Shown in pieces: positions 1 through 64,000 of a stretch of DNA of 64,000 nt. The translations under genes were made by a program, and so were the position numbers. Source of the DNA: Saccharothrix ecbatanensis (lineage in GTDB: Bacteria > Actinomycetota > Actinomycetes > Mycobacteriales > Pseudonocardiaceae); assembly GCF_014205015.1 (NCBI RefSeq), contig NZ_JACHMO010000001.1, forward strand, positions 186,001 to 250,000, written 5' to 3'. Numbering within the stretch: the first letter of the stretch is position 1; each line of letters starts with the position of its first letter. The notes beneath the pieces were generated by a model. It saw only the letters and a program-made list of their open reading frames with translations, was not told where the DNA came from and searched no databases.

Positions 1-240
1 GCCCTTGCCCGCGACGAAGTTGCCGGTGTTGCGCCACGAGGTGCTGTAGTTGCCGCCGGAACCCAGCTCCATCGAGACGGTGCCGGAGCTGTCGGTCCAG
101 AACGAGTAGAAGTAGCCGTTGTTGGTGCCGGTTTGGTTGGAGGTCACCGCGGCGTAGGCGTTGGGCGCTCCGAATACGACGAGCATGAATGTGATCGCCA
201 TCAGCGGGATCATTCTCCCGCGTCTGATGTTGACCGACAT
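1..240 (-). CDS. GH11 endo-1,4-beta-xylanase, N-terminal part (cut by window edge)
   Basis: Secreted xylanase that would cleave internal beta-1,4 bonds of xylan. The ATG is at 240 with a GGAAGGA ribosome site just upstream. The first 30 residues form a signal peptide (two Arg, a hydrophobic core, cleavage after AYA). The mature part starts with the GH11 hallmark [11 protein letters not shown] followed by [21 protein letters not shown], which is close to streptomycete family 11 xylanases. Only 80 residues are inside the window, so the catalytic glutamates and any C-terminal binding module are not seen. It runs in the same direction as the CotH operon next to it but has its own 105-bp upstream region. 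Confidence 0.93.
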
Positions 241-327
241 CGGCGAGTTCCTTCCGGTGCAGGGGTTTTGCCGCACGTGCGCTATCGACGTGAAATAGAA
301 TCAAGCCGGTCGCCGGAACATGTCAAC

Positions 328-340
328 AGTTTGCGAAACT
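328..340. promoter_or_regulatory. Inverted repeat upstream of the xylanase gene
   Basis: AGTTTGCGAAACT is a perfect 5-3-5 inverted repeat about 90 bases upstream of the xylanase start. The overlapping CGAAACTTGTCG resembles the CGAAACTTTCG operators found at 3968-4190, with the right half-site degraded. It could be a binding site of the same xylan-responsive repressor. This is inference from pattern only. Confidence 0.35.
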
Positions 341-345
341 TGTCG

Positions 346-2466
346 TCAATTCCCGACACAGGTGAGCACCGGCTTGCCGGGCGTCCCGGTGGACGTCCCG
401 AGGAACCCGAACGTGGTCGTGGCCCCGGCCGCCACCGTGCCGTTGTGGGAGACGTTGCGGGCCGTGGCCACCGTTCCCTGGGTGGTGACGGTCGCGTTCC
501 ACGCCTGGCTGATCGCCTCCCCGGAGCCGAGGGTCCAGGACACGGTCCAGTTGCTGATCGCCGACGTGCCCGCGGTGACGCGGACTTCACCCTGGAACCC
601 GCCCGGCCACTGGTTGACCACCGTGTACGTCGCGCTGCACCGCGCCCCGCCGGGAGTGGTGGTGGAAGTCGAAGTCGAAGTCGAAGTCGAAGTCGACGTG
701 GATGTCGATGTGGAGGTGGAGGTCGGCGTGGTGGTGGACGTGGGTGTCGTGGCGCCGCCCCAGCCCGACGCCGAGTCCAGCCACGCCGAGCGGCGCTGCA
801 TCCAGTCCCGCATGAACTGCACCTGACCTTGCCACGTGGGCGCGGTCGGCGTGTTGAAGAAGCCGATCATCGCGGTGGAGAGGTTGGGCCAGCGCTGGAA
901 GTTGCGCTGCGCGGCGTTGGCCAGCGGTCTGGTGAGGGTGTCGATCCGGCTCTGCACGGCGGAATCGGCGAACAGGCCGCGGCGCAGCGACTGCCAGCGC
1001 GACTTGAGCTGGTTCACGAACGCCGGGTCACGGAGGAGCTGGGCGTACCAGTCGTTCGCCGACGGCTGCCGGGTCTGCAAGTGCTGCCAGCCCGCGGTCT
1101 GGTCGTTCTGGAAGTACCCGCCCACACCGAACGTGAGGTCGAAGTCCCACAGCGGACCGGCGAAGATCTTGGCGTCCCGGTCCTTGTAGAAGTGCGCGCT
1201 GCGGAGGTACGCGTCCATGCCGCGGCTCAGCTCGTTGATGATCATGTGGTCGATGAACGACGGCACGTCGATGTACTTCTGGTAGCCGTTGACCGGATCG
1301 GCGAAGTTCGGCGCGCGCAAAGCGTTGTGGAACTCTTGGATGTGGTTGCGCAACCAATCGCGCTGCGCGGGCTGGAGCGGGTCCGGGTCGGCCACTTCGA
1401 GGTAGTTCCAGCACGTGTTCGTCGGCCCCGTGCAGGCCAGCGTCGGCTCCTCGGCGGCCATCCACTCGAACTTGAAGATGTACCCGCCCGAGATCCGGGG
1501 CAGCGTCGTGTCGTCGGCGTTCAGCTTCTTGAGGTCGAGCCGGTCCTTGTCGTTCTTGATCGTCTCGACGAGCATGTAGACGCCCATGTAGTCGTTGGCG
1601 GCCACGGGACTCGCGTCGGTGTTGACGTAGAGCTCCGTGAACGCGTACCGCGGCGCCTTGAGGCCCATCTCCCGGCCGAGGTCGTAGATGAAGGCTTCCC
1701 GGATCAACGACTTGTCGGTGAACGGTCCGCGCAGCACCCAGTCGGACTCGGCGGGCATGCCGAGCACCGGGTAGGAGGCGTCATCGTTGTCGTTGTCCCA
1801 CAGTTCGACGCGGTAGGGCGTCTTCTCGAACGAGGCCGAGGACTGGCCGCGCAGCTTGAACCCGGCGCGGGTGGCGATCGTGGGCGTCCCGGCCAGCGAC
1901 GTCGTCCCGCCCGCGCTCGGCTGGAAGATCATCGCGGTGGCGTGGAAGTACTCACGGGCGGGCTTCCCCGCGCCGTACGAGTCGATCAGGGTCACCGGCA
2001 GGTCGTGCGCCGTGGTGACGTTCTGGGCGGCGTACATGGCGGTTCCGGGCCGTCCGGACGCCGTTCCGCCGACGAACGCCTGCGCCCGTAGCTGCGTGCT
2101 GCGGGTGAACTGCAACGGTGAGCCTTGGTAGAGCGTCGACTGCCCGTTGGGCAGTTGACCGTTGGTGGTGTAGCGGATCTGGGCGCCGGCGATCGCGGTG
2201 CTCAGCGACACCGACACCTGCCCCTGGAAGGTCCGGCTCGGAACGGAGAAGACGATGTCGCCGACCAGGTCCTCGGCCGAGGCGGCGGCGGTGATGGCGT
2301 CGGCGGCTGCCGTGCTCGCGTTCCGCGTGGCGGGGGAGGGCGCGGGTTCCGGTTCGGCGCCGGCCGATAACGGGATGAGCAATCCGGCGAGGAGCACGGC
2401 GGCGACCGCGAGTCCCGTGGTGCCGTGGGTAGCCGCGGCGCCGTTGCTGCGGTTGGTCAAACGCAC
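346..2466 (-). CDS. Secreted CotH kinase-like protein with C-terminal CBM2
   Basis: A 706-residue secreted protein. The start is GTG at 2466, preceded by AGGAGG at the right distance; the longer upstream reading frame is not needed. In order: signal peptide (about 1-37), a chitobiase/FN3-like beta-sandwich (about 68-150) with the RYTTNG motif, a CotH domain (about 155-500) with WDND, GPFTDKSLIRE and the conserved PLWDFDLTFG motif, a Ser/Thr-Pro linker, and a cellulose-binding CBM2 (about 605-706) with paired Cys. CotH proteins are atypical protein kinases in spores and are found on cellulases in some bacteria; here the substrate is unknown. Last gene of a three-gene operon, overlapping the VTC gene by 10 bases. 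Confidence 0.88.
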   Translation of the reverse strand: MRLTNRSNGAAATHGTTGLAVAAVLLAGLLIPLSAGAEPEPAPSPATRNASTAAADAITAAASAEDLVGDIVFSVPSRTFQGQVSVSLSTAIAGAQIRYTTNGQLPNGQSTLYQGSPLQFTRSTQLRAQAFVGGTASGRPGTAMYAAQNVTTAHDLPVTLIDSYGAGKPAREYFHATAMIFQPSAGGTTSLAGTPTIATRAGFKLRGQSSASFEKTPYRVELWDNDNDDASYPVLGMPAESDWVLRGPFTDKSLIREAFIYDLGREMGLKAPRYAFTELYVNTDASPVAANDYMGVYMLVETIKNDKDRLDLKKLNADDTTLPRISGGYIFKFEWMAAEEPTLACTGPTNTCWNYLEVADPDPLQPAQRDWLRNHIQEFHNALRAPNFADPVNGYQKYIDVPSFIDHMIINELSRGMDAYLRSAHFYKDRDAKIFAGPLWDFDLTFGVGGYFQNDQTAGWQHLQTRQPSANDWYAQLLRDPAFVNQLKSRWQSLRRGLFADSAVQSRIDTLTRPLANAAQRNFQRWPNLSTAMIGFFNTPTAPTWQGQVQFMRDWMQRRSAWLDSASGWGGATTPTSTTTPTSTSTSTSTSTSTSTSTSTSTTTPGGARCSATYTVVNQWPGGFQGEVRVTAGTSAISNWTVSWTLGSGEAISQAWNATVTTQGTVATARNVSHNGTVAAGATTTFGFLGTSTGTPGKPVLTCVGN
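665..724. repeat. Hexanucleotide repeat in the CotH linker
   Basis: Five perfect GAAGTC copies (665-694) followed by imperfect copies (GACGTG, GATGTC, GATGTG, GAGGTG, GAGGTC). Read on the minus strand they encode the Thr-Ser linker between the CotH domain and the CBM2. Such a repeat can change length by slippage in steps of two residues without breaking the frame. Confidence 0.85.
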
Positions 2467-3287
2467 GATGCCTCCTGTTCGGGTCGGTGGGACATGGTCG
2501 GTGTCGGGTCGACCGACGACGCGACGCCGCGGAAGTGGCGACGCAGCGTCCGTCGCCACGGCACGTCGGGCAGGTCGTGCCGGAGCGCGGCCAGACCGGT
2601 GGCGTACTTGGAGATGCGGGCCGGCCGCAGCCCTCGTTGCCACAACATCCGGTCGACCGGTGTGGCGGCTGAGGCGGTCTTCGTCTCGACCACGGCCAGG
2701 TGGGGCAGGCGCAACGTCGAATCCGCGTCCCGCCAGGACAGCTCGGTGTCGATGGTGACCCGGCTCAGCGTCCCCGGGAGCAGCAGGGTGGCCCGGTGGT
2801 AGTCGGTCACCAGGACCGGGTCGAGCGAACTCGCCGTCTCCGGGCCGATCGACTCGCGGCCGAGCGCCTCGTCGACGAAGTCGCGTCCGGGGTGGACGGT
2901 GCCGCAGTCCCGGGAGTGGTACGGCAGCCGGTGCTTGGTGATGCTCCCGCGCGCGCCGCTGATCTTGACCTCCAGCCAGCACTCGCCGGAGTCCAGGTAG
3001 GTGCGGGTGCGCACCTTGAACCGGCGGCGGCGTCGGTACGCCGCGCAGTAGTAGCTGGCCAACCGGGGCGTGTCGAAGTACACCGACTCGTAGCGGAACG
3101 TGCGTTCACCGTCGATGTCCAACGCCTTGGCGTACGGCGAGAGCTGGTCGAGCAGACGCGGCAACGCCTCCGTGGGCACGAGGTACTTGCGGTCCACCCT
3201 GGTCTGCAACGCGGCGCGGTCGACCAGTTCGGCGAGCCCGACGGGCGCCAGCCGGGCCAGCGCGCGCGTGATCGGCATCGTGGTCAT
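2457..3287 (-). CDS. VTC-domain (polyphosphate polymerase-like) protein
   Basis: A 276-residue cytosolic protein of the VTC fold, the family of the catalytic tunnel domain of eukaryotic polyphosphate polymerases. Visible features are RVDRKYLVP near residue 30, the RYESVYFDTP strand, the basic KVRTRTYLDSGECWLEVK stretch and a late VVETKT motif, which supply the Arg/Lys and Glu residues that line the triphosphate tunnel. ATG at 3287 overlaps the DUF4956 stop by four bases, and its end overlaps the CotH start, so the three genes are translationally coupled. The trio DUF4956, VTC and CotH is recurrent in bacteria. Whether the protein makes polyphosphate or another anionic polymer is not known from the sequence. 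Confidence 0.85.
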   Translation of the reverse strand: MTTMPITRALARLAPVGLAELVDRAALQTRVDRKYLVPTEALPRLLDQLSPYAKALDIDGERTFRYESVYFDTPRLASYYCAAYRRRRRFKVRTRTYLDSGECWLEVKISGARGSITKHRLPYHSRDCGTVHPGRDFVDEALGRESIGPETASSLDPVLVTDYHRATLLLPGTLSRVTIDTELSWRDADSTLRLPHLAVVETKTASAATPVDRMLWQRGLRPARISKYATGLAALRHDLPDVPWRRTLRRHFRGVASSVDPTPTMSHRPEQEASCV

Positions 3288-3889
3288 CGGCGCGCTCCCG
3301 TGTGGGTGGGCACGCCGGCTTTGGCGGAGGTCAGGCCGCGTGCGGTGATCGCGTACCGGACGTCGACCACAGTGGTCTCGTTGACCAGGTCGAGCCGCTG
3401 GACGTTGACGGCGTGCACCCTGGCGTGCAGCAGCTGTTCCAGGTGCGCGACGAGTGCCACGTGGTCGGTCATCGCCGTGTCGAGCACCAGGATCTGGTGC
3501 CGGTAGTGGCGGAACAGCCGCCGGTGGTCGCCCAGGAACATCACCAGGACGATGAGTGCCATCAGGCCCGCGTTGAGCCAGACCGCGGTGGTGCCCAGCG
3601 CGCCGAGGAGACCGAGGGCGAGGGCGGAGAAGTAGTACGCGACCTCGTGCTGGTCCAGTTCCGTCGAGCGCAGTCGGATGATGGACAGCACGCCGAACAG
3701 CGCCATCCCGAGTCCCAGCCCCGCGCCGACGTTGCTGGCGCTCAGCGCGCTGGCGACGGCGAGGACGCCGATGTTGACCCCGAGGTAGGCGACGACCAGG
3801 TCGCGGCGGCGATGTCGGGGGAAGTAGAGCCCGAACACGAGCAGTGCCACTGCGCAGATGTCGATCGCGAACAGGACGAGTTGAGACAT
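3284..3889 (-). CDS. DUF4956 family membrane protein
   Basis: A 201-residue integral membrane protein. About four hydrophobic segments cover residues 5-25, 30-60, 87-107 and 108-123, followed by a soluble C-terminal part with an ACT-like or ferredoxin-like look. The IRLRSTEL motif between the membrane segments is typical of DUF4956 (MgtC-like in topology). First gene of the DUF4956-VTC-CotH operon. ATG at 3889 follows an AGGAG-like ribosome site. A role as the membrane partner of the VTC protein is inferred only from co-occurrence. Confidence 0.82.
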   Translation of the reverse strand: MSQLVLFAIDICAVALLVFGLYFPRHRRRDLVVAYLGVNIGVLAVASALSASNVGAGLGLGMALFGVLSIIRLRSTELDQHEVAYYFSALALGLLGALGTTAVWLNAGLMALIVLVMFLGDHRRLFRHYRHQILVLDTAMTDHVALVAHLEQLLHARVHAVNVQRLDLVNETTVVDVRYAITARGLTSAKAGVPTHTGARR

Positions 3890-3967
3890 CTCGTTCGTTC
3901 CTCCTGAGCCGGTGCCGGTGTCGGCTGGGCACCGCCCGCTCCATGGCGGGGGTCGCAGGACGGTCGC

Positions 3968-4190
3968 CGAAACTTTCGTACATTAGGGTAAACTTTCGGG
4001 AACTACTGCGAAACGATAGGGGGACCAGCAGTGTCGCGTCAATGAACTTCAGGTGTGTGACTGTGGGCCAAAAGGAGCAATTCTCGCTGGTAAAGCGCGA
4101 GTTGTTGCCACTCTCGCCGTCATCCGGGTGAAAGCGCGGAGCACGCCAAGTCGCCATCTGTCCTGGGTGTAGGCGTTCGAAACTTTCGAA
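3968..4190. promoter_or_regulatory. Cluster of CGAAACTTTCG operators upstream of the DUF4956-VTC-CotH operon
   Basis: CGAAACTTTCG at 3968-3978 is a perfect 5-1-5 palindrome; GTAAACTTTCG follows at 3988-3998 and a CGAAAC half-site at 4009-4014. Their centres (3973, 3993, 4014) are 20-21 bases apart, two helical turns. A longer perfect copy, TTCGAAACTTTCGAA, lies at 4176-4190. Inverted GAAA/TTTC repeats of this kind are reported upstream of streptomycete xylanase genes. Nothing else gene-like is seen in 3890-4511. Confidence 0.6.
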
Positions 4191-4511
4191 GCGGTGCGAC
4201 GTGGGTCGGTCACAGGTCGTCAGCAACGGGCGTCGGGGGCGGTGACCAGAGGTGTCAGGCGTTCACCGGACAGTGGTGGAGCGCCCGCACCCCTAACCTG
4301 AAGATCGATGGCGGTGACGTCCTGGTGCTTGTCGCCGGAGGGGTCGGCAAACACCGGATCCGCACACCGAGAGGGGCCACACGGCGCCGGGGTGCGCCAG
4401 TTCCGGATCGCGTTGCGGGGTGCCAACCGCGGGAGTGGTCCGGATGGCGGAATCCTCGGCCCGCAGACCCGGCCGGTTGAGCGCGTGGGGGGCTCAGCCG
4501 GCCGGCCCGGA

Positions 4512-4673
4512 CTGCAGTTGCGCACGGCGATCGAACGCGATGTGCCGGAGTCGCACGTAATAACCCTGTCCACTGTGGACTCGGAGGGCCGGCCGACGTC
4601 CCGCGCGTGGCACGTGCGGCTGCGGTACGAGCGCGGTGACGACGGGTGGACCAAGGCCCGGCTGTGGCCGTGA
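4512..4673 (+). pseudogene. Deletion remnant of a pyridoxamine 5'-phosphate oxidase (PNPOx)-like gene
   Basis: The translated stretch begins with LRTAIERDVPESHVITLSTVDSEGRP, which matches the N-terminal region of actinobacterial PNPOx proteins (usual form: VPEPHAMTLSTVDADGRP), and jumps directly to VRLRYERGDDGWTKARLWP, which matches the family's extreme C-terminus. The roughly 100 residues that should lie between, including most of the FMN site, are missing. The frame is open further upstream to 4308 but that part looks like non-coding sequence. Best explained as an internal deletion followed by decay. Confidence 0.55.
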
Positions 4674-4816
4674 CGGCGCCGTCGTACGGTCGGCACGGAC
4701 GGTGACCGGGGGCCTACTCTGAAATTTCGAGGCGATCGAGCATGGCGCTGGAGCGGTCCGCGCGGTAGAAATAGCCAACCGTTGCTCCCATGTCCGATCC
4801 CGGCAGGTGCAGTTGT

Positions 4817-4828
4817 GAGAGCGCTCTC
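4817..4828. promoter_or_regulatory. CebR/LacI-type operator, upstream copy
   Basis: GAGAGCGCTCTC is a perfect 12-bp palindrome 52-63 bases upstream of the start codon of the beta-helix gene. It has the core of the CebR operator known in cellulolytic actinomycetes (TGGGAGCGCTCCCA). Confidence 0.7.
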
Positions 4829-4879
4829 TCGCATCGGCGGCCGGTCGGTCGGCGTTACTACCCCCATAGAGGCTAGTCA

Positions 4880-6754
4880 ATGACGATCATGCCCCACGCA
4901 AGACGTGAGAGCGCTCCCACGCGCCGAGGTCGGGTGTTCGTGCTCGGCCTCGCGCTGGCCGCGACCGCCGTGACGATCGCACCGGCCGCGAGCGCCGACC
5001 CGCCCCGCCCCGGCACACCCGACCAGCTCGGCGTGAACGTCAAGGTCTTCGACCCGAGCATGCCGGTCGCCGAGATCCAGGCCGCCCTCGACGCCACCCA
5101 CGCCGCCCAGGTGGACAACGAGATGGGCACCGAGCGGTACGCCTACCTCTTCAAGCCCGGCCAGTACGGCACCGCCGAGCAGCCGTTGCAGATCAAGGTC
5201 GGCTACTACACCGAGATCGCCGGCCTGGGCGCCTCACCGACCGACGTCGTCATCAACGGCAAGGTGGAGGTCTACAACCGCTGCCTCACCGAGGGTGGCA
5301 CGGCCAACTGCCTCGCCCTGGTCAACTTCTGGCGCACGCTGGGCAACCTGACCATCAACATCGACGGAGCGGGCCAGGACGGGTGCCGTGCGGGCGCCAA
5401 CTTCTGGGCCGTGTCGCAGGCCGTGTCGTTGCGGCGGCTCAACGTCACCAGCGGGACGATGTCCCTGATGGACTACTGCACCGCCGGTCCGCAGTACGCC
5501 AGCGGCGGGTTCATCGCCGACTCCCGGCTGCCCTCCACCGTCAACGGCTCGCAGCAGCAGTGGCTGACCCGCAACAGCGAGGTCGGGAGCTGGTCCAACG
5601 GCGTGTGGAACCAGGTCTTCTCCGGTGTCGTGGGCGCTCCCGACGACGCGGAGTTCCCGACCCCGCCGTACACCACGCTCGACACCACTCCGCTGAGCCG
5701 TGAGAAGCCGTACCTGTTCGTCGACGCGTCGGGCGCCTACAACGTCCGTGTTCCGGAAGCCCGCAAGAACACCAGGGGCGTCTCCTGGGCGGACGGCATG
5801 ACCGCCGGTCGCACCATCCCGTTGTCCGACTTCTTCGTCGCGACGCCGGCCGACTCGGTGCGCGACATCAACAACCAGCTCGCGCGCGGCAAGCACCTGC
5901 TGCTCACGCCAGGTGTGTACGACATCGAGCGCAGCATCGAGGTCAAGCGCCGCAACACGGTGGTCCTCGGTATCGGCCACGCCACCCTCACCGCCGTCAA
6001 CGGCTCCACCCCGGTGGACGTCGCGGACGTGCCCGGTGTCGTCATCGCCGGTGTCACGGTCGATGCCGGTACCGAGCTGTCGCCCGTGCTGATGCGGGTG
6101 GGCAAGAAGCACGGCAACCGCCCGAGTTCGCCGGCCAACCCGACCACGCTGTCCGACGTCTACTTCCGCGTCGGCGGGCCGCACGTCGGCAAGACCGACA
6201 CGGCGCTGGAAGTCAACAGCGACAACGTGCTCATCGACCACACGTGGGTGTGGCGCGGTGACCACGGCGTCGAGGGCTTCACCGACACCGAGCGCTGGAA
6301 CACGAACATCGGCCGCACCGGCGTGGTGGTCAACGGCGACCACGTGACGGCGACCGGTCTGTTCGTCGAGCACTTCCAGCAGTACAACACCGTCTGGAAC
6401 GGCGAGCACGGCACCACCGTGCTCTACCAGAACGAACTGCCGTACGACCCGCCGACGCAGGCCGACTGGATGAACGGTGACGTCGAAGGCTGGGCGGGCT
6501 ACAAGGTGGGCGACCACGTCCGGTCGCACACGCTGCACGGCGGTGGCATCTACGTGTTCAACCAGAACAACCCGTCGATCCACACCGAGAACGGCTTCGA
6601 GGTCCCGGAGACCCCGGGCGTCAAGCTGCACCACATCATGACGGTCAACCTCAGCGCGGGCGTCATCGACCACGTCGTCAACGGCGTCGGTGACGCGGCC
6701 GACATGACGAAGATCGGCGTCCCGGTCTACGTCGCGGAGTACCCGGCCCCGTAA
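4880..6754 (+). CDS. Secreted right-handed beta-helix protein
   Basis: A 624-residue secreted protein with an N-terminal signal peptide (about 1-40, cleaved near ASA). The body has many short strands with Val/Ile-Asn-Gly-Asp turns (VVINGKVEVYN, LGNLTINIDG, VLGIGHATL, VVVNGDHVTATGLFVEH), the look of two successive parallel beta-helices as in pectate-lyase or GH55-like folds. Close relatives in Streptomyces are often annotated as adenylyl cyclase or coagulation factor 5/8 type proteins; I doubt the cyclase label because no cyclase motif is visible. Two CebR-like operators, one upstream and one inside codons 9-14, point to control by beta-glucans. ATG at 4880 is used; another ATG lies nine bases later. 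Substrate not established. Confidence 0.75.
   Translation: MTIMPHARRESAPTRRGRVFVLGLALAATAVTIAPAASADPPRPGTPDQLGVNVKVFDPSMPVAEIQAALDATHAAQVDNEMGTERYAYLFKPGQYGTAEQPLQIKVGYYTEIAGLGASPTDVVINGKVEVYNRCLTEGGTANCLALVNFWRTLGNLTINIDGAGQDGCRAGANFWAVSQAVSLRRLNVTSGTMSLMDYCTAGPQYASGGFIADSRLPSTVNGSQQQWLTRNSEVGSWSNGVWNQVFSGVVGAPDDAEFPTPPYTTLDTTPLSREKPYLFVDASGAYNVRVPEARKNTRGVSWADGMTAGRTIPLSDFFVATPADSVRDINNQLARGKHLLLTPGVYDIERSIEVKRRNTVVLGIGHATLTAVNGSTPVDVADVPGVVIAGVTVDAGTELSPVLMRVGKKHGNRPSSPANPTTLSDVYFRVGGPHVGKTDTALEVNSDNVLIDHTWVWRGDHGVEGFTDTERWNTNIGRTGVVVNGDHVTATGLFVEHFQQYNTVWNGEHGTTVLYQNELPYDPPTQADWMNGDVEGWAGYKVGDHVRSHTLHGGGIYVFNQNNPSIHTENGFEVPETPGVKLHHIMTVNLSAGVIDHVVNGVGDAADMTKIGVPVYVAEYPAP
4905..4920. promoter_or_regulatory. 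CebR/LacI-type operator inside the 5' end of the beta-helix gene
   Basis: GTGAGAGCGCTCCCAC is a 16-bp palindrome with one mismatched pair, closer than the upstream copy to the CebR consensus. It lies 25 bases inside the coding region. The two centres are 90 bases apart, which would suit repression by DNA looping or roadblock. Confidence 0.7.
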
Positions 6755-6773
6755 GCCCCGGCCGCACAGGAAC

Positions 6774-6811
6774 GTGAGCGGTGTCCGACCCGGCAGTCGG
6801 ACACCGCTCAC
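6774..6811. terminator. Hairpin terminator after the beta-helix gene
   Basis: A perfect 16-bp inverted repeat (arms 6774-6789 and 6796-6811) with a 6-base loop, 20 bases after the stop codon. No T-tract, as is usual in actinomycetes. Confidence 0.85.
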
Positions 6812-6920
6812 CCTTGTGTGCGGACTACTCCCGATCAGCCGGTCGTGATCACCCAAAGTTACGGGCAACGGCGTGCGGTGGGACGCCGTATAGGGGGTGA
6901 CCGAGTGGAGGAGGTGTCGC

Positions 6921-7427
6921 GTGCACGATCGGGACCGCGAGTTCCGGGCGTACTTCGAGGCACGGGCGGCTGTCGTGCGGCGGACCGCCTACTTGTTGTG
7001 CGGTGACTGGCACAAGGCCGAGGACCTGGCGCAGACCGCGCTGGCCAAGGTCTACGTGCACTGGGGGCGATTGGACAGGGACGGGCGGATCGACGCGTAC
7101 GTGCGCAAGGTGTTGGTGCGTGCCGTCATCGACGAGTCCCGGTGGCGGGGGCGTCGGCCGGAGACGGTCGTGGAGGCCGTGCCGGAGTCGGGCGCGTCGG
7201 TGACGGGGGTCGAGGAGGCCATCGACGTGCGGCGGGCGTTGGCCGCGCTGCCGCCGAGGCAACGGGCCGCGGTCGTGCTGCGGTACTGGGAGGACCTGCC
7301 GGTCGCCGAGACGGCGGCGGCGCTGGGGTGCAGCGAGGGAACGGTGAAGAGCCAGGTGTCCAAGGGTCTGGGCACGCTGCGCCGGGCGTTGGAGACCAGG
7401 CGGACCGTGGCGTGGGAGGGCTTGTGA
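6921..7427 (+). CDS. SigE-family ECF RNA polymerase sigma factor
   Basis: A 168-residue sigma factor. GTG at 6921 has a strong GGAGGAGG ribosome site; an earlier GTG at 6897 overlaps that site and is less likely. Region 2 begins FRAYFEARAAVVRRTAYLLCGDWHKAEDLAQTAL, the signature of the actinobacterial SigE family; region 4 has LPPRQRAAVVLRYWEDLPVAETAAALGCSEGTVKSQVSKGL, a clear helix-turn-helix. The next gene starts inside its stop codon (GTGA overlap) and encodes a one-span membrane protein, the usual place for a modulator of the sigma factor. Its regulon is not evident. Confidence 0.9.
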   Translation: MHDRDREFRAYFEARAAVVRRTAYLLCGDWHKAEDLAQTALAKVYVHWGRLDRDGRIDAYVRKVLVRAVIDESRWRGRRPETVVEAVPESGASVTGVEEAIDVRRALAALPPRQRAAVVLRYWEDLPVAETAAALGCSEGTVKSQVSKGLGTLRRALETRRTVAWEGL

Positions 7428-8647
7428 GCGACGAGGTGCGGGACATGATCCGATCGGCGCTGGCGGACGAGCCGGGGTTGGGCCTGGAGTTCGAGCGGGT
7501 CGTCGCGGACGGGCGCAGGCGGCGGGCGAGGCGGCGTTTCGGCGCGTTGACCGCGGTCGCGGTGGGCGTCATCGCCGTCGTCGGGGTCAGCACGATGTTG
7601 ACGGGGACGCCGTCGCAACCCGCGGGCCTTGCGTCCACGGTGCCGACGACCACGCCGCTTCCGGTCAACCCCGGCTGTGTGGTGCCCAAGATGACAGGCG
7701 GCTTCCCAGACCAACCGCGTGGCACGGCGAACCCCGACGAACTGGCCGAGTCCGGTCGGCTCACCGAGGCGTTCAAGCGGTTCGCGCTACCGGCTGATGT
7801 CCAGGCGAGTCCGCTGGAGCTGTGCGTGGTGCGGGGGAGTTGGGGCGGCACGTTCACGGTTGCCGGCGACCGGTCGGTCACGGTGTACGTGAGGCAGGTC
7901 GGTGGCCAGCCACCCGGTGAGTGCGTGCACTACAACCCGACTACGCAGTGCTCGACCAGGACGCTTCCGGACGGCTCGACGGCGCGGGTGATCGTGGAGC
8001 CGATGCCGGACGCGACGCTGGTCACTGCTGACGTGTGGCGGACGGACGGCACGTACGTGCACGTCGTGGAGACCGGCAGCCAGGGCTTGACGACCAGGGT
8101 GTTGAACGATGATCAACTGATTGCCCTGGCCACTGCCCCGCAACTGAGGGTGCAGTGGACCGGCCGATCGGAGCCCGCGGCGCCGTCCGACCGCCGTGCG
8201 GCCGAACTGGACCCGGTGTTGGCAGGTGCGCTGCCTCCCGGCCTCCGCGCCGAACCGATCCCCGGCGTGTCCGCCCAGCCCTTGAAGTTCCGCATCAGCC
8301 AGGGCGGGTACCGGGCGATGGCGAACCTGTCCGACGCGGCCGGTAGCGGGTGGCTGCTGGTGAACCTGGAGAAGCCCGGTGATGGCGAGGTGACCTGCGG
8401 CGACCGGGCGACGTGCGAGATCGTGGAGCTGTCCGACGGTCGCAAGGCGGCGATAGAGTCCAACACCGAGGGTGGCGTGAGCCGACTGTTCCTCAACACG
8501 AAGGCAACGGACGGCACCGTGATCAGCATCCACTCCACCAACGCCGCCAACACCGGCCCAGGCCGCGCCACCCCAACCCGCCCCTCCCCACCGCTGACCG
8601 TGGCCGACTTGGTCCGGATCGCCGAGCTTCCGGACCTTCACTGGTAG
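7424..8647 (+). CDS. Single-span membrane protein coupled to the sigma factor (putative anti-sigma-like)
   Basis: A 407-residue protein starting at GTG 7424, which overlaps the sigma factor stop. The N-terminus has SDEVRDMIRSALADEP, a short cytoplasmic helix seen in partners of SigE-family factors, then a basic patch (RRRRARRR) and one transmembrane segment (about residues 39-58), then a long extracytoplasmic region with a Pro/Thr-rich linker and Cys pairs. No zinc-binding HxxxCxxC anti-sigma motif is visible. Position and topology suggest that it senses an outside signal and controls the sigma factor; this is inference. Confidence 0.7.
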   Translation: MSDEVRDMIRSALADEPGLGLEFERVVADGRRRRARRRFGALTAVAVGVIAVVGVSTMLTGTPSQPAGLASTVPTTTPLPVNPGCVVPKMTGGFPDQPRGTANPDELAESGRLTEAFKRFALPADVQASPLELCVVRGSWGGTFTVAGDRSVTVYVRQVGGQPPGECVHYNPTTQCSTRTLPDGSTARVIVEPMPDATLVTADVWRTDGTYVHVVETGSQGLTTRVLNDDQLIALATAPQLRVQWTGRSEPAAPSDRRAAELDPVLAGALPPGLRAEPIPGVSAQPLKFRISQGGYRAMANLSDAAGSGWLLVNLEKPGDGEVTCGDRATCEIVELSDGRKAAIESNTEGGVSRLFLNTKATDGTVISIHSTNAANTGPGRATPTRPSPPLTVADLVRIAELPDLHW

Positions 8648-8678
8648 ATCCGGGAGTTGCCGGACGGAATCATCGGCG

Positions 8679-9635
8679 GTGACGAATCAGGAAGTGATGT
8701 TCTACCTCAGCATCTCGAAGCACTCACCCTCGGACCGTGCACGGGCGCGCTTCGAGGGTGATTGCGTCTGGACGGAATTCGACGAGGTCGGCACCGTCTT
8801 CGACGGCCGTGAACTGACGTTGCAGGACTACCTTGAGGTCGAGGACCGATACGTACGCGTGGTGCGCGCGGTCATGGATTCGCTCGGCTCCCAGCGGGTG
8901 GTGCTGCGGCACGTCTTCGTGGCTGAGCTTCCGCCGGAAGAACTGGGTGAGCTGTACAACGGGCGTGTCGTAGACCGGCAAGAGGTCGAGATCCTGCTCC
9001 GCAACCTGCTCAGGGGAGCGGATTACAACGCCCAGTTCGACCTGGGTGACGGAGTGCACGTGCACGTCAGCTGGGACTTCTACCTGAGCATGTCCGGACC
9101 GCGCGATCTGTCGGCGTTCATCGAAGTCGCCGGTGAGTGCGGTCTCTACGTCAACCACAACTTCGAGGAGAAGGACGATCCGGACGATGACCCAGATCCG
9201 CCTCCTCTCGCGGATCACGACTTCTGGTCGTCGGTTCGCGGCGTGATCGAGGCGTCTGCCGGGCCGGTGTTGCTGATGGAACGGCGGGCAGGGGGGCGCT
9301 ACGGGGAGGATTGGTACCTGGTCGGTGCCGAGGATCTGGACGACGTGGTGTCCCGACTCAGGGCCGGCGCGGAGGTGTTGGTCTACCCCGACCTGAAGGT
9401 GACCACCACGACGCCGGATGCCCTGGTCGAGTCCGTCGCCTCATCGGTCGGGTCGTTGGCGAGCATCGTGCTCTTCCGCCGGCCACGACCACGGCCCCGG
9501 TTGGACTACTTGGGGTTGAGCGAAGGGCTGGGTTCGACGGTTCCGGAAACCTTGCTGGGAGCCGAGGGCGTCGGCTACTTCTTGGACCCGGACCTGGAGG
9601 CGGACGACACTCGCTGTTTGCGGGCAGTTGTCTGA
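8679..9635 (+). CDS. Hypothetical protein
   Basis: A 318-residue acidic soluble protein that I do not recognise. No signal peptide or membrane segment is visible. It has an Asp-rich stretch (KDDPDDDPDPPP) near residue 170 that separates two globular halves. GTG at 8679 is taken as the start; ATG at 8697 is an alternative, although its AGGAAG motif is too close. The gene ends just before the truncated GNAT copy. Good codon use in the usual actinomycete pattern supports it being real. Confidence 0.65.
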   Translation: MTNQEVMFYLSISKHSPSDRARARFEGDCVWTEFDEVGTVFDGRELTLQDYLEVEDRYVRVVRAVMDSLGSQRVVLRHVFVAELPPEELGELYNGRVVDRQEVEILLRNLLRGADYNAQFDLGDGVHVHVSWDFYLSMSGPRDLSAFIEVAGECGLYVNHNFEEKDDPDDDPDPPPLADHDFWSSVRGVIEASAGPVLLMERRAGGRYGEDWYLVGAEDLDDVVSRLRAGAEVLVYPDLKVTTTTPDALVESVASSVGSLASIVLFRRPRPRPRLDYLGLSEGLGSTVPETLLGAEGVGYFLDPDLEADDTRCLRAVV

Positions 9636-9648
9636 GTCAGTTGCGTCA

Positions 9649-9823
9649 CACCGACCGGCAGAACGGCTCGGCCCCCGCGATACGGGTGTCGGTGTGCAGG
9701 TACAGGTTCCGATACCCCGGCGTGTCCGCCACGAACGCCGTCGCCATGTCGACCAAAGCCCGCGCCAACCCGCACCGGCGGTGATCAGGGCGCACGTACA
9801 CCCGGAACAGTTGCGCAGTAGTG
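9649..9823 (-). pseudogene. Truncated second copy of the GNAT acetyltransferase gene
   Basis: These 175 bases match 12861-13035, inside the intact GNAT gene, with about six substitutions and no gaps. The copy keeps the acetyl-CoA-binding part (RVYVRPDHRRCGLARALVDMATAF) but lacks both ends, and a stop follows soon after the segment (FCRSV). It lies in the same orientation as the full gene 3.2 kb away. This looks like a recent partial duplication of no coding value. Confidence 0.8.
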
Positions 9824-9895
9824 CGGCCTGCCCACTGACGCATGGAGGCCCGCACCCAGATGTTCGGGTGTGGGCCTCCTGCTGGAGTACGAGCG

Positions 9896-10072
9896 TCAGC
9901 GCGACGTGTTGGTCGCCGTCACGAACCGCCGCACGGCACCCGGCCCGGAGAACGCCAGCGCTGGACCGCCGGCGTCCTTCGAGTCCCGGATCGCGGCCAG
10001 GTCGTTCCGCAACTCGACGCAGTTCGTCGCCGTGTTGCTTCTGCTCGATCTCCTCCAATTCGGTGCGTTCAT
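9896..10072 (-). CDS. DUF397 family small protein
   Basis: A 58-residue protein: it begins MNAPNWRRSSRSNTATNCVE and contains AAIRDSKDAGGPALAFS, the defining features of DUF397 (W-R-x-S-S near the start, N-C-V-E, RDSKD, P-A-L-x-F). It starts 10 bases after the XRE stop, with a GAGG ribosome site inside the end of that gene. DUF397 proteins are small partners of Scr1-type XRE regulators throughout actinomycetes and are thought to act with them in development and antibiotic control. Several longer frames overlap it on both strands and were rejected. Confidence 0.88.
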   Translation of the reverse strand: MNAPNWRRSSRSNTATNCVELRNDLAAIRDSKDAGGPALAFSGPGAVRRFVTATNTSR

Positions 10073-10082
10073 CGCATCCTCA

Positions 10083-10934
10083 TCAATCGATCTGGCGAAG
10101 AGCGTCGTCGATGAGCGCAGAGGTCTGGTCCGCGCTCATCGCGACGTTCAACGCCTCGGTCGCGGCCCTGTCGAATGCCGCGATTTCCTCCGGCTGTTCG
10201 AGGAACAAGCCGGAAGTCTGGTTCTCCAGATGGACCACAGATTTCGCTGCGGAAATCGTGATGAGGCTGAACGCGCCGGCCAGAGCGGGGTTCCACTCGT
10301 CGTCGGTCGGGACTGCGCGAAGCTCTACATTGGGCAGTTGAGCCATCTTCAGCAGGTGCTCCAACTGCTCGCGCATCACGGCCGGGCCACCGAATCGCTG
10401 CCGGAACACGCCTGCACCGATCGCTGCGGTGAACTGAACCGGAGCCGACCTCGTCAGCACGTCGCGCCGACCCATGCGAATCGCGACGCGTGTTTCGATT
10501 TCGTCGTCGGGCACACCGCCCCGGCGCATGATGCTGCGGGCGTATCCGCCGACCTGGAGAAGGCCCGGCACGACGAGCGGGCTGATGTCGACGATCGCGC
10601 CGGCCAACTGCTCGATCTTGAGCAGAGCATGCAGCTGCTGCCGCTGCCCCGGTAGGTCTACTGCGAGCCACGCCAAGCTCGCGTCGTCGGGCTCTTCTCG
10701 TGCGAGAGCCAGCGCTCGCTCGCGATCAGGCCCGGTGACACCCAGCGCGCCCAGGAGGGCCGCCGTCAGCTCAACGTCCGGCGGGCGTTCACCGCTCTCG
10801 ATTCGCGACATCGCACCCACTCCCAGACCCACCTGCCGCTCCAAGGCGCGCTGGCTCAGCGGCGGCTCGACCGCCTCGCGGCCGGCTTTGATCAAGGCGC
10901 CGAGGGCCATTGCTTTCGGGGTGCTGCGAACCAT
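10083..10934 (-). CDS. XRE-family regulator, Scr1/DUF5753 type
   Basis: A 283-residue DNA-binding protein. Residues 9-75 form a helix-turn-helix (LSQRALERQVGLGVGAMSRIESGERPPD), and the rest is the DUF5753 domain with the recurrent EQLAGAIVDISPLVVPGLLQV and MREQLEHLLKMAQLPNVELRAVP motifs. ATG at 10934 is chosen because the family normally begins 10-15 residues before the HTH; no ribosome site is visible and TATGCT lies 7 bases upstream, so the mRNA may be leaderless. It forms a unit with the DUF397 gene and diverges from three small genes. A perfect inverted repeat straddles its start codon, which suggests autoregulation. Confidence 0.88.
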   Translation of the reverse strand: MVRSTPKAMALGALIKAGREAVEPPLSQRALERQVGLGVGAMSRIESGERPPDVELTAALLGALGVTGPDRERALALAREEPDDASLAWLAVDLPGQRQQLHALLKIEQLAGAIVDISPLVVPGLLQVGGYARSIMRRGGVPDDEIETRVAIRMGRRDVLTRSAPVQFTAAIGAGVFRQRFGGPAVMREQLEHLLKMAQLPNVELRAVPTDDEWNPALAGAFSLITISAAKSVVHLENQTSGLFLEQPEEIAAFDRAATEALNVAMSADQTSALIDDALRQID

Positions 10935-11031
10935 GCAGCACAGCATAGGGCCGGTGACAGCCGTCCTAGAGACGCCCGATCGGGGTATCGACAAGACATG
11001 CTGCGCAGCAGCACCCTTGTGTTGCGCAGCA
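10921..11031. promoter_or_regulatory. Divergent control region with three palindromes
   Basis: GTGCTGC-N7-GCAGCAC (10921-10941) is a perfect repeat over the XRE start codon. TGCTGCGCAGCA (10999-11010) is a perfect 12-bp palindrome, and TGTTGCGCAGCA (11020-11031) differs by one base; their centres are 21 bases apart. The shared TGCTGC/GCAGCA half-site suggests one regulator, most simply one of the two XRE proteins. Confidence 0.65.
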
Positions 11032-11079
11032 CCGCGCAGCGCAGGTCGAAGCAGCCCCCCACTCCGCTCGGAGGTCCCG

Positions 11080-11187
11080 ATGGCGTTCAGTCGTAAGTTC
11101 CTTTGCCGAGACACCCTCGGCAGGCCGGCCACTACGACGGTGGCCGTCGACCAGGAAGCGTTCAGGAAGCTCCCGGGCGCTCGGTGA
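11080..11187 (+). CDS. Small 35-residue protein of the XRE island
   Basis: The short frame begins MAFSRKFLCRDTLGRPATTT and ends KLPGAR. A GGAGG ribosome site sits 6 bases before the ATG, and the stop overlaps the next start (TGATG), which supports translation. It diverges from the XRE gene across the palindromic control region. No domain is recognised. Confidence 0.6.
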   Translation: MAFSRKFLCRDTLGRPATTTVAVDQEAFRKLPGAR

Positions 11188-11537
11188 TGGACCTACTGTT
11201 CGGTGCGGCGGTCGGCCTGCTGCCCGCACTCATCCTGCTGATCTCGACAAGGCGACGCGGTCCTTCGTTCGCCGAGCCCGGCGGCTACCTCCACCCAGAG
11301 CCACTGGCCACCCCTGGACCGGGTGGCCGGACATGCGCGGCGGGCGGTGGAGCAGCCGAGGTCTGGTCGGCGCCCGCCTCCGCCGCGTCCTCAGCTACCG
11401 CAGTGAGATGTGATGGCTGGGCCTCGACACCGCGCCTGTCTGTGTCCTCCTGGTCCAGGCAAGTGCGGCCGGAGGTGGGCACGTCTCCTCTTCCAACTGA
11501 CGTGCCCGCCGCCTCCACCCGACCGGTGATGCAGTGA
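11187..11537 (+). CDS. Small membrane protein of the XRE island
   Basis: A 116-residue protein with one N-terminal hydrophobic segment (LLFGAAVGLLPALILLIS, residues 3-20) followed by RRR, so the rest should be cytoplasmic. The tail is Ala/Ser/Pro-rich and not conserved in look. The start overlaps the stop of the 35-residue frame and its own stop overlaps the next ATG. The coupling suggests that the three small proteins are made together. Confidence 0.55.
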   Translation: MDLLFGAAVGLLPALILLISTRRRGPSFAEPGGYLHPEPLATPGPGGRTCAAGGGAAEVWSAPASAASSATAVRCDGWASTPRLSVSSWSRQVRPEVGTSPLPTDVPAASTRPVMQ

Positions 11538-11803
11538 TGACCCGCCAGGGACAGGTTTCTGATGTGCGGACCCTTGCCGGGGCGAAGTCCGCGCTGTCCC
11601 GGCTGGCACCGCCACCCGATGCGTCACCCGACCAACGGCGGGCCTTCCACGAGTACGCCGGCGGGGTGTACCGGCGGGTCGCCGAAACGGACCAGGACCA
11701 CCACTACGAGGCGATGGCCTACGCGTACGTCGAACGGGAGATCTATGCGCCGCGGGCATCGTCAGCAGCAGCAGTGCAAGTGCCCGATCCCACCGACCTG
11801 TGA
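11537..11803 (+). CDS. AMED_5909-like small protein
   Basis: An 88-residue soluble protein with the pattern AKSALSRLAPPPDASPDQRRAFHEYAGGVYRRVAETDQDHHYEAMAYAYVEREI, which resembles the AMED_5909 family of small Pseudonocardiales proteins that lie next to Scr1-type regulators. ATG at 11537 overlaps the preceding stop, and the following XRE gene starts inside its stop (GTGA). Function unknown. Confidence 0.65.
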   Translation: MTRQGQVSDVRTLAGAKSALSRLAPPPDASPDQRRAFHEYAGGVYRRVAETDQDHHYEAMAYAYVEREIYAPRASSAAAVQVPDPTDL

Positions 11804-12681
11804 CAGGAAAGCCGATGGTTACCGAGATCGCCGAGAAGATCCACAGGCAGCCCAGGCTGAGTACCGCGCTCAGCCGCGAACTGGGTGAGGAACTGCGCAA
11901 GATCCGGCGCAGGGCACGGATGGGTTCAGCCGAAACGGCCGACGCCCTGGGCTGGTCGTTGGGCAAGCTCAGCAAGCTGGAAACCGGCAGCCGGGGCACG
12001 AGCCCCGGCGAGATCGGCGCGCTGCTCGGCCGCCTGGGCACCGCCCCGCCCACCCGCGACCGGATCCTCGCCATCGCCGGCGAACCCGCCACCGGCAGCT
12101 TCATGCGACCGCACCGCACCGCCCCGGACACCCTGACCGCCCTGTCGCTGCACGAACGGATGGCACGGACCATCACGACCTACGAGCCGTTCACCGTCCC
12201 CGCCCTGGCCCAGACCCAGGACTACACCCGCGCCCTGACCGGTGACAGCGCGATCGCCGCCGCCCGGATAGCCCGACAAGAGGCACTTCACGCGCTGCAC
12301 AACCTCAACCGCCCCCACACCATCCTCTACCTCCACGAGAGCGCAGTGCGCGGGATAGTCGGCGGCCCGGCGGTCATGCGGGACCAGATGCTGCGACTGG
12401 CCATGATGTGCGAGACGACACGCGTCACGCCGCGACTCATCCCGATGGACGCTCCGTTCGACCAAACCGTCCTGCGCCACGGCGCACTGCTGACCTTCGC
12501 AGAGCCGATCAAATCGCTGGCCTACGCAGAAACCGACACCGCAACCGTGTTCCACGAAGCCCCGCAGATCATCGCCCACTACGAGACCAAGATGCTGCGA
12601 CTCGACACCCTGGCCCTGCCCCAGGCCCAATCCAGGGACGCCTTCACCTACTGGGCCGACGTGTACGACAAGGCCACCTGA
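11800..12681 (+). CDS. Second XRE-family regulator, Scr1/DUF5753 type
   Basis: A 293-residue regulator. HTH at about 30-75 (LRKIRRRARMGSAETADALGWSLGKLSKLETGSRG), then DUF5753 with TITTYEPFTVPALAQTQDYTRAL and GGPAVMRDQMLRLAMMCETTRVTPRLIP. GTG at 11800 overlaps the stop of the AMED_5909-like gene; ATG at 11815 is a possible alternative. It is only distantly similar to the regulator at 10083-10934, so this is not a recent duplication. Two such regulators around three tiny coupled genes make a self-contained regulatory cassette. Confidence 0.87.
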   Translation: MTGKPMVTEIAEKIHRQPRLSTALSRELGEELRKIRRRARMGSAETADALGWSLGKLSKLETGSRGTSPGEIGALLGRLGTAPPTRDRILAIAGEPATGSFMRPHRTAPDTLTALSLHERMARTITTYEPFTVPALAQTQDYTRALTGDSAIAAARIARQEALHALHNLNRPHTILYLHESAVRGIVGGPAVMRDQMLRLAMMCETTRVTPRLIPMDAPFDQTVLRHGALLTFAEPIKSLAYAETDTATVFHEAPQIIAHYETKMLRLDTLALPQAQSRDAFTYWADVYDKAT

Positions 12682-12741
12682 CTGGACCTCGGGCTTCATC
12701 ATCGGCCCCGCGCAGCGGTCGATGAGTGAGGGTGCTGGACT

Positions 12742-12770
12742 GGTGGGCAGACGGAGGCCGCCTGCCCACC
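12742..12770. terminator. Terminator between convergent genes
   Basis: GGTGGGCAG (12742-12750) and CTGCCCACC (12762-12770) form a perfect 9-bp stem with an 11-base loop. It lies between the XRE gene and the end of the long minus-strand operon and can serve both strands. Confidence 0.75.
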
Positions 12771-12779
12771 GGCAAGACC

Positions 12780-13331
12780 TCAGCGTCCCAACGGGATCTC
12801 GAAGTGGACGGTTTGGAAGGTAATCGGGTCGCCGTCACGGGCGTCGTGCACCTCCTCGGCCACCGACCGCCAGAACGGCTCGGCCCCCGCGATACGGGTG
12901 TCGGTGTGCAGGTACAGGTTCCGATACCCCGGCGTGTCCGCCACGAACGCCGTCGCCATGTCGACCAAAGCCCGCGCCAACCCGGACCGACGGTGATCGG
13001 GTCGCACGTACACCCGGAAAAGTTGCGCAGTAGTGGGCTCCGGGTAACGGGCCGCCAGCCAAGCCGGATGCGGTGGGCTGGAAGGCGCCGTCGCACGCAC
13101 ACCAGTGGTCGCCACCACCTCGTCGCCCTTCACCGCCACGAACAACGCGTGCCGCGAAGGCCGCACGTACGCACCCTGCAGATCGATCACGTCACCGTGC
13201 CATTCCGGCCGATACCCGTAGCCGAACTCCTGGTAGAACGTATCCAGCATGACACTGCGCGCCCCCGGCAAATCAGCCGCACGCGCCCGACGGACCTCAT
13301 AGGGCCCCACTTCACGGTGGTACTCGGTCAT
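12780..13331 (-). CDS. GNAT family N-acetyltransferase
   Basis: A 183-residue acetyltransferase. The acetyl-CoA loop is RVYVRPDHRRSGLARALVDMA (about residues 110-130), a standard motif A. The start overlaps the stop of the ABC ATPase by four bases, so it is the last gene of the long operon that begins at 24218. In a metallophore setting it might acetylate the product, or the free chelator for self-protection; the substrate cannot be read from the sequence. A truncated near-identical piece of this gene lies at 9649-9823. Confidence 0.85.
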   Translation of the reverse strand: MTEYHREVGPYEVRRARAADLPGARSVMLDTFYQEFGYGYRPEWHGDVIDLQGAYVRPSRHALFVAVKGDEVVATTGVRATAPSSPPHPAWLAARYPEPTTAQLFRVYVRPDHRRSGLARALVDMATAFVADTPGYRNLYLHTDTRIAGAEPFWRSVAEEVHDARDGDPITFQTVHFEIPLGR

Positions 13332-14797
13332 GTCCTCTTCTCCTCTGTTCCTTCCATCGCTCGACCCAACAGGCCGATGGTCACCGGGTGCGTGGGGGCG
13401 CCCAGCACGTCGCCCGCCGCACCGTGCTCGACAAGTTCTCCTTGGTGCAGCACCGCGACGCGGTCCGCCAGCCGCGCAACCACGGCCAGGTCATGGCTGA
13501 TCAGCACCAAAGTGCACGTCAACGCCGCAAGCTGGTCCAACAAACCAGCCTGCGTCAACGTGTCCAAACCGGACGTGATCTCGTCGCACACCAGCACGTC
13601 CGGCCGGGCGAGTAGCGCGCGCACCAAAGCGGCCCGCTGCAACTCGCCACCCGACAACCCCGCAGGTCGACGCGCCACGGTCTCCGAGTCCAGCCCCACG
13701 GCCGCCAACTCGGCCAGAGCCAACGCGCGAGCATCAGCCACGCCGCCCAGCCGCACGGCAGTCCGACTGACCTGGTCCAGCACCGTCCGATAAGCATCGA
13801 ACGACGCACGAGCGTCCTGGAACACGTACTGCACAGCAGCCAACTGCCCCCGCGAACGCCGTCGCAACGACCGGGGCAGCGGCCGGCCGTCGAGCAGCAC
13901 CTCCCCGTCAAACGTGGGGTGCAACCCGGCGATGCACCGCGCCAGAGTCGTCTTCCCACTCCCGGACCGACCCACGACAGCAAGCCGCTCACCCGCCCCG
14001 ACCCGCACATCAACGGAACGCAGCACAGTCGTGGACCGGTGCCGGGCGGAAAGTGAACGGGTCTCCAGCCGAGGCGAAGCAAGCCCACGCGCAGTCGGAA
14101 CAGTGACGCGGGGCTGGGCGGCGACCAAAGCGGCCGTGTAAGGGGAACGGGGACGTGAGAGCACGTCAGCCGTAGACCCCGCCTCCACCACCTGACCCGC
14201 ACGCAGCACCACCACCTCATCCGCCAACGCGCGCACCACGTCCAAGTCATGCGTCAGCAGCACCAGAGCAACTCCCTGCGCCACCACCGACGCCAGCTCG
14301 TCCACCACCTCCGCCCGCGTAATCGGGTCCTGACCGGTAGTGGGCTCGTCCGCGACAAGAACCGCCGGATCACCCACCAGCGCCTGCGCCAACACCACCC
14401 GCTGCTGCTGCCCACCGGACAGCTCATGCGGATACCGCCGCAGCAACTCCACCGGCACCCGCGCCCGACGCAACGCGGTCGAGATCAACGAATCAGGAAC
14501 ACCCGGGTGCAACGCCGCGATCTCCCGGAACACACCCCCCAACCGCCGCACCGGGTTCAAAGCGGCCGACGGCTGTTGCGGCACGAACGCGACCCGCCCG
14601 GTCACCGTGACCCGCCCGCTCACCGACACCCCCGGCGCGTGCTCCCCGAGCAACGCCAACCCGGTCGTCGTCTTCCCGCTACCGGAGGCACCCACCAAAG
14701 CGACCACCTGCCCGGCGGACAAAGCGAAGCTCACCCCGTCGACCAACGTGTGAGACCCCGCCACCGCACGCAGACCCTCGACATGCACGACAGTCAT
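13328..14797 (-). CDS. Opp/Nik-type ABC importer, fused two-domain ATPase
   Basis: A 489-residue protein with two complete ABC domains in one chain. Domain 1: Walker A GASGSGKTT near residue 38, signature LSGGQQQRV, Walker B VLVADEPTT. Domain 2: Walker A GRSGSGKTT near residue 300, signature LSGGELQRA, Walker B VLVCDEIT. This equals a fused DppD-DppF pair, which power peptide and nickel importers. ATG at 14797 overlaps the permease stop by four bases. With two permeases and one binding protein next door it completes a full importer. Confidence 0.92.
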   Translation of the reverse strand: MTVVHVEGLRAVAGSHTLVDGVSFALSAGQVVALVGASGSGKTTTGLALLGEHAPGVSVSGRVTVTGRVAFVPQQPSAALNPVRRLGGVFREIAALHPGVPDSLISTALRRARVPVELLRRYPHELSGGQQQRVVLAQALVGDPAVLVADEPTTGQDPITRAEVVDELASVVAQGVALVLLTHDLDVVRALADEVVVLRAGQVVEAGSTADVLSRPRSPYTAALVAAQPRVTVPTARGLASPRLETRSLSARHRSTTVLRSVDVRVGAGERLAVVGRSGSGKTTLARCIAGLHPTFDGEVLLDGRPLPRSLRRRSRGQLAAVQYVFQDARASFDAYRTVLDQVSRTAVRLGGVADARALALAELAAVGLDSETVARRPAGLSGGELQRAALVRALLARPDVLVCDEITSGLDTLTQAGLLDQLAALTCTLVLISHDLAVVARLADRVAVLHQGELVEHGAAGDVLGAPTHPVTIGLLGRAMEGTEEKRT

Positions 14798-15564
14798 GCC
14801 CGAGCCTCCGCCCGCAGCGCACGGTCGAACACCAGGTTCAGCCCCACCGACAACGCCACGATCAGCAACGCCGGCACGACCACCGCCCACGGCTGGAGGA
14901 ACAGCCCCACCCGGTTCCGGTCGACCATGACCGCCCAGTCCGCCGCATCCGGCGCCACCCCCACCCCCAGGAAACTGGCCGACGCCACCAGATACAGCGC
15001 ACCGGTCAGCCGCACGCCCGAGTCAGCCGCCAACGTCCGCAGCATCGACCGTCCTGTGTAGACGATCGACGTCCGCCACCACGTCTCGCCCTGCAACCGC
15101 ATCGCCTCCAACGCCGGACGCCCGGAGATCTCCAACGCCGAAGCCCGCGAAATCCTTGCCACATCAGGAAAGTTGACCAGCGCAACCACCAGGACGAGCA
15201 CCGACAGACCCGGCCCGGCAATGGCCGCCACCAGGATCAGCACGAGCAGCGACGGCACCGCGAGCAGCAGGTCCAGCGGCCGCATCAGCACCTCGTCAAC
15301 GATCCGAACCCGCGACATGGCCGCCACAACGCCCCACGGCACGCCCACCAGATAAGCGAGCAACGTCGCCAGCAACGCGACCAACACCACCGTCTGCCCA
15401 CCCGCGAGCACCTGGTGCCACACGTCCCGGCCCACGAAATCCGTGCCCAACGACGAGTTCGCCACGAACGGCGCCCCGCGCGTCAACGAATCCGGCACGA
15501 ACAACGGCCCGAGCAGCGCCAACGCCAACGGCACCACGACGAGCAGCGCACCGACGCCCCTCAT
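14794..15564 (-). CDS. Opp/Nik-type ABC importer permease (DppC-like)
   Basis: A 256-residue inner-membrane permease with five to six spans. It has the DppC-type start (FVPDSLTRGAPFVANSSLGTDFVGRDVW, the LGTDxxGRD motif) and the coupling-helix loop ISRASALEISGRPALEAMRLQGETWWRT. It overlaps its neighbours by four bases on both sides. Together with the DppB-like permease it forms the membrane channel of the importer encoded in this operon. Confidence 0.9.
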   Translation of the reverse strand: MRGVGALLVVVPLALALLGPLFVPDSLTRGAPFVANSSLGTDFVGRDVWHQVLAGGQTVVLVALLATLLAYLVGVPWGVVAAMSRVRIVDEVLMRPLDLLLAVPSLLVLILVAAIAGPGLSVLVLVVALVNFPDVARISRASALEISGRPALEAMRLQGETWWRTSIVYTGRSMLRTLAADSGVRLTGALYLVASASFLGVGVAPDAADWAVMVDRNRVGLFLQPWAVVVPALLIVALSVGLNLVFDRALRAEARA

Positions 15565-16505
15565 GCGATCGCCACCGATCGCGGCGCGAGCCGGAACACC
15601 ACGAGGTCGGCGACCAGGTTCACCACCACCGTGGTGACCGCGAAGACCACCGCCAAGCCCTGCACCACCGGCAGGTCACGGCCCGCGACCGCGTCCACCA
15701 GGATCGTGCCCAGGCCGGGAATGACGAACACCGCCTCGACCACGATCACACCGCCCAACAGCCAATCAACAGTCCGCGCCACCTGCTGCACGGCCGGCGC
15801 CAAAGCGGACGGAAGCGCGTGCGCGAACCGGACTCGCGTCACACCGATCCCCAGCCGAAGGGCGTGGCGGACGTGGTCCGAGGCCAGCGCGTCGATCATC
15901 CCCGCCCGCACCAACCGGCTGATCGAGCACAACGGCCGGGCCACCAGCACCACCAGCGGCAGCACCAGCACGGCCGGTGAAGCCAACAGGTCCGCCCCCA
16001 CCGCCGTGGGCGGCAGCCACCGCAACTGCACCCCGAACACCGCGATCAGCACCACGGCCAGCGCGAACTCCGGGATCGAGTGCAGGCCCACGGTGACGGT
16101 CGTGACCACCCGGTCCAACGGCCCGCCTTCACGCAACGCCGCCAGCACACCGAGCAGGACCGACAACGGGATCAGCAGCACCAAGGCCAGCAGCGCCAGC
16201 ACGAGCGTCGGCCCGAGCCCGTCGTGCAGGAACTCGGCGACCGGTCGACCGGAGAACAGCGACACCCCGAAATCGCCGTGCGCCAGCCCCCACAGCCACG
16301 AGCCGAACCGGTCCAGCGCGGGCCGGTCCAGCCCCATCGCGACCCGGATCTCCTCGATCCGGCGCGGGTCCGGGTTGTCGCCCGCCAACGCCACCGCCGC
16401 GTCCCCTGGCAACGCCTGCACCAGCAGGAACACCACGGTTACGACGGCGAGCACCTGGATCACGCCGATCGCCAGCCGCCGAAGAGCGTACCGGCGCAGG
16501 CTCAC
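15561..16505 (-). CDS. Opp/Nik-type ABC importer permease (DppB-like)
   Basis: A 314-residue permease with about six spans. The start MSLRRYALRRLAIGVIQVLAVVTVVFLLVQALPGD is the typical DppB/NikB leader, with PGDAA following. The coupling motif is ARPLCSISRLVRAGMIDALASDHVRHALRLGI. GTG at 16505 overlaps the stop of the binding protein. A longer frame upstream is not supported. Confidence 0.9.
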   Translation of the reverse strand: MSLRRYALRRLAIGVIQVLAVVTVVFLLVQALPGDAAVALAGDNPDPRRIEEIRVAMGLDRPALDRFGSWLWGLAHGDFGVSLFSGRPVAEFLHDGLGPTLVLALLALVLLIPLSVLLGVLAALREGGPLDRVVTTVTVGLHSIPEFALAVVLIAVFGVQLRWLPPTAVGADLLASPAVLVLPLVVLVARPLCSISRLVRAGMIDALASDHVRHALRLGIGVTRVRFAHALPSALAPAVQQVARTVDWLLGGVIVVEAVFVIPGLGTILVDAVAGRDLPVVQGLAVVFAVTTVVVNLVADLVVFRLAPRSVAIA

Positions 16506-18040
16506 CCCAACCACACCTTGTCGAACCGCGCCCAGTCGAGCGTGTTCGCGGGCGCGGTGGAGATGCCGCCGACGTTGGGCGCCGCGCCGACGATCCAGTC
16601 CGCGAAGCCCCACATCAGGTAGCCGCCCTCGGCGTGCAGGGAACGCTGCATGTCGCGGTAGACCGACGTGCGCTCACCAGCATCCACAGTAGACACCGCG
16701 CGGTCGTAGAGCGCGTCGAACTCCGGCCGCGCCCACTTGGTCACGTTGGTGCCCGAACCGCTCAACAGCCGCTGCGCGATGTGCGTCTCGATCGGCATCG
16801 CACCGGACCGGAAGCTCGACATGGACCCGTTCTTCAGCGTGTCGGCCCAGTAGCTGTCCTTGTTGCCGGTGACCACCTCGATGGTCAGCCCCGAGCCCTT
16901 GACCTGGTCGGCGAACACCGTGGCCGCCTCCACCATCCCGGCCGCGGCGGTCGACGTGTCCAGCTTGACCGTCAGCCCCTCGGCACCGGCCCGGCGGATC
17001 AGGAACTTCGCCTTGTCCAGGTCACGCGTGCGCTGCGCGATGTCGTCGGCGTAGTGCTGGTAGCCCTTGCCGAACAGGTCGTTGCCCACCTGCCCCGCGC
17101 CCGCGAGCACCGACTCCACCAACTGCGGACGGTCGGCCAGCAGGAACATCGCCTCGCGCAGGTCCCGGTTGTCGAACGGCGGCCGGTCCACCTTCATCGC
17201 GAACGCCTGCACGGCGCTGTTCGGCGCACGGTGGATCGCCAGCCGGTCACTGCCGCTGTGACTGCGAGCGGTGGTCGGGGTCAGGTCGTGCGCGTACTCC
17301 ACCTGCCCGCCGAGCAGCGCGTTCGTCCGCGCCGACTCCTCGTTCGCGATCACGAACTCCAGCTCGTCCAGGTGCGGCGCGCCCTCCCAGTACTCGGCGT
17401 TGCGCTTGAGCAGCACCGACTTGCCGGGCTCGAACGACACGAAGCTGAACGGCCCGGAGCCGACCGGCGCCGTGAAGTCCTCGGCCCCGGCGGGCACGAT
17501 GTACGCGCCGAACGCGGCCAGCACGTTGGGGAACTCCACGAACGGCCGCTTCAGCGCGAACTCCACCGTCCGGTCGTCCACCGCACGGCTGTTCGCCAGA
17601 TCGATCAACGCGAGGCTGGACTTGGCCCGGAACGCGCGGTTCGAGTCGAGGATGCGGGCGTAGCTGGCCAGCACGTCCTCCGCGCGCACCGGCTGGCCGT
17701 TGTGGAACGTGGCCTCACGCAGGGTGATCCGCCAGCGGGTCAGTGCGGCGTCCGGTTCCCACTTCTCGGCGAGTCTGGGCTGCGCCGAGACATCCGGACC
17801 GAGGTCGGCGAGCTTGTCGTACAGCGCCTTGGACCGCGCGGCCTCCACGAACAGGTTCGCCAGGTGGGGGTCCAGCACTTCCTTGGCTCCGCCGCCCGCG
17901 AACGCCGCACGCAGCCGTCCGCCGGCGCGGGGCGTGGAAGGGGCGGACGTCTGGGCGCCGGTGGTGCCGCACCCGGTGAGGGTGGCGATCGAGAGACCGG
18001 CGGTGAGGCCGAGGAAGCCGCGGCGGTTGAGGGAGTGCAT
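16502..18040 (-). CDS. Family 5 substrate-binding lipoprotein of the Opp/Nik-type importer
   Basis: A 512-residue extracytoplasmic binding protein (SBP family 5, like OppA, DppA and NikA). The signal peptide has a twin-arginine motif (NRRGFLGL) and a lipobox TLTGC with the lipid-bearing Cys at residue 24. Conserved features include WEPDAALTRWRITLREATFHNGQPVRAEDVLASYARI and VGSGPFSFVSFEPGKSVLLKRNAEYWEG. It starts 21 bases after the methyltransferase stop, with GGAAGGAA before the ATG. NikA-like proteins of this family can bind metal-chelator complexes, which fits the Zur-type box at the operon front. Confidence 0.92.
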   Translation of the reverse strand: MHSLNRRGFLGLTAGLSIATLTGCGTTGAQTSAPSTPRAGGRLRAAFAGGGAKEVLDPHLANLFVEAARSKALYDKLADLGPDVSAQPRLAEKWEPDAALTRWRITLREATFHNGQPVRAEDVLASYARILDSNRAFRAKSSLALIDLANSRAVDDRTVEFALKRPFVEFPNVLAAFGAYIVPAGAEDFTAPVGSGPFSFVSFEPGKSVLLKRNAEYWEGAPHLDELEFVIANEESARTNALLGGQVEYAHDLTPTTARSHSGSDRLAIHRAPNSAVQAFAMKVDRPPFDNRDLREAMFLLADRPQLVESVLAGAGQVGNDLFGKGYQHYADDIAQRTRDLDKAKFLIRRAGAEGLTVKLDTSTAAAGMVEAATVFADQVKGSGLTIEVVTGNKDSYWADTLKNGSMSSFRSGAMPIETHIAQRLLSGSGTNVTKWARPEFDALYDRAVSTVDAGERTSVYRDMQRSLHAEGGYLMWGFADWIVGAAPNVGGISTAPANTLDWARFDKVWLG

Positions 18041-18061
18041 GGTCGATTCCTTCCAGTGACG

Positions 18062-18862
18062 TCAGGGGCGGAGGCGCGCGACGAGGTGCAGCCGGTCTCC
18101 GGACAGGTCCTCGCTCAACTCGGCGTCGGCGGTCCACGGCTCGTCGGTGCGCGGCCCCGGCGAGTCGAACAGGGCGATCACGTCGAATCCGGCCTGGTCC
18201 AGCACGTGCCGGAGTTCCTGCGGGAACAGCAGCCGCCACGCCGAGCGCTGCACGAGCGGCTGGGCGCCCGGCCACCACCACTCGCGCCGACGGCGCAGCA
18301 ACTGGGCGGCGTGGTCGATCCAGAGCCGGGTGTGGGAGGTGTACGAGACGCCCTCCCAGACGACGGTGCGGCTGCGGGTGCCGTCGAGCAGCTCGGTGTT
18401 GCCGAGGAAGAACGCGCCGTTGCGCATCTCCGCGACCAGCAGCCCGCCGGGGGAGAGGTGGTCGCGGCAGCGGCGCAGGAAGCCGTCCAGGTCGGCGTTC
18501 GTGTGGCAGTACAGCAGCGCGCTGTCCAGGCACGTGATCACATCAAAGCGTTGACCGAGCGAGAACGTCCGCATGTCGCCGAGCACGAACGTGACCGCCG
18601 GGTGGTGCTCCCGTGCGTACTCGACCATCCGCTCCGAGCTGTCCAGCCCGACCACGTGGTAGCCCAGACCGGCCAGGTGACCGGCGTCCCGGCCGGTGCC
18701 GCAGCCGACGTCCAGCAGGTCACCGGACCGGCCGCCGAACCTGGTCACGACGTCGTGCGTGAACCGGGCGGCGACGTGGTCGGGATCGGGGAACTGGTGC
18801 TCGTAGAGCGCGGGGTTGTCGGTCAGCAGGTTCTCGCCGGCCGGGTTGTCGTACAGCGTCAT
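18062..18862 (-). CDS. Class I SAM-dependent methyltransferase
   Basis: A 266-residue methyltransferase with the SAM-binding motif I DVGCGTG (51-57), the acidic end of strand 2 (VVGLDSS) and LGDMRTFSLGQRFDVITCLDSALLY for motifs II and III. Residues 45-150 form the Rossmann core. ATG at 18862 overlaps the MFS stop; the much longer open frame upstream runs antisense to nothing known and is rejected. In this operon it may methylate the small-molecule product, on N, O or C. Confidence 0.9.
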   Translation of the reverse strand: MTLYDNPAGENLLTDNPALYEHQFPDPDHVAARFTHDVVTRFGGRSGDLLDVGCGTGRDAGHLAGLGYHVVGLDSSERMVEYAREHHPAVTFVLGDMRTFSLGQRFDVITCLDSALLYCHTNADLDGFLRRCRDHLSPGGLLVAEMRNGAFFLGNTELLDGTRSRTVVWEGVSYTSHTRLWIDHAAQLLRRRREWWWPGAQPLVQRSAWRLLFPQELRHVLDQAGFDVIALFDSPGPRTDEPWTADAELSEDLSGDRLHLVARLRP

Positions 18863-20040
18863 CGGGCCACCTCTCGCTTGACGGTCAGCACGCCGCGTCG
18901 GTGCAGCCAGGCCACCGCCACCGCGCAGCCGACCCCGACCGCCACGCACAGCAGGGACGCCAGCCAGCCCGACCAACCGAACACCCAGCCGATGGCCGCG
19001 TTGCCCACAGCCGCCGCGACACCCGAGACCAGGTAGAACACGCCGAAGTACGTGCCCGCCAAACCGGTCCGCCCGAACTCCGGGATCAGGTCGTAGACGA
19101 ACGGCTGCGCGATCATCACGCCGACCGACAGCAGCAGCGCCGCGACCAGCACGGGCGTGATGCCGCCGAGCGGACCGACGTGACCGACCGCCGTCGAGAC
19201 GAACCCCGCCCCCATCACCGCGAGCCCCAACGCGATCGCCCGGCCGCGCGCCACCCGCTTCAACCACCTCGTGATGCGCACCTGGAACAGCAGAGTGGCC
19301 ACAGTGGACACCAGGAACACGGCAGCGACGGCGAGCGCGGAGTCCGTCAGCCGCTGTGCCTCCAGTGGCAGCACCAGGTAGAGCTGGTTCTGGAGGACGA
19401 ACATGCCGGTCAGCGCACCGGTGAACGCCAGGAACCGGCGGTCGGCCAGGCACTCTCGCCAGTCGTCCAGCACGGTGCCCTGACGCGGCGCGGCCGGACG
19501 GGCGGGCAGCACGGCTGCCTGCACGACCGTCAGCACGGCGAAGATCCCGGACGCCACCAGCGCCGCGATCCTGAAGTCCCACAGCATCAGCAGGCTGCCC
19601 AGCAGCGGACCGGTCAGCGCACCGGCCTGCCCGTAGAGGTTGAACAGCGCGAACGCCCCGGCCCGGTCCTCCGACTCCTCGGCGATGTAGGCGCGTACTG
19701 CGGGGTTGAACAACGCACCGGCCAGTCCACTGAGGACGGACGCGGTCAGCAGCACCGCCACCGACCCGCCCGCCGCGAACAGCCCGAACCCGATCGCCCG
19801 GACCGCGCAGCCCGCGATGATGACGCGACGCGGCCCGAGCCGGTCGGACGCCGAGCCGCCGAGCAGGAACAGCCCCTGCTGGCTCAACGTCCGCACGCCG
19901 AGCACCAGACCGATCGTCGCCACCGACAGGCCGAGGTCGCCGAGGTGCGTGGCCAGGTAGGGGATGAGCAGGTAGAAGCCGGTGTTCACGCCGAACTGGT
20001 TGACCAGCAGCACGCGCACCGACAGCGGGAAACGCTTCAT
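18859..20040 (-). CDS. MFS transporter, candidate exporter of the operon product
   Basis: A 393-residue major facilitator protein with 11-12 membrane spans. The loop 2-3 motif reads GGSASDRLGPRRVIIAG, as in drug and siderophore exporters, and the inside loop after span 8 is RVARGRA. It starts at 20040, four bases inside the epimerase stop. Staphylopine-type systems also pair a MFS exporter with an Opp/Nik importer, so export of a chelator is a reasonable guess. Confidence 0.88.
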   Translation of the reverse strand: MKRFPLSVRVLLVNQFGVNTGFYLLIPYLATHLGDLGLSVATIGLVLGVRTLSQQGLFLLGGSASDRLGPRRVIIAGCAVRAIGFGLFAAGGSVAVLLTASVLSGLAGALFNPAVRAYIAEESEDRAGAFALFNLYGQAGALTGPLLGSLLMLWDFRIAALVASGIFAVLTVVQAAVLPARPAAPRQGTVLDDWRECLADRRFLAFTGALTGMFVLQNQLYLVLPLEAQRLTDSALAVAAVFLVSTVATLLFQVRITRWLKRVARGRAIALGLAVMGAGFVSTAVGHVGPLGGITPVLVAALLLSVGVMIAQPFVYDLIPEFGRTGLAGTYFGVFYLVSGVAAAVGNAAIGWVFGWSGWLASLLCVAVGVGCAVAVAWLHRRGVLTVKREVAR

Positions 20041-21083
20041 CGCCGCTCAGCCCTGGTGGGCACGTCGCCGAGACCGGGCACGTCGCCGAGACCGGGCACG
20101 ACGCCGAGACCGGGCACACCGGACAGCCGCAGCGTGCCGTCATCACCGCCGATACCGGTCCACGGGTCGTCCGCGAGCAGGAGGTGGCCGTCCAGGTCGA
20201 CCCAGCGGGCGTGGCCGGTCAGGTGCACGGCGGGCGCGATGCCGAGCGAACTCGCCACCAGGCAGCCCAGCATCACGTCCAGGCCGGACGCGCGGGCGAT
20301 GTCGATGATCTCGCGGGCGGCGGTGATCCCGCCGCACTTGGCCAGCTTGACGTTCACCCCGTCGACCAGGCCCGCCAGCGCCCGCACGTCGGCGGCGGTG
20401 GCCGCGTCCTCGTCCGCGATCAACGGCACCGGGCACCGTTCACGCAGCCACGCCAGATCATCCCACTGACCTGGTGCGATCGGCTGTTCCAGCGCGTCGA
20501 CGCCGGTGAGCTGGTCGACCACCCGCACGGCCTGCTCGGCGGTCCACCCGCCGTTGGGGTCGAGGATGAGCCGGACGTCCGGCGCGGCGGCCCTGACCGC
20601 GTTGACCGTGGCCACGTCGTGCTCCGAGCCGACCTTGACCTTCAGCACCGTGAACCCGCGTGAGGCCAGGTAGGCGGCCTGAGACGCGGCGTGCGCGGGG
20701 TCGCCGATGCCGATCGTGTAAGCCGTCGGCACGTCCGTCCACTGTGGAACGCCGACGAGCTGGTGCACCGGAATCCCTTGCCGCAACGCCTTCAGGTCGT
20801 GCAGCGCGGTGTCCACGGCGGCCAGCACACCGGGTGGCAGCTCCGGCAACGCCAACTCGGCTGGATCTGCGCATGCGGCCATCACGGGCACCAAGTCCCG
20901 CAGAAGACCCGTGATCCGTTCGACGTCCAGCCCGTAGTACTGGCTCGTCACCACCTCGCCGTGCCCGCGCACCCCATCGCACTCGATCACCACGCGCACC
21001 GCGTCACGCCGGGCCATCACCGACCGCGAGATGCGCAGCGGCGACCGCAACTCCAGCCCGTACACCGTCCAGTCGAGCTTCAC
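20037..21083 (-). CDS. Enolase-superfamily enzyme, dipeptide epimerase-like
   Basis: A 348-residue enzyme of the muconate-lactonizing subgroup. Catalytic and metal-binding residues are all visible: K148 and K150 in LKVKVG, D175 in LDPNGG, E199 in LEQPI, D224 in IADED and K246/K249 in NVKLAKCGG. The pattern fits dipeptide epimerases and N-succinylamino acid racemases, which invert an alpha-carbon through a Mg-bound enolate. GTG at 21083 overlaps the PLP-enzyme stop. The C-terminus carries an odd PGLG repeat tail (see the repeat entry). Beside an ATP-grasp ligase, a dipeptide substrate is plausible. Confidence 0.88.
   Translation of the reverse strand: MKLDWTVYGLELRSPLRISRSVMARRDAVRVVIECDGVRGHGEVVTSQYYGLDVERITGLLRDLVPVMAACADPAELALPELPPGVLAAVDTALHDLKALRQGIPVHQLVGVPQWTDVPTAYTIGIGDPAHAASQAAYLASRGFTVLKVKVGSEHDVATVNAVRAAAPDVRLILDPNGGWTAEQAVRVVDQLTGVDALEQPIAPGQWDDLAWLRERCPVPLIADEDAATAADVRALAGLVDGVNVKLAKCGGITAAREIIDIARASGLDVMLGCLVASSLGIAPAVHLTGHARWVDLDGHLLLADDPWTGIGGDDGTLRLSGVPGLGVVPGLGDVPGLGDVPTRAERR
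20061..20117. repeat. 18-bp tandem repeat at the 3' end of the epimerase gene
   Basis: Three head-to-tail copies of an 18-base unit (about CACGTCGCCGAGACCGGG) encode the C-terminal VPGLG-VVPGLGD-VPGLGD tail. The repeated part is beyond the enzyme barrel and probably a non-essential extension. Confidence 0.85.
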
Positions 21084-22147
21084 GCCGGCACCCCGACTGC
21101 CTTGGGCGCGTACACCGACCGGCACCTGGCCCAGCTGGTGACCTCGATCTCGGCCGTGTCGGCGATCTCGACCGGTCGGTCCTCCGGCGTCCCCAGCAGA
21201 CCCCGTGACCGGCAGAAATCGTCGTCGAAGATGGTGCCGAGGTAGCGGTGCGGACCGTCCGGGAAGATCGTCACCACGGTCGCGCCGGGCTCGACGCGCG
21301 CCACCCACGCCGACACGAGGGCCACTGCCCCGGTGCTCCAGCCGCCGGTGACGAAGCAGTCCCGCGCCAACCGGCGGCAGGCGTCGACCACCTCCACCGG
21401 ACCCAGCCAGTGCACCTCGTCGAACTCCTCGTAGGCGACGTTGCGCGGATGGATGCTGCTGCCGAGCCCACGCATCACCCGTGACCGGGCGGGCTGGCCG
21501 AAGATGGTCGAGCCGACCGTGTCCACGCCGATCAGCCGCACGTCCGGCCAGTAGCGGCGGAGAGCGGTGACGACGCCGGCGCTGTGCCCACCGGTGCCCA
21601 CGCTGCACACCAGCACGTCGGCGCGCTCCACCTGCGCGGCCAACTCCTTGGCCAGACCCGTGTACCCGGCGGGGTTGTCCGGGTTGTTGTACTGATCCGG
21701 CCAGTACGCGCCCGGCAACCCGCGCAGCACCGACCGGAGCCGGTCCAGCCTGGCCTGCTGCCAGCCGCCGGTCGGGTGCGGCCGGTCCACGATCTCCAGC
21801 CGTGCGCCGTGGGCGTGCAGCAGCGCGCGCATCGACGGTTCCAACTCGTGGTCGACCACCAGCACGATCGGGTGCCCCAACGCCTGACCGGCGAACGCCA
21901 ATCCGAGGCCGAGGGTGCCGCTGGTCGACTCCACGACGACCGCGCCGGGACGCAGTTCGCCGCGTTCACGGGCCGCCAGCAGCATCGCGACCGCCGAACG
22001 CGCCTTCATCCCGCCCGCGCTCAGGCACTCCAGCTTCGCCCAGAAACCGCCGTGGCGGTGGGGGAGCGGGGTGTCGATGCGCGCGACGGGCGTGTTGCCC
22101 AGCAAGTCGAGCAGGTAGTGGTTGCGGCGTGGAGACAGCACGGTCAC
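21080..22147 (-). CDS. PLP-dependent cysteine synthase/SbnA-like enzyme
   Basis: A 355-residue fold-type II PLP enzyme. The likely Schiff-base lysine is K48 in AGGMKARSA, the phosphate-side loop is STSGTLG (74-80), and a second glycine loop reads SVGTGGHSAG. It starts LLGNTPVARID like cysteine synthases. SbnA of staphyloferrin B, also from this family, makes a carbon-nitrogen bond by beta-replacement on phosphoserine. Here the reaction is unknown but a beta-substituted amino acid or N-linked amino polycarboxylate is the natural idea. GTG at 22147 overlaps the preceding stop by four bases. Confidence 0.87.
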   Translation of the reverse strand: MTVLSPRRNHYLLDLLGNTPVARIDTPLPHRHGGFWAKLECLSAGGMKARSAVAMLLAARERGELRPGAVVVESTSGTLGLGLAFAGQALGHPIVLVVDHELEPSMRALLHAHGARLEIVDRPHPTGGWQQARLDRLRSVLRGLPGAYWPDQYNNPDNPAGYTGLAKELAAQVERADVLVCSVGTGGHSAGVVTALRRYWPDVRLIGVDTVGSTIFGQPARSRVMRGLGSSIHPRNVAYEEFDEVHWLGPVEVVDACRRLARDCFVTGGWSTGAVALVSAWVARVEPGATVVTIFPDGPHRYLGTIFDDDFCRSRGLLGTPEDRPVEIADTAEIEVTSWARCRSVYAPKAVGVPA

Positions 22148-22974
22148 CCGACCTGTTCGGCTCGGTAGTGGTGCAGGGTGGTCGGGCCGCCGTGCAGCCA
22201 GAAGAACGGATATGGCTCCGCGGACACCGCCGTGACGCCCGAGCCGAGGAACCACGGCACGATCGCGCTCGCGGTCTGGGCGAACACCACGACCGGCCGG
22301 TCGGCGGCGACTGCCTTGCGCAGCAACGGTTCGAAGCTGCCGTTGCCGACCGTCATCCCGGACGCCAGCACCAGATCGCAGTCCGCGACGGCGGCCTCGG
22401 CATCGGTCACGACCGGCTCGTCCCACTCGGTGCGACCGCCCTTGAGGTCGCACGGCACGTACCGCAGGCCACGCGCGCGCAAGTGGTGCAGCAGCGAGTT
22501 CACCACGCCCACGACCAGCACCCGTTGTCCCGGCACGGCGTCCAGCAGGTCGACCACGGCGGACGCCCGTTCCATCGACTTGGCCAGCGAGTCACCTGGT
22601 CCGACGAGTACTTGCCGTGCGGACGACGTCGAGTGCGGGTGCGCGTTCATCAGGTACGCGTCCAGCACCGCCGTGCGGATCGCGGTGTCGGGGTGGGCGA
22701 GCAGGCCCGCGACGCTCTCGCCGACGCAGTCCGTCACGTCCGCTCCCGCCCAGTCGGGCTCGACGGCGCACGATCCGACCGCTTCACCGACTCGCACGCT
22801 GATCACGGTGTTGCGGTACGCACGGCCGCGCGAGACGTGCCGGGCGCCCTGCCTCGTGGTGAACGCGACGCTCACCCGGGACTCGGCCGGGTCCGGACCG
22901 ATCGCTCCCGAACGGGCCAGCTCGACGAGTTCCGTGATGCCGGTCAGGGTGCGACGGTTTGCTTGGGTCGTCAT
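22144..22974 (-). CDS. DUF364-like Rossmann protein (putative heavy-metal chelation family)
   Basis: A 276-residue soluble protein. Its second half (about 150-270) has a Rossmann-like pattern with GQRVLVVGVVNSLLHHLRARG, DCDLVLASGMTVGNGSFEPLL and PVVVFAQTASAIVPWFLGSGVTAVSAEPYPF, which resembles DUF364, described in Pfam as putative heavy-metal chelation; the first half has the RGRAYRNTVISVRVGEAVGS pattern and an acidic-Cys segment. ATG at 22974 overlaps the ATP-grasp stop. Second gene of the Zur-box operon. The biochemical role of this family is not established, which makes its presence between a ligase and a PLP enzyme of interest. Confidence 0.75.
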   Translation of the reverse strand: MTTQANRRTLTGITELVELARSGAIGPDPAESRVSVAFTTRQGARHVSRGRAYRNTVISVRVGEAVGSCAVEPDWAGADVTDCVGESVAGLLAHPDTAIRTAVLDAYLMNAHPHSTSSARQVLVGPGDSLAKSMERASAVVDLLDAVPGQRVLVVGVVNSLLHHLRARGLRYVPCDLKGGRTEWDEPVVTDAEAAVADCDLVLASGMTVGNGSFEPLLRKAVAADRPVVVFAQTASAIVPWFLGSGVTAVSAEPYPFFWLHGGPTTLHHYRAEQVG

Positions 22975-24218
22975 TCCGCGTACCGGACTTCCAGCGTGTT
23001 CACGACCTGTTCGGCCCGTGCCCGCGCGTCGGCGTCCGGTGAGGTGACCATGACGTGGCCGAGGTAGCTGTTGTTGCTGGTCGGCTCGCCCGCGCGGTGC
23101 CCCGCGGGCTTCAGCGCCCAGCCCACCACGTCGGGGTTCGCGGCCAGGGTGTCGACGCCGTCGATCCCGGCCAGCACCCCGGCGTGCGGCGGCAGGAGGA
23201 ACGAGATGGCCGCGCTGCGCACGCCGGTCTCCCGTGCCCGCAGGTCGGGTTGGTGGCCGACGGCGAGCTGGGTGAACACGGAAGGCAGGTCGATGCCGGT
23301 GACGCGGCGGACCAACTCGGTGATCTGGTTGCCCGCCGGGCGCGGGTTGACCTCGATCAGCCGGGGGCCGTCTTCGGTCAGCTTGACCTCGGTGTGCGCC
23401 ACGGCGCTGTCCAGGCCGAGCGCTTCGATCGCCGCCACGGCCGTGTCGATGGCCGCCGCTTGGTCCGTCTTGCTCAAGCGGGCCGGGAACATGTGGCCGC
23501 TCTCCACGAACCACGGGTGTCCGGCCAGGCTCTTGTCCGTCACGCCGATCACGCGCGTGATGCCGTCCACCGTGACCGTCTCCACGCTCACCTCGGGGCC
23601 GACGAGGAGTTCTTCGAGCAGCACGGTCGGCACCCGCTCCTGGCCGCGTGCGTTGACCGGGAACGCCTCCAAGGCCAGGAACGCCTCGCGCAACGCGGCC
23701 TCGTCCCGCACCTCGCGGACGTGCATCCCGGCGCACAGGTCCACCGGCTTGACCACCAGCGGGTAGCCCAGCTCGGCGGCGGCTTTCGCGGTGGCGGGCC
23801 AGTCCTGGGTGAGGCTGAACCGGGGGCCGGGCACGCCCGCGTTACGGGTGGTGGTGCGGGTGAGGTCCTTGCGGTAGGCGCGTTCCACGGCTTGCGGGTC
23901 GGGGCCGGGCAGGTTCAGGTGCGCGGCGACCGTGGCGACGGTGGCCAGGTAGTAGTCGCACGAGGAGATCACCCCGTCGAACGAGAGCACGTCGTGCATT
24001 CGCTCCACATAGGACAGAAGCGCGGGCATGTCGTTCGTCTCGGTCGTGAGCACGTTGTCGGCCGCCAGCAACGGGTGCGGGTGGGACGGTGCGGCGCGCA
24101 GGTAGTGGTGCAGGTCGCGGGTGAGGAAGGAGAACCGGTGGCCGGACTCGTGGATCGCCCGTGGCAGCAGCGAACTCATCGCGCCGACCCAGCTCTCGAT
24201 CATCAACAAGTGCGCCAC
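22971..24218 (-). CDS. ATP-grasp ligase, first gene of the candidate metallophore operon
   Basis: A 415-residue ATP-grasp enzyme. Residues 1-110 form a pre-ATP-grasp domain; the nucleotide-binding lysine lies in LVVKPVD (155-160); EELLVGPEVSVETV follows; and the Mg-binding motif is IEVNPRPAGNQ (288-298). Enzymes of this class join a carboxylate to an amine through an acylphosphate, often making amide bonds between amino acids. GTG at 24218 has a good GGAGGAG site. A promoter with a Zur-type palindrome lies 41-76 bases upstream, and all ten following genes run in the same direction with almost no gaps. Confidence 0.9.
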   Translation of the reverse strand: MAHLLMIESWVGAMSSLLPRAIHESGHRFSFLTRDLHHYLRAAPSHPHPLLAADNVLTTETNDMPALLSYVERMHDVLSFDGVISSCDYYLATVATVAAHLNLPGPDPQAVERAYRKDLTRTTTRNAGVPGPRFSLTQDWPATAKAAAELGYPLVVKPVDLCAGMHVREVRDEAALREAFLALEAFPVNARGQERVPTVLLEELLVGPEVSVETVTVDGITRVIGVTDKSLAGHPWFVESGHMFPARLSKTDQAAAIDTAVAAIEALGLDSAVAHTEVKLTEDGPRLIEVNPRPAGNQITELVRRVTGIDLPSVFTQLAVGHQPDLRARETGVRSAAISFLLPPHAGVLAGIDGVDTLAANPDVVGWALKPAGHRAGEPTSNNSYLGHVMVTSPDADARARAEQVVNTLEVRYAE

Positions 24219-24258
24219 GCGTGCTCCTCCGAGGGGACGTCCGACCGGGCCTAGGGAA

Positions 24259-24294
24259 TGGTAATCATTATCAGTGTCGTTAGGTTTCCGCCAA
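24259..24294 (-). promoter_or_regulatory. Promoter with Zur-type operator
   Basis: On the minus strand: -35 TTGGCG (24294-24289), 16-base spacer, -10 GATAAT (24272-24267). The 15-bp palindrome TGGTAATCATTATCA (24259-24273) has arms of seven with one mismatch around a central C. It covers the whole -10 element. It agrees with the actinobacterial Zur box (TGAAAATGATTTTCA type) and with the general Fur-family pattern, so repression by zinc (or another metal) is expected. Confidence 0.75.
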
Positions 24295-24327
24295 TTGAGT
24301 GATCTGGCTCACGACCGCGTACGAAAA

Positions 24328-24358
24328 GGCGCCACCCCCTCGGCGAGGGGATGGCGCC
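24328..24358. terminator. Hairpin downstream of the GH27 gene
   Basis: GGCGCCA (24328-24334) pairs with TGGCGCC (24352-24358), with extra CCCC/GGGG pairing inside and one bulged base. It is 17 bases after the alpha-galactosidase stop on the minus strand and sits between that gene and the Zur-box promoter. Confidence 0.7.
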
Positions 24359-24374
24359 AGTGACGTGCGGTTGG

Positions 24375-26327
24375 TCAGCAGGTGATGGAGGCGGACGCCC
24401 AGTCGGCGTGGTCGGAGTCGTTGCCGTTGCCGCCATCGGTGACCTGGAGGTCGAGCATCCGCACGCCGGTCAGGTCGGCGTCGATCGGCACGGCCGCCGC
24501 ACCGCCCAGCAGGACTGGAGTTGTGGCGAGTTCACGACCGTCGCCCACGACCCGGAACGCCACGCTGCCGCGGCCTTCCTTTTCGTCGTCCACGCCGACC
24601 AACGCGGAGAACTTCGTGCACGCGGCGCCGAGGTAGATCCGCACGGACGAGGTGGCGTGAACGCCCAGGCCGGTGGCGTACTGGACGCCGCCGATGGTGA
24701 TCGTCCGGCCGTCGGCGGCGGATTGCTCGCCGTTGCTGCGATCGCGTTCAACCGGGCCCCATCCGTTGAGTTCGGACACGAACGGGAGTCCGGAGACCCC
24801 GTTGGAGCCCTTGGGCGGCGCGGTGACCAGGGGTGGCGCGATCTCGCTCCAGCGTGCCTGTGTTCCTGCGGTGGTGCGGTAGCCGGCGGCTGCGGTGATC
24901 TTCACGGTCGCGGCGGCCATGATCGGTCGGGCCGTGACGGTCCACGTGGCGGTGAAGCTGCCGCCGGGCCGCACGGATGGCGTCTCGCGCACCGCGCTGC
25001 CGTCGAGCACCCAGCCGTCCGGCACCTGGAGCTGCACCCTGGCCGCCATCAGCGGTGACGTGCCGTCGTTGACCAGGCTGGTGGAGACCGTGAACGGGCG
25101 ATCGGCTTCGACCAGCTCCGGTCCGGTGAGGGTGAAGGAGGTCAGCGGGCCGAGCTTCGCGCCGCCCGTCCACACCCGGTACGTGACCGCGCCGTGTGCC
25201 GGTACTCCGCCGCGGATCGTGCCGGCGCTCGCGTGCTCCTCTTTGCTCCACAAGTCTTTGACTCGGTACGTGCGCGCGGCGGGCAGACCGAGTTCGGCTG
25301 CGGTCGCGCCCACGGCGGCGTTGCTCGTGCCCCGGTTGAGCAGGACTACCGCGACCGAGCCGTCGGACATGCGCTTGGCCCAGACCTCCTGGTCGCCGTC
25401 GTCGCGGACCTTGCGACCCTGGGCGCCGGACCAGTCCTGGTTCACGTCCAGCAGGTCGCGGTTGAGCAGGATGCGCTTGGTCGCGTCGTCCATCGAGCGG
25501 ATGTCGTTGCCCGCGATCAGCGGGGCGTTGAGCACGGCCTACAGGGAGAAGTGGGCGCGGTACTCGGCGTCCGTCATGCCTCCGTTGCCGACTTCCAGCA
25601 TGTCCGGGTCGTTCCAGCCGTTCGGCCCGGCGTACTGCTCCAAGCCGACCTGCTGGTCGAGGATGCCCATCACCGACGTCCAGTTGTCGGAGATGTCGCC
25701 GGTGGTCCGCCACAGGTGTCCGCCGACTTCGCGGCCGAGGCCCTCCCAGGGCTTGTTCTGGCCCCACTCGCACAGGCTGTAGACGATGTCGCGGCCGGTT
25801 TTGCGCAGGGCTTCACCCATCGCGCGGTACCGGTCGAGGGCGGGGCGGTCCTCGTTGAAGCAGTTGTCGTACTTGAGGTAGTCGACGCCCCAGTCGGCCC
25901 ACGTCCGCGCGTCGACGTCCTCGTGGTCGAGGCTGGCGGGGTAGCCCGCGCACGTGTGCGTGCCGGCGGACGAGTAGATGCCGAGCTTCAGGCCCTTGGC
26001 GTGGACGTAGTCGGCCAAAGCCTTGATACCGCCGGGGAAGCGCACCGGGTCGGCTTGAAGTCGGCCTTCGGTGTCGCGTTCGCGGGCCATCCAGCAGTCG
26101 TCGATGTTGACGTAGCGGTACCCGGCGTCGCGCATCCCGGACGACGCGATGGCGTCCGCGGTCTGCCGGATCAGGTCTTCGTTGATGTCGCAGCCGAACT
26201 TGTTCCACGAGTTCCACCCCATCGGGGGAGTGGACGCGAGGTCGGCTGGTGCGGGTTCTGCGATCGCTACCGCGGTGAGGGAAAGGGGGAGCAGAGCGGA
26301 AATGAGCAGCGCTAGGGCACGACGCAT
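24375..26327 (-). pseudogene. GH27 alpha-galactosidase interrupted by an in-frame TAG
   Basis: The whole 651-codon frame is intact except for codon 263 (25541-25539), which is TAG where relatives have TGG: the sequence reads YRAHFSL-stop-AVLNAPLIAGND, and the family has W at that place. ATG at 26327 has AGGAGG six bases upstream; a signal peptide covers 1-24. The GH27 domain keeps the nucleophile D154 (YLKYDNC) and acid/base D242 (NDPDMLEVG). After the stop follow the rest of the barrel, the beta-sandwich, an NEW3-like domain and a C-terminal NPCBM domain. The lack of any other damage suggests a very recent mutation, a sequencing error, or readthrough. Confidence 0.88.
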
Positions 26328-26480
26328 GAACACCCTCCTTGGTGCTCGGAAGCACCGGGAGGTGACCGGCGCCCTGTCGAGTGCGGCGCTGACGCTAGCC
26401 GGGGTGGAGCGGCGTTTTCAAGAGTTAATTTCTAAGTGGTAGTAACTCGGGCGCGGCGTTCGGCGGCGGTCGTCGGCGGG

Positions 26481-27011
26481 TCAGGCCTTGCGGGCGCGGT
26501 AGGCGGCGACGGCGATCCGGTTGCCGCACGTGGTGCTGCAATAGCGGCGCGAGCGGTTGCGGGACAGGTCCAGGACCAGTCCGTCGCAGGTGTCGTCGGC
26601 GCAGGTGGAGAGCCTGCTCAGCTCGTCCGCGCGGATCACGTCGATCATCGCCATGGCCGTGTCGACGGCGATCCGGTCGGCGAGCGGGGTGGTCGGATCG
26701 GTGGCGTGCAGGTGGTAGTCGAGGCCGTCGTGGCGCACGAGCTGGGGGACGGCTTGGTGCGCGGCGAGGATCGCGTTGACGATCTCCACGGCGGTGTCCC
26801 GGTCGCTGGTGAGGAGTCGCCGCAGGGTGGGGCGCAGCGCGCGGATCGCGTCCAGCTCGGCGATGTCGTGGGTGCGTGAGCCGGTGTAGGCGTGCTCGGC
26901 GACGAACGCGTCCACGTGTGCCGGGTCGGTCATCGTGTCCGGCTCTTCGGCGGAGTTCACGAGGGCGACCGTGGCGACGAGGGTCGCGGTGGTGTCATGG
27001 GTGAAAAGCAC
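26481..27011 (-). CDS. CGNR zinc-finger protein (ABATE domain type)
   Basis: A 176-residue protein. The C-terminus has the zinc-finger STCADDTCDGLVLDLSRNRSRRYCSTTCGNRIAVAAYRARK, with four Cys and the family name motif CGNR; the N-terminal part (about 1-120) is the helical stress-response domain often found with it. These proteins are thought to be DNA-binding regulators. GTG at 27011 has no clear ribosome site and may be leaderless. It diverges from the EamA transporter gene across a 39-base gap, which suggests that it controls that gene. Confidence 0.88.
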   Translation of the reverse strand: MLFTHDTTATLVATVALVNSAEEPDTMTDPAHVDAFVAEHAYTGSRTHDIAELDAIRALRPTLRRLLTSDRDTAVEIVNAILAAHQAVPQLVRHDGLDYHLHATDPTTPLADRIAVDTAMAMIDVIRADELSRLSTCADDTCDGLVLDLSRNRSRRYCSTTCGNRIAVAAYRARKA

Positions 27012-27012
27012 A

Positions 27013-27040
27013 TTGACAGATTACCTCTTCGGTCCATAGC
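27013..27040 (+). promoter_or_regulatory. Promoter of the EamA gene
   Basis: TTGACA (27013-27018), 16-base spacer, CATAGC (27035-27040). The start point would fall 3-4 bases before the ATG at 27051, so the message would be almost leaderless. The same 39 bases must hold the promoter of the divergent CGNR gene. Confidence 0.55.
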
Positions 27041-27050
27041 GTCATGTGTC

Positions 27051-27995
27051 ATGGTGACGATGACGCATGACAGGGTGACCGGTCGGCTACGGGCCGGGGT
27101 GGGGTTCGCCATGCTTTCGGCGTCGTCGTTCGCGCTGTCCGGGCCGTTGGCCAGCGGGTTGATGGACGTGGGGTGGTCGTCGGCCGCGGCGGTGGCGGTG
27201 CGGGTGCTGCTGGCGGGTCTCGTGCTGACACCGATCGCGCTGGTCCAGTTGCGCGGTCGGTGGCAGGTGCTGCGCCGGACCGCGCCGTTGATCACGGCGT
27301 ACGGGCTGCTCGCGGTCGCGGGGTGTCAGCTGGCCTTCTTCAACGCGGTGGCGCACATGGAGGTCGGGGTCGCGTTGCTGGTCGAGTACACGGCGCCGGT
27401 CGCGGTGGTCGTGTGGCTGTGGCTGCGGCATGGTCAGCGGCCGGTGCGGCTGACGGTGCTCGGGGCGTTGTTCGGGCTGGTGGGGTTGATGCTGGTGCTG
27501 GATCTGATGTCCGGCGCGCGGGCGAACGTGGTCGGCATCCTGTGGGCGTTGGGCGCGATGGTGGGCGCTGCGGCGTACTTCGTGCTGTCGGCGCGGGATG
27601 GTGACGGCTTGCCGGGGACCGTGCTGGCGGCCGGGGGTCTGCTGCTCGGCGGGGTGGCGTTGGTGCTGGCCGGTGCGGTCGGGATCGTGCCGTGGGCGGT
27701 GTCGACGGAGTCGGTGGCGTTCGACGGTGCGTTCGGCGGGTTCACCGTGGCGTGGTGGCTGCCGGTGGTGGCGCTCGGCGTGGTGACGGCGGCGGTCGCG
27801 TACGTGGCCGGTATCGCGGCGACCCGTCGGCTGGGTTCGCGGCTGGCGTCGTTCGTGGCGTTGACGGAGGTGCTGGCGGCGCTGGTGTTCGCGTGGCTGC
27901 TGCTGGGTGAGGCGCCCGGTGCGATCCAGCTCGTCGGTGGTGCGTTGATCATGGCCGGGGTGGTGGCCGTTCGGCTGGGTGAACGCGTTGGGTGA
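27051..27995 (+). CDS. EamA-family (DMT) transporter
   Basis: A 314-residue membrane protein with ten hydrophobic segments and the two EamA repeats. The first repeat has VRVLLAGLVLTPIALVQLRGRW and VEYTAPVAVVVWLWLRHGQ; the second ends in LTEVLAALVFAWLLLGEAPGAIQLVGGALIMAGVVAVRLGE. This fits RhaT/EamA exporters of amino acids or metabolites. ATG at 27051 is taken; ATG at 27060 is also possible. The longer upstream frame overlaps the divergent CGNR gene and is rejected. Confidence 0.87.
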   Translation: MVTMTHDRVTGRLRAGVGFAMLSASSFALSGPLASGLMDVGWSSAAAVAVRVLLAGLVLTPIALVQLRGRWQVLRRTAPLITAYGLLAVAGCQLAFFNAVAHMEVGVALLVEYTAPVAVVVWLWLRHGQRPVRLTVLGALFGLVGLMLVLDLMSGARANVVGILWALGAMVGAAAYFVLSARDGDGLPGTVLAAGGLLLGGVALVLAGAVGIVPWAVSTESVAFDGAFGGFTVAWWLPVVALGVVTAAVAYVAGIAATRRLGSRLASFVALTEVLAALVFAWLLLGEAPGAIQLVGGALIMAGVVAVRLGERVG

Positions 27996-28010
27996 ACGCC
28001 CGGTGGCACG

Positions 28011-28095
28011 TTCTGAGCGTTGAACTCGGGGGTCCCGAACGTAGGACACGGTGGTCCTGAACGTAGGACTCACGGGTTCTGAACGTAGGACTCGC
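28011..28095 (+). repeat. 85-bp repeat, left copy
   Basis: Begins TTCTGAGCGTTGAA and contains three internal GAACGTAGGAC sub-repeats, spaced about 26 and 25 bases apart. The inverse of this whole element is at 32729-32813 with no gaps and six substitutions. It follows the EamA stop by 15 bases and stops just before the amino acid operon promoter. Confidence 0.9.
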
Positions 28096-28103
28096 GCGGG
28101 TGC

Positions 28104-28147
28104 TTGTCAGGGGTGGCGGGGGTTCCTATGCTCGGAAAGCGCTTGCC
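28104..28147 (+). promoter_or_regulatory. Promoter and LacI-type operator of the amino acid ABC operon
   Basis: TTGTCA (28104-28109), an exact 17-base spacer and TATGCT (28127-28132) make a strong housekeeping promoter. GGAAAGCGCTTGCC (28134-28147) starts one base after the -10 and covers the start point; AAGCGCTT is a perfect core and GG/CC close the ends. A nearly identical box lies in front of the PL26 gene (47177-47190). Confidence 0.7.
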
Positions 28148-28171
28148 TGATCCCTCGACGACGGGTGGACC

Positions 28172-29398
28172 ATGGATTTAGCTCAGCGGATGCGGATCGG
28201 CGCCCTCGGCGCGGTGGCGGCTTTGCTGGTCAGCGGCTGCTTCGGCGGTCGGCCGGCCGAAGGCGGGAGCGGCGGGGACGGTCCGATCCGGATCGGCGTC
28301 TCGCTACCGCTGACCGGCGACTTCTCCGAACCCGGCAAGGGCGTCCAGCGCGGTTACGAGGCCTGGGCGAAGCACGTCAACGACAACGGCGGCCTGTTGG
28401 GCCGTCAAGTCGAGCTGACCGTCCTGGACGACCAGTCCAACGCCGACCGGGTCGCCGCCGACTACGAGAAGCTCATCAACTCCGACCGCGTCGACCTCGT
28501 CTTCGGCCCCTTCTCCACCCGTCTCGTCATCCCGGCCGCGCAGGTCGCCCGTGACTACGGCTTCCTGTTCGTGGAACCGGCGGGCGCCGCGGCCGAGGTG
28601 TTCAACCAGGGCTTCGACAACCTGTTCTACGCCGCGCCGGCCGTCGCCCAGGACCACTACGACTACCTGGCCGAAGCGATCATCGCGATGCCCGAAGCCA
28701 CCCGACCCCAGACGGCGGCGTACGCGGCGATGGACGACCCGTTCGCCCAGGGCACCGCCAACGGGCTCAAGGAGAAGCTGGCCAAGGCCGGCGTCCGGAC
28801 CGTCGTGGACGAGGTGTACCCGCCCAACACCACCGACTTCGGCTCCATCGCCGCCAAGATCGCCGACTCACGCGCGGACATCGTGGTCGGCGGCACGCAG
28901 TACCAGGACGCGGTGAACCTCATCGTCGCGTTGCGCCAGCTGAACTACCAGCCGAAACTGGCCGCGTTCTCCACCGCGCCGACCAATCCCGAGTTCCCCG
29001 AGGCGATCGGCGCGCAGACCGAGGGCATCCTGTCCCCGACCGGCTACACGCCCAAGGCGGACTACCCGTCCAACAAGGAGTTCGTGGACTTCTACACCCG
29101 CGAGCACGGCGCCGCGCCGACCGAGGACGAGGCCAACGCCTGGACCACCGGCCAGGTCGTCGCCGCCGCAGTCAACGCCTCGGGCTGCGCCGACCCGTCC
29201 CCGGAGTGCCAGCGGAAGCTGATCGACTGGCTGCACGGCAACGAGGTGCAGACCGTCGTCGGACCGTTGAAGTGGGACTCCGCCGGCCGCCCCCAGGGCG
29301 CGCACCTGATCCAGCAGTACGTGGGCGGCGAGATCCGCATCGTGCTGCCCGCCGACGCCAAGGAAGCAGAGCTGGTCTACCCGAAGCCCGCGTGGTGA
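28172..29398 (+). CDS. Branched-chain-type amino acid ABC transporter, substrate-binding lipoprotein
   Basis: A 408-residue periplasmic-binding protein of the LivJ/UrtA class. Lipobox LLVSGC with the lipid Cys at residue 23, then a Gly-rich spacer. The ligand-binding start is IRIGVSLPLTGDFSEPGKGVQRGYEAWAKHVNDNGGLLGR, followed by VFGPFSTRLVIPAAQVARDYGFLFVEPAGA. ATG at 28172 follows a GGTGGA site; ATG at 28190 is also possible. First of five genes of one transporter. The true ligand (amino acid, urea or amide) cannot be decided, and the LacI-like operator in front hints at a link with sugar control. Confidence 0.9.
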   Translation: MDLAQRMRIGALGAVAALLVSGCFGGRPAEGGSGGDGPIRIGVSLPLTGDFSEPGKGVQRGYEAWAKHVNDNGGLLGRQVELTVLDDQSNADRVAADYEKLINSDRVDLVFGPFSTRLVIPAAQVARDYGFLFVEPAGAAAEVFNQGFDNLFYAAPAVAQDHYDYLAEAIIAMPEATRPQTAAYAAMDDPFAQGTANGLKEKLAKAGVRTVVDEVYPPNTTDFGSIAAKIADSRADIVVGGTQYQDAVNLIVALRQLNYQPKLAAFSTAPTNPEFPEAIGAQTEGILSPTGYTPKADYPSNKEFVDFYTREHGAAPTEDEANAWTTGQVVAAAVNASGCADPSPECQRKLIDWLHGNEVQTVVGPLKWDSAGRPQGAHLIQQYVGGEIRIVLPADAKEAELVYPKPAW

Positions 29399-29404
29399 GG
29401 CCGG

Positions 29405-30283
29405 GTGTCCCTCGTCTTCCAGAGCCTCGTCCTGGGCGTGCTCATGGGCGGTCTCTACGCCCTGCTGGCCGCCGGTCTCACGCTCTACTTCGGCGTGATG
29501 CGGGTGGTGATGATCGCGCACTCCGCGTTCCTCGTGCTGGCCGCTTACCTGGCCTGGACTTTCACCGTCCATACCGGACTGGACCCGATGCTGTCGTTGC
29601 TCGTGACGGTGCCGCTGTTCTTCGTTCTCGGTGTGGCGGTGCAACGGCTGCTGGTCGCGCGGCTGCGTCCGGCGACGTTGACGATGATGTCCGTGCTGCT
29701 GACGTTCGCCGTGGCGCTGGTGGTGGAAGGCATGCTGGGTTTCGTCTTCAGCGGCACGCACCGGCGCATCCCGCTGTCCTACTCGGGCGCGCGGTTGGAG
29801 CTGTTCGGGGCGAGTGTGGCGCTGGTCAAGCTGATCGCGTTCGGGCTGGCCGTGGTGACGTTGGTCGGGTTGCACGTGCTGCTGAAGGTGACCCGGTTCG
29901 GCCAGGCGCTGCGGGCGACGATGCAGCACCGTGAAGCGGCACGGCTGCTCGGCGTGGACACCGACCGGGTCGCCGGGTTCGGCTTCGGGCTGGGCTTGGC
30001 AACCGCGGCCGTGGGCGGCACCGCGCTGGCGTTGGACTCCACGATCTACCCGTCGCTGCACTGGCACTGGATCGGTCCGCTGATGGCGATCATCGTGGTC
30101 GGTGGGCTGGGGAGCGTGGCGGGAGCGGCCGTCGCGGCGTTGCTGCTCGGCGTCGGCCAGAACCTGCTCCAGATCCCGCTTGGCACGACCTGGGCGCAGA
30201 CGTTCTTCTACGCGGCGCTGTTCCTGACGCTGATCCTGCGTCCGCAGGGGTTCTTCGGAGGCCGCCTTGCGCAGCGGTTCTGA
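29405..30283 (+). CDS. Branched-chain-type amino acid ABC permease (LivH-like)
   Basis: A 292-residue permease with about eight spans. It has the LivH leader QSLVLGVLMGGLYALLAAGLTLYFGVMRV, and the ATPase-contact stretch GQALRATMQHREAARLLGVDTDRVAGFGFGLG; the second conserved motif is GGLGSVAGAAVAALLLGV. It starts at GTG 29405, six bases after the binding protein stop. Pairs with the LivM-like permease that overlaps its end. Confidence 0.92.
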   Translation: MSLVFQSLVLGVLMGGLYALLAAGLTLYFGVMRVVMIAHSAFLVLAAYLAWTFTVHTGLDPMLSLLVTVPLFFVLGVAVQRLLVARLRPATLTMMSVLLTFAVALVVEGMLGFVFSGTHRRIPLSYSGARLELFGASVALVKLIAFGLAVVTLVGLHVLLKVTRFGQALRATMQHREAARLLGVDTDRVAGFGFGLGLATAAVGGTALALDSTIYPSLHWHWIGPLMAIIVVGGLGSVAGAAVAALLLGVGQNLLQIPLGTTWAQTFFYAALFLTLILRPQGFFGGRLAQRF

Positions 30284-31289
30284 GACTTTCGTGAAGGCGG
30301 CCGGGTTGGTCGCGTTGGCCGGGTTGGTGGTCGCGTTCCCCAGCCTCGCCTCGGACCCGTTCGTGCTGTCGGTCGGCGTGGTGATCATCAGCTACGCGGT
30401 GCTGGCGACGGCGTGGAACTTCGTGGGCGGGTTCACCGGGTACATCTCGTTGGGGCACGCGGCGTACTCGGGTCTGGGCGGCTACGCCACCGGGCTGCTG
30501 ATCCTGCGTGCGGACGTGAACCCGTGGGTCGCGTTGCTGCTCGGCGGGCTGGTGGTGGCGGTGTTCGCGGTGCCCGTCGGTATCGCCGCGCTGCGGGTGC
30601 GGGGTGCGTCGTTCGTCATCGTGTCGATCGCGTTGGTGCTGGTCCTGCTGCTGGTGTTCCAGAGCTGGGAGTCGGTGACCGGTGGTTCGGACGGGCTTCG
30701 GGTGCCGCGTCCGTTCGACGCCGACGTGCTGCGGCCCGAGCAGCACCAGCGGTTCTTCCACCTGCACGCCGTGCTGCTCGCGGTGATGCTGCTGTGCTGG
30801 TGGGTGATTGACCGGTCGCGGTTCGGCATGGGGCTCAAGGCGATCCGGGAGGACGAGGACAAGGCTCGTTCGCTCGGTGTGCCGACGGTCCGGTACAAGC
30901 TGGCGGCGTTTGTGGTGTCGGCGTTCTTCACGGCTTTGGGCGGTGGCCTGTACGCGTTGTGGTTCGGGTTCTTGGATCCGATCTTCCAGTTCTCGATCCT
31001 GGTCGGCTCCAACATGGTGTTGATGAGCCTGCTCGGCGGGGTGCGCAGTCTGTTCGGGCCGCTGGTCGGCGCGGTCGTCGTCGGGTATGCCACGGAGTTC
31101 TTCAAAGCCCAGTACGGCGATACGCAGATGCACTTGGTGGCGATGGGTGTGCTGCTCGCGGTGGTGGTGTTGTTCTTGCCGGACGGGATCATCCCAGCTG
31201 TCCGAGGGCTCTTCGTTCGCCTTCGGCCTGGTCAGGCGTCCATCCGTGAGGTCACGCAGGAGGAACTGGCCGAGGAGGTGCGCCGGTGA
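30267..31289 (+). CDS. Branched-chain-type amino acid ABC permease (LivM-like)
   Basis: A 340-residue permease. TTG at 30267 is proposed as the start because GGAGG lies seven bases before it; the start then overlaps the LivH-like gene by 17 bases. GTG at 30291 is an alternative. Features: NFVGGFTGYISLGHAAYSGLGGYATGLL, and GLKAIREDEDKARSLGVPTVRYKLAAF as the coupling loop, both typical of LivM. About nine to ten spans. Ends with a short cytoplasmic tail that overlaps the ATPase start. Confidence 0.92.
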   Translation: MRSGSETFVKAAGLVALAGLVVAFPSLASDPFVLSVGVVIISYAVLATAWNFVGGFTGYISLGHAAYSGLGGYATGLLILRADVNPWVALLLGGLVVAVFAVPVGIAALRVRGASFVIVSIALVLVLLLVFQSWESVTGGSDGLRVPRPFDADVLRPEQHQRFFHLHAVLLAVMLLCWWVIDRSRFGMGLKAIREDEDKARSLGVPTVRYKLAAFVVSAFFTALGGGLYALWFGFLDPIFQFSILVGSNMVLMSLLGGVRSLFGPLVGAVVVGYATEFFKAQYGDTQMHLVAMGVLLAVVVLFLPDGIIPAVRGLFVRLRPGQASIREVTQEELAEEVRR

Positions 31290-32017
31290 AGGGGTTGCGT
31301 GTCGCGGGTCTGACGAAGTCGTTCGGCGGCGTGCGGGCGGTGGACGACGCGTCGGTGACGTTCCAGCACGGCCGGATCAACGCCCTGATCGGGCCGAACG
31401 GGTCGGGCAAGACGACGTTCTTCAACTGCGTCACCGGGATGGTGAAACCGGACGCGGGGATCGTTACCTACCACGACCGTGACATCACCGGACGGGGTGC
31501 GCACAAGATCGCGCACGAGGGTATCGGGCGCAGTTTCCAGCTGTGCCGGGTGTTTCCTCGGTTGACCGCCGTGGAGAACCTGCTGGCTGCGGTGCGTCCC
31601 GGCTCGATTGTGCGTGCTCTGGCACCGGCTCGTCTGAAGTCCGATGTGGACCGGGCGCTGGAACTGCTGACCCGTGTCGGCATCGAGCACCTGGCCGACG
31701 TGGAGGCGCGTGACCTGTCGTACGGCCAGCAGAAGTTGCTGGAGTTGGCGGGGGTGTTGATGGCCGACCCGGAGACGATCCTGCTGGACGAGCCCGCCGG
31801 CGGGGTGAACCCGGCGTTGATCGAGCGCATCGGGGTGTTGGTGCGGGAGTTGAACGCGGAAGGCCGGACGTTCCTGATCGTGGAGCACAACATGGACGTG
31901 GTGATGAGCTTGTCCGATCACGTGGTGGTGTTCGACCGGGGACGTCCGATCGCCGAGGGGCCACCGGACGTGGTGCGTGCCGATCCTCTTGTGCTGGCGG
32001 CTTACCTTGGCGGCTGA
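31286..32017 (+). CDS. Branched-chain-type amino acid ABC ATPase (LivG-like)
   Basis: A 243-residue ATPase. Walker A GPNGSGKTT near residue 37, LivG-specific GIGRSFQLCRVFPRLTAVENLL, signature LSYGQQKLLELA, Walker B TILLDEPAGGVNP, H-loop VEHNMDVVMSLSDHV. The signature has Y in place of the second G, as is normal in LivG. GTG at 31286 overlaps the LivM-like stop by four bases. Confidence 0.92.
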   Translation: MKGLRVAGLTKSFGGVRAVDDASVTFQHGRINALIGPNGSGKTTFFNCVTGMVKPDAGIVTYHDRDITGRGAHKIAHEGIGRSFQLCRVFPRLTAVENLLAAVRPGSIVRALAPARLKSDVDRALELLTRVGIEHLADVEARDLSYGQQKLLELAGVLMADPETILLDEPAGGVNPALIERIGVLVRELNAEGRTFLIVEHNMDVVMSLSDHVVVFDRGRPIAEGPPDVVRADPLVLAAYLGG

Positions 32018-32732
32018 CCTGCTGGAACTCGTCGACGTCGAGGCCGGGTACGGGCGTGCGGCGTTGGTGCTGCGTGGGCTGACGGTGCGCGTGCCGCCCG
32101 CGTCGGTGGTGTGCCTGGTCGGGCCGAACGGCGCGGGGAAGTCCACGGTGCTGAAGGTGGCCAGCGGGTTGCTCGCGCCGCGTGCCGGGCGGATCGTGCT
32201 GGACGGGCGTGACGTGACCGGTCGTGGGCCGCAATCGCTGTTGGGCGCCGGGTTGTCGCACGTGCTGCAAGGGCACAGCGTGTTCCCCGAGATGACGGTG
32301 GGGGAGAACGTCCTGCTCGGCGCGTACACCGTTCGGGACAAGGCTCGGGTGGCCGAACGGGTGGACTTCGTCCGGACGCTGTTCCCGGTCGTGGGCTCGC
32401 GTTGGGACGCGCTTGCGGGGGCGTTGTCGGGCGGGCAGCAGAAGCAGGTCGAGTTCGCCCGTTCGTTGATGGTCAGCCCGCGCGTGGTGCTGCTCGACGA
32501 GCCGTCCATGGGCCTGGACCCGAAGGCCACCGCGACCGTGTTCGAGCAGATCACGCGCATGCGTGACGCGGGCACGGCCGTGCTCCTGGTCGAGCAGAAC
32601 GCCCGCCGTGCTCTCGAAATCGCCGACCAAGGCTGCGTCCTGGACCTGGGCCGCGTCCACATAGCCGGCCCCGCCCAGGCTCTCCTAACCAACCCCCGCC
32701 TCGGCGACCTATACCTAGGCCGCCGCCCGTGA
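32007..32732 (+). CDS. Branched-chain-type amino acid ABC ATPase (LivF-like)
   Basis: A 241-residue ATPase. Walker A GPNGAGKST, LivF-type GLSHVLQGHSVFPEMTVGENVLLGAY, signature LSGGQQKQVEFARSL, Walker B VVLLDEPSMGLDP. TTG at 32007 is proposed as the start, giving LAADLLELVDVEAGYG as the family start and an 11-base overlap with the LivG-like gene; the frame is open upstream but no better start is seen. The stop lies inside the first bases of the right inverted repeat. Confidence 0.88.
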   Translation: MAADLLELVDVEAGYGRAALVLRGLTVRVPPASVVCLVGPNGAGKSTVLKVASGLLAPRAGRIVLDGRDVTGRGPQSLLGAGLSHVLQGHSVFPEMTVGENVLLGAYTVRDKARVAERVDFVRTLFPVVGSRWDALAGALSGGQQKQVEFARSLMVSPRVVLLDEPSMGLDPKATATVFEQITRMRDAGTAVLLVEQNARRALEIADQGCVLDLGRVHIAGPAQALLTNPRLGDLYLGRRP

Positions 32733-32813
32733 GTCCTACGTTCAGACCCCGTGAGTCGTACCTTCAGGACCACCGTGTCCTACGTTCAGGACCCCCGAAT
32801 TCAACGCTCAGAA
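32729..32813 (-). repeat. 85-bp repeat, right inverted copy
   Basis: Reverse complement of the 28011-28095 element, same length, six substitutions. It starts on the last four bases of the LivF-like gene, so it also supplies that gene's stop region. With the left copy it encloses the complete ABC operon in inverted orientation. Confidence 0.9.
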
Positions 32814-32827
32814 CAGTTGATCTTGTA

Positions 32828-32890
32828 CTGAGCGTTGAATTCGGGGGTTCCGAACGTAGGACTCACGCGTTCCGAACGTAGGACTCACGG
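32828..32890 (+). repeat. Third, partial copy of the 85-bp repeat, head to head with the second
   Basis: Begins CTGAGCGTTGAATTCGGGGG and has two GAACGTAGGACTCACG sub-repeats. It faces the right inverted copy across 14-15 bases, so the CCCCGAATTCAACGCTCAG / CTGAGCGTTGAATTCGGGG parts form a perfect 19-bp stem and can act as a strong terminator. Confidence 0.85.
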
Positions 32891-32941
32891 GTCCTGGGGG
32901 TTCGACACGCGGGGTCTGGGGGTTCGACTCGCGTGGGTGGG

Positions 32942-33325
32942 TCAGGGTTGGGTGGTGCGGAACTTGTCCAGAACTCGGCGTTCGCGCTTGGTGGGGCGGC
33001 CGGCGCCGCGTTCACGGCGGGCGACCTCGGCGGGCGCCTCGGTGGGTTTGGGCGGCGGCGGGGTGCGGTCGATCAGGCACGCTGCCGCGTCGGCGGCGCC
33101 CACGCGTTTCTGGATCACCCGCACGACCTCCACGATCCGGGTCGTGCCACCCACTCGCGCACGCACCTCGTCACCCGGCACCACGGTCGTGGCGGGCTTC
33201 GCCGGACGGTCGTTGACGCGCACGTGTCCACCCCGACAGGCCGCGGCGGCGTCGGATCGGGTCTTGGTCAGTCGGACCGCCCACAACCAGCGATCCACAC
33301 GGGTGGACTCCACGTCGTACATCAT
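32942..33325 (-). CDS. S4-domain RNA-binding protein (Hsp15/HslR-like)
   Basis: A 127-residue basic protein. The S4 domain covers about residues 6-70: ESTRVDRWLWAVRLTKTRSDAAAACRGGHVRVNDRPAKPATTVVPGDEVRAR, a close fit to Hsp15-type ribosome-associated proteins that rescue stalled large subunits. The C-terminal tail is Pro/Arg/Lys-rich (RERGAGRPTKRERRVLDKF), also normal for this group. ATG at 33325 or the next ATG at 33322; longer starts are not supported. Confidence 0.88.
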   Translation of the reverse strand: MMYDVESTRVDRWLWAVRLTKTRSDAAAACRGGHVRVNDRPAKPATTVVPGDEVRARVGGTTRIVEVVRVIQKRVGAADAAACLIDRTPPPPKPTEAPAEVARRERGAGRPTKRERRVLDKFRTTQP

Positions 33326-33378
33326 GGCCTGTCCACGCCCGAACCGGGCAAGTCGACCCCGAGCCCTCACTGCCGTTG

Positions 33379-33395
33379 CGAACGGTTACCGTTCG
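33379..33395. promoter_or_regulatory. Perfect 17-bp palindrome upstream of the secreted-protein gene
   Basis: CGAACGGTTACCGTTCG is a perfect palindrome around T33387, 108 bases before the secreted protein start and 54 bases before the divergent S4 gene. The size and symmetry fit a GntR/TetR/LacI-type dimer operator; no nearby regulator gene is an obvious match. Confidence 0.65.
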
Positions 33396-33502
33396 TGGCA
33401 CGTTGTAGTGAGTTCGACCTGGAAGACCGGCGGCCCGCACGCCCGCTGCACATCCGGACCACTGCGCTCCCCGCCGGCCACGACCGGCGAGGAGGAGTGC
33501 GC

Positions 33503-34828
33503 ATGACTCGACACCGCCTGGTGTCCGTCCCGTTGGCAGTCCTGTCCCTGGTGGTTCCGGCTTTGGTCGCCCTACCGATACCGGCAGCCGCGGACGCTCT
33601 GTCGCTGTCCAACTTCCAGCTTCGCCCGAACGCCTACGGCACCGCGCTGCGCGACCGAGCCGACGCCCTACCCCTGGTGAAGGCCACCGTCACCGACGTC
33701 ATGAACGACCTGAACCGCCAAGATGACGACGACCCGGCAGGCCTGGGCGAAGCGTGCGAGCCGGCCTCCGTGGCCGGTGGCAGCACGGTGGCGATCGCCC
33801 AGAGCGTTTGCTTCAACGACGGCGACAACGCGACTTCCGAGTGGTACCCGCAGGGCGTCACCACGGTCGCCGACATGCAGGCCGACCAGCAGTGGGGCGA
33901 CGGCCACCAGCCCGTCCTGGTCAGCTGGTACGACCACGACAACAACGCCGACGGCATGGTCAAGGGCGTCCGGATCAGCTTCATGAACCGCGAGACCGGC
34001 GCCTACCGGCACGTCCTGCTGGTCTACCCGCGCGAGGTCTCCGGGATCATCGACTACGACTCGATCCGGGTGTCCCAGGACCCCACCAGCGGCGACTACA
34101 CCACGGCACTGCACGCCGGCGGCATCGTCTGGTACGGCAACTACCTGTTCGTCGCCGACACCGCCCGGGGCTTCCGCGTGTTCGACGTCCGTCGGATCTT
34201 CGACCTCGGCGCCTCGGAGAACGGGACGACCGATGGCCCCCACCTGGTCGGGTACCACCAGGGCACCTACTACGGCTACGGCTACCGGTACGTCATGCCG
34301 CAGATCGGTTCCTGGACCCGGACCGCCGACACGGGCGCCAAGTGCACCGAGTCGGACCAGTCGCCGAACTTCTCGCACACCTCCCTCGACCGCAGCGGCA
34401 CGGACCACCTGCTGGCGGGCGAGTACTGCGCCGGGGGCGAGGCGACGAACGGCCGTGTCGCGGCCTGGCCGATCGCGGGCGCGTTCAGCGGCGGTGAACT
34501 GGTCATGGACCCGAACTACCGGTGGAACGCCGACGCCGCGTACCGGCTCCCCGTCAGCAACGTCCAGGGCGCGACCCGGTTCGACGGCAGGTGGTACCTG
34601 AGCCAGAGCAACGGCGTCGACAACGCCGGCACGCTCTACACCACCGCGAGGCCCGCTTCGACGACCGGCACGCTCCAGGTGGCCGGCAGCCAGTCGCTGA
34701 GCATCGGCCCGGAAGACCTCTCGCACTGGCCGAACGGCACCGCCACCAGCCCGACGCGGGGCACGTTCTGGACGGTGGGGGAGCACCCCGGCAAGCGGAT
34801 GGTCTACTCGGTCATCCCGGCCACTTGA
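33503..34828 (+). CDS. Secreted protein of unknown function
   Basis: A 441-residue exported protein. ATG at 33503 has a strong GGAGGAG site; signal peptide 1-32 ends in AAADA. The mature part has repeated strand-turn motifs with aromatic and Asp residues (WYGNYLFVADTARGFRVFDVRRIFDLG, YYGYGYRYVMPQIGSW, RFDGRWYLSQSNG), the look of a six-bladed beta-propeller. Cys residues are paired (ACEP with SVCF, AKCTE with EYCAGG), suggesting disulfides. Similar proteins are called secreted protein in actinomycete genomes. No catalytic motif is recognised. Confidence 0.75.
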   Translation: MTRHRLVSVPLAVLSLVVPALVALPIPAAADALSLSNFQLRPNAYGTALRDRADALPLVKATVTDVMNDLNRQDDDDPAGLGEACEPASVAGGSTVAIAQSVCFNDGDNATSEWYPQGVTTVADMQADQQWGDGHQPVLVSWYDHDNNADGMVKGVRISFMNRETGAYRHVLLVYPREVSGIIDYDSIRVSQDPTSGDYTTALHAGGIVWYGNYLFVADTARGFRVFDVRRIFDLGASENGTTDGPHLVGYHQGTYYGYGYRYVMPQIGSWTRTADTGAKCTESDQSPNFSHTSLDRSGTDHLLAGEYCAGGEATNGRVAAWPIAGAFSGGELVMDPNYRWNADAAYRLPVSNVQGATRFDGRWYLSQSNGVDNAGTLYTTARPASTTGTLQVAGSQSLSIGPEDLSHWPNGTATSPTRGTFWTVGEHPGKRMVYSVIPAT

Positions 34829-34852
34829 TCATCCCGGCCACCTGATGCCGCC

Positions 34853-34884
34853 CCGGCGGGCACACGTGACGTCGTGCCCGCCGG
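34853..34884. terminator. Bidirectional terminator
   Basis: CCGGCGGGCAC (34853-34863) and GTGCCCGCCGG (34874-34884) form a perfect 11-bp stem between the secreted-protein gene and the convergent serine hydrolase. Just before it, a 17-base piece with the stop codon (ATCCCGGCCACYTGATC) is present twice in tandem. Confidence 0.82.
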
Positions 34885-34890
34885 ACGAGG

Positions 34891-36084
34891 TCAGTTCGTG
34901 CGGCAGAGCGCGTGGTCGATCAGGTCGACCGTGACGTCCCTGTCCGGCTTGGGCACGCCCGGCTTCGCCACCATGGAATCGGTGTTGATCGACACCATCA
35001 CGCTGCGCGTGCCGTCCGACGTGACGCCGTTGCGGGTCATGAAGCCGGGGATGTCGCCGCCGTGCGACCAGTGGCCACCGCACGAGTTCGGGATCCACAT
35101 GATCCCCAGGCCGTACCGGGCGCCCTGCCACGCCGGGTCCAGAGCGGGCGTGCGCAGGGTGTTCGTCATCTCGGCGAGCTGAACGGGCCGCAGCACCTTC
35201 CCGCCGAGCAGCGCCTTGAGGAACTTGTTGCCGTCGTCGGTGGTGCTGATCATGTCACCGGCCGCGCCGCCGAACGACGGGTTGTACGTGGTCACGTCGA
35301 TCGGCTCGCCCAACCGCGGGTCGTTCGGGTCGGCCTCCAGACCGTCCTCCCGGAACCGCTCGTAGGCCACGGCGTGCGGCCTGGGCAGGAACGGGGACGT
35401 GCCCGGCAGGTACGTGTCGCGCAGGCCGAGCGGTTCGACGATTCGGGTGCGCACCTCGTGCTGCCAGGTGTGCCCGGTGACGCGTTCGACGATCATGCCC
35501 GCGAGGATGTAACCGGTGTTGGAGTACGCCCAGTCGGCGCCGGGCGCGAACGTCGGCGCCTGCTGCATCGCCAGTTCGACCAACCGCTCCGGCGTCACGG
35601 TCCGGAACCGGGTCCGCTGGAACTCCTTCTCCACGAACAGTTCCGGCATGCTGCCCACGTAGTTGGGAACGCCGCTCGTGTGCTGCAACAGCTGCCGCAC
35701 GGTGATCTTCGTGCCGTCGTTGCCATTCCCGCCGACGACGCCGGGCAGCCAGCGGTCGACCGTGTCCTCAAGGGACAGTCGACCTTCGCCGACGAGCTGG
35801 AGCACGGTTGCCGCCACGAACGTCTTGGTGTAGCTGCCGATGCGGAACTTCGCCCGCCACGGCACGGGAGTCCGCGTTTCGACGTTGCCGTGACCACTCC
35901 GGACCCGCACGTCACCGCGTGGTGTGTCGACCTCTACCAGCACGCCCGGTGCGCCTTGGTCGAGCAGCGCGTCCGCGTGCCGCTGGAGGGCGCTTTGGCG
36001 GTGGTCGGCGCTGGCCGTGCCCGCCGTGCCCGCCGTGGCGATGCCCAGCACCGCGATCATCACTGCCGCACAAAGTCGTTTCAT
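34891..36084 (-). CDS. Secreted serine hydrolase, class C beta-lactamase/D-Ala-D-Ala carboxypeptidase type
   Basis: A 397-residue exported enzyme. Signal peptide 1-27. The catalytic tetrad S84-x-x-K87 lies in IGSYTKTFV, the YSN motif in WAYSNTGYILAG, and the third box is HWSHGGDIPG in place of KTG, all normal for the class C/esterase-like family. The frame could be extended far upstream but ATG at 36084 gives the signal peptide directly. It diverges from a two-component system 135 bases away, so it may be one of its targets, for example in cell-wall stress. Confidence 0.87.
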   Translation of the reverse strand: MKRLCAAVMIAVLGIATAGTAGTASADHRQSALQRHADALLDQGAPGVLVEVDTPRGDVRVRSGHGNVETRTPVPWRAKFRIGSYTKTFVAATVLQLVGEGRLSLEDTVDRWLPGVVGGNGNDGTKITVRQLLQHTSGVPNYVGSMPELFVEKEFQRTRFRTVTPERLVELAMQQAPTFAPGADWAYSNTGYILAGMIVERVTGHTWQHEVRTRIVEPLGLRDTYLPGTSPFLPRPHAVAYERFREDGLEADPNDPRLGEPIDVTTYNPSFGGAAGDMISTTDDGNKFLKALLGGKVLRPVQLAEMTNTLRTPALDPAWQGARYGLGIMWIPNSCGGHWSHGGDIPGFMTRNGVTSDGTRSVMVSINTDSMVAKPGVPKPDRDVTVDLIDHALCRTN

Positions 36085-36144
36085 GTCACCGAACGCTAGG
36101 CACACGAGGTCCCCGCGTCGTCGCCCCACGACGGCATCTTCGCC

Positions 36145-36160
36145 TACCCCCGTGGGGGTA
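36145..36160. promoter_or_regulatory. Palindrome between serine hydrolase and two-component genes
   Basis: TACCCCCGTGGGGGTA has perfect 7-bp arms and a 2-base centre. It lies in the 135-base divergent region, a natural site for the adjacent NarL-type regulator. Confidence 0.6.
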
Positions 36161-36219
36161 ACAGGTGGTCCACCCACAGGGTGGCGACGGACGCCCCGCC
36201 CCGCCACTACCGTGGACTG

Positions 36220-37332
36220 GTGCTGGCGAAACTCAACGCGATCCGGCTGGACGTGCTGCTCGCGGCGGTGCTGACCTGGTTGACCCTGGCCACCACGGTG
36301 AGCCACACCGGCGGTCACATCGGCTGGGTGGCGTACGTGCTGGCGGCGCTCACCGTCGCGCCCATCGCGCTGCGCCAGGTCGCGCCCGTGGCGACGATGA
36401 CCGTCATGATGGGCGCGCTGGCGGCGTACAGCCTGCTGGAGTTCGACGGCCTGCCCAGCTCCGGGGTGGGTGCGTTGGTGGGCATGTTCACCGTGGCGAC
36501 GTTGCGTTCCCGGCTGGTGGCCGCGCTCGTCTTCCTGGCGGCGGCGTCCGTCGTGGTGGTCGCCTATCTGCGGCTTCCCGGGACGATCGCGTGGTCGGAG
36601 GTCGTGCAGTCGATCGTCGTCGTGATCGGGGCGTGGGTGTTGGGCGAGGGCACGAAGCGGTGGGCGGAACGCGCCGAACGGCTGGCCGAGGACGCGGCGC
36701 GGGCGGTCGCGGACGAACGGGTGCGCATCGCGCGCGAGCTGCACGACATCGTCGCGCACCACATGTCGGTGATCTCGCTCCAGGCGGGTTTGGCGCAGTA
36801 CGTGCTGGACACGGACCTGCCGACCGCGCGCAAGGCGATCACGACGGTCGGGGACACGAGCCGTGAGGCGTTGACGGAGATGCGCCGCCTGCTGGACGTG
36901 CTGCGCGTGGACCAGGACGACGACTACCGTCCGCAACCGGGTCTGGCGGCGCTCGACGACCTGGTGGAGCGGGCGCGCAGCGCGGGGCTGCCGGTGGACG
37001 TGGTGGTCACCGGGGACGTCCGCGAGCTCCAGCCGGGACCGGACCTGTGCGCGTACCGGGTGGCGCAGGAGTCGCTGACGAACGTGCTCAAGCACGCCGG
37101 GCCGGCCAAGGCCAGGATCGATGTCGACTACGGCGAGCAGACGCTCGTGCTCAAGGTGACCGACGACGGCGTGGTGGAGAAGGGGGCCGCGTCCACCCAC
37201 CCGTCGCACGGCATCCGTGGGATGCGGGAACGCGCCGAGCTGTACGGGGGAGTGCTCACCGCCGGCCTGCTGCCGGAAGGCGGGTTCGGCGTGGTCCTCC
37301 GCCTGCCGATGGCCGAGGTGGCGGCCCGATGA
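36220..37332 (+). CDS. Sensor histidine kinase (HisKA_3, NarL-system type)
   Basis: A 370-residue membrane kinase when read from GTG 36220; GTG at 36181 would add 13 residues. TACCGT lies six bases before GTG 36220, so a leaderless start is likely. Four to five spans fill the first 140 residues, followed by the dimerization box ERVRIARELHDIVAHHMSVISLQAG with the phospho-accepting His, and the ATPase domain with QESLTNVLKHAG and GIRGMRERAELYGG. The response regulator gene overlaps its stop. Confidence 0.9.
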   Translation: MLAKLNAIRLDVLLAAVLTWLTLATTVSHTGGHIGWVAYVLAALTVAPIALRQVAPVATMTVMMGALAAYSLLEFDGLPSSGVGALVGMFTVATLRSRLVAALVFLAAASVVVVAYLRLPGTIAWSEVVQSIVVVIGAWVLGEGTKRWAERAERLAEDAARAVADERVRIARELHDIVAHHMSVISLQAGLAQYVLDTDLPTARKAITTVGDTSREALTEMRRLLDVLRVDQDDDYRPQPGLAALDDLVERARSAGLPVDVVVTGDVRELQPGPDLCAYRVAQESLTNVLKHAGPAKARIDVDYGEQTLVLKVTDDGVVEKGAASTHPSHGIRGMRERAELYGGVLTAGLLPEGGFGVVLRLPMAEVAAR

Positions 37333-38030
37333 CGATCCGCGTGCTCGTGGCCGACGACCAGGCGCTGATCCGCGCCGGCCTGGTCGCCCTGTTCACCGCC
37401 GCGCCCGGGTTCGAGGTCGTGGGCGAGGCCGCCGACGGCGAGCAGGCCGTGACCCTGACCGCCGAGAACGCGCCCGACGTGATCCTGATGGACATCCGGA
37501 TGCCTGTGCTGGACGGCATCGGCGCCACCCGCCGGATCATGGCCCAACACCGTGACGACCCTCCGCGCGTGGTCATGCTGACGACGTTCGACCTGCCGGA
37601 ATACGTCTACACCGCGTTGGGTGAGGGCGCCTCGGGCTTCCTGGTCAAGGACACCCCGCCGGAACGCATCATCTCGGCGGTCCGCACCATCGCCGCCGGT
37701 GACATCCTGATCGCGCCGCACATCACCCACCGGCTGATCGAGACCTACGCCCAACACCATCGGGCAACGGCCGTGGGCGCACCACAACTGGCCGCCCTGA
37801 CCACGCGGGAGACCGAGGTGCTGCGCCTGGTGGGCAACGGGCTGACCAACGGGCAGATCGCCCAACGCCTCGTGCTCAGCGAGGCCACGGTGAAGACGCA
37901 CGTCAAGCACATGATGGGCAAGCTGGCCCTGTCCAGCCGTGCGCAGGCCGTCGTGGTGGCCTACGAAACCGGCCTCATCGTCCCGACCTCGATCGTCCCG
38001 ACTTCGCCGAACGCCGAACGGTCCAGGTGA
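37329..38030 (+). CDS. NarL/LuxR-family response regulator
   Basis: A 233-residue regulator. Receiver domain 1-120 with the acidic pair DD9-10, phospho-acceptor D55 (LMDIRMP) and K in FLVKDTPPERI; LuxR-type HTH at about 155-215 (LTTRETEVLRLVGNGLTNGQIAQRLVLSEATVKTHVKHMMGKL). ATG at 37329 overlaps the kinase stop (ATGA), so the pair is co-translated. The 36145-36160 palindrome is a candidate site. Confidence 0.93.
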   Translation: MTIRVLVADDQALIRAGLVALFTAAPGFEVVGEAADGEQAVTLTAENAPDVILMDIRMPVLDGIGATRRIMAQHRDDPPRVVMLTTFDLPEYVYTALGEGASGFLVKDTPPERIISAVRTIAAGDILIAPHITHRLIETYAQHHRATAVGAPQLAALTTRETEVLRLVGNGLTNGQIAQRLVLSEATVKTHVKHMMGKLALSSRAQAVVVAYETGLIVPTSIVPTSPNAERSR

Positions 38031-38040
38031 CCGGGGGAGG

Positions 38041-38370
38041 TCAGGGGCGGCCTCGGGACGGCGTCTGGCTGGGCACACCATGCCGCAGCGGTGTGCTGGG
38101 GTCGGGGGACTGGGCGGGTGACACGGGCGAGTCGTGCGCTGTGGAGGTGGCGCCGGGGGCGTTGCGCTGGTCGCCGCCGGACGGTTCGGCGCCATCGTCC
38201 AGCTCGGCCTGGCGGGCGGTCAGCACTTGGATGACGGGTGCGCGGTCACCGTGTTGCCGCTCGTGGTCGAGCACCTGGTCCAGCTGGTCACGGGTGAGCG
38301 ACCGGACGCGGTGTCGCAGGTCGCCCAGGGACAGTTGGTCGTAGTCCGGGATCGGGAGTTCGTCGCTCAT
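38041..38370 (-). CDS. Conserved small actinobacterial protein
   Basis: A 109-residue soluble protein. The first 60 residues (LPIPDYDQLSLGDLRHRVRSLTRDQLDQVLDHERQHGDRAPVIQVLTARQAEL) match a small helical domain that is widely conserved in actinobacteria; the remainder is a Pro/Ser-rich, probably disordered tail. Convergent with the response regulator and only 10 bases from it. Function unknown. Confidence 0.75.
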   Translation of the reverse strand: MSDELPIPDYDQLSLGDLRHRVRSLTRDQLDQVLDHERQHGDRAPVIQVLTARQAELDDGAEPSGGDQRNAPGATSTAHDSPVSPAQSPDPSTPLRHGVPSQTPSRGRP

Positions 38371-38674
38371 GTCCGGCGGCTACCCGGCCGACCGATGGGC
38401 AAACAGGCGGCAGCTGGTGGTGTGGCAGAGCGGCGGGCAGCGGGCGGGCAGACCGGCGGGGCGGTGGCAAACCTGCGGGCAGCTGCCGGCGGGGCGACCG
38501 ACAGGCCACGAGCGGGCGGACCAGCAGGGCGAGGGCGAGGGAAACGGGCGGGTACTAGCTGGCGGAGCAGACCGGCGGGGAGCAGTGGGGCTGGGAGAGC
38601 GCAATCAGTGGGCGGCTGGCGGGGTAACGGCGGGCCGTGCGCGGACCGTTGGGCGGCTGTCCTAGCATCCGCGG
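38371..38674. other. G-rich low-complexity stretch without a gene
   Basis: About 300 bases with many short runs of GGCGGG, CGGGCAG and GGGCGG on the plus strand. Frames are open by composition but their translations are pure Ala/Gly/Arg/Pro noise with no start context. TAGCAT at 38663-38668 just before the next GTG could be a -10 element. Confidence 0.6.
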
Positions 38675-39058
38675 GTGGACAAGACGCGGGTCGGATGCTG
38701 GTCGGTGGCTGTGCTTGTCCTGGCGCAAACGCTTTCCACATTGCTGTCCGGCGGGCCGCCTGAGCTGCGGTTCACCGGCGTCGCGTTCAACGCCGTCGCC
38801 GCGTTCTCCACCTTCCTGCTGCTCCGCCGGCCCGACCGCAACCGGTGGCCGCTTGTCGCCTGGGCCGCCGGTTTCTTCGGCTGGCACGTGACCGGCCTGC
38901 TCAGCCTGGCGGGCGTCGTCACGACCGGCCTGGACCCGGTGTTCAGCCTGGGCGTCGCGCCCCAGCTGTCGGTCCTCTACCAAGCCGTCCTGGCCACGTT
39001 GGCGGGCTTCGCCGTCCACCTGCTCCTGCCCCGGCCACCCCGGCCGAAGGAACGCTGA
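38675..39058 (+). CDS. Small membrane protein
   Basis: A 127-residue protein with four hydrophobic segments (about 8-25, 35-50, 62-85 and 98-117) and a basic C-terminus (RPPRPKER). GTG at 38675 lies six bases after TAGCAT, which fits a leaderless message. No family is recognised. It converges on the ABC exporter genes with only three bases between the stops. Confidence 0.6.
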   Translation: MDKTRVGCWSVAVLVLAQTLSTLLSGGPPELRFTGVAFNAVAAFSTFLLLRRPDRNRWPLVAWAAGFFGWHVTGLLSLAGVVTTGLDPVFSLGVAPQLSVLYQAVLATLAGFAVHLLLPRPPRPKER

Positions 39059-39061
39059 CGG

Positions 39062-39838
39062 TCAGGCATCGCGCAGCCGGAGCATCAGACCACCCCCCGC
39101 CAACGCGCCCGCCGCCCACAGAGCGAGCACCCCGAGACCCGCCCAAGGACCGATCGGCAGGCTGTCGAGACCGGTCGTCGACTGCACGGTCAGGCCAGAC
39201 GTCATCGGGCTGATCCGCTGGAGGCGCTTGACCCAGTCCGGATCCGACACCACGGCGGCCACGATCGGGAACAGGTACAGCAGCCCGAGCACGATCCCGA
39301 TCGCCGCCGCCGCGTCACGCACGACCGTCGCCACGCCCAGGCTGAGCAGACCCACCAGCACCAGGTAGAGGACCGAGCCGACCGCCGCACGCAGCACCGG
39401 TTCGTCGGACAACGACAGCACCGCGTGCCCATGGGCCTCGGTGAAACCGTTGCCCGGCAGGATGTACCGCCCGGCCAGCACCGACACCAGCACCGCCGCC
39501 GAACCGGCTACCAGCACCAGCACGCCGACCACCGCCGCCTTGGCCGCCAGCACTGTGGACCGGCGCGGTATCGCCGCGAACGTCACCCGGATCATCCCGG
39601 TGCTGTACTCACCGGCGACCGCCAACACGGCAAGCACGGCGACGACTGCCTGGCCGAACGCGATCCCGGCGAGGCTGATCTTCGCCGGATCCTGCCCGCA
39701 GCCCACCCCGGAGCAGCTGACGGCGAACGACGACGCCACACCCAGCGCCACCGTCAGCAGCACCACGGCCGCCAGCAGCCAGCCCGTCCCCGCCACGGTC
39801 CGCAGCTTCGTCCACTCCACGTGCAGCGCTTCCTTCAC
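39062..39838 (-). CDS. ABC-2-type permease
   Basis: A 258-residue membrane protein with six spans. It starts MKEALHVEWTKLRTVAGTGWLL, the usual EWTKLRT leader of actinobacterial ABC-2 permeases, and has GEYSTGMIRVTFAAIPRRSTVLAAKAAV, which contacts the ATPase. GTG at 39838 overlaps the stop of the larger permease. Third gene of an operon that starts with the ATPase at 42308. Confidence 0.88.
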   Translation of the reverse strand: MKEALHVEWTKLRTVAGTGWLLAAVVLLTVALGVASSFAVSCSGVGCGQDPAKISLAGIAFGQAVVAVLAVLAVAGEYSTGMIRVTFAAIPRRSTVLAAKAAVVGVLVLVAGSAAVLVSVLAGRYILPGNGFTEAHGHAVLSLSDEPVLRAAVGSVLYLVLVGLLSLGVATVVRDAAAAIGIVLGLLYLFPIVAAVVSDPDWVKRLQRISPMTSGLTVQSTTGLDSLPIGPWAGLGVLALWAAGALAGGGLMLRLRDA

Positions 39839-41379
39839 GCGTCCCTCCTCCGCAGCACGTACGCCGCCACGCCGAGCGCGAGCGCGGTGTAGGCGCAGAG
39901 CACCGCGAAACCCCCCAACGGGCCGAGCGGGAAGTAACCATCGGCAGGCGTGTAACTGGCCGTGACCTGCGCGTACTCAGGCAGGCTCTGCTGCACGGCG
40001 AACGCGGCGGCCGGCGTGATCCGCAGCAGCCAGTCCGATGGGCCGGTCGGCAGGACCGACGCGATCGCCAGGATGTACGGCAGCACGATCGCCACGATGA
40101 CCACGCTCACCGCCCCCGCGCTGCGCCGCAGCACCGTGCCGACCGCCAGGCTGAACACCGCCGCGACCGCCAGCAACGCCGCCGTGCCGACCACGACCCG
40201 CAGCTCCGTCGCGGTGGGCACGGTGAACATGAAGTGCCCCTTGCTCCGCTGCACGGCCCGGACCAGCGGCACCGCGACCGACGAGGCGACCAGCCCGGTG
40301 ACGAACGTGACCGACCCGATCACCACCGCCTTCGCCGCCAGCACCCGACCACGCCGAGGGCTCGCGCTGAGGCTCGTGCGGATCAGCCCACGCCGGTACT
40401 CGGACGTCATGAACGTCGAAGCCACCACGATGATCGCGATCAGCCCGGCGAACGCGCCCACCAGCCCGCTCTCGACCGTCATGCCGAGACCACCCCGGCC
40501 GGCCACGATCGGCGCGATGTTGCCGGACCCGCTCACCGTGACACCGTCGCCGGTCTGCTGGAGACCGTCGGCGTCGCCCGGCCCGCCACCGATGTCCTCG
40601 CCGGTCCACGTGCCGTCCGACCAGCCGCCTTGGAGGGAGATCCGGTCGAACTCGGCGGTCGCCCGCGTCGGGAAGCTCATGCCGCTCGCGCTCGCGAACG
40701 ACTCGGTGATCACCTCGTGCTGGGGTGACGCGGCGAACATGCCGGCGCGCACGGTCGACGGCAGTCCGGGCAGCCTGACCGTGCCGACGATGTCCCAGTT
40801 CGCGCCGTCGGCCGACTCGTGGCCGGTGATCGTGTCGCCGGACCGGGTCAACCGCAGCCAGCTCGGCCGCGCGGACAGCGTGCCCGCGATGTCCCCGGTG
40901 TAGTTGTGCTGCATCCGCACGCCGTGCTCACCGGTGACCGCCAGCGCCGCGTACTGGGATCCAGGAGTGGTGCTCTCCTTGATGATGATCCCGGCCTTGG
41001 TCCACGGTTGCATGGCGCTCGCCGTGTCCTGATCGTCCGAAGAGGACACAGCGGTCAGGGATGTCATCCGGACGGTGATGCTGCCGTCACCGGCCAAGGA
41101 CCGATGCGCGAAGGAGAAGTGGTCGTTCACCGGCACGCCGTTCGGACCGATCGGCGGCGTCATGCCCGCGCACTTCCCGCCGTCTGGCCCGCTGCACGAG
41201 ATGTTGCTCGCCGCCGCCCCGAACAACCCGATCAGCACGGTGACCAGCGCCGCCGCCACGAGTCCGATGACCCAGCCGCGCACGGTCCGGAACTTCGTCC
41301 ACTCGGCGCGCAGCAACTGCCCGAACCCGTCCCGCCCGACCTGTGCTCCGGACCGGAACGGCGTCGTGGTCGTGGTCAT
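39835..41379 (-). CDS. ABC-2-type permease with an extracellular concanavalin-like insert
   Basis: A 514-residue permease. Residue 20-60: EWTKFRTVRGWVIGL and the first span. Then a roughly 230-residue extracellular insert (about 80-310) that looks like a DUF1349/LamG-type jelly roll: WTKAGIIIKESTTPGSQYAALAVTGEHGVRMQHNYTGDIAG and SWLRLTRSGDTITGHESADGANWDIVG. The other spans follow with TSEYRRGLIRTSLSASPRRGRVLAAKAVVIG. The insert is far larger than in ordinary ABC-2 permeases and could sense or hold a glycan or peptide outside. ATG at 41379 overlaps the ATPase stop. Confidence 0.87.
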   Translation of the reverse strand: MTTTTTPFRSGAQVGRDGFGQLLRAEWTKFRTVRGWVIGLVAAALVTVLIGLFGAAASNISCSGPDGGKCAGMTPPIGPNGVPVNDHFSFAHRSLAGDGSITVRMTSLTAVSSSDDQDTASAMQPWTKAGIIIKESTTPGSQYAALAVTGEHGVRMQHNYTGDIAGTLSARPSWLRLTRSGDTITGHESADGANWDIVGTVRLPGLPSTVRAGMFAASPQHEVITESFASASGMSFPTRATAEFDRISLQGGWSDGTWTGEDIGGGPGDADGLQQTGDGVTVSGSGNIAPIVAGRGGLGMTVESGLVGAFAGLIAIIVVASTFMTSEYRRGLIRTSLSASPRRGRVLAAKAVVIGSVTFVTGLVASSVAVPLVRAVQRSKGHFMFTVPTATELRVVVGTAALLAVAAVFSLAVGTVLRRSAGAVSVVIVAIVLPYILAIASVLPTGPSDWLLRITPAAAFAVQQSLPEYAQVTASYTPADGYFPLGPLGGFAVLCAYTALALGVAAYVLRRRDA

Positions 41380-42308
41380 CGCGCGGACTCCTGGATCTCG
41401 GTGGCGTGGTACTCGACTGCGTCCCTGGTCAGCTCCATGTAGGCCTCCTCGAGCGACGCGCGGTGCGCCGACACCTCGGAGAACGGCACCGCGCTCCCGC
41501 CGAGCAGCGCCACCACGCGTTCGCCGGACAGCCCGGTGACGGTGAGCGTGTCCGGCCCGGTGACGGCGACCGTGGCGCCCGCGCCGGCGAGGAGCGTCAC
41601 GGCCTGGGTCCGGGCGTTGGTGCGCAACGTGACCCGGTCACCCGACGCGGACTCGATCAGGTCTGACACGCCGACGTCCGCGATCACCTTGCCCCGGCCG
41701 ACGATCACCACGTGGTCGGCGGTGTCCTGGAGCTCGCTCATCAGGTGGCTGGACACCAGCACCGCCCGGCCCTCGGCGGCCAGCGACCGCAGGAAACCGC
41801 GCATCCACCGGATGCCCTCGGGGTCCATCCCGTTGACCGGCTCGTCCAGCACCAGCACCGGCGGGTCGCCGAGCAGCGCCGCCGCGATACCCAGCCGCTG
41901 TCTCATGCCCAACGAGTAGCCGCCTGCCTTGCGCCGGATCGCCGACGTCAGGCCGACCTGCTCGACCACCTCGTCCACCCGCCGCCCGCCCAGGCCCTGC
42001 GAGTGGGCCAGCCACAGCAGGTGGTTGCGACCGGTGCGGCTCGGCTGGAGCGCCGCCGCGTCCAGCAGCGAGCCGACCTGCCGCAGCGGGTGCCGCAGGC
42101 TCCGGTACGGCCGGCCGCCGACCAGCGCGTGGCCCGCGTCGACCGAGTCCAGGCCGAGGATCGCCCGCATCGTGGTGGACTTGCCCGCCCCGTTGGGACC
42201 GACGAAGCCGGTGACCTTGCCCGGTGCGACGGTGAACGTCATCCCGTCCAGCGCCACGGTCGAGCCGAACCGCTTGCGCAGCCCGGTGACTTCGATGGTT
42301 GCTTCCAT
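41376..42308 (-). CDS. ABC transporter ATPase of the two ABC-2 permeases
   Basis: A 310-residue ATPase of the drug/lantibiotic-export type. Walker A GPNGAGKST near residue 38, signature YSLGMRQRLGIAAALLGDPPVLVLDEPVNGMDPEGI, H-loop SSHLMSE. The C-terminal 80 residues are the usual accessory domain. First gene of the three-gene exporter; it diverges from the second two-component system, whose regulator may control it. Confidence 0.9.
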   Translation of the reverse strand: MEATIEVTGLRKRFGSTVALDGMTFTVAPGKVTGFVGPNGAGKSTTMRAILGLDSVDAGHALVGGRPYRSLRHPLRQVGSLLDAAALQPSRTGRNHLLWLAHSQGLGGRRVDEVVEQVGLTSAIRRKAGGYSLGMRQRLGIAAALLGDPPVLVLDEPVNGMDPEGIRWMRGFLRSLAAEGRAVLVSSHLMSELQDTADHVVIVGRGKVIADVGVSDLIESASGDRVTLRTNARTQAVTLLAGAGATVAVTGPDTLTVTGLSGERVVALLGGSAVPFSEVSAHRASLEEAYMELTRDAVEYHATEIQESAR

Positions 42309-42400
42309 GCCGAGAAGGCTAGGGAGCGGGGGTGGGTCCGGTCGTCACGCTGGGGAGCCGTTTCGGCGTGGCTGACGTGGGGGATAGCCGGGGTCAAGCG

Positions 42401-42467
42401 TCCCTCACAAGAGGGATGACAGAGTCACCACCTGTGGTGACGCGGGTTTGCCGGCGGACGGCCACAA
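42401..42467. promoter_or_regulatory. Divergent control region of exporter and second two-component system
   Basis: TCCCTC-ACAA-GAGGGA (42401-42416) is a 6-bp inverted repeat. GTCACCACCTGTGGTGAC (42424-42441) has perfect 8-bp arms and a 2-base centre. CACAAT (42462-42467) is a possible -10 eight bases before the kinase GTG, so the 18-bp palindrome covers the -35 position of that promoter. A good candidate site for the NarL-type regulator. Confidence 0.65.
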
Positions 42468-42474
42468 TGATCGG

Positions 42475-43641
42475 GTGAGCGAAGAAAGCGACTGGGTACT
42501 GCGGTTCGCCGCGTCCCCGCGCGCCCCGATCGCGGCCGGGGTGCTGCTGGGCGCGGTGGCCGTCGCCGAGTCGGTCGTGCGGGCGGTGACCAGCGGTGTG
42601 GACGTCCAACTCGTCCTGGTGTTCGGCTTGCTGGCGGCGGCCACCACGGTGCCGCTGGCCATCCTGCGGCCCGCTCCCGCCGCCATCGCCACCACGGCGG
42701 CGGCCGTGCTGTCGCTCGGGCTGTTCCACAGCTTCACCACCGCGGGCCTCTGCGCGCAGGTGATCGTGCTGTACCGGCTGGCTCGGGCCGGCGGGCACAA
42801 CCTCGCCACGGTCCTGGCCGCGCCGTACCTGGTGCTGGCGCTGCTCGGCGGCGGCTTCCTGGCCGTGCTGGCGGCCTTTTTCGGGTCGATCGCGGTGTGG
42901 TTGGGATTCGCCCTGTCGGCACGCGGTGAGGCGCAGGTGCACCACGCCGCCAGGCAGGCCGTCGTCGAAAGCCTGCGGGAGCACACCGCGCGCGGCGAAC
43001 GGGCGCGGATCGCCCGGGAACTGCACGACGTCGTCGCGCACCACATCTCCATGATCGCCGTGATGGCGGAGACGGCCCGGCTGACCACGCCCGGGATGCC
43101 CGCCGCCGGCGCGCAGCGGCTGTCCGAGATCGGCGACACCGCACGGGCCGGGTTGACCGAGATGCGTCGGCTGCTCGGTGTGCTGCGGGAGGACGCGCCG
43201 GACGAGGTGGCGGACCGGCGGCCCCAACCCGGCCTGCAACAGCTCAACGAACTGCTCGACCAGGCCAGGGACACGTCCGGCGCGGGCGCTCGGCTCATCG
43301 TCTCCGGCAGCCCGGCGGACCTCGACCCGGGCGTCGAGCTGGCCGCGTACCGGATCATCCAGGAGGCCCTCACCAACGCGCGGCGGCACGCTCCGGGCGC
43401 GGCGGTCGACGTGGAGCTTCACTACACGGATTCGGTGCTGCGCTTGCGAATCCGCGACAACGGACCCGGTCCACCGGCCACCACACCGCCCGGCGGGCAC
43501 GGGCACGGGCCTGGTCCTGGGCATGGGCTGACGGGTATGAGAGAACGGGCGGCGGCCGTCGGCGGTCGGTTGCACACCGGTCCTACCGCCGTGGGCGGCT
43601 TCCTGGTCGAGGCCACCCTCCCGGCCGGGGAGTCCCCATGA
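42475..43641 (+). CDS. Sensor histidine kinase (HisKA_3, NarL-system type)
   Basis: A 388-residue membrane kinase from GTG 42475, likely leaderless. Five spans in the first 145 residues; dimerization box ERARIARELHDVVAHHISMIAVMAETA with the phospho-His; ATPase domain with QEALTNARRHAPG, DNGPGPP and GLTGMRERAAAVGGRL. A His/Gly/Pro-rich insert sits between the last two boxes. Overlaps its regulator gene by four bases. Confidence 0.9.
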   Translation: MSEESDWVLRFAASPRAPIAAGVLLGAVAVAESVVRAVTSGVDVQLVLVFGLLAAATTVPLAILRPAPAAIATTAAAVLSLGLFHSFTTAGLCAQVIVLYRLARAGGHNLATVLAAPYLVLALLGGGFLAVLAAFFGSIAVWLGFALSARGEAQVHHAARQAVVESLREHTARGERARIARELHDVVAHHISMIAVMAETARLTTPGMPAAGAQRLSEIGDTARAGLTEMRRLLGVLREDAPDEVADRRPQPGLQQLNELLDQARDTSGAGARLIVSGSPADLDPGVELAAYRIIQEALTNARRHAPGAAVDVELHYTDSVLRLRIRDNGPGPPATTPPGGHGHGPGPGHGLTGMRERAAAVGGRLHTGPTAVGGFLVEATLPAGESP

Positions 43642-44294
43642 CGAGCGTCCGCGTAGTGGTCGCCGACGACCACGAGGTGATCCGCGCCGCGTACGCCTCG
43701 CTGCTCGACACCCAGCCGGATTTCACCGTGGTCGGCACCGCGGCCGACGGTCGGGAGGCGGTGCGGCTGTGCCGTGACCTGTCGCCCGATGTCGTGCTCA
43801 TGGACGTGCGGATGCCGGGGATGGACGGCATCGAAGCGACCCGGCAGCTGGAAGCCGGGCCGCGGGTCCTGATCCTGACGACCTTCGACCTGGACGAGTA
43901 CGTCTACGACGCGTTGCGTGCGGGGGCCAGCGGTTTCCTCCTCAAGGACGTGACGGGAGAGCAGCTGTTCGACGCCGTGCGCGTCATCGCGCGCGGGGAG
44001 GCGTTGCTGGCGCCGACCGTCACCCGGCGCCTGATCACCGAGTTCACCCGCCTGCGCCCTGACCAGCCCGCCCCCACCCTCGCCACCCTCACGCCGCGCG
44101 AGACCGAGGTGTTGCGGCTGGTCGCCGAGGGCCTGTCCAACCCCGAGGTCGCGGCCCGGCTGTTCATCACCGAGGAGACGGTGAAGACGCACGTCAGCCG
44201 GTTGCTGAACAAACTCGGCCTGCGCGACCGCACCCAGGCCGTGGTGGCCGCCTATGAGTCGGGCCTGGTGGTGCCACGCTTCCGGTCCCCGTGA
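43638..44294 (+). CDS. NarL/LuxR-family response regulator
   Basis: A 218-residue regulator. Acidic residues D10-D11, phospho-acceptor D56 (LMDVRMP), K in FLLKDVTGEQL, and a LuxR-type HTH at about 150-205 (LTPRETEVLRLVAEGLSNPEVAARLFITEETVKTHVSRLL). ATG at 43638 overlaps the kinase stop. Similar in layout to the pair at 36220-38030 but clearly not a recent copy. Confidence 0.93.
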   Translation: MTSVRVVVADDHEVIRAAYASLLDTQPDFTVVGTAADGREAVRLCRDLSPDVVLMDVRMPGMDGIEATRQLEAGPRVLILTTFDLDEYVYDALRAGASGFLLKDVTGEQLFDAVRVIARGEALLAPTVTRRLITEFTRLRPDQPAPTLATLTPRETEVLRLVAEGLSNPEVAARLFITEETVKTHVSRLLNKLGLRDRTQAVVAAYESGLVVPRFRSP

Positions 44295-44299
44295 CGAGA

Positions 44300-44328
44300 C
44301 CCCCGTTCCGGCGGTGCCGGAACGGGGG
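44300..44328. terminator. Terminator between response regulator and PL26-like gene
   Basis: Perfect 13-bp arms (44300-44312 and 44316-44328, CCCCCGTTCCGGC type) with a 3-base loop, six bases after the regulator stop; serves the two convergent genes. Confidence 0.85.
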
Positions 44329-44403
44329 CAGGAGAACGGGGGCAGGAGAACGGGGGCAAGGGAACGAGGGTGGGAACAGGAACGGGGGCTGCGGAACGGG
44401 CGC
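44317..44403. repeat. Short G-rich tandem repeats
   Basis: Copies of GGAGAACGGGGGCA and variants follow the terminator (44319-44403), apparently seeded by its right arm. Non-coding. Confidence 0.75.
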
Positions 44404-44416
44404 TGTCGGCGTGTGG

Positions 44417-47146
44417 CTACCGGTCCACCCGGGCCGGCGGGAGCTTGTCACCCACCAGGGCCAGGTTCTGGATGGCGGCGAGACCGTACTGGGCGGACGC
44501 GTTGGTGGATACGAAGGCTGCCTCGTCGACCGGGCGCAACGCGTTCGGGCCCTCGACCCGCGTGGACTTCCACGGCAATCCGGGACCGTAACCGTCCTGG
44601 CCCGCGAAGAACTCGTTCCACGCCCGTTGCGCCAACGCGTCGTCCCCCGTCCGCGCCGCCGCGTACGCGGTGAGGCGGGAGTGCATCTGGCGGAAACCGA
44701 TGTTCCACGAGCCGCCGACCTCGGCCTGCTGCTCCGCCCTCGTCGCCCCGTACAGCCGGCAGTACTGCAACCACGCCCGCTCGAACGTCGGCTGACCCAG
44801 GATGTCGATCAGCTCACTGCAGATCTCCGCCAACCCGAACACCGCCGACAGGTGCGACACGCTCACCTGCACCCGATCCGTGGCGAACCGGCCCGTCTCC
44901 AGGTTGTACAACGCCTCCCCGGTGATGAAGCCGTTCTTCAACGCCCCGATGTCCTCCACGGTGCCCAGCAGCTTCTCCCTCGCAACCGGGTCGCCGCCGC
45001 GTTCCCACTCGGTCAGCCACGCCGCCGCCAGCGCGCCCCAGTCCGTGCCCAGACCAACAGCCAATGCCTTCGGGTCCGGCGTGTACGGCTCCGTCCGGAT
45101 CTTGCGCAGCGGATCCAGGGCCACGAACGTGCGGTCCGCGTCGACCAGCTCCCGCAGCAGGTCACCGACCCGTTCGTCGGCGGTCAGGAAGTAGTAGAAC
45201 CGTCGGTTCGCCGCCGTGCTGATGCGCAACTGCTTGGCGCTGCAACCCCAGTGCAGCACGTTGTGCCGCGTGCCGAGGTCCTTCCACTGACCCAGGTGGT
45301 ACACGTCGACCTCGCCGGTGTGCCGGGTCATCGCCTCGGCCATCCGGAACACGTCCGCCCGCCCGCTGCGCAAGTACGCGTACCAGAGCCACAGGTCGGT
45401 GGACAGCTCCGAGTTGTCCCACGCGTACCCACCGATGTCGTACCGCCACTGGTGCCGGTCCGAGTCGTAGGTGTGCATCACGTCGCCGTAGTTCCAGAAC
45501 CCGTACCAGCGGCGCTGTTCGACCTGGTCGCGGTGGTAGTCGAAGAGGAAGTCCAGCCGGTCCTCGATCGCCGCCCGCGCCGGGGTGGAGCGGTCCACCA
45601 GGGACCAGTCGCCGAACACGCCCGCGGCCAGCATGTGCTGCGGCGGCGCGACCAGCAACGGCGGCGTCTGCACGGCCTGCGACATGGCGGCCAGGCTCGC
45701 GTCGTCCGGTGTCGCGCCGAGCGCCCACAACGTGAGTTCGCTGGTCCGCGCCACGCCGTACGCCGTGCCGAAGCCCGGTTCGTAGTCCTCGTAGGTGATC
45801 TGGAGGCCCTCCAACTGCTCCGGGAACGTGTCCATGCCCAGACCGTCGTGGTAGAACCGCAGGTCCATCGGCTTGGCGTCCGGCGACCACAGCCAGACCG
45901 TCACCTCCGCCTTGTCACCCGCCGCGCCCCGGATGTCGAGTTGGGCCGGGTGCAGCTGCCAGAAGTTCCGCAGGCCGAACGCCAACCCTCCGCTCGCACC
46001 GCCGACGTAGCCGAAACCGGGAGCGCGCCGCCCCGCGTCCACGTCCACCCACGTGTGACCGGGCTTGGTCCGCTTGCGGATCGAGAAACCGTCCGCCGTG
46101 AGCTGGCTCAGGCTGTAGTCGCCCCACGTCGGGATCAGGTGCAGCCTGCTGCTGACCCGAGTGTCCCAAGTGGACGTCGGTGGTAGCTTCCGGCCGGCGA
46201 CCTGCGCGCTCCGGACCGCCGCCCCCGGGTCGCGGCGCAGGCCGGTGATACCGCGAACCGCCTCGCGCAGCAGGCCGCCTTCCTCACCGCCGAACCGGAT
46301 GTGCCGGTCGTACAGCTCGTCGCGCATCGGCACCTCGAACCGGATGCCGAGCCCACGCAGGTAGTCGTCGGTGGTGCCGTCCCACACGAACGTGTGCGTC
46401 ATGCGGATGCTGTCGGTGCCGGCGAAGAAGTAGAACCGGACGGTGAACGGCAGCCACTCACGTTGTTTCGCCGCACCGCGGTGCACGCCGTCGATCCGCA
46501 GCACCGCCCGCACGGGACCGCTCTGCTCGACGATGACGTTCCGGACCTCGCTGACGAACTTCTCCCGCTTCGCGCTGCCGGTGTCGTCGTCCTCGTCGTG
46601 GTCCTGGCGCAGGCACACCAGGTGCCCGCGCTGGACGACGGGCTCGCCGCCGCGCATGATCCGCTCGATCAGGTCCGCGCCGCTCTTGCGCACCGTCACG
46701 TCGATGACGCCGGTGCGGACGATGACGTGCTGGGCCTTGTCCTCCACGGTGACGGCCTGCGCCGGGGCTTGCGCCGGACCCGGTTCCAGCCGGTACTCCG
46801 AGGTCGCGGCCGGTCCGCTGATCGCGTGCGCGCTCCACTTCAGCGAGCCGTCCGGCCAGACGCCCGTGGTCCACGTCTGCACCGGCACCTGCTCGCCGGT
46901 GGCCGTGGTCAGCGCGAACGTCTGGTCCTTGCCGAACACACCGCGCGGCCACGGGACGCCCCACGTGGTGCCCGCGTGCGTCGCCGGCGTGCCGCCTTCC
47001 AGCCAGGTCAGCGTGGCCTGGCGCGGCGGGTCGGCCAGGGGTGCCGCGGCTCGCGCGCTGCCGCTGCCGACGCCGACGGGGAGCCCGAACGCGGCACCGG
47101 CGGCTGCGACGCCACCCAGGAAGGTCCGACGGTTCACCCGTGCCAT
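44417..47146 (-). CDS. Tat-secreted PL26-like exo-rhamnogalacturonan lyase (PcRGLX/YetA type)
   Basis: A 909-residue exported enzyme. It has a twin-arginine signal (NRRTFLGG, then a hydrophobic core, cleaved near ARA-33). The N-terminal beta-sandwich (about 40-300) has WGVPWPRGVF and WPDGSLKW; the middle (about 300-480) has GLRNFWQLHP and VWLWSPDAKPMDLRFYHDG; the C-terminal alpha/alpha barrel (about 520-880) has WYGFWNYGDVMHTYD and DNSELSTDLWLWYAYLRSG. These are features of the PcRGLX/YetA-like family, in which a fungal member removes disaccharides from rhamnogalacturonan I. Length fits the family. A LacI-type box lies before it, and an arabinose operon follows 3 kb away, consistent with pectin use. 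Confidence 0.85.
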   Translation of the reverse strand: MARVNRRTFLGGVAAAGAAFGLPVGVGSGSARAAAPLADPPRQATLTWLEGGTPATHAGTTWGVPWPRGVFGKDQTFALTTATGEQVPVQTWTTGVWPDGSLKWSAHAISGPAATSEYRLEPGPAQAPAQAVTVEDKAQHVIVRTGVIDVTVRKSGADLIERIMRGGEPVVQRGHLVCLRQDHDEDDDTGSAKREKFVSEVRNVIVEQSGPVRAVLRIDGVHRGAAKQREWLPFTVRFYFFAGTDSIRMTHTFVWDGTTDDYLRGLGIRFEVPMRDELYDRHIRFGGEEGGLLREAVRGITGLRRDPGAAVRSAQVAGRKLPPTSTWDTRVSSRLHLIPTWGDYSLSQLTADGFSIRKRTKPGHTWVDVDAGRRAPGFGYVGGASGGLAFGLRNFWQLHPAQLDIRGAAGDKAEVTVWLWSPDAKPMDLRFYHDGLGMDTFPEQLEGLQITYEDYEPGFGTAYGVARTSELTLWALGATPDDASLAAMSQAVQTPPLLVAPPQHMLAAGVFGDWSLVDRSTPARAAIEDRLDFLFDYHRDQVEQRRWYGFWNYGDVMHTYDSDRHQWRYDIGGYAWDNSELSTDLWLWYAYLRSGRADVFRMAEAMTRHTGEVDVYHLGQWKDLGTRHNVLHWGCSAKQLRISTAANRRFYYFLTADERVGDLLRELVDADRTFVALDPLRKIRTEPYTPDPKALAVGLGTDWGALAAAWLTEWERGGDPVAREKLLGTVEDIGALKNGFITGEALYNLETGRFATDRVQVSVSHLSAVFGLAEICSELIDILGQPTFERAWLQYCRLYGATRAEQQAEVGGSWNIGFRQMHSRLTAYAAARTGDDALAQRAWNEFFAGQDGYGPGLPWKSTRVEGPNALRPVDEAAFVSTNASAQYGLAAIQNLALVGDKLPPARVDR

Positions 47147-47176
47147 CTAGGTCTCCTCGTGGTCCGTGCCGGTAGA

Positions 47177-47227
47177 GGAAAGCGCTTACCAGTACGGCAC
47201 TGCACCACCACGGATCGCCGGCGTCAA
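47177..47227 (-). promoter_or_regulatory. Promoter region and LacI-type box of the PL26-like gene
   Basis: GGAAAGCGCTTACC (47177-47190) shares 13 of 14 bases with the box at 28134-28147; AAGCGCTT is a perfect core. On the minus strand TTGACG (47227-47222) is a possible -35 with TGCAGT 17 bases on as a poor -10. The box would sit just after the start point. Confidence 0.6.
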
Positions 47228-47305
47228 GACTCCGGGGTCGGATTCGTGGCGAGAAGCGATTGAGACACAAGGCTTGCGCGCGGAAGGTAAATCAGCACAC
47301 GAGGG

Positions 47306-48025
47306 TCAGCCCTGGAGGTCGGACACTTCGGTGCTGATCAGCTCGCGCAGCTCGTCGCGGTTCTTCTCCAGCAGCTCGGGGAGTCGCGCGTTCCAGTCGG
47401 CGGCGAACTGGTCGAGGCCCTCCACGAGCCCGGCCCGGATCCGACCTCTCGTGCCCAGGAGCATCAGCGCGGTGAACGGCCGCAACGCGGTGCGCCCGTA
47501 GACGCGGCAGGTGACGGTGACCGCCCATCGGCCGCCGGCTACCGGCTTGCGCGTCACGTCGAACGAGGCCCAGAACAGGCGGTGCCCGAGCTGGGCGGAC
47601 AGGGACGGCTTGGCGCCGGACCACCAGCGGGCCAGGTCGGCGCGTACCTCGATCCGGGCCGTGCCCAGGGACTTCGCCCACCGGCCGGCCGTGATCCAGA
47701 AGTCCACGTCCGCGTGGACGGTGCGCAACGCGGCCGGGGTGGAGAACCGGACCGTGGCCTCCAGCTCGGAGTCCTTGTCCGCGATGTGGAGGCGGGCTGC
47801 CGTGTCGGTGTCCCGACCCCAGGACAGCAGCTCCACGTCGAGCGGCCCGTCCACCGCCTCGTACCGCGCCCCCGGCTGCAACGCCGTGCCCCCGACCAGC
47901 CGGAAATGCGTGTCGGCACCCTCGCCGAGGTGCTCACCCACGACTTCGTGGGCGAGGTCGACGAAGTCCTCGAACCAGCGCTGCGGGACGGCGACGAGCT
48001 GGGCGGTGTGCCGGAACCGGGCCAT
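47306..48025 (-). CDS. Hypothetical protein
   Basis: A 239-residue soluble protein. It contains several Trp and Arg-rich strands (ARFRHTAQLVAVPQRWFEDFVDLAHEVVGE; LFWASFDVTRKPVAGGRWAVTVTCRVYGRTALRPF) but no domain that I recognise; a START/polyketide-cyclase-like alpha-beta fold is possible. ATG at 48025 is chosen because ATGATC seven bases upstream would fit a leaderless start; ATG at 48037 is an alternative. No operon partners: LacI lies 109 bases upstream on the same strand. Confidence 0.6.
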   Translation of the reverse strand: MARFRHTAQLVAVPQRWFEDFVDLAHEVVGEHLGEGADTHFRLVGGTALQPGARYEAVDGPLDVELLSWGRDTDTAARLHIADKDSELEATVRFSTPAALRTVHADVDFWITAGRWAKSLGTARIEVRADLARWWSGAKPSLSAQLGHRLFWASFDVTRKPVAGGRWAVTVTCRVYGRTALRPFTALMLLGTRGRIRAGLVEGLDQFAADWNARLPELLEKNRDELRELISTEVSDLQG

Positions 48026-48134
48026 ACCGCGGATCATGGCACGGCGCGCGGGTCGGTCAGGGCTGTCAGGTCCGGACGCGTTTGGCGAAACCGTGTGAAC
48101 CGCCGGAACCGCCGGAACCGCCGGGCCTGAACGA

Positions 48135-49163
48135 TCAGGCGGTGGCCGCGCGGCCCAGGGTGCTTTGCCTGGCGATGAGCCGGTGACCGGCGCGCACCTC
48201 GACACCGGGCAGCGGCTCGGAGCTGTCGATGCGGCTCAGCAGTCGCTCGACGGCGGTGGTCGCGATGGCGACCTTGTCCGGCGAGATCGTGCTGATGGTC
48301 GGGTTGGCGTACCGGCCTTCCTCTATGTCGTCGTAGCCGATCAGCGCGATGTCCTCCGGCACCCGCAGCCCGCGGTCGAGGATCTCGTGCAGGGCGCCGA
48401 GCGCTACCAGGTCGGAGTAGCAGAAGGCGGCGTCCGGCGGGTTGTCGCGGTCCAGCAGGTGACGCATCGCGCCCAAACCGTCGGCGCGGTTGAAGCGTGG
48501 CGTGTGGATGATCAGCGACTCGTCCACCGGCAGCCCGGCGTCGGCGTGGGCCTGCCGGTAACCGAGGGTGCGCAGCTGCGCCGCCTCACCGGTCGGGTAC
48601 GGCTGGTCGCCGATGGCCGCGATCCGCCGTCTGCCCAGCTTGATCAGGTGCGCGGTGGCCTCGCGGGACGCTTCCACGTCGTCGATGCCCACGTGGTCGA
48701 AGACGCCGTTGGACGAACGCTCGCCCAGGATCACCAACGGCAGCGTCGGGTCGCTGTCGGCCAGGTCCTCCTGGGCCAGTCCCAGCGGGCTGAAGATCAT
48801 GCCGTCGAACAGGAACGCCCGCGCGCCGCGCCGGATCAGCTCGCGCTCGTGCGCCGGATCCCCGTCGGTCTGGTCGATCAGCACGTTGTAGCCGCGCTCC
48901 CGCGCCCTGGGGATGATGGCCTGCAACAGCTCCGCGAAGTACGGCGTGTCCAGGTAGGGCACGACCACGGCGATCTGGCCGGACCGGCCGTTGGCCAGGT
49001 TGCGCGCCAGGACGTTGGGCCGGTAGCCCAGCTCCTTGATCGCCGCCTCGACCTTCTCCCGGGTCCGCTCGGTGACCCGCGCGTAGCCGTTCACCACGTT
49101 CGAGACCGTTCGCGCGGACACGCCGGCCAGCTCAGCTACGTCACGCAGCGTGGCGTCGCGCAT
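48135..49163 (-). CDS. LacI-family repressor of the arabinose-type operon
   Basis: A 342-residue repressor. HTH at 1-50 (ATLRDVAELAGVSARTVSNVVNGYARVTERTREKVEAAIKELGYRPNVLARNL), then the periplasmic-binding-like sensor (IAVVVPYLDTPYFAELLQAII; GYDDIEEGRYANPTISTISPDK). ATG at 49163 has GGAGGAG nine bases upstream. It diverges from the sugar ABC importer and GH51 genes, and three TTGCAGCGC-type palindromes lie in the shared region, so it very likely represses both sides until an arabino-sugar binds. Confidence 0.92.
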   Translation of the reverse strand: MRDATLRDVAELAGVSARTVSNVVNGYARVTERTREKVEAAIKELGYRPNVLARNLANGRSGQIAVVVPYLDTPYFAELLQAIIPRARERGYNVLIDQTDGDPAHERELIRRGARAFLFDGMIFSPLGLAQEDLADSDPTLPLVILGERSSNGVFDHVGIDDVEASREATAHLIKLGRRRIAAIGDQPYPTGEAAQLRTLGYRQAHADAGLPVDESLIIHTPRFNRADGLGAMRHLLDRDNPPDAAFCYSDLVALGALHEILDRGLRVPEDIALIGYDDIEEGRYANPTISTISPDKVAIATTAVERLLSRIDSSEPLPGVEVRAGHRLIARQSTLGRAATA

Positions 49164-49201
49164 CGTTCTCCTCCGTTGGACCGGCGCGGCGGCCCTACCG
49201 C

Positions 49202-49356
49202 TACAGCGCTGCAAAACAGTGTGCCTGTCGCCCTGCCCTCGGGACAAGTCCGACCTGCCGACACGGCGCCGGCGTGTTAAATCTCGTTTGGATTAACTTC
49301 AGGTGAGGTCTTGCAGCGCAGCAAAACGGCGTCCATAGTCTTTTGCAGCGCAGCAA
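49202..49356. promoter_or_regulatory. Divergent operators and promoter of the LacI/arabinose region
   Basis: Two identical TTGCAGCGCAGCAA boxes (49311-49324 and 49343-49356) are 32 bases apart, three helical turns. TTGCAG (49311-49316) with an exact 17-base spacer to CATAGT (49334-49339) forms the importer promoter, so one box covers the -35 and the other the start point. A related inverted box, TACAGCGCTGCA (49202-49213), lies near the LacI promoter. The rest of 49164-49546 shows nothing further. Confidence 0.8.
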
Positions 49357-49546
49357 GACCCGGTGCCACGGCGGCAGTCACGATCGGTTCCCCCGAACCC
49401 GTCGGTCGTGGCGCAACACCCCGACCGACCTCAGGGCACCAGATCGCGCCTCGCGGGGTCACCGCATACCTTTTGTACGTCTCGCTCACGGACCGTGATC
49501 GCGGTGGCGCATGCCCGGACGCATGCCGCGACGGAAAGGCACATTC

Positions 49547-50860
49547 ATGCCCGGCACCACATGGTTGGCGAAACTCCGAGCAGGGCTGGCCGCCTGCGGC
49601 CTGCTCGCCGTGGCCGCCTGCGGGGGAGCCTCCAGCGACGACGGCGGACCCGTGAAGGTCTCCGTCTGGGCCTGGTACCCGGAGTTCAAGGGCGTCGTCG
49701 AGGCGTTCAACGCCTCGCACAAGGACATCCAGGTCGAGTGGACCAACGTCGGCACCGGTCCTGACCAGTACGCCAAGCTCAAGACGGCGTTCACGGCCGG
49801 CAAGGGCGCGCCCGACGTGGCGATGGTGGAGTTCCAGCAGATCCCCACGTTCATCATCCTCGACGCCCTCGTGGACATGGGCGAGCACGGGGCGAACGAG
49901 GACAAGGGCCTCTACGCCGAGTGGGCGTGGAGCCAGGCAACCGACGGCCAGAAGGTCTACGCGATCCCGGTCGACGGCGGCCCGATGGCGTTGATGTACC
50001 GCAAGGACCTCTTCGACCAGCACGGCATCCCGGTGCCGACCACGTGGGCCGAGTACGCGGACGCGGCGGCGAAGATCAAGGCGGCCGACCCGAACGGCCA
50101 CATCGCCAGCTTCGGCAGCGACGGCGGCTGGATCAACGGCCTGATGTGGCAGTCCGGCTGCCGCCCGTACGGCTACTCGCAGGCCACCGCCAAGGACCAG
50201 GTGAAGATCAACCTCACCGCGCCCGAGTGCAAGCGGGTGTTCGACCTGTACGGCGACCTGGTCGAGAAGGGCCTCATGGCCAAGGACCCGTTCTTCACCG
50301 CCGACGCCACCGCGGCGCTCGACTCCGGCAAGTACTGGACCTGGGCCGCGGCTGGCTGGACCCCCGGCTACGTCGCGGGCTCGTTGAAGAACACGGCGGG
50401 CAAGTGGGCCGTCGCGCCGATGCCGCAGTGGACCGCGGGCGCCGACGAGCAGGGCGACTGGGGCGGCTCGACGTTCACCGTCACCAAGCAGGCCAAGAAC
50501 CCGAAGGCCGCGACCATCGTGGCCCGTGAGCTGTTCGGCAAGTCGAAGCCCGCGTGGGACATCGGCCTGAACAAGGCGTTCCTCTACCCGCTGGTGAAGG
50601 ACGTCGCGGCGGATCCGGCGTTCACCGGCAAGGCGTACGAGTTCTTCAACGGCCAGAAGGTGAACGAGATCTTCGTGCCGGTGTCGAACAAGCTGGGCGA
50701 GTTCCAGTACACGCCGTTCCAGGACTTCGTCTTCGGCGAGCTGAACGACCGCAGCGCCGAGGCGATGTCGGGCAGCAGGTCGTGGGACTCGGTGCTGGAG
50801 GAGACGCAGAAGAACGTCGTCGCGTACGCCGAGCAGCAGGGCTTCAAGGTCAGCAAGTAG
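49547..50860 (+). CDS. Sugar ABC transporter, substrate-binding lipoprotein
   Basis: A 437-residue binding protein of family 1. ATG at 49547 has GGAAAGG upstream; lipobox AVAAC with the lipid Cys at residue 25. Conserved features: VSVWAWYPEFKGVVEAFNASHKDIQVEWTNVG, QIPVDGGPMALMYRKDLFDQHGIPVPTTW (read as AIPVDGG), WGGSTFTVTKQAKNPKAA. Followed by two permeases and a GH51 enzyme; no ATPase is encoded here, so a shared MsiK-type ATPase is needed, as is common in actinomycetes. Likely ligand: arabino-oligosaccharides. Confidence 0.9.
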   Translation: MPGTTWLAKLRAGLAACGLLAVAACGGASSDDGGPVKVSVWAWYPEFKGVVEAFNASHKDIQVEWTNVGTGPDQYAKLKTAFTAGKGAPDVAMVEFQQIPTFIILDALVDMGEHGANEDKGLYAEWAWSQATDGQKVYAIPVDGGPMALMYRKDLFDQHGIPVPTTWAEYADAAAKIKAADPNGHIASFGSDGGWINGLMWQSGCRPYGYSQATAKDQVKINLTAPECKRVFDLYGDLVEKGLMAKDPFFTADATAALDSGKYWTWAAAGWTPGYVAGSLKNTAGKWAVAPMPQWTAGADEQGDWGGSTFTVTKQAKNPKAATIVARELFGKSKPAWDIGLNKAFLYPLVKDVAADPAFTGKAYEFFNGQKVNEIFVPVSNKLGEFQYTPFQDFVFGELNDRSAEAMSGSRSWDSVLEETQKNVVAYAEQQGFKVSK

Positions 50861-50948
50861 TGCTCTCGCGGCCCGCCGCGGCGTACCCCGACGCCGCGGC
50901 GGGCCCGACCACCACCCCGCCAGTTCCGGCACAGTCAGGAGGTTCACC

Positions 50949-51911
50949 GTGACCCGGTCCCTACCGATCACGGCACCCGCGGCGGAGGAATCGCCGCCCG
51001 CCGGTCCGGTCGAGAGCCGGTCCCGGCGCAGGTCGCGCAGGGTCACCGCGCACCCGGTGGCCGGCGCGCTGTTCGTCCTCCCGTTCTTCCTCGTCGTCGT
51101 CGCGTTCCTGATCGTGCCGCTGGGGTACGCGTTCTGGCTCAGCCTGTCCAGCAAGAGCCTCGCCACCGGCGTCAGGTTCAGCGGTTTCGACAACTACGTG
51201 CGCGCGTTCACCGACCCGCTGCTGCTGGACGGCCTGCTGCGGGTCGTCCTCTTCGGACTCGTGCAGATCCCGATCATGCTGGGCATCGCGCTGGCCGGCG
51301 CGCTGGTGCTGGACGCCGTCACGACGAAGTTCGCCCTGGCGTTCCGGCTCATCGCGTTCATGCCCTACGCCGTGCCCGCCGTGGTCGGCGCGCTGATGTG
51401 GGGCTTCCTGTACAGCCGCACGTTCGGCCCGTTCGCGGACCTGCCGACGCTCGTCGGCGGCGATCCGATCGACTTCTTCAGCGTGTCGCTGCTGCTGGTG
51501 TCGCTGGGCAACATCGTGACGTGGGCGTGGACCGGCTACAACATGATCATCCTGTACTCGGCGTTGCAGGGCGTGCCGCGCGAGATGTACGAGGCCGCGG
51601 TGATCGACGGGGCCACGCCGGTGCAGATCGCGTTGCGGGTCAAGGTTCCCGCGATCAAGCAGGCCATCTCGCTGGCCGCGATCTTCACCGTCATCGGCAC
51701 GATGCAGTTCTTCACCGAACCGGCGATCATGGCCCGGTTCGCGCCGCAGATCTCCGCCGGGTACACGCCGAACCTCTACGCCTACAACCAGGCGTTCGCG
51801 TACTCGGACTTCCACTACTCGGCCGCGCTCTCCTTCGCCTTGGGGTTCCTGGTGTTCGTCGTCGCCTACGCGTTCGTGTTCGTCAACCGTCGGCGGGGTG
51901 GGCGCAAATGA
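50949..51911 (+). CDS. Sugar ABC transporter permease (MalF/LacF type)
   Basis: A 320-residue permease with six spans after a 45-residue basic N-terminal tail. The coupling motif EMYEAAVIDGATPVQIALRVKVPAIKQAISL (EAA loop) is well kept, and FLIVPLGYAFWLSLSSKSL begins the family core. GTG at 50949, with AGGAGG upstream. Overlaps the next permease by four bases. Confidence 0.92.
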   Translation: MTRSLPITAPAAEESPPAGPVESRSRRRSRRVTAHPVAGALFVLPFFLVVVAFLIVPLGYAFWLSLSSKSLATGVRFSGFDNYVRAFTDPLLLDGLLRVVLFGLVQIPIMLGIALAGALVLDAVTTKFALAFRLIAFMPYAVPAVVGALMWGFLYSRTFGPFADLPTLVGGDPIDFFSVSLLLVSLGNIVTWAWTGYNMIILYSALQGVPREMYEAAVIDGATPVQIALRVKVPAIKQAISLAAIFTVIGTMQFFTEPAIMARFAPQISAGYTPNLYAYNQAFAYSDFHYSAALSFALGFLVFVVAYAFVFVNRRRGGRK

Positions 51912-52774
51912 CCGTCGGCGGATCTGGCAACCAGACCAAGGTGAACACCCGGCTGCCGCACCTGCTGATGGGTGTGGGCATCCTCTACTTCCTGGTCCCG
52001 CTGCTGTGGGTGGTCATCGCGGCCACCAAGAGCCAGCCGGACCTGCTCGACAGCCCGGCGCTGTGGTTCGCCGAGTTCAACCTGTTCGAGAACATCGGCC
52101 AGCTGTTCCGAGAGGACGACGGCGTCTACGGAAAGTGGCTGCTCAACACGGCCCTGTACTCGGGCCTGAGCGCGCTCGGCGCGACCGCGTTGGCCGCCGC
52201 CGCGGGCTACGGGCTGGCCCGGTTCCAGTTCATGGGCAAGCGGTTGTTCGAGACCGCGCTGCTCGGCATGATCATGGTGCCGGCCACCGCGCTGGTGCTG
52301 CCGACTTACCTGATCCTGGCGGAGGTGGAGCTGGTCGACACGATGTGGGCGGTCATCCTGCCCTCGCTGCTGAGCCCTTTCGGCGCGTACCTGGTCCGCG
52401 TGTACGTGGACGAGAGCGTGCCGGTGGAGCTGATCGACGCCGCCCGCATCGACCGGGCGGGCGAGCTGCGCATCTTCTGGCAGATCGTGGTCCCGATGAT
52501 GCGACCGGCGATCGTCACCGTCTTCCTGTTCACGCTGGTAGCGACGTGGAACAACTACTTCCTGCCGCTGGTGATGCTCAGCGACTCCGAGCTGTACCCG
52601 CTTACCGTGGGGTTGACCACCTGGTTCAACCTCGCGCAGCAGGAGGCAGGCACCCGGATGCTGTTCAACCTCGTCGTGACCGGCTCACTGCTGGCCATCG
52701 TCCCGCTCGTCGTCGCCTTCGTCCTGTTGCAGCGCTTCTGGCGCAGCGGCGCGTCGGCCGGCGCCCTCAAGTAG
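51908..52774 (+). CDS. Sugar ABC transporter permease (MalG/LacG type)
   Basis: A 288-residue permease with six spans. EAA loop VELIDAARIDRAGELRIFWQIVVPMMRPAIVT; final spans FTLVATWNNYFLPLVML. ATG at 51908 overlaps the stop of its partner (ATGA). Eleven bases separate it from the GH51 gene. Confidence 0.92.
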   Translation: MTVGGSGNQTKVNTRLPHLLMGVGILYFLVPLLWVVIAATKSQPDLLDSPALWFAEFNLFENIGQLFREDDGVYGKWLLNTALYSGLSALGATALAAAAGYGLARFQFMGKRLFETALLGMIMVPATALVLPTYLILAEVELVDTMWAVILPSLLSPFGAYLVRVYVDESVPVELIDAARIDRAGELRIFWQIVVPMMRPAIVTVFLFTLVATWNNYFLPLVMLSDSELYPLTVGLTTWFNLAQQEAGTRMLFNLVVTGSLLAIVPLVVAFVLLQRFWRSGASAGALK

Positions 52775-52785
52775 GAAGCAGAATC

Positions 52786-54288
52786 GTGCTCAACGCCTCC
52801 TTGGTCCTCAGCCCCGACTACGTCATCGCTCCGGTGCGCCGCCGGCTCTTCGGGTCGTTCGTCGAACACATGGGCCGTTGCGTCTACACCGGCATCTACG
52901 AACCCGGCCACCCGACCGCCGACGAGGACGGGTTCCGCGGCGACGTGCTCGGCCTGACCCGTGAGCTCGGGGTCGAGGTGGTCCGCTACCCCGGTGGCAA
53001 CTTCGTGTCCGGCTACCGGTGGGAGGACGGCATCGGCCCGGTCGCGGACCGCCCGGTGCGCCGTGAGCTCGCGTGGCACAGCATCGAGACGAACGAGGTC
53101 GGCATCGACGAGTTCGCCCGCTGGGCACGCAAGGCCGACGTCGAGGTGATGTACGCGGTGAACCTCGGCACGCGGGGCGTCGAGGAAGCGCTCGACGTGC
53201 ACGAGTACATGAACCACGAGGGCGGCACGCACCTGTCGGAGTTGCGCCGCGCCAACGGGTCCAAGTCGCCGCACGGCGTGAAGCTGTGGTGCCTGGGCAA
53301 CGAGCTGGACGGCCCGTGGCAGCTCGGCCACAAGACGGCGCACGAGTACGGCCGGCTGGCCGCCGAGACCGCGCGGGCGTTGCGGCAGGCCGAGCCGGAC
53401 CTGGAGCTGGTGGCGTGCGGCAGTTCGAGCTCTTCCATGCCGACGTTCGGCGAGTGGGAGTCCACCGTGCTGGAGCTGACCTACGAGGAGGTGGACCACA
53501 TCTCGTGCCACGCCTACTACGAGGTGATCGACGGTGACGTGGACAGCTTCCTCGCCTCCGCGCTGGACATGGACCACTTCATCGACAGCGTGGTGGCCAC
53601 GGCGGACGCCGTCGGGGCGCGGCTGAAGAGCAGTAAGAAGATCACGCTCTCGTTCGACGAGTGGAACGTCTGGTACATGAAGCGGTTCCAGGAGGCGCCG
53701 CGCACCGAATGGGAGACCGCGCCCCGCGTCATCGAGGACCAGTACGACGTCACCGACGCGGTGGTCGTCGGCAACCTGCTGATCTCGTTGCTGCGGCACA
53801 GCGACCGGGTCGCGGTGGCGTGCCAGGCGCAGCTGGTCAACGTGATCGCGCCGATCCGCAGCGAGCCGGGCGGTCCGGCGTGGCGGCAGACCATCTTCCA
53901 CCCGTTCGCGTTGACCTCGCGGTTGGCGCAAGGGCAGGTGCTGCGGGTGGAGACGTCCTCGCCGACGTACTCGACCAAGCGCTTCGGTGACGTTCCCGTG
54001 GTCGACGCGGTCGCCACGCACGACCCGGAAACCGGTGACACGGTGGTGTTCGTGGTGAACCGGCACCAGTCCGAGCCGGTGGACCTGCGGGTCGGGCTCG
54101 CGGCGTTCGGCGACGTGACCGTGGCCGAGGCGTGGACGATGCACGACGAGGACGGCTCGGCGACCAACACGGAGACCGACCCGGACCGCGTGGTCCCGCG
54201 GGCGCAGACGGCCGACATCACCGACGGCGACCTGCGCGTGGTCCTGTCGCCCGTCTCGTGGACCGCGGTACGGCTGACGAAGGCGTAG
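52786..54288 (+). CDS. abfA: GH51 alpha-L-arabinofuranosidase
   Basis: A 500-residue intracellular enzyme that removes arabinofuranose from arabino-oligosaccharides. No signal peptide. The catalytic acid/base is E173 in WCLGNELDGP and the nucleophile is E292 in FDEWNVWY; other family motifs are RRRLFGSFVEHMGRCVYTGIYEP and VRYPGGNFVSGYRWEDGIGP. The C-terminal beta-sandwich starts near residue 390. GTG at 52786 follows AGGAAG. Last gene of the operon; the terminator follows within ten bases. Import of oligosaccharides followed by cytosolic cleavage is the expected route. Confidence 0.93.
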   Translation: MLNASLVLSPDYVIAPVRRRLFGSFVEHMGRCVYTGIYEPGHPTADEDGFRGDVLGLTRELGVEVVRYPGGNFVSGYRWEDGIGPVADRPVRRELAWHSIETNEVGIDEFARWARKADVEVMYAVNLGTRGVEEALDVHEYMNHEGGTHLSELRRANGSKSPHGVKLWCLGNELDGPWQLGHKTAHEYGRLAAETARALRQAEPDLELVACGSSSSSMPTFGEWESTVLELTYEEVDHISCHAYYEVIDGDVDSFLASALDMDHFIDSVVATADAVGARLKSSKKITLSFDEWNVWYMKRFQEAPRTEWETAPRVIEDQYDVTDAVVVGNLLISLLRHSDRVAVACQAQLVNVIAPIRSEPGGPAWRQTIFHPFALTSRLAQGQVLRVETSSPTYSTKRFGDVPVVDAVATHDPETGDTVVFVVNRHQSEPVDLRVGLAAFGDVTVAEAWTMHDEDGSATNTETDPDRVVPRAQTADITDGDLRVVLSPVSWTAVRLTKA

Positions 54289-54297
54289 GGAACAGCG

Positions 54298-54335
54298 GCA
54301 CCGGTCAGGCCCACGGAGACGGGCCTGACCGGTGC
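54298..54335. terminator. Bidirectional terminator
   Basis: Perfect 15-bp stem (54298-54312 with 54321-54335) and an 8-base loop, between the GH51 gene and the convergent UvrA-like gene. Confidence 0.88.
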
Positions 54336-54339
54336 GTGC

Positions 54340-56721
<2,382 letters not shown>

Positions 56722-56809
56722 CGTTTCTCCATCATCTCTGTCCGTCGTGGACCGGGACCGGGTGGCCGGCGCACGCCGATCGGGTGCGCACGGCCGTCAC
56801 CAGTGGAAC

Positions 56810-57220
56810 TCAGCCGACTTCCTGGATGCGGACCATGTTGCCCGCCGGGTCGCGGAACGCGCAGTCGCGGATGCCGTAGGGCTGCAGGGTGGGCTCCTGG
56901 ACGACCTCGACGTCGTGAGCCTGGACCTTCTCGAACGTGCCGTCGAGGTCGCGGGTGGCCAGCAGGATCCAGCCGTAGGTGCCCTTCGCCATCATCTCGG
57001 TGATGACGCGGCGCTCGTCGTCGGTGATGCCGGGGTCGGCGGTCGGCGGGGCCAGCAGGATGGACGTGTCGGGCTGACCGGCGGGGCCGACCGTGATCCA
57101 GCGCATCTTGCCCTGGCCGACGTCCGTGCGGACCTCGAAGCCGAGGACGTCGCGGTAGAAGGCCAGCGACGCGTCCGGGTCGTCGTGCGGGAGGAAGCTG
57201 GTGTGAATGGTGATGTCCAT
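56810..57220 (-). CDS. VOC-family (glyoxalase-like) protein
   Basis: A 136-residue single-module VOC protein. [41 protein letters not shown] and [20 protein letters not shown] are typical of small dioxygenase/bleomycin-resistance-type folds, with His and Glu metal ligands at the ends. ATG at 57220, ten bases after the AraC stop, so the two form an operon. Confidence 0.88.
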
Positions 57221-57230
57221 GGCGATGACG

Positions 57231-57674
57231 CTAGGTGAGGCTCTGCGCCGGCGCTTCTCGATTCCTGACCGGTCGGGAAACCTGCTTCTCGACGCACGAC
57301 GGGATGCCCGCCGTCGGAGGCGGCTCCTGGCGTCGGTAGGCGCTCGGCGGCACGCCCACCAGCTCGGTGAAGCGGGTGCTGAAGGTGCCGAGCGACGAGC
57401 AGCCGACCGCGAAGCAGACCTCCGTGACGCTGAGGTCGCCACGACGCAGCAGCGCCATCGCGCGCTCGATGCGCCGTGTCATCAGGTACGAGTACGGTGA
57501 CTCCCCGTAAGCGCGTCGGAACTGGCGGCTGAGGTGCCCGGCCGACACGTTCACGCCTCGGGCCAGCGCCTCGACGTCCAGCGGCTGCGCGTAGTCCCGA
57601 TCGATCCGGTCGCGGACGCGTCGCAGCAGCGCTAGGTCGCGCAGGTGCTGCGTCGCGGCTGGTGTGCTGGTCAC
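57231..57674 (-). CDS. AraC-family transcriptional regulator
   Basis: A 147-residue regulator that is mostly the DNA-binding domain: [94 protein letters not shown], with both HTH motifs. GTG at 57674 fits relatives that start MTST; CACGAT seven bases upstream suggests a leaderless start. ATG at 57701 would add nine residues. It probably controls the VOC gene behind it. Confidence 0.88.
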
Positions 57675-57754
57675 CTGCTCGATCGTGCCACAGAGGACCA
57701 TCCGGAGCAGGGTCTTTGAACGGCGGATATGAGGTTTCCTCTGTCTGATCGGGG

Positions 57755-58297
57755 GTGGCAGGCTGCCAGATCGTGATCACACGTGAGTTGGTGCTCATCG
57801 GCGGCGGCGCCGGGGTGGGCAAGTCGAGCGTCGGCTGGGAGTTCTCCCACCTGCTCCAGTCGCGGGGGACGGCGCACTGCCTGGTCGAGGGGGACTTCCT
57901 GGACCAGATCCACCCGGCGCCCGCCGACGACCCGCACCGCACCGGGATCACCGAGCGCAACCTGGCGGCGGTCTGGTCCAACTACGCGGCCCTTGGCCGG
58001 CGGCGACTCGTCTACACGAACACGGTCAGCGTGGTGGAGGAGGAGATGATCCGGCGTGCGATGGGACCGGGGGACATCCGGTCCACGTGCGTGCTGCTCA
58101 CCGCCGATGAGGCGACGATCCGCGAACGCCTCGCCCGCCGGGAGATCGGCTCCCAACTCGCGCCGCACATCGAGCGGAGCGTCACGATGGCCCGCCTACT
58201 GGCCGACGAAGCCCCACCGCACACCGTGCGCATCGCGACGGACGGCAAGTCGGTCGGGGAAATCGCCCAAGAGGTGCTGCTGGCCACCGGCTGGTGA
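57755..58297 (+). CDS. P-loop NTPase, small-molecule kinase-like
   Basis: A 180-residue (or 174 from GTG 57773) nucleotide-binding protein. Walker A GGGAGVGKSS near residue 17, a second acidic site CLVEGDFLDQIHP that resembles the substrate site of shikimate/APS/chloramphenicol kinases, and RERLARREIGSQL as a lid with Arg residues. Substrate unknown; phosphotransferase-type antibiotic resistance is one option. It diverges from the AraC gene. Confidence 0.78.
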   Translation: MAGCQIVITRELVLIGGGAGVGKSSVGWEFSHLLQSRGTAHCLVEGDFLDQIHPAPADDPHRTGITERNLAAVWSNYAALGRRRLVYTNTVSVVEEEMIRRAMGPGDIRSTCVLLTADEATIRERLARREIGSQLAPHIERSVTMARLLADEAPPHTVRIATDGKSVGEIAQEVLLATGW

Positions 58298-58300
58298 CGC

Positions 58301-58957
58301 TCACCGGAGCTGTTCGCGCCGGGCGGCGCCTTTCGGGGTGAAGGCGAACCCGTCGGCGAACGACGCGCCGCCGCAGCGTGCCGCGAGAAGCAGTGGTTCG
58401 GCGTGCACGGGCGGCCAGGCGGGGCTGGCACCGGGCTCGCTGCCGTTCCAGAGGTGGAAGAAGACGAGCGGGTCGTCGGGGCACGCCGTGCCGTAGGCGA
58501 GGGTCTTCGGGTAGTACGGGTTCGAACCGCCCAGCAGCGCCGAGGGTGGCCCGAACGCCGCGACGACGTCGCTGTGGGTGCGGTCGTGGGTGGACCAGTC
58601 CCGGAAGATGTCGCGGAGGTGGCTGTACTCCCGCGCCGACAGCTCGCGGTCCAAAACCAGCCAGGCGTGGCGGTGGGCGATCTCGGCGTAGACCGAGGAC
58701 ATGACGCCGTCGTGCCGCTCGCCCATGACCTGCTCGACCGCGCCGCTCACGCCGGTGGGGAGGGACGCGGACCTCGCGCGCAGGGCGTCCTGGTCGGCCG
58801 TCCAGGACTCCGCGCGGTCGTCGGTGAACGCCATCGCGTCGAAGTACAGCCACAGCGCGAACTCCCCGCCGTACATCCCCGGTCGGCGGACGGCGGAGTT
58901 CAGATTCCCGAGTAGGTACGCGCGGACGTCGTCCACCGTGCGGCGTGGACCGCTCAC
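58301..58957 (-). CDS. Hypothetical protein coupled to an ECF sigma factor
   Basis: A 218-residue soluble protein that I do not recognise. VDDVRAYLLGNLNSAVRRPGMYGGEFALWLYFDAMAFTDDR is the best-kept looking part; no signal peptide or membrane span. GTG at 58957 overlaps the stop of the sigma factor (GTGA), so it is made together with it. It converges with the P-loop gene with three bases between the stops. Confidence 0.7.
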   Translation of the reverse strand: MSGPRRTVDDVRAYLLGNLNSAVRRPGMYGGEFALWLYFDAMAFTDDRAESWTADQDALRARSASLPTGVSGAVEQVMGERHDGVMSSVYAEIAHRHAWLVLDRELSAREYSHLRDIFRDWSTHDRTHSDVVAAFGPPSALLGGSNPYYPKTLAYGTACPDDPLVFFHLWNGSEPGASPAWPPVHAEPLLLAARCGGASFADGFAFTPKGAARREQLR

Positions 58958-59967
58958 GGCACGGAAGGCGGCAGGTCGAACGCCGGGAAGTGCTCGGGGC
59001 CGACGAACGATGTGACCTCGGAGATCCGGTCGTCCCGCAGCGTCAGCACGTTGATCGCCCACGCCAGGTGCGTCCCGGCGCCCTCGTCCCACATGTAGCA
59101 GCCGACGGCGGGCTGGCCGTTCGCGCTGGTGGCGATGTGCCGCCACGCCTCGCAGCCGCCGATCGGAACCCGCACGACGAAGTCCGCCACCGCCTCGATG
59201 CCGCGGTACCAGTGCGGCAGCGGGGGCATCGACCAGGTGACGTCCTCGGTCAGCAGCGCGACCAGGGCGTCCGCGTCGCCGCGTTCCAGCGCGGTGGAGA
59301 AGCTGGTCACCACCTGCCGCAGGCGGGCGTCGCCGATCCGCCGCAACGTCTGCTGCTGCGTGCGCGACGGGACCTTCTCCGTGACGATCCGGCGAGCCCG
59401 CGCGAGCGCCGAGTTCACCGACGTGGTCGAGGTGTTCATCATGGCCGCGATCTCCGCCACCGAGAACCCCAGCACCTCGAACAGCAGCAACGCCGCCCGC
59501 TGGTTGCCCGGCAGGTGCTGCAACGCCGCGACGAACGCCAGCTCGACCGACTCGCGCTGCGTGTAACTGCCGTCCGGCAGCCCCGAGTCCGGGTACGGCC
59601 CGAGCCAGGCGACGTCCGTCGACGGCGCGTCCCCGATCATCGCCCGTTCACTGGACGGCCCGAGATCGACCGGCATGGCCCGCCGTCCCCGGCTCTCGAC
59701 GGTGTCCAGGCACGTTCGGGTCGCCACCGTGTACAGCCACGAGCGCAGCGAGCTGCGCCCCTCGAACCGGGCCAGCCCCCGCCACGCCCGCAGCAGCGCG
59801 TCCTGGAGGGCGTCGTCCGCGTCGTGGGTGGAGCCGAGCATGCGGTAGCAGTGGGCGTGGAGCTCCCTGCGCAACGGTTCCACCAGGCGGGTGAACGCGT
59901 CGCCGTCACCCTCCTGTGCCCGCGTCAGATCGGGCGCCGCGGAACTCGTCGGGAAAACTTCGCTCAC
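58954..59967 (-). CDS. ECF sigma factor with C-terminal SnoaL-like domain
   Basis: A 337-residue sigma factor. Regions 2 and 4: HCYRMLGSTHDADDALQDALLRAWRGLARFEGRSSLRSWLYTVATRTCLD and LQHLPGNQRAALLLFEVLGFSVAEIAAMMNTSTTSVNSALARARR. The last 125 residues (ERGDADALVALLTEDVTWSMPPLPHWYRGIEAVADFV and so on) are a SnoaL/NTF2-like fold, as in SigJ/ECF41 and ECF56-type factors, where it modulates activity. GTG at 59967, eight bases after CAGAAT, so probably leaderless. It diverges from an alpha/beta hydrolase, a possible target. Confidence 0.9.
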   Translation of the reverse strand: MSEVFPTSSAAPDLTRAQEGDGDAFTRLVEPLRRELHAHCYRMLGSTHDADDALQDALLRAWRGLARFEGRSSLRSWLYTVATRTCLDTVESRGRRAMPVDLGPSSERAMIGDAPSTDVAWLGPYPDSGLPDGSYTQRESVELAFVAALQHLPGNQRAALLLFEVLGFSVAEIAAMMNTSTTSVNSALARARRIVTEKVPSRTQQQTLRRIGDARLRQVVTSFSTALERGDADALVALLTEDVTWSMPPLPHWYRGIEAVADFVVRVPIGGCEAWRHIATSANGQPAVGCYMWDEGAGTHLAWAINVLTLRDDRISEVTSFVGPEHFPAFDLPPSVP

Positions 59968-60042
59968 GAGCGACGATTCTGCCCCACTTCGGGAGTCACT
60001 ACCGGCGATCGAGCACTTCAGACCCGTTCCAGGAGGATCCCG

Positions 60043-60864
60043 ATGACCCAGAGCGCCACCATCGACACCCTGCGCGTTCCAGACGCGCTGCTGCACTACG
60101 AGGTGCGGGGCCACGGGCCTCTCGTGGTGCTCGTGGCCGCCCCGATGGACGCCAGGTCGTTCGAGCCGCTGGCCGACCTGCTCGCGGTCGACCACACCGT
60201 GCTCACCACCGACCCGCGCGGCATCAACCGGAGCAAGGTGGACGACCCGGACCGCGACGCGACGCCGGAGCTGCGCGCCGACGACCTGGCCCGGCTCATC
60301 ACCCACCTCGACGCCGGCCCGGCGGCGGTCCTGGGCTCCAGCGGCGGCGCGGTCAGCGTGCTGGCCCTCGCGCAGGCGCACCCCGAGCTGCTGCACACCG
60401 TGATCTCGCACGAGCCGCCGCTGGACCGGCTGGTGGAGGACGGCGAGCAGCTGCTCGCGCAGACCGACGAGATGATCGCCACCTACCTGGCCGGCGACAC
60501 CATGGGCGCGTGGAAGCGGTTCATGACCATCGCCAACATCCAGATGCCCGACGAGGTCATCGAGCACATGTTCGGCGGTGAACGCGACCCGCAGGACGTC
60601 GCCGACGAGCACTTCCAGTACGCGCACATGCTCCGGCCGACTGTTCAGTGGATGCCGGACTTCGACGCGCTGCGTTCGGCGGGTGCCCGGATCGTGGTCG
60701 GCATCGGCGAGGACTCGGGGGAGGAGCTGTGCGAGCGCACGTCGATCGCGCTCGCCAAGGGACTCGGCATCGAGCCCACCAGGTTCCCCGGCGGCCACAT
60801 CGGTTTCGCGGAGGACCCGGAGCGGTTCGCCGCCCGGATGCGCGAGGTCGTCCAGTCGGACTAG
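60043..60864 (+). CDS. Alpha/beta-fold hydrolase
   Basis: A 273-residue hydrolase. The nucleophile elbow is LGSSGGAVS with Ser as the nucleophile; the oxyanion loop is LVAAPMD; the late acid is in GIGEDSG and the catalytic His in PGGHIGFAEDPERFA. The layout fits esterases/haloperoxidase-like enzymes of the menaquinone-hydrolase branch. ATG at 60043 has AGGAGG six bases upstream. Often found beside SnoaL-tailed ECF factors, as here. Confidence 0.87.
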   Translation: MTQSATIDTLRVPDALLHYEVRGHGPLVVLVAAPMDARSFEPLADLLAVDHTVLTTDPRGINRSKVDDPDRDATPELRADDLARLITHLDAGPAAVLGSSGGAVSVLALAQAHPELLHTVISHEPPLDRLVEDGEQLLAQTDEMIATYLAGDTMGAWKRFMTIANIQMPDEVIEHMFGGERDPQDVADEHFQYAHMLRPTVQWMPDFDALRSAGARIVVGIGEDSGEELCERTSIALAKGLGIEPTRFPGGHIGFAEDPERFAARMREVVQSD

Positions 60865-61075
60865 GCGGTGAGCCGGCGGTGGTAGGCCAGGACGGACAGC
60901 CCGGTCAGGACAGCCCGGCTAGGCGGTGGGCCGGCGGTGGTAGGCCAGGACGGACAGCCCGGTCAGGACAGCCCGGCTAGGCGGTGGGCCGGCGGTGGTA
61001 GGCCAGGACGGACAGCCCGGTCAGGACAACCCGGCTAGGCGGTGAGCCGGCGGTGGTCGACCAGGACCGACAGGC
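60861..61075. repeat. 58-bp tandem repeat copied from the 3' end of the MFS gene
   Basis: Three full 58-bp copies start at 60861, 60919 and 60977, each with CTAGGCGGTG; a fourth, partial one (61035-61075) is the real 3' end of the MFS gene. The first copy also supplies the TAG stop of the hydrolase. Copies 1-3 differ by only a few bases. Confidence 0.92.
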
Positions 61076-62234
61076 CGGCCACCGCCAACCCGGCCAGGCT
61101 CAACGCCACGCCCACCCACGCGGTGGAGGTGAAGCCCCAGCCCGCGCCGATGGCCAGACCGCCCAGCCACGCGCCCGCGCCGTTGGCGATGTTCAACGCC
61201 GAGTGGTTGGACGACGACGCCAGCGACGGCGCGTCGGGTGAGGCGTCCATCAGCCGGACCTGGAGTGCCGACGCCAGGATCTGCGACACCAGCCCGAGCA
61301 GGAACACCGTCCCGAACGCCATCACCGGGGAGGTGGCGGTCAGCGCGAACAGCACCAGCACGACCGTCACCGCGGACATGGCGCCGAACACCGTGCCCAT
61401 GACCGACCAGTCCACGAACCGCCCGCCGACCGTGGCGCCGATCGTCATGCCGAGCCCGAACACGGCCAGGATCCACGGCACGGCGGCCGACGACAGGCCG
61501 GTGACCTCGGTGGTGAGCGGCGAGATGTAGGAGTAGACGGCGAACATGCCGCCGAACCCGATCATGCCGGTGACCAGCGCGAACCACACCTGCGGGCGGC
61601 GGAACGCGCGGAGTTCGGCGCCGATGCCGGCGTCACGGGGAGCGGGCACGCGGGGCAGCCACCGGGCCACTGCCACCGCAGTGGCGAGCGCGATCACCGC
61701 CACCGCGAAGTACGCGACCCGCCACCCGATCTGCTGACCGGCGGCGGTCACCACCGGCACGCCGATCAGGTTGGCCAGCGTCAGCCCGACCATGATCCGG
61801 GCGACCGCCGTGCCACGTCGTTCCGGCGGCACGAGGGTGGTGGCGACGACGGCGGCGATGCCGAAGAACGCGCCGTGCGGCAGACCGGCCACGAACCGTG
61901 CCGTCATCAGCAGGGTGGTGTTCGGCGCCATGGCGGACAGGCCGTTGCCGAGGGCCAACGCGATCGTGAGGCCGATCAGCAGACCCTTGCGCGGCAGCTT
62001 CGCGGCCAGTCCGGCGATGAGCGGCGCGCCGACCACGACGCCGAGCGCGTAGAGGCTGATCGCGTGGCCGGCGGTGGGGATCGAGATGCCGAACGTGTCC
62101 GCCATCTGCGGCAGCAGACCCATGGTGGCGAACTCGGTGGTGCCGATGGCGAAGCCGCCCATCGCCAGCGCGAACATCGCCGCGCCACCGTTGATCCGAC
62201 GGGTCGCGGCGGGCTCGACGGTCGTCGCCGTCAT
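61035..62234 (-). CDS. MFS transporter, DHA1/AraJ type
   Basis: A 399-residue twelve-span transporter. FAIGTTEFATMGLLPQMADTFGISIPTAGHAISLYALGVVVGAPL is the hallmark of the AraJ/YdhP efflux group, with PRKGLLIG in loop 2-3 and ARFVAGLPHGAFFG in span 4-5. ATG at 62234 has GGAG-type context upstream. Probably exports sugars or drugs. The 3' end is the parent of the tandem repeat that follows. Confidence 0.88.
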   Translation of the reverse strand: MTATTVEPAATRRINGGAAMFALAMGGFAIGTTEFATMGLLPQMADTFGISIPTAGHAISLYALGVVVGAPLIAGLAAKLPRKGLLIGLTIALALGNGLSAMAPNTTLLMTARFVAGLPHGAFFGIAAVVATTLVPPERRGTAVARIMVGLTLANLIGVPVVTAAGQQIGWRVAYFAVAVIALATAVAVARWLPRVPAPRDAGIGAELRAFRRPQVWFALVTGMIGFGGMFAVYSYISPLTTEVTGLSSAAVPWILAVFGLGMTIGATVGGRFVDWSVMGTVFGAMSAVTVVLVLFALTATSPVMAFGTVFLLGLVSQILASALQVRLMDASPDAPSLASSSNHSALNIANGAGAWLGGLAIGAGWGFTSTAWVGVALSLAGLAVAGLSVLVDHRRLTA

Positions 62235-62347
62235 CTGGGCTCCTGTCGTCTGTCCCGAGTCGACAGTGACCGCGCGACTTGATTAGCTACCGAAACGATT
62301 TTACGGTCGAGTCCCCGCCGGGTCGCATCGTGCGCGCGTGCCTCTGC

Positions 62348-62749
62348 TCACACGGTGCGACCTGCCTGAGGGATGTCGAGCGCGGTGCCGTACAGGCGGG
62401 AAGCGCGGAGGGTGATCGCCAGACGGCGGTCTGGTTCCGGCTCGCCGTCCGTCTCCGCCTCGACCAGTTCCGCATCGCCCTCGACCACGGCGAACGACCA
62501 CACGTCCGGCCCGCTGACGTGCAGCGACACCCGCGGGTTGGTGCGGATCTGGCGGGCTTTGAGGCGGTCCGCCGTGGTGGAGACGCGGATCGTGCGTTTC
62601 TCCGGGTCCCACTGGTACAGCACCGTGGACAGGTGCGGCTGCCCGCTGCGCTTCACGGTCGCCAGCACCCCGAACTGCTGTGCCCCGATCAGGGCCACCA
62701 GCTCGTCATCGGTGAGGGTGCGCGGTGCGGGGCCTGCGTTGACGGTCAT
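62348..62749 (-). CDS. PPOX-class (pyridoxamine 5'-phosphate oxidase-like) F420/FMN-binding protein
   Basis: A 133-residue split-barrel flavin or F420 protein. FGVLATVKRSGQPHLSTVLYQWDPEKRTIRVSTTADRLKARQIRTNPRVSLHVSG is typical of actinobacterial PPOX-class oxidoreductases that reduce enones or small aromatics; TIRVSTT and RLKARQIRTNPR contribute the phosphate-binding basic residues. ATG at 62749, 30 bases after the start-side neighbour stop. May be co-transcribed with the MFS gene upstream. Confidence 0.87.
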   Translation of the reverse strand: MTVNAGPAPRTLTDDELVALIGAQQFGVLATVKRSGQPHLSTVLYQWDPEKRTIRVSTTADRLKARQIRTNPRVSLHVSGPDVWSFAVVEGDAELVEAETDGEPEPDRRLAITLRASRLYGTALDIPQAGRTV

Positions 62750-62779
62750 GTCGATCTCCTCGGTCAGACTGGGGGTGGG

Positions 62780-64000
62780 TCAGGCAGTGGGGCGCTTGCG
62801 CAGAACGGTCAGCGTGACCACGAACGCGGCGGCGAGCAGGGCGGCGGCGATGGTGAAGGCGACGTGGTACCCGGCGGTCAGGGCGGCGGGCTCGGCGAGG
62901 CCCGACGCCAAGTCCTCCTCGGTGCGGGCGGCGGCGAGGGTGGACAGGACGGCCACGCCCACGGCCATGCCGACCTGCTGCGTGGTGTTGAACAGGCCGG
63001 ACACCAGTCCGGCGTCATCCGGCTTGGCGTCGGACATGCCCAGCGAGGTCAGGGCCGGCAGCACCAGGCCGCCACCGGCGATCAGCAGCATGACCGGCAG
63101 AAGATCGGTCACGTAGTCCGCGTCCACCGGAACCATCGTGAGCTTGAGCATCGCCCCGAATAGCAGCACCAGCCCGGCCAGCAGCACCGCACGCTCACCG
63201 AACCGCGTGTTCAAGCGGGCCGAGACGAACAACGACACACCGCCGATGGCCACGGCCGCCGGCAGCATCGCCAAACCGGTCGCCAAAGCGCTGTAGTGCA
63301 ACACCTTCTGCATGAAGAGCGCCACGATGATCTGGAACGCGAACATCGCCGACAGCGTCAGGATCTGCACCAGGTTCGCCCCGATGACGTTCCGCGAACG
63401 CAGGATCCGCAGCGGCATCAACGGCGTCTTCGCGGTCGCCTGCCGAACGGCGAACCCGGCCAGCAGGACGAAGGCCAGCGCGCCGAGGCCGAGAGTGTGC
63501 GGAGCCGTCCACCCGTGCTGCTCGACCTTCACCACGGTGTAGATGCCGAGCATCAACCCACTCGTCACCAAAGCCGCGCCCAGCACGTCCGCGCCGGCGG
63601 CCAGACCCCTGCCCCGGTCGGACGGCAGCACGCGCACCGCCAGGGCGATCGTGGCCAAGCCGATCGGCAGGTTGATGAAGAAGATCCAGTGCCAGCTCAG
63701 CGCGTCGGTGAGCACTCCGCCCAGCACCTGCCCGATGGACGCCCCGGCCGCGCCGGTGAAGCTGAAGACGCCGATCGCCTTGGCCCGTTCGCGGGGATCG
63801 GTGAACAGCGTCACGAGGATGCCCAGCACGACCGCCGACGCCATCGCGCTGCCCGCGCCCTGGAGGAACCGCGCGGCGATCAGCAGACCCGGCGTCGTCG
63901 CCGCGCCCGCGAGCAGCGACGCGGCGGTGAACACGGCGTTCCCCGCCACGAACATCGCCTTGCGGCCGATCAGGTCACCGAGCCGCCCGGCCAGCAGCAA
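62780..64000 (-). CDS. MFS transporter, DHA2/EmrB-QacA type (start cut by window edge)
   Basis: The last 406 residues of a fourteen-span drug exporter. GRLGDLIGRKAMFVAGN is the loop 2-3 motif, ARFLQGAGSAMASAVVLGILVTLFTDPRERAKAIGVFSFTGAAGASIGQVLGGVLTDALSWHWIFFINLPIG contains antiporter motif C. The N-terminal one or two spans lie outside the window. Homologous exporters confer resistance to their own products or to outside toxins; the substrate is unknown. Confidence 0.9.
   Translation of the reverse strand: MLLAGRLGDLIGRKAMFVAGNAVFTAASLLAGAATTPGLLIAARFLQGAGSAMASAVVLGILVTLFTDPRERAKAIGVFSFTGAAGASIGQVLGGVLTDALSWHWIFFINLPIGLATIALAVRVLPSDRGRGLAAGADVLGAALVTSGLMLGIYTVVKVEQHGWTAPHTLGLGALAFVLLAGFAVRQATAKTPLMPLRILRSRNVIGANLVQILTLSAMFAFQIIVALFMQKVLHYSALATGLAMLPAAVAIGGVSLFVSARLNTRFGERAVLLAGLVLLFGAMLKLTMVPVDADYVTDLLPVMLLIAGGGLVLPALTSLGMSDAKPDDAGLVSGLFNTTQQVGMAVGVAVLSTLAAARTEEDLASGLAEPAALTAGYHVAFTIAAALLAAAFVVTLTVLRKRPTA

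Follow-up and report, generated by a model that had tools for sequence, protein, structure and literature searches.

A predicted Zur-controlled operon for a probable NRPS-independent zinc metallophore in Saccharothrix ecbatanensis

Introduction

To our knowledge, few zinc-binding small molecules have come from soil actinobacteria, coelibactin and EDDS being examples. The systems for staphylopine and pseudopaline are marked by zinc control, an MFS exporter, a NikA-class importer and an enzyme that inverts the stereochemistry of an amino acid, and the operon described here resembles them in these respects; with the production of EDDS and EDHA (aes genes) it shares an SbnA-like PLP step. According to passages in two published accounts, [S,S]-EDDS of Amycolatopsis japonicum is under the control of Zur (PMC6103462; PMC9252823), as is predicted for the present operon.

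An earlier note had proposed that eleven genes of Saccharothrix ecbatanensis form a zinc-regulated metallophore system. The computational analysis reported here, of a 64,000-nucleotide window (the whole stretch analysed; contig NZ_JACHMO010000001.1, positions 186,001 to 250,000), supports that interpretation in part.

Results

The eleven genes run in one direction on the minus strand, from 24218 down to 12780, and their strand, order and extent agree with the earlier note, as do the near-universal 4-nt overlaps, which are found at nine of the ten junctions (the exception is a 21-nt gap between the methyltransferase and binding-protein genes); the start codons behind all coordinates are our choice. 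Protein families were assigned by Pfam (11/11 proteins) and NCBIfam (10/11 proteins), both of which concur with the families first called from the sequence. Occurrence of each gene was counted in 80 actinobacterial loci, which are the best 80 of 575 DUF364 loci, from named genera, and include many close kin, so the counts are not independent.

The first gene (22971..24218) encodes an ATP-grasp, L-amino-acid-ligase-like enzyme, found in 80/80 of these loci (themselves picked by DUF364), with the Pfam domains of an L-amino acid ligase (ATP-grasp_4, 71.7 against a cut-off of 27; LAL_C2, 62.6 against 29.4). Its closest relatives are dipeptide ligases; in NCBIfam it matches best the model PRK02186 (argininosuccinate lyase by name), in the N-terminal part of that model, and neither the ligase nor the enolase-type enzyme reaches an NCBIfam cut-off among the matches listed. 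The SbnA/cysteine-synthase-like fold-type II PLP enzyme (21080..22147; Pfam and NCBIfam), whole in 79/80 loci, keeps the catalytic PLP lysine and is nearest to SbnA among solved structures, but falls below the cut-off of the SbnA equivalog TIGR03945 (251.3 vs. 349.95 bits). The enolase-superfamily enzyme (20037..21083; Pfam and NCBIfam; 78/80 loci) is dipeptide-epimerase-like: of 72 aligned rows, at least 80% retain the motifs KvK, LDPNG, EQP, ADEDA, KlAKCGG, and DLDGH, and we take these motifs to be the catalytic lysines (KxK), metal ligands and DxD motif of dipeptide epimerases. It does not score as an equivalog of N-acetyl-D-Glu racemase DgcA, its best NCBIfam match (246.8 vs. 400), or of Ala-Glu epimerases (162.9 vs. 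343 and 140.2 vs. 500). The class I SAM methyltransferase (18062..18862; Pfam; 73/80 loci) has N-methyltransferases as its nearest solved relatives, and the last gene (12780..13331; Pfam) encodes a GNAT acetyltransferase present in 54/80 loci, in line in 36 and divergent in 18.

The second gene (22144..22974) encodes a DUF364 protein, which lies above the PF04016 cut-off in Pfam and has the two-domain fold of the family, its AlphaFold model matching 3npg and 3l5o along almost the entire protein. In eight other DUF364 loci (of 25 from 24 relatives), DUF364 stands alongside a second, different PLP enzyme, and the box-like sites of these eight all score above every one of 15 shuffles.

Transport is represented by an MdtH-like MFS exporter (18859..20040; Pfam and NCBIfam; 76/80 loci); an SBP_bac_5 binding protein (16502..18040; Pfam; 72/80), recognized by eye as a Tat-type lipoprotein from its RR motif and lipobox; an Opp/Nik B-type ABC permease (15561..16505; Pfam and NCBIfam; 71/80); a second permease (14794..15564; Pfam; 72/80); and an ABC ATPase of the NikD/CntD-F-like kind (13328..14797; Pfam and NCBIfam; 72/80). 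All parts of the full Opp/Nik importer noted earlier are present, with the correction that both ATPase domains are fused on one polypeptide. Cnt models are among the NCBIfam matches of the operon proteins, and the binding protein scores 55.4 bits against the CntA model, below its cut-off of 800.

A metal-box promoter had also been claimed, and the promoter carries a predicted Zur box: the 7-1-7 palindrome TGATAATGATTACCA (24259..24273, minus strand), which lies 40 nt ahead of the start codon of the first gene, is the sole match in the window at three or fewer mismatches, where shuffles give 0.03. Homologous clusters without a metal box would have counted against the earlier reading; the box is present in 17/17 relatives that carry the syntenic eleven-gene set, with 93% identity against 53–54% in flanking stretches, and 67 of the 76 readable promoters in the 80-locus set match it at 11 or more of 15 positions (shuffles, 0.3%). 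The remaining nine match at fewer than 11, and three loci match at 11/15 but are poor palindromes. Zinc genes are close by in three of the 80 loci, a whole ZnuA gene in one and CobW in two, of which one is among those three. The box agrees with the published motif of Zur in S. coelicolor save for one departure (PMC5472717).

When the S. ecbatanensis genome is scanned with a pattern built from such boxes, 16 sites match, against none for the reversed pattern. Four are at zinc genes (a pair ahead of one ZnuA gene, a single site ahead of a second ZnuA gene, and a fourth at an S14/S18/CobW gene group), two are at the operon itself and at a FecCD importer, and ten are without an evident zinc link (nine inspected, the tenth not). 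A stricter 15-mer allowing three mismatches is less clean, with 12 forward and 10 reverse sites against 2 and 7 for the control. The regulator of the operon is most likely Zur, because sites of this pattern also lie at znuA (two genes) and at the S14/S18/CobW genes of S. ecbatanensis.

A further palindrome, GTGA-N6-TCAC (24299..24312, minus strand), presumably Crp-like, lies about 25 nt upstream of the Zur-type box and recurs in 14/18 promoters; it did not figure in the earlier account.

The operon recurs in other genomes. Of the 25 DUF364 loci from relatives, 17 have the eleven genes in synteny, at least 11 of the 17 also belonging to the 80-locus set, and all ten non-GNAT genes are found in 68 of the 80 loci (coverage of at least 60%, identity of at least 44%). 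In four loci most transport genes are missing despite enough remaining sequence to hold them, and one of these four retains only the ligase, DUF364, PLP, enolase, and GNAT genes. Across these loci the genes stay together as a set more than chance would allow. Among 392 sampled Streptomyces genomes, 171 carry a DUF364 protein of the operon's family.

Three described types of metallophore pathway were considered and rejected. The opine type shares with the operon an exporter and a NikA-class ABC importer, but neither its nicotianamine-synthase-like gene nor its opine-dehydrogenase gene has a counterpart among the domains of the eleven proteins (Pfam, 11/11; NCBIfam, 10/11), which bears out the reported lack of an opine dehydrogenase; a genome-wide search for PF10100 gave no matches, and its control likewise matched nowhere. 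The NRPS type was set aside on the lack of NRPS modules in the eleven proteins (Pfam), also as first reported. The SbnA-SbnB type (staphyloferrin B, EDDS, EDHA) was rejected on the sub-threshold SbnA score and on the position of SbnB (PF02423), whose two matches in the genome, at 4.05 Mb and 0.92 Mb, are not beside the operon's PLP enzyme; two SbnA-SbnB pairs occur elsewhere in this genome, and their SbnA proteins score above the cut-off (380.2 and 368 bits).

Discussion

With the operon structure, protein families, synteny and conserved Zur-type box established by computation, we consider it probable that the operon is a zinc metallophore system which is repressed by Zur, works without an NRPS and uses a set of enzymes not described before. 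The zinc control and the logic of synthesis, export and re-import proposed at the outset gain comparative support from the box, from the sites at znuA and S14/S18/CobW genes and from gene-set synteny. A drop in cytosolic zinc would release Zn-Zur from the box and allow transcription. The PLP enzyme would then bring an amine nucleophile onto activated serine by beta-replacement, and DUF364 would work on or with the product to give a carboxylate-rich non-protein amino acid, which the ATP-grasp enzyme would couple to an amino acid. The resulting dipeptide would be inverted at one alpha-carbon by the enolase-type enzyme, and N-methylation would fall to the methyltransferase. The pair of ligase and dipeptide-epimerase-like enzyme fits the ligated, epimerized product suggested earlier. 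The MFS protein would send the ligand out, and the lipoprotein, two permeases and fused ATPase would bring the zinc complex back in, with the GNAT protein probably modifying or unloading the ligand as an accessory step. In this scheme DUF364 and a fold-type II PLP enzyme would form the core that the operon has in common with a second type of cluster. We infer the binding of metal by the product, and the identity of that metal.

That the operon instead makes a peptide antibiotic or antimetabolite under zinc-starvation control seems unlikely. The ligase and epimerase would then yield a modified dipeptide, with self-protection by the MFS and GNAT proteins and peptide uptake by the ABC importer, and the kinship of the ligase to dipeptide ligases, the dipeptide-epimerase-like enolase, the MdtH-like efflux protein and the GNAT gene are all consistent with this; however, the Nik/Opp importer belongs to the operon and is kept in 71–72 of the 80 loci, the control is of Zur type, and DUF364 is elsewhere tied to metal transport, as described in section 3.3 of PMC2954201. 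Since the motif also occurs at znuA (two genes) and S14/S18/CobW genes of this genome, a metallophore for another metal (nickel, cobalt or copper), or control by another Fur-family regulator, is quite unlikely, although the importer parts score highest against nickel systems (NikA, Opp1B/2B, and NikD in NCBIfam) and the genome encodes three FUR proteins. Boxes of the 7-1-7 form are common to several Fur-type regulators, which favors the same alternative.

The ATP-dependent ligase at the head of the operon in 80 of the 80 loci and the exporter kept in 76 of them point to synthesis. A reading in which foreign chelates or D-dipeptides are instead imported and degraded, with the PLP enzyme as a lyase and the epimerase and GNAT protein as catabolic enzymes, is very unlikely, even though peptide catabolism is a frequent role of dipeptide epimerases and of Opp importers and DgcA heads the NCBIfam matches of the enolase.

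If the zinc metallophore reading holds, roughly one in four Streptomyces species carries the system (the ligase is found in 97 of the 392 sampled genomes), which was perhaps overlooked because no NRPS or opine gene flags it. DUF364, a family with no reaction known for it since its structure of 2010, would gain a testable substrate, and DUF364 with an adjoining PLP enzyme downstream of a Zur box would be a search signature for more clusters. We give even chances to a broader proposal, in which DUF364 and a fold-type II PLP enzyme would be the shared core of an unrecognized class of NRPS-independent zincophores, DUF364 being a new enzyme, perhaps with an adenosyl or NAD cofactor, that replaces SbnB. 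The class would have two architectures: type I, the present operon, with dipeptide ligase, epimerase and Nik/Opp import, and type II, with a different PLP lineage, an MTS-type methyltransferase, FecBCD import and, in some, a GHMP kinase.

No published description of the operon's combination of enzymes was found. The claim that the operon copies staphylopine holds for transport and regulation but not for the biosynthetic families: in place of those of staphylopine and pseudopaline are an ATP-grasp ligase, DUF364, an SbnA-like PLP enzyme and an enolase-type epimerase. Relative to the aes genes known for EDDS and EDHA, the operon is without SbnB and the lyase domain and has DUF364, a dipeptide epimerase and a methyltransferase in addition; relative to the SbnA-SbnB pair of staphyloferrin B, its PLP enzyme is SbnA-like but sub-threshold and has no SbnB neighbor. 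The DUF364 proteins of PDB entries 3l5o and 3npg have the same two-domain fold, whereas that of the operon is fixed beside a PLP enzyme, and the first and fourth genes belong to the families of the L-amino acid ligases (BL00235) and the dipeptide epimerases, respectively.

Structure and gene content of the operon

The 9.69-Mb genome of S. ecbatanensis (G000) is a single contig, of which the window is G000:C1:186001-250000. Eleven genes run on the minus strand from 24218 to 12780; gene coordinates confirm the earlier note's account of a co-directional array with nearly all 4-base overlaps, with a 4-nt overlap at 9 of 10 junctions and a 21-nt gap at the other. Its family calls likewise agree with the Pfam assignments of the eleven proteins: a ligase (ATP-grasp_4 and LAL_C2), a DUF364 protein (DUF364, 42.3 bits against a cut-off of 23), a PLP enzyme (PALP), an enolase-type protein (MR_MLE N and C), an exporter (MFS_1), a methyltransferase (Methyltransf_25), a binding protein (SBP_bac_5), two permeases (BPD_transp_1 each), an ATPase (two ABC_tran stretches within one protein) and a GNAT protein (Acetyltransf_1). 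No Rfam family matched in the window. A zinc metallophore system is the best reading of the operon. The neighbouring gene (24375–26333, minus strand), named from its sequence as a GH27-like alpha-galactosidase, is interrupted by an in-frame stop (25539–25541), with both pieces in one frame.

Conservation of the gene set

The eleven-gene set is a real, conserved unit. A DUF364 protein is present in 25 of 60 genomes searched (own genome counted); among 25 DUF364 loci from 24 relatives, 17 carry the full set in synteny and 8 hold DUF364 in another kind of cluster. In named genomes, 575 relatives were confirmed by scanning. The best 80 (L064–L143) were analysed; they come from Saccharothrix, Umezawaea, Lentzea, Actinokineospora, Streptoalloteichus, Micromonospora, Actinoplanes, Nonomuraea, one Frankia and many Streptomyces, and include at least 11 of the 17 syntenic loci. 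At a minimum of 60% coverage and 44% identity, these best 80 of 575 loci contain the ligase (80/80), DUF364 (80/80), PLP enzyme (79/80), enolase (78/80), MFS (76/80), methyltransferase (73/80), binding protein (72/80), permeases (71/80 and 72/80) and ATPase (72/80), with all ten non-GNAT genes together in 68; the GNAT gene is co-directional with the rest in 36 loci and lies upstream in divergent orientation in another 18 (54/80). The combination of ATP-grasp ligase, DUF364 and epimerase, for which the earlier note proposed a neighbourhood search, recurs in these loci. Missing genes coincide with contig ends in L107, L124, L135, L140 and L141; L092 has runs of N, L111 a broken reading in pieces, and L093 lacks the methyltransferase only. 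L104, L127, L128 and L138 are without most or all transport genes despite further sequence beyond. L128 (Actinoplanes sp. NBRC 103695) has the ligase, DUF364, PLP, enolase and GNAT genes only, exporter, methyltransferase and importer genes being absent within the 10 kb examined. A secreted TAP-like hydrolase, so named from sequence, lies divergently upstream in 14 of the 80 loci (L088 and 13 others).

Among 392 sampled Streptomyces genomes, the DUF364 profile matches 171 and the ligase 97 (E 1e-100 or better), all 97 falling within the 171 when compared by eye. Five Streptomyces matches of the phylum sample were classed as type I, the architecture of this operon (three), or type II, in which DUF364 is paired with a different PLP lineage (two; L158 and L159).

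This different lineage, 26–32% identical to the operon's PLP enzyme, occurs in 8 of the 25 relatives' loci, together with FecCD (7), MFS (6), an MTS-type methyltransferase (5), FecB (4), GHMP kinase (4), CobW (4) and Fur (1). Seven are type II (L010, L012, L013 and L015–L018, with L013, L017 and L018 close kin); L011 is mixed, its PLP enzyme being of the second type and its Nik/Opp importer 46–51% identical to the operon's. A score matrix of the type I box finds a site in all 8, each scoring above all 15 shuffles of its own locus, and part of these box-like sites, not all, are near gene starts. Because type I, type II and L011 all pair them, DUF364 and a fold-type II PLP enzyme are the constant part among the loci examined; the ligase and epimerase are type I features. 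An O-phospho-amino acid for the PLP enzyme could come from the GHMP kinase.

Probable Zur-type control

The palindrome TGATAATGATTACCA (24259–24273) lies 40 nt ahead of the first start codon; no other place in the window matches with 3 or fewer mismatches. In each of the 17 syntenic relatives, TGATAATGATTATCA is matched at 12–14 of 15 positions 36–47 nt upstream, and mean identity to the window in aligned upstream regions is 93% across the box, 53% over the preceding 60 nt and 54% from the box to the ribosome-binding site. In the 80-locus set, 76 promoters are readable (three loci are too near an edge, one reads N); 67 match at 11/15 or better, against 0.3% of shuffled promoters, counts that are non-independent through kinship of the loci. 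Homologous clusters therefore do not consistently lack the metal box, which the earlier note had named as a refutation of its metallophore reading.

The degenerate pattern YGRNAAYSRTTNYCR, derived from these boxes, finds 16 palindromic sites in the genome versus 0 with a reversed control; the plain 15-mer with 3 mismatches is less clean (12 and 10 sites versus 2 and 7). Of the 16, five lie before the operon, one ZnuA gene (two sites), a second ZnuA gene and a FecCD importer, and a sixth at a group of S14, S18 and CobW genes; nine more, of 15 sites examined, have no evident zinc link. An ArsR-FUR gene pair, as is usual for SmtB and Zur, lies at 9.01 Mb. In L065 a whole ZnuA (85% identical) is found some 5 kb away from the cluster, L066 has a ZnuA fragment, and CobW is close to the cluster in L076 (80%) and L100 (57%). 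Zur targets of S. coelicolor include znuABC, rpsN2, rpsR2 and the COG0523 gene yciC (excerpt of PMC6103462). The box agrees with the S. coelicolor ChIP motif tGaNNatSatNNtCa and the znuA motif of 17 actinobacteria, TGaNAANNNTTNtCA, as given in an excerpt of PMC5472717, save for C replacing the right-hand T. The box is most likely a site of Zur.

A FecCD/FecB importer at G000:C1:3416774 (L063) is probably also zinc-controlled, because it lies behind a TGATAACGGTTATCA palindrome; no biosynthesis genes were seen beside it in a rough gene call. Some 25 nt upstream of the operon's box, a GTGA-N6-TCAC palindrome (24299–24312) recurs in 14 of 18 promoters (shuffling expectation 0.1% per promoter) and in 9 of 77 readable promoters of the 80-locus set, all Saccharothrix; Crp/cAMP co-control is possible.

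Enzymes and proposed pathway

The best solved relative of the ligase is the L-amino acid ligase BL00235, and that of the PLP enzyme is SbnA. The PLP enzyme retains the PLP lysine and TSG loop and scores below the SbnA equivalog cut-off (251.3 versus 349.95). Two other proteins of the genome exceed it (380.2 and 368 bits), each adjoining a PF02423 (SbnB-type) gene (G000:C1:4046187-4048106 and 921115-923080; L172 and L173); thus the classical diaminopropionate pair occurs in the organism, unused by the operon. One pair stands among genes resembling, by names read from sequence, polyketide biosynthesis. The DxD of dipeptide epimerases binds the amino group of the dipeptide; such epimerases are among the nearest solved relatives of the enolase-type protein, whose residues at KxK, D, E, D, K and DLD are retained by 80% or more of 72 aligned rows. 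Closest to the methyltransferase are sugar N,N-dimethyltransferases, with RiPP N-methyltransferases ranking lower. The binding protein is of the Nik/Opp class (55.4 against the CntA model cut-off of 800 bits) and by eye has an RR motif and lipobox at its N-terminus, as of a Tat-type lipoprotein. Among 120 listed of 2094 DUF364 proteins, the source names are all 'Rossmann-like', 'DUF364', 'hypothetical', 'uncharacterized' or 'putative heavy-metal chelation'.

Low zinc would derepress the operon; beta-replacement and a DUF364 step would yield a product that is then ligated, epimerised after ligation and N-methylated, and the metallophore would be exported and re-imported.

Comparison with known metallophore systems

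The antiSMASH 7 rules, in an excerpt of PMC10320115, cover aminopolycarboxylic acid, opine-like and NRP metallophores; that they miss this cluster is only a guess. The earlier note held that the logic of the operon copies opine metallophores such as staphylopine and proposed comparison with EDDS. The operon resembles both systems in how it is regulated and in transport, but its biosynthetic genes are not those by which either is defined; EDDS and EDHA genes were compared partly by their descriptions in excerpts of PMC9252823, PMC10702961 and PMC8914351. Among the publications listed, judged by titles and abstract beginnings, none deals with this gene set. The operon would fall among NRPS-independent metallophore systems, with an apparently new enzyme set.
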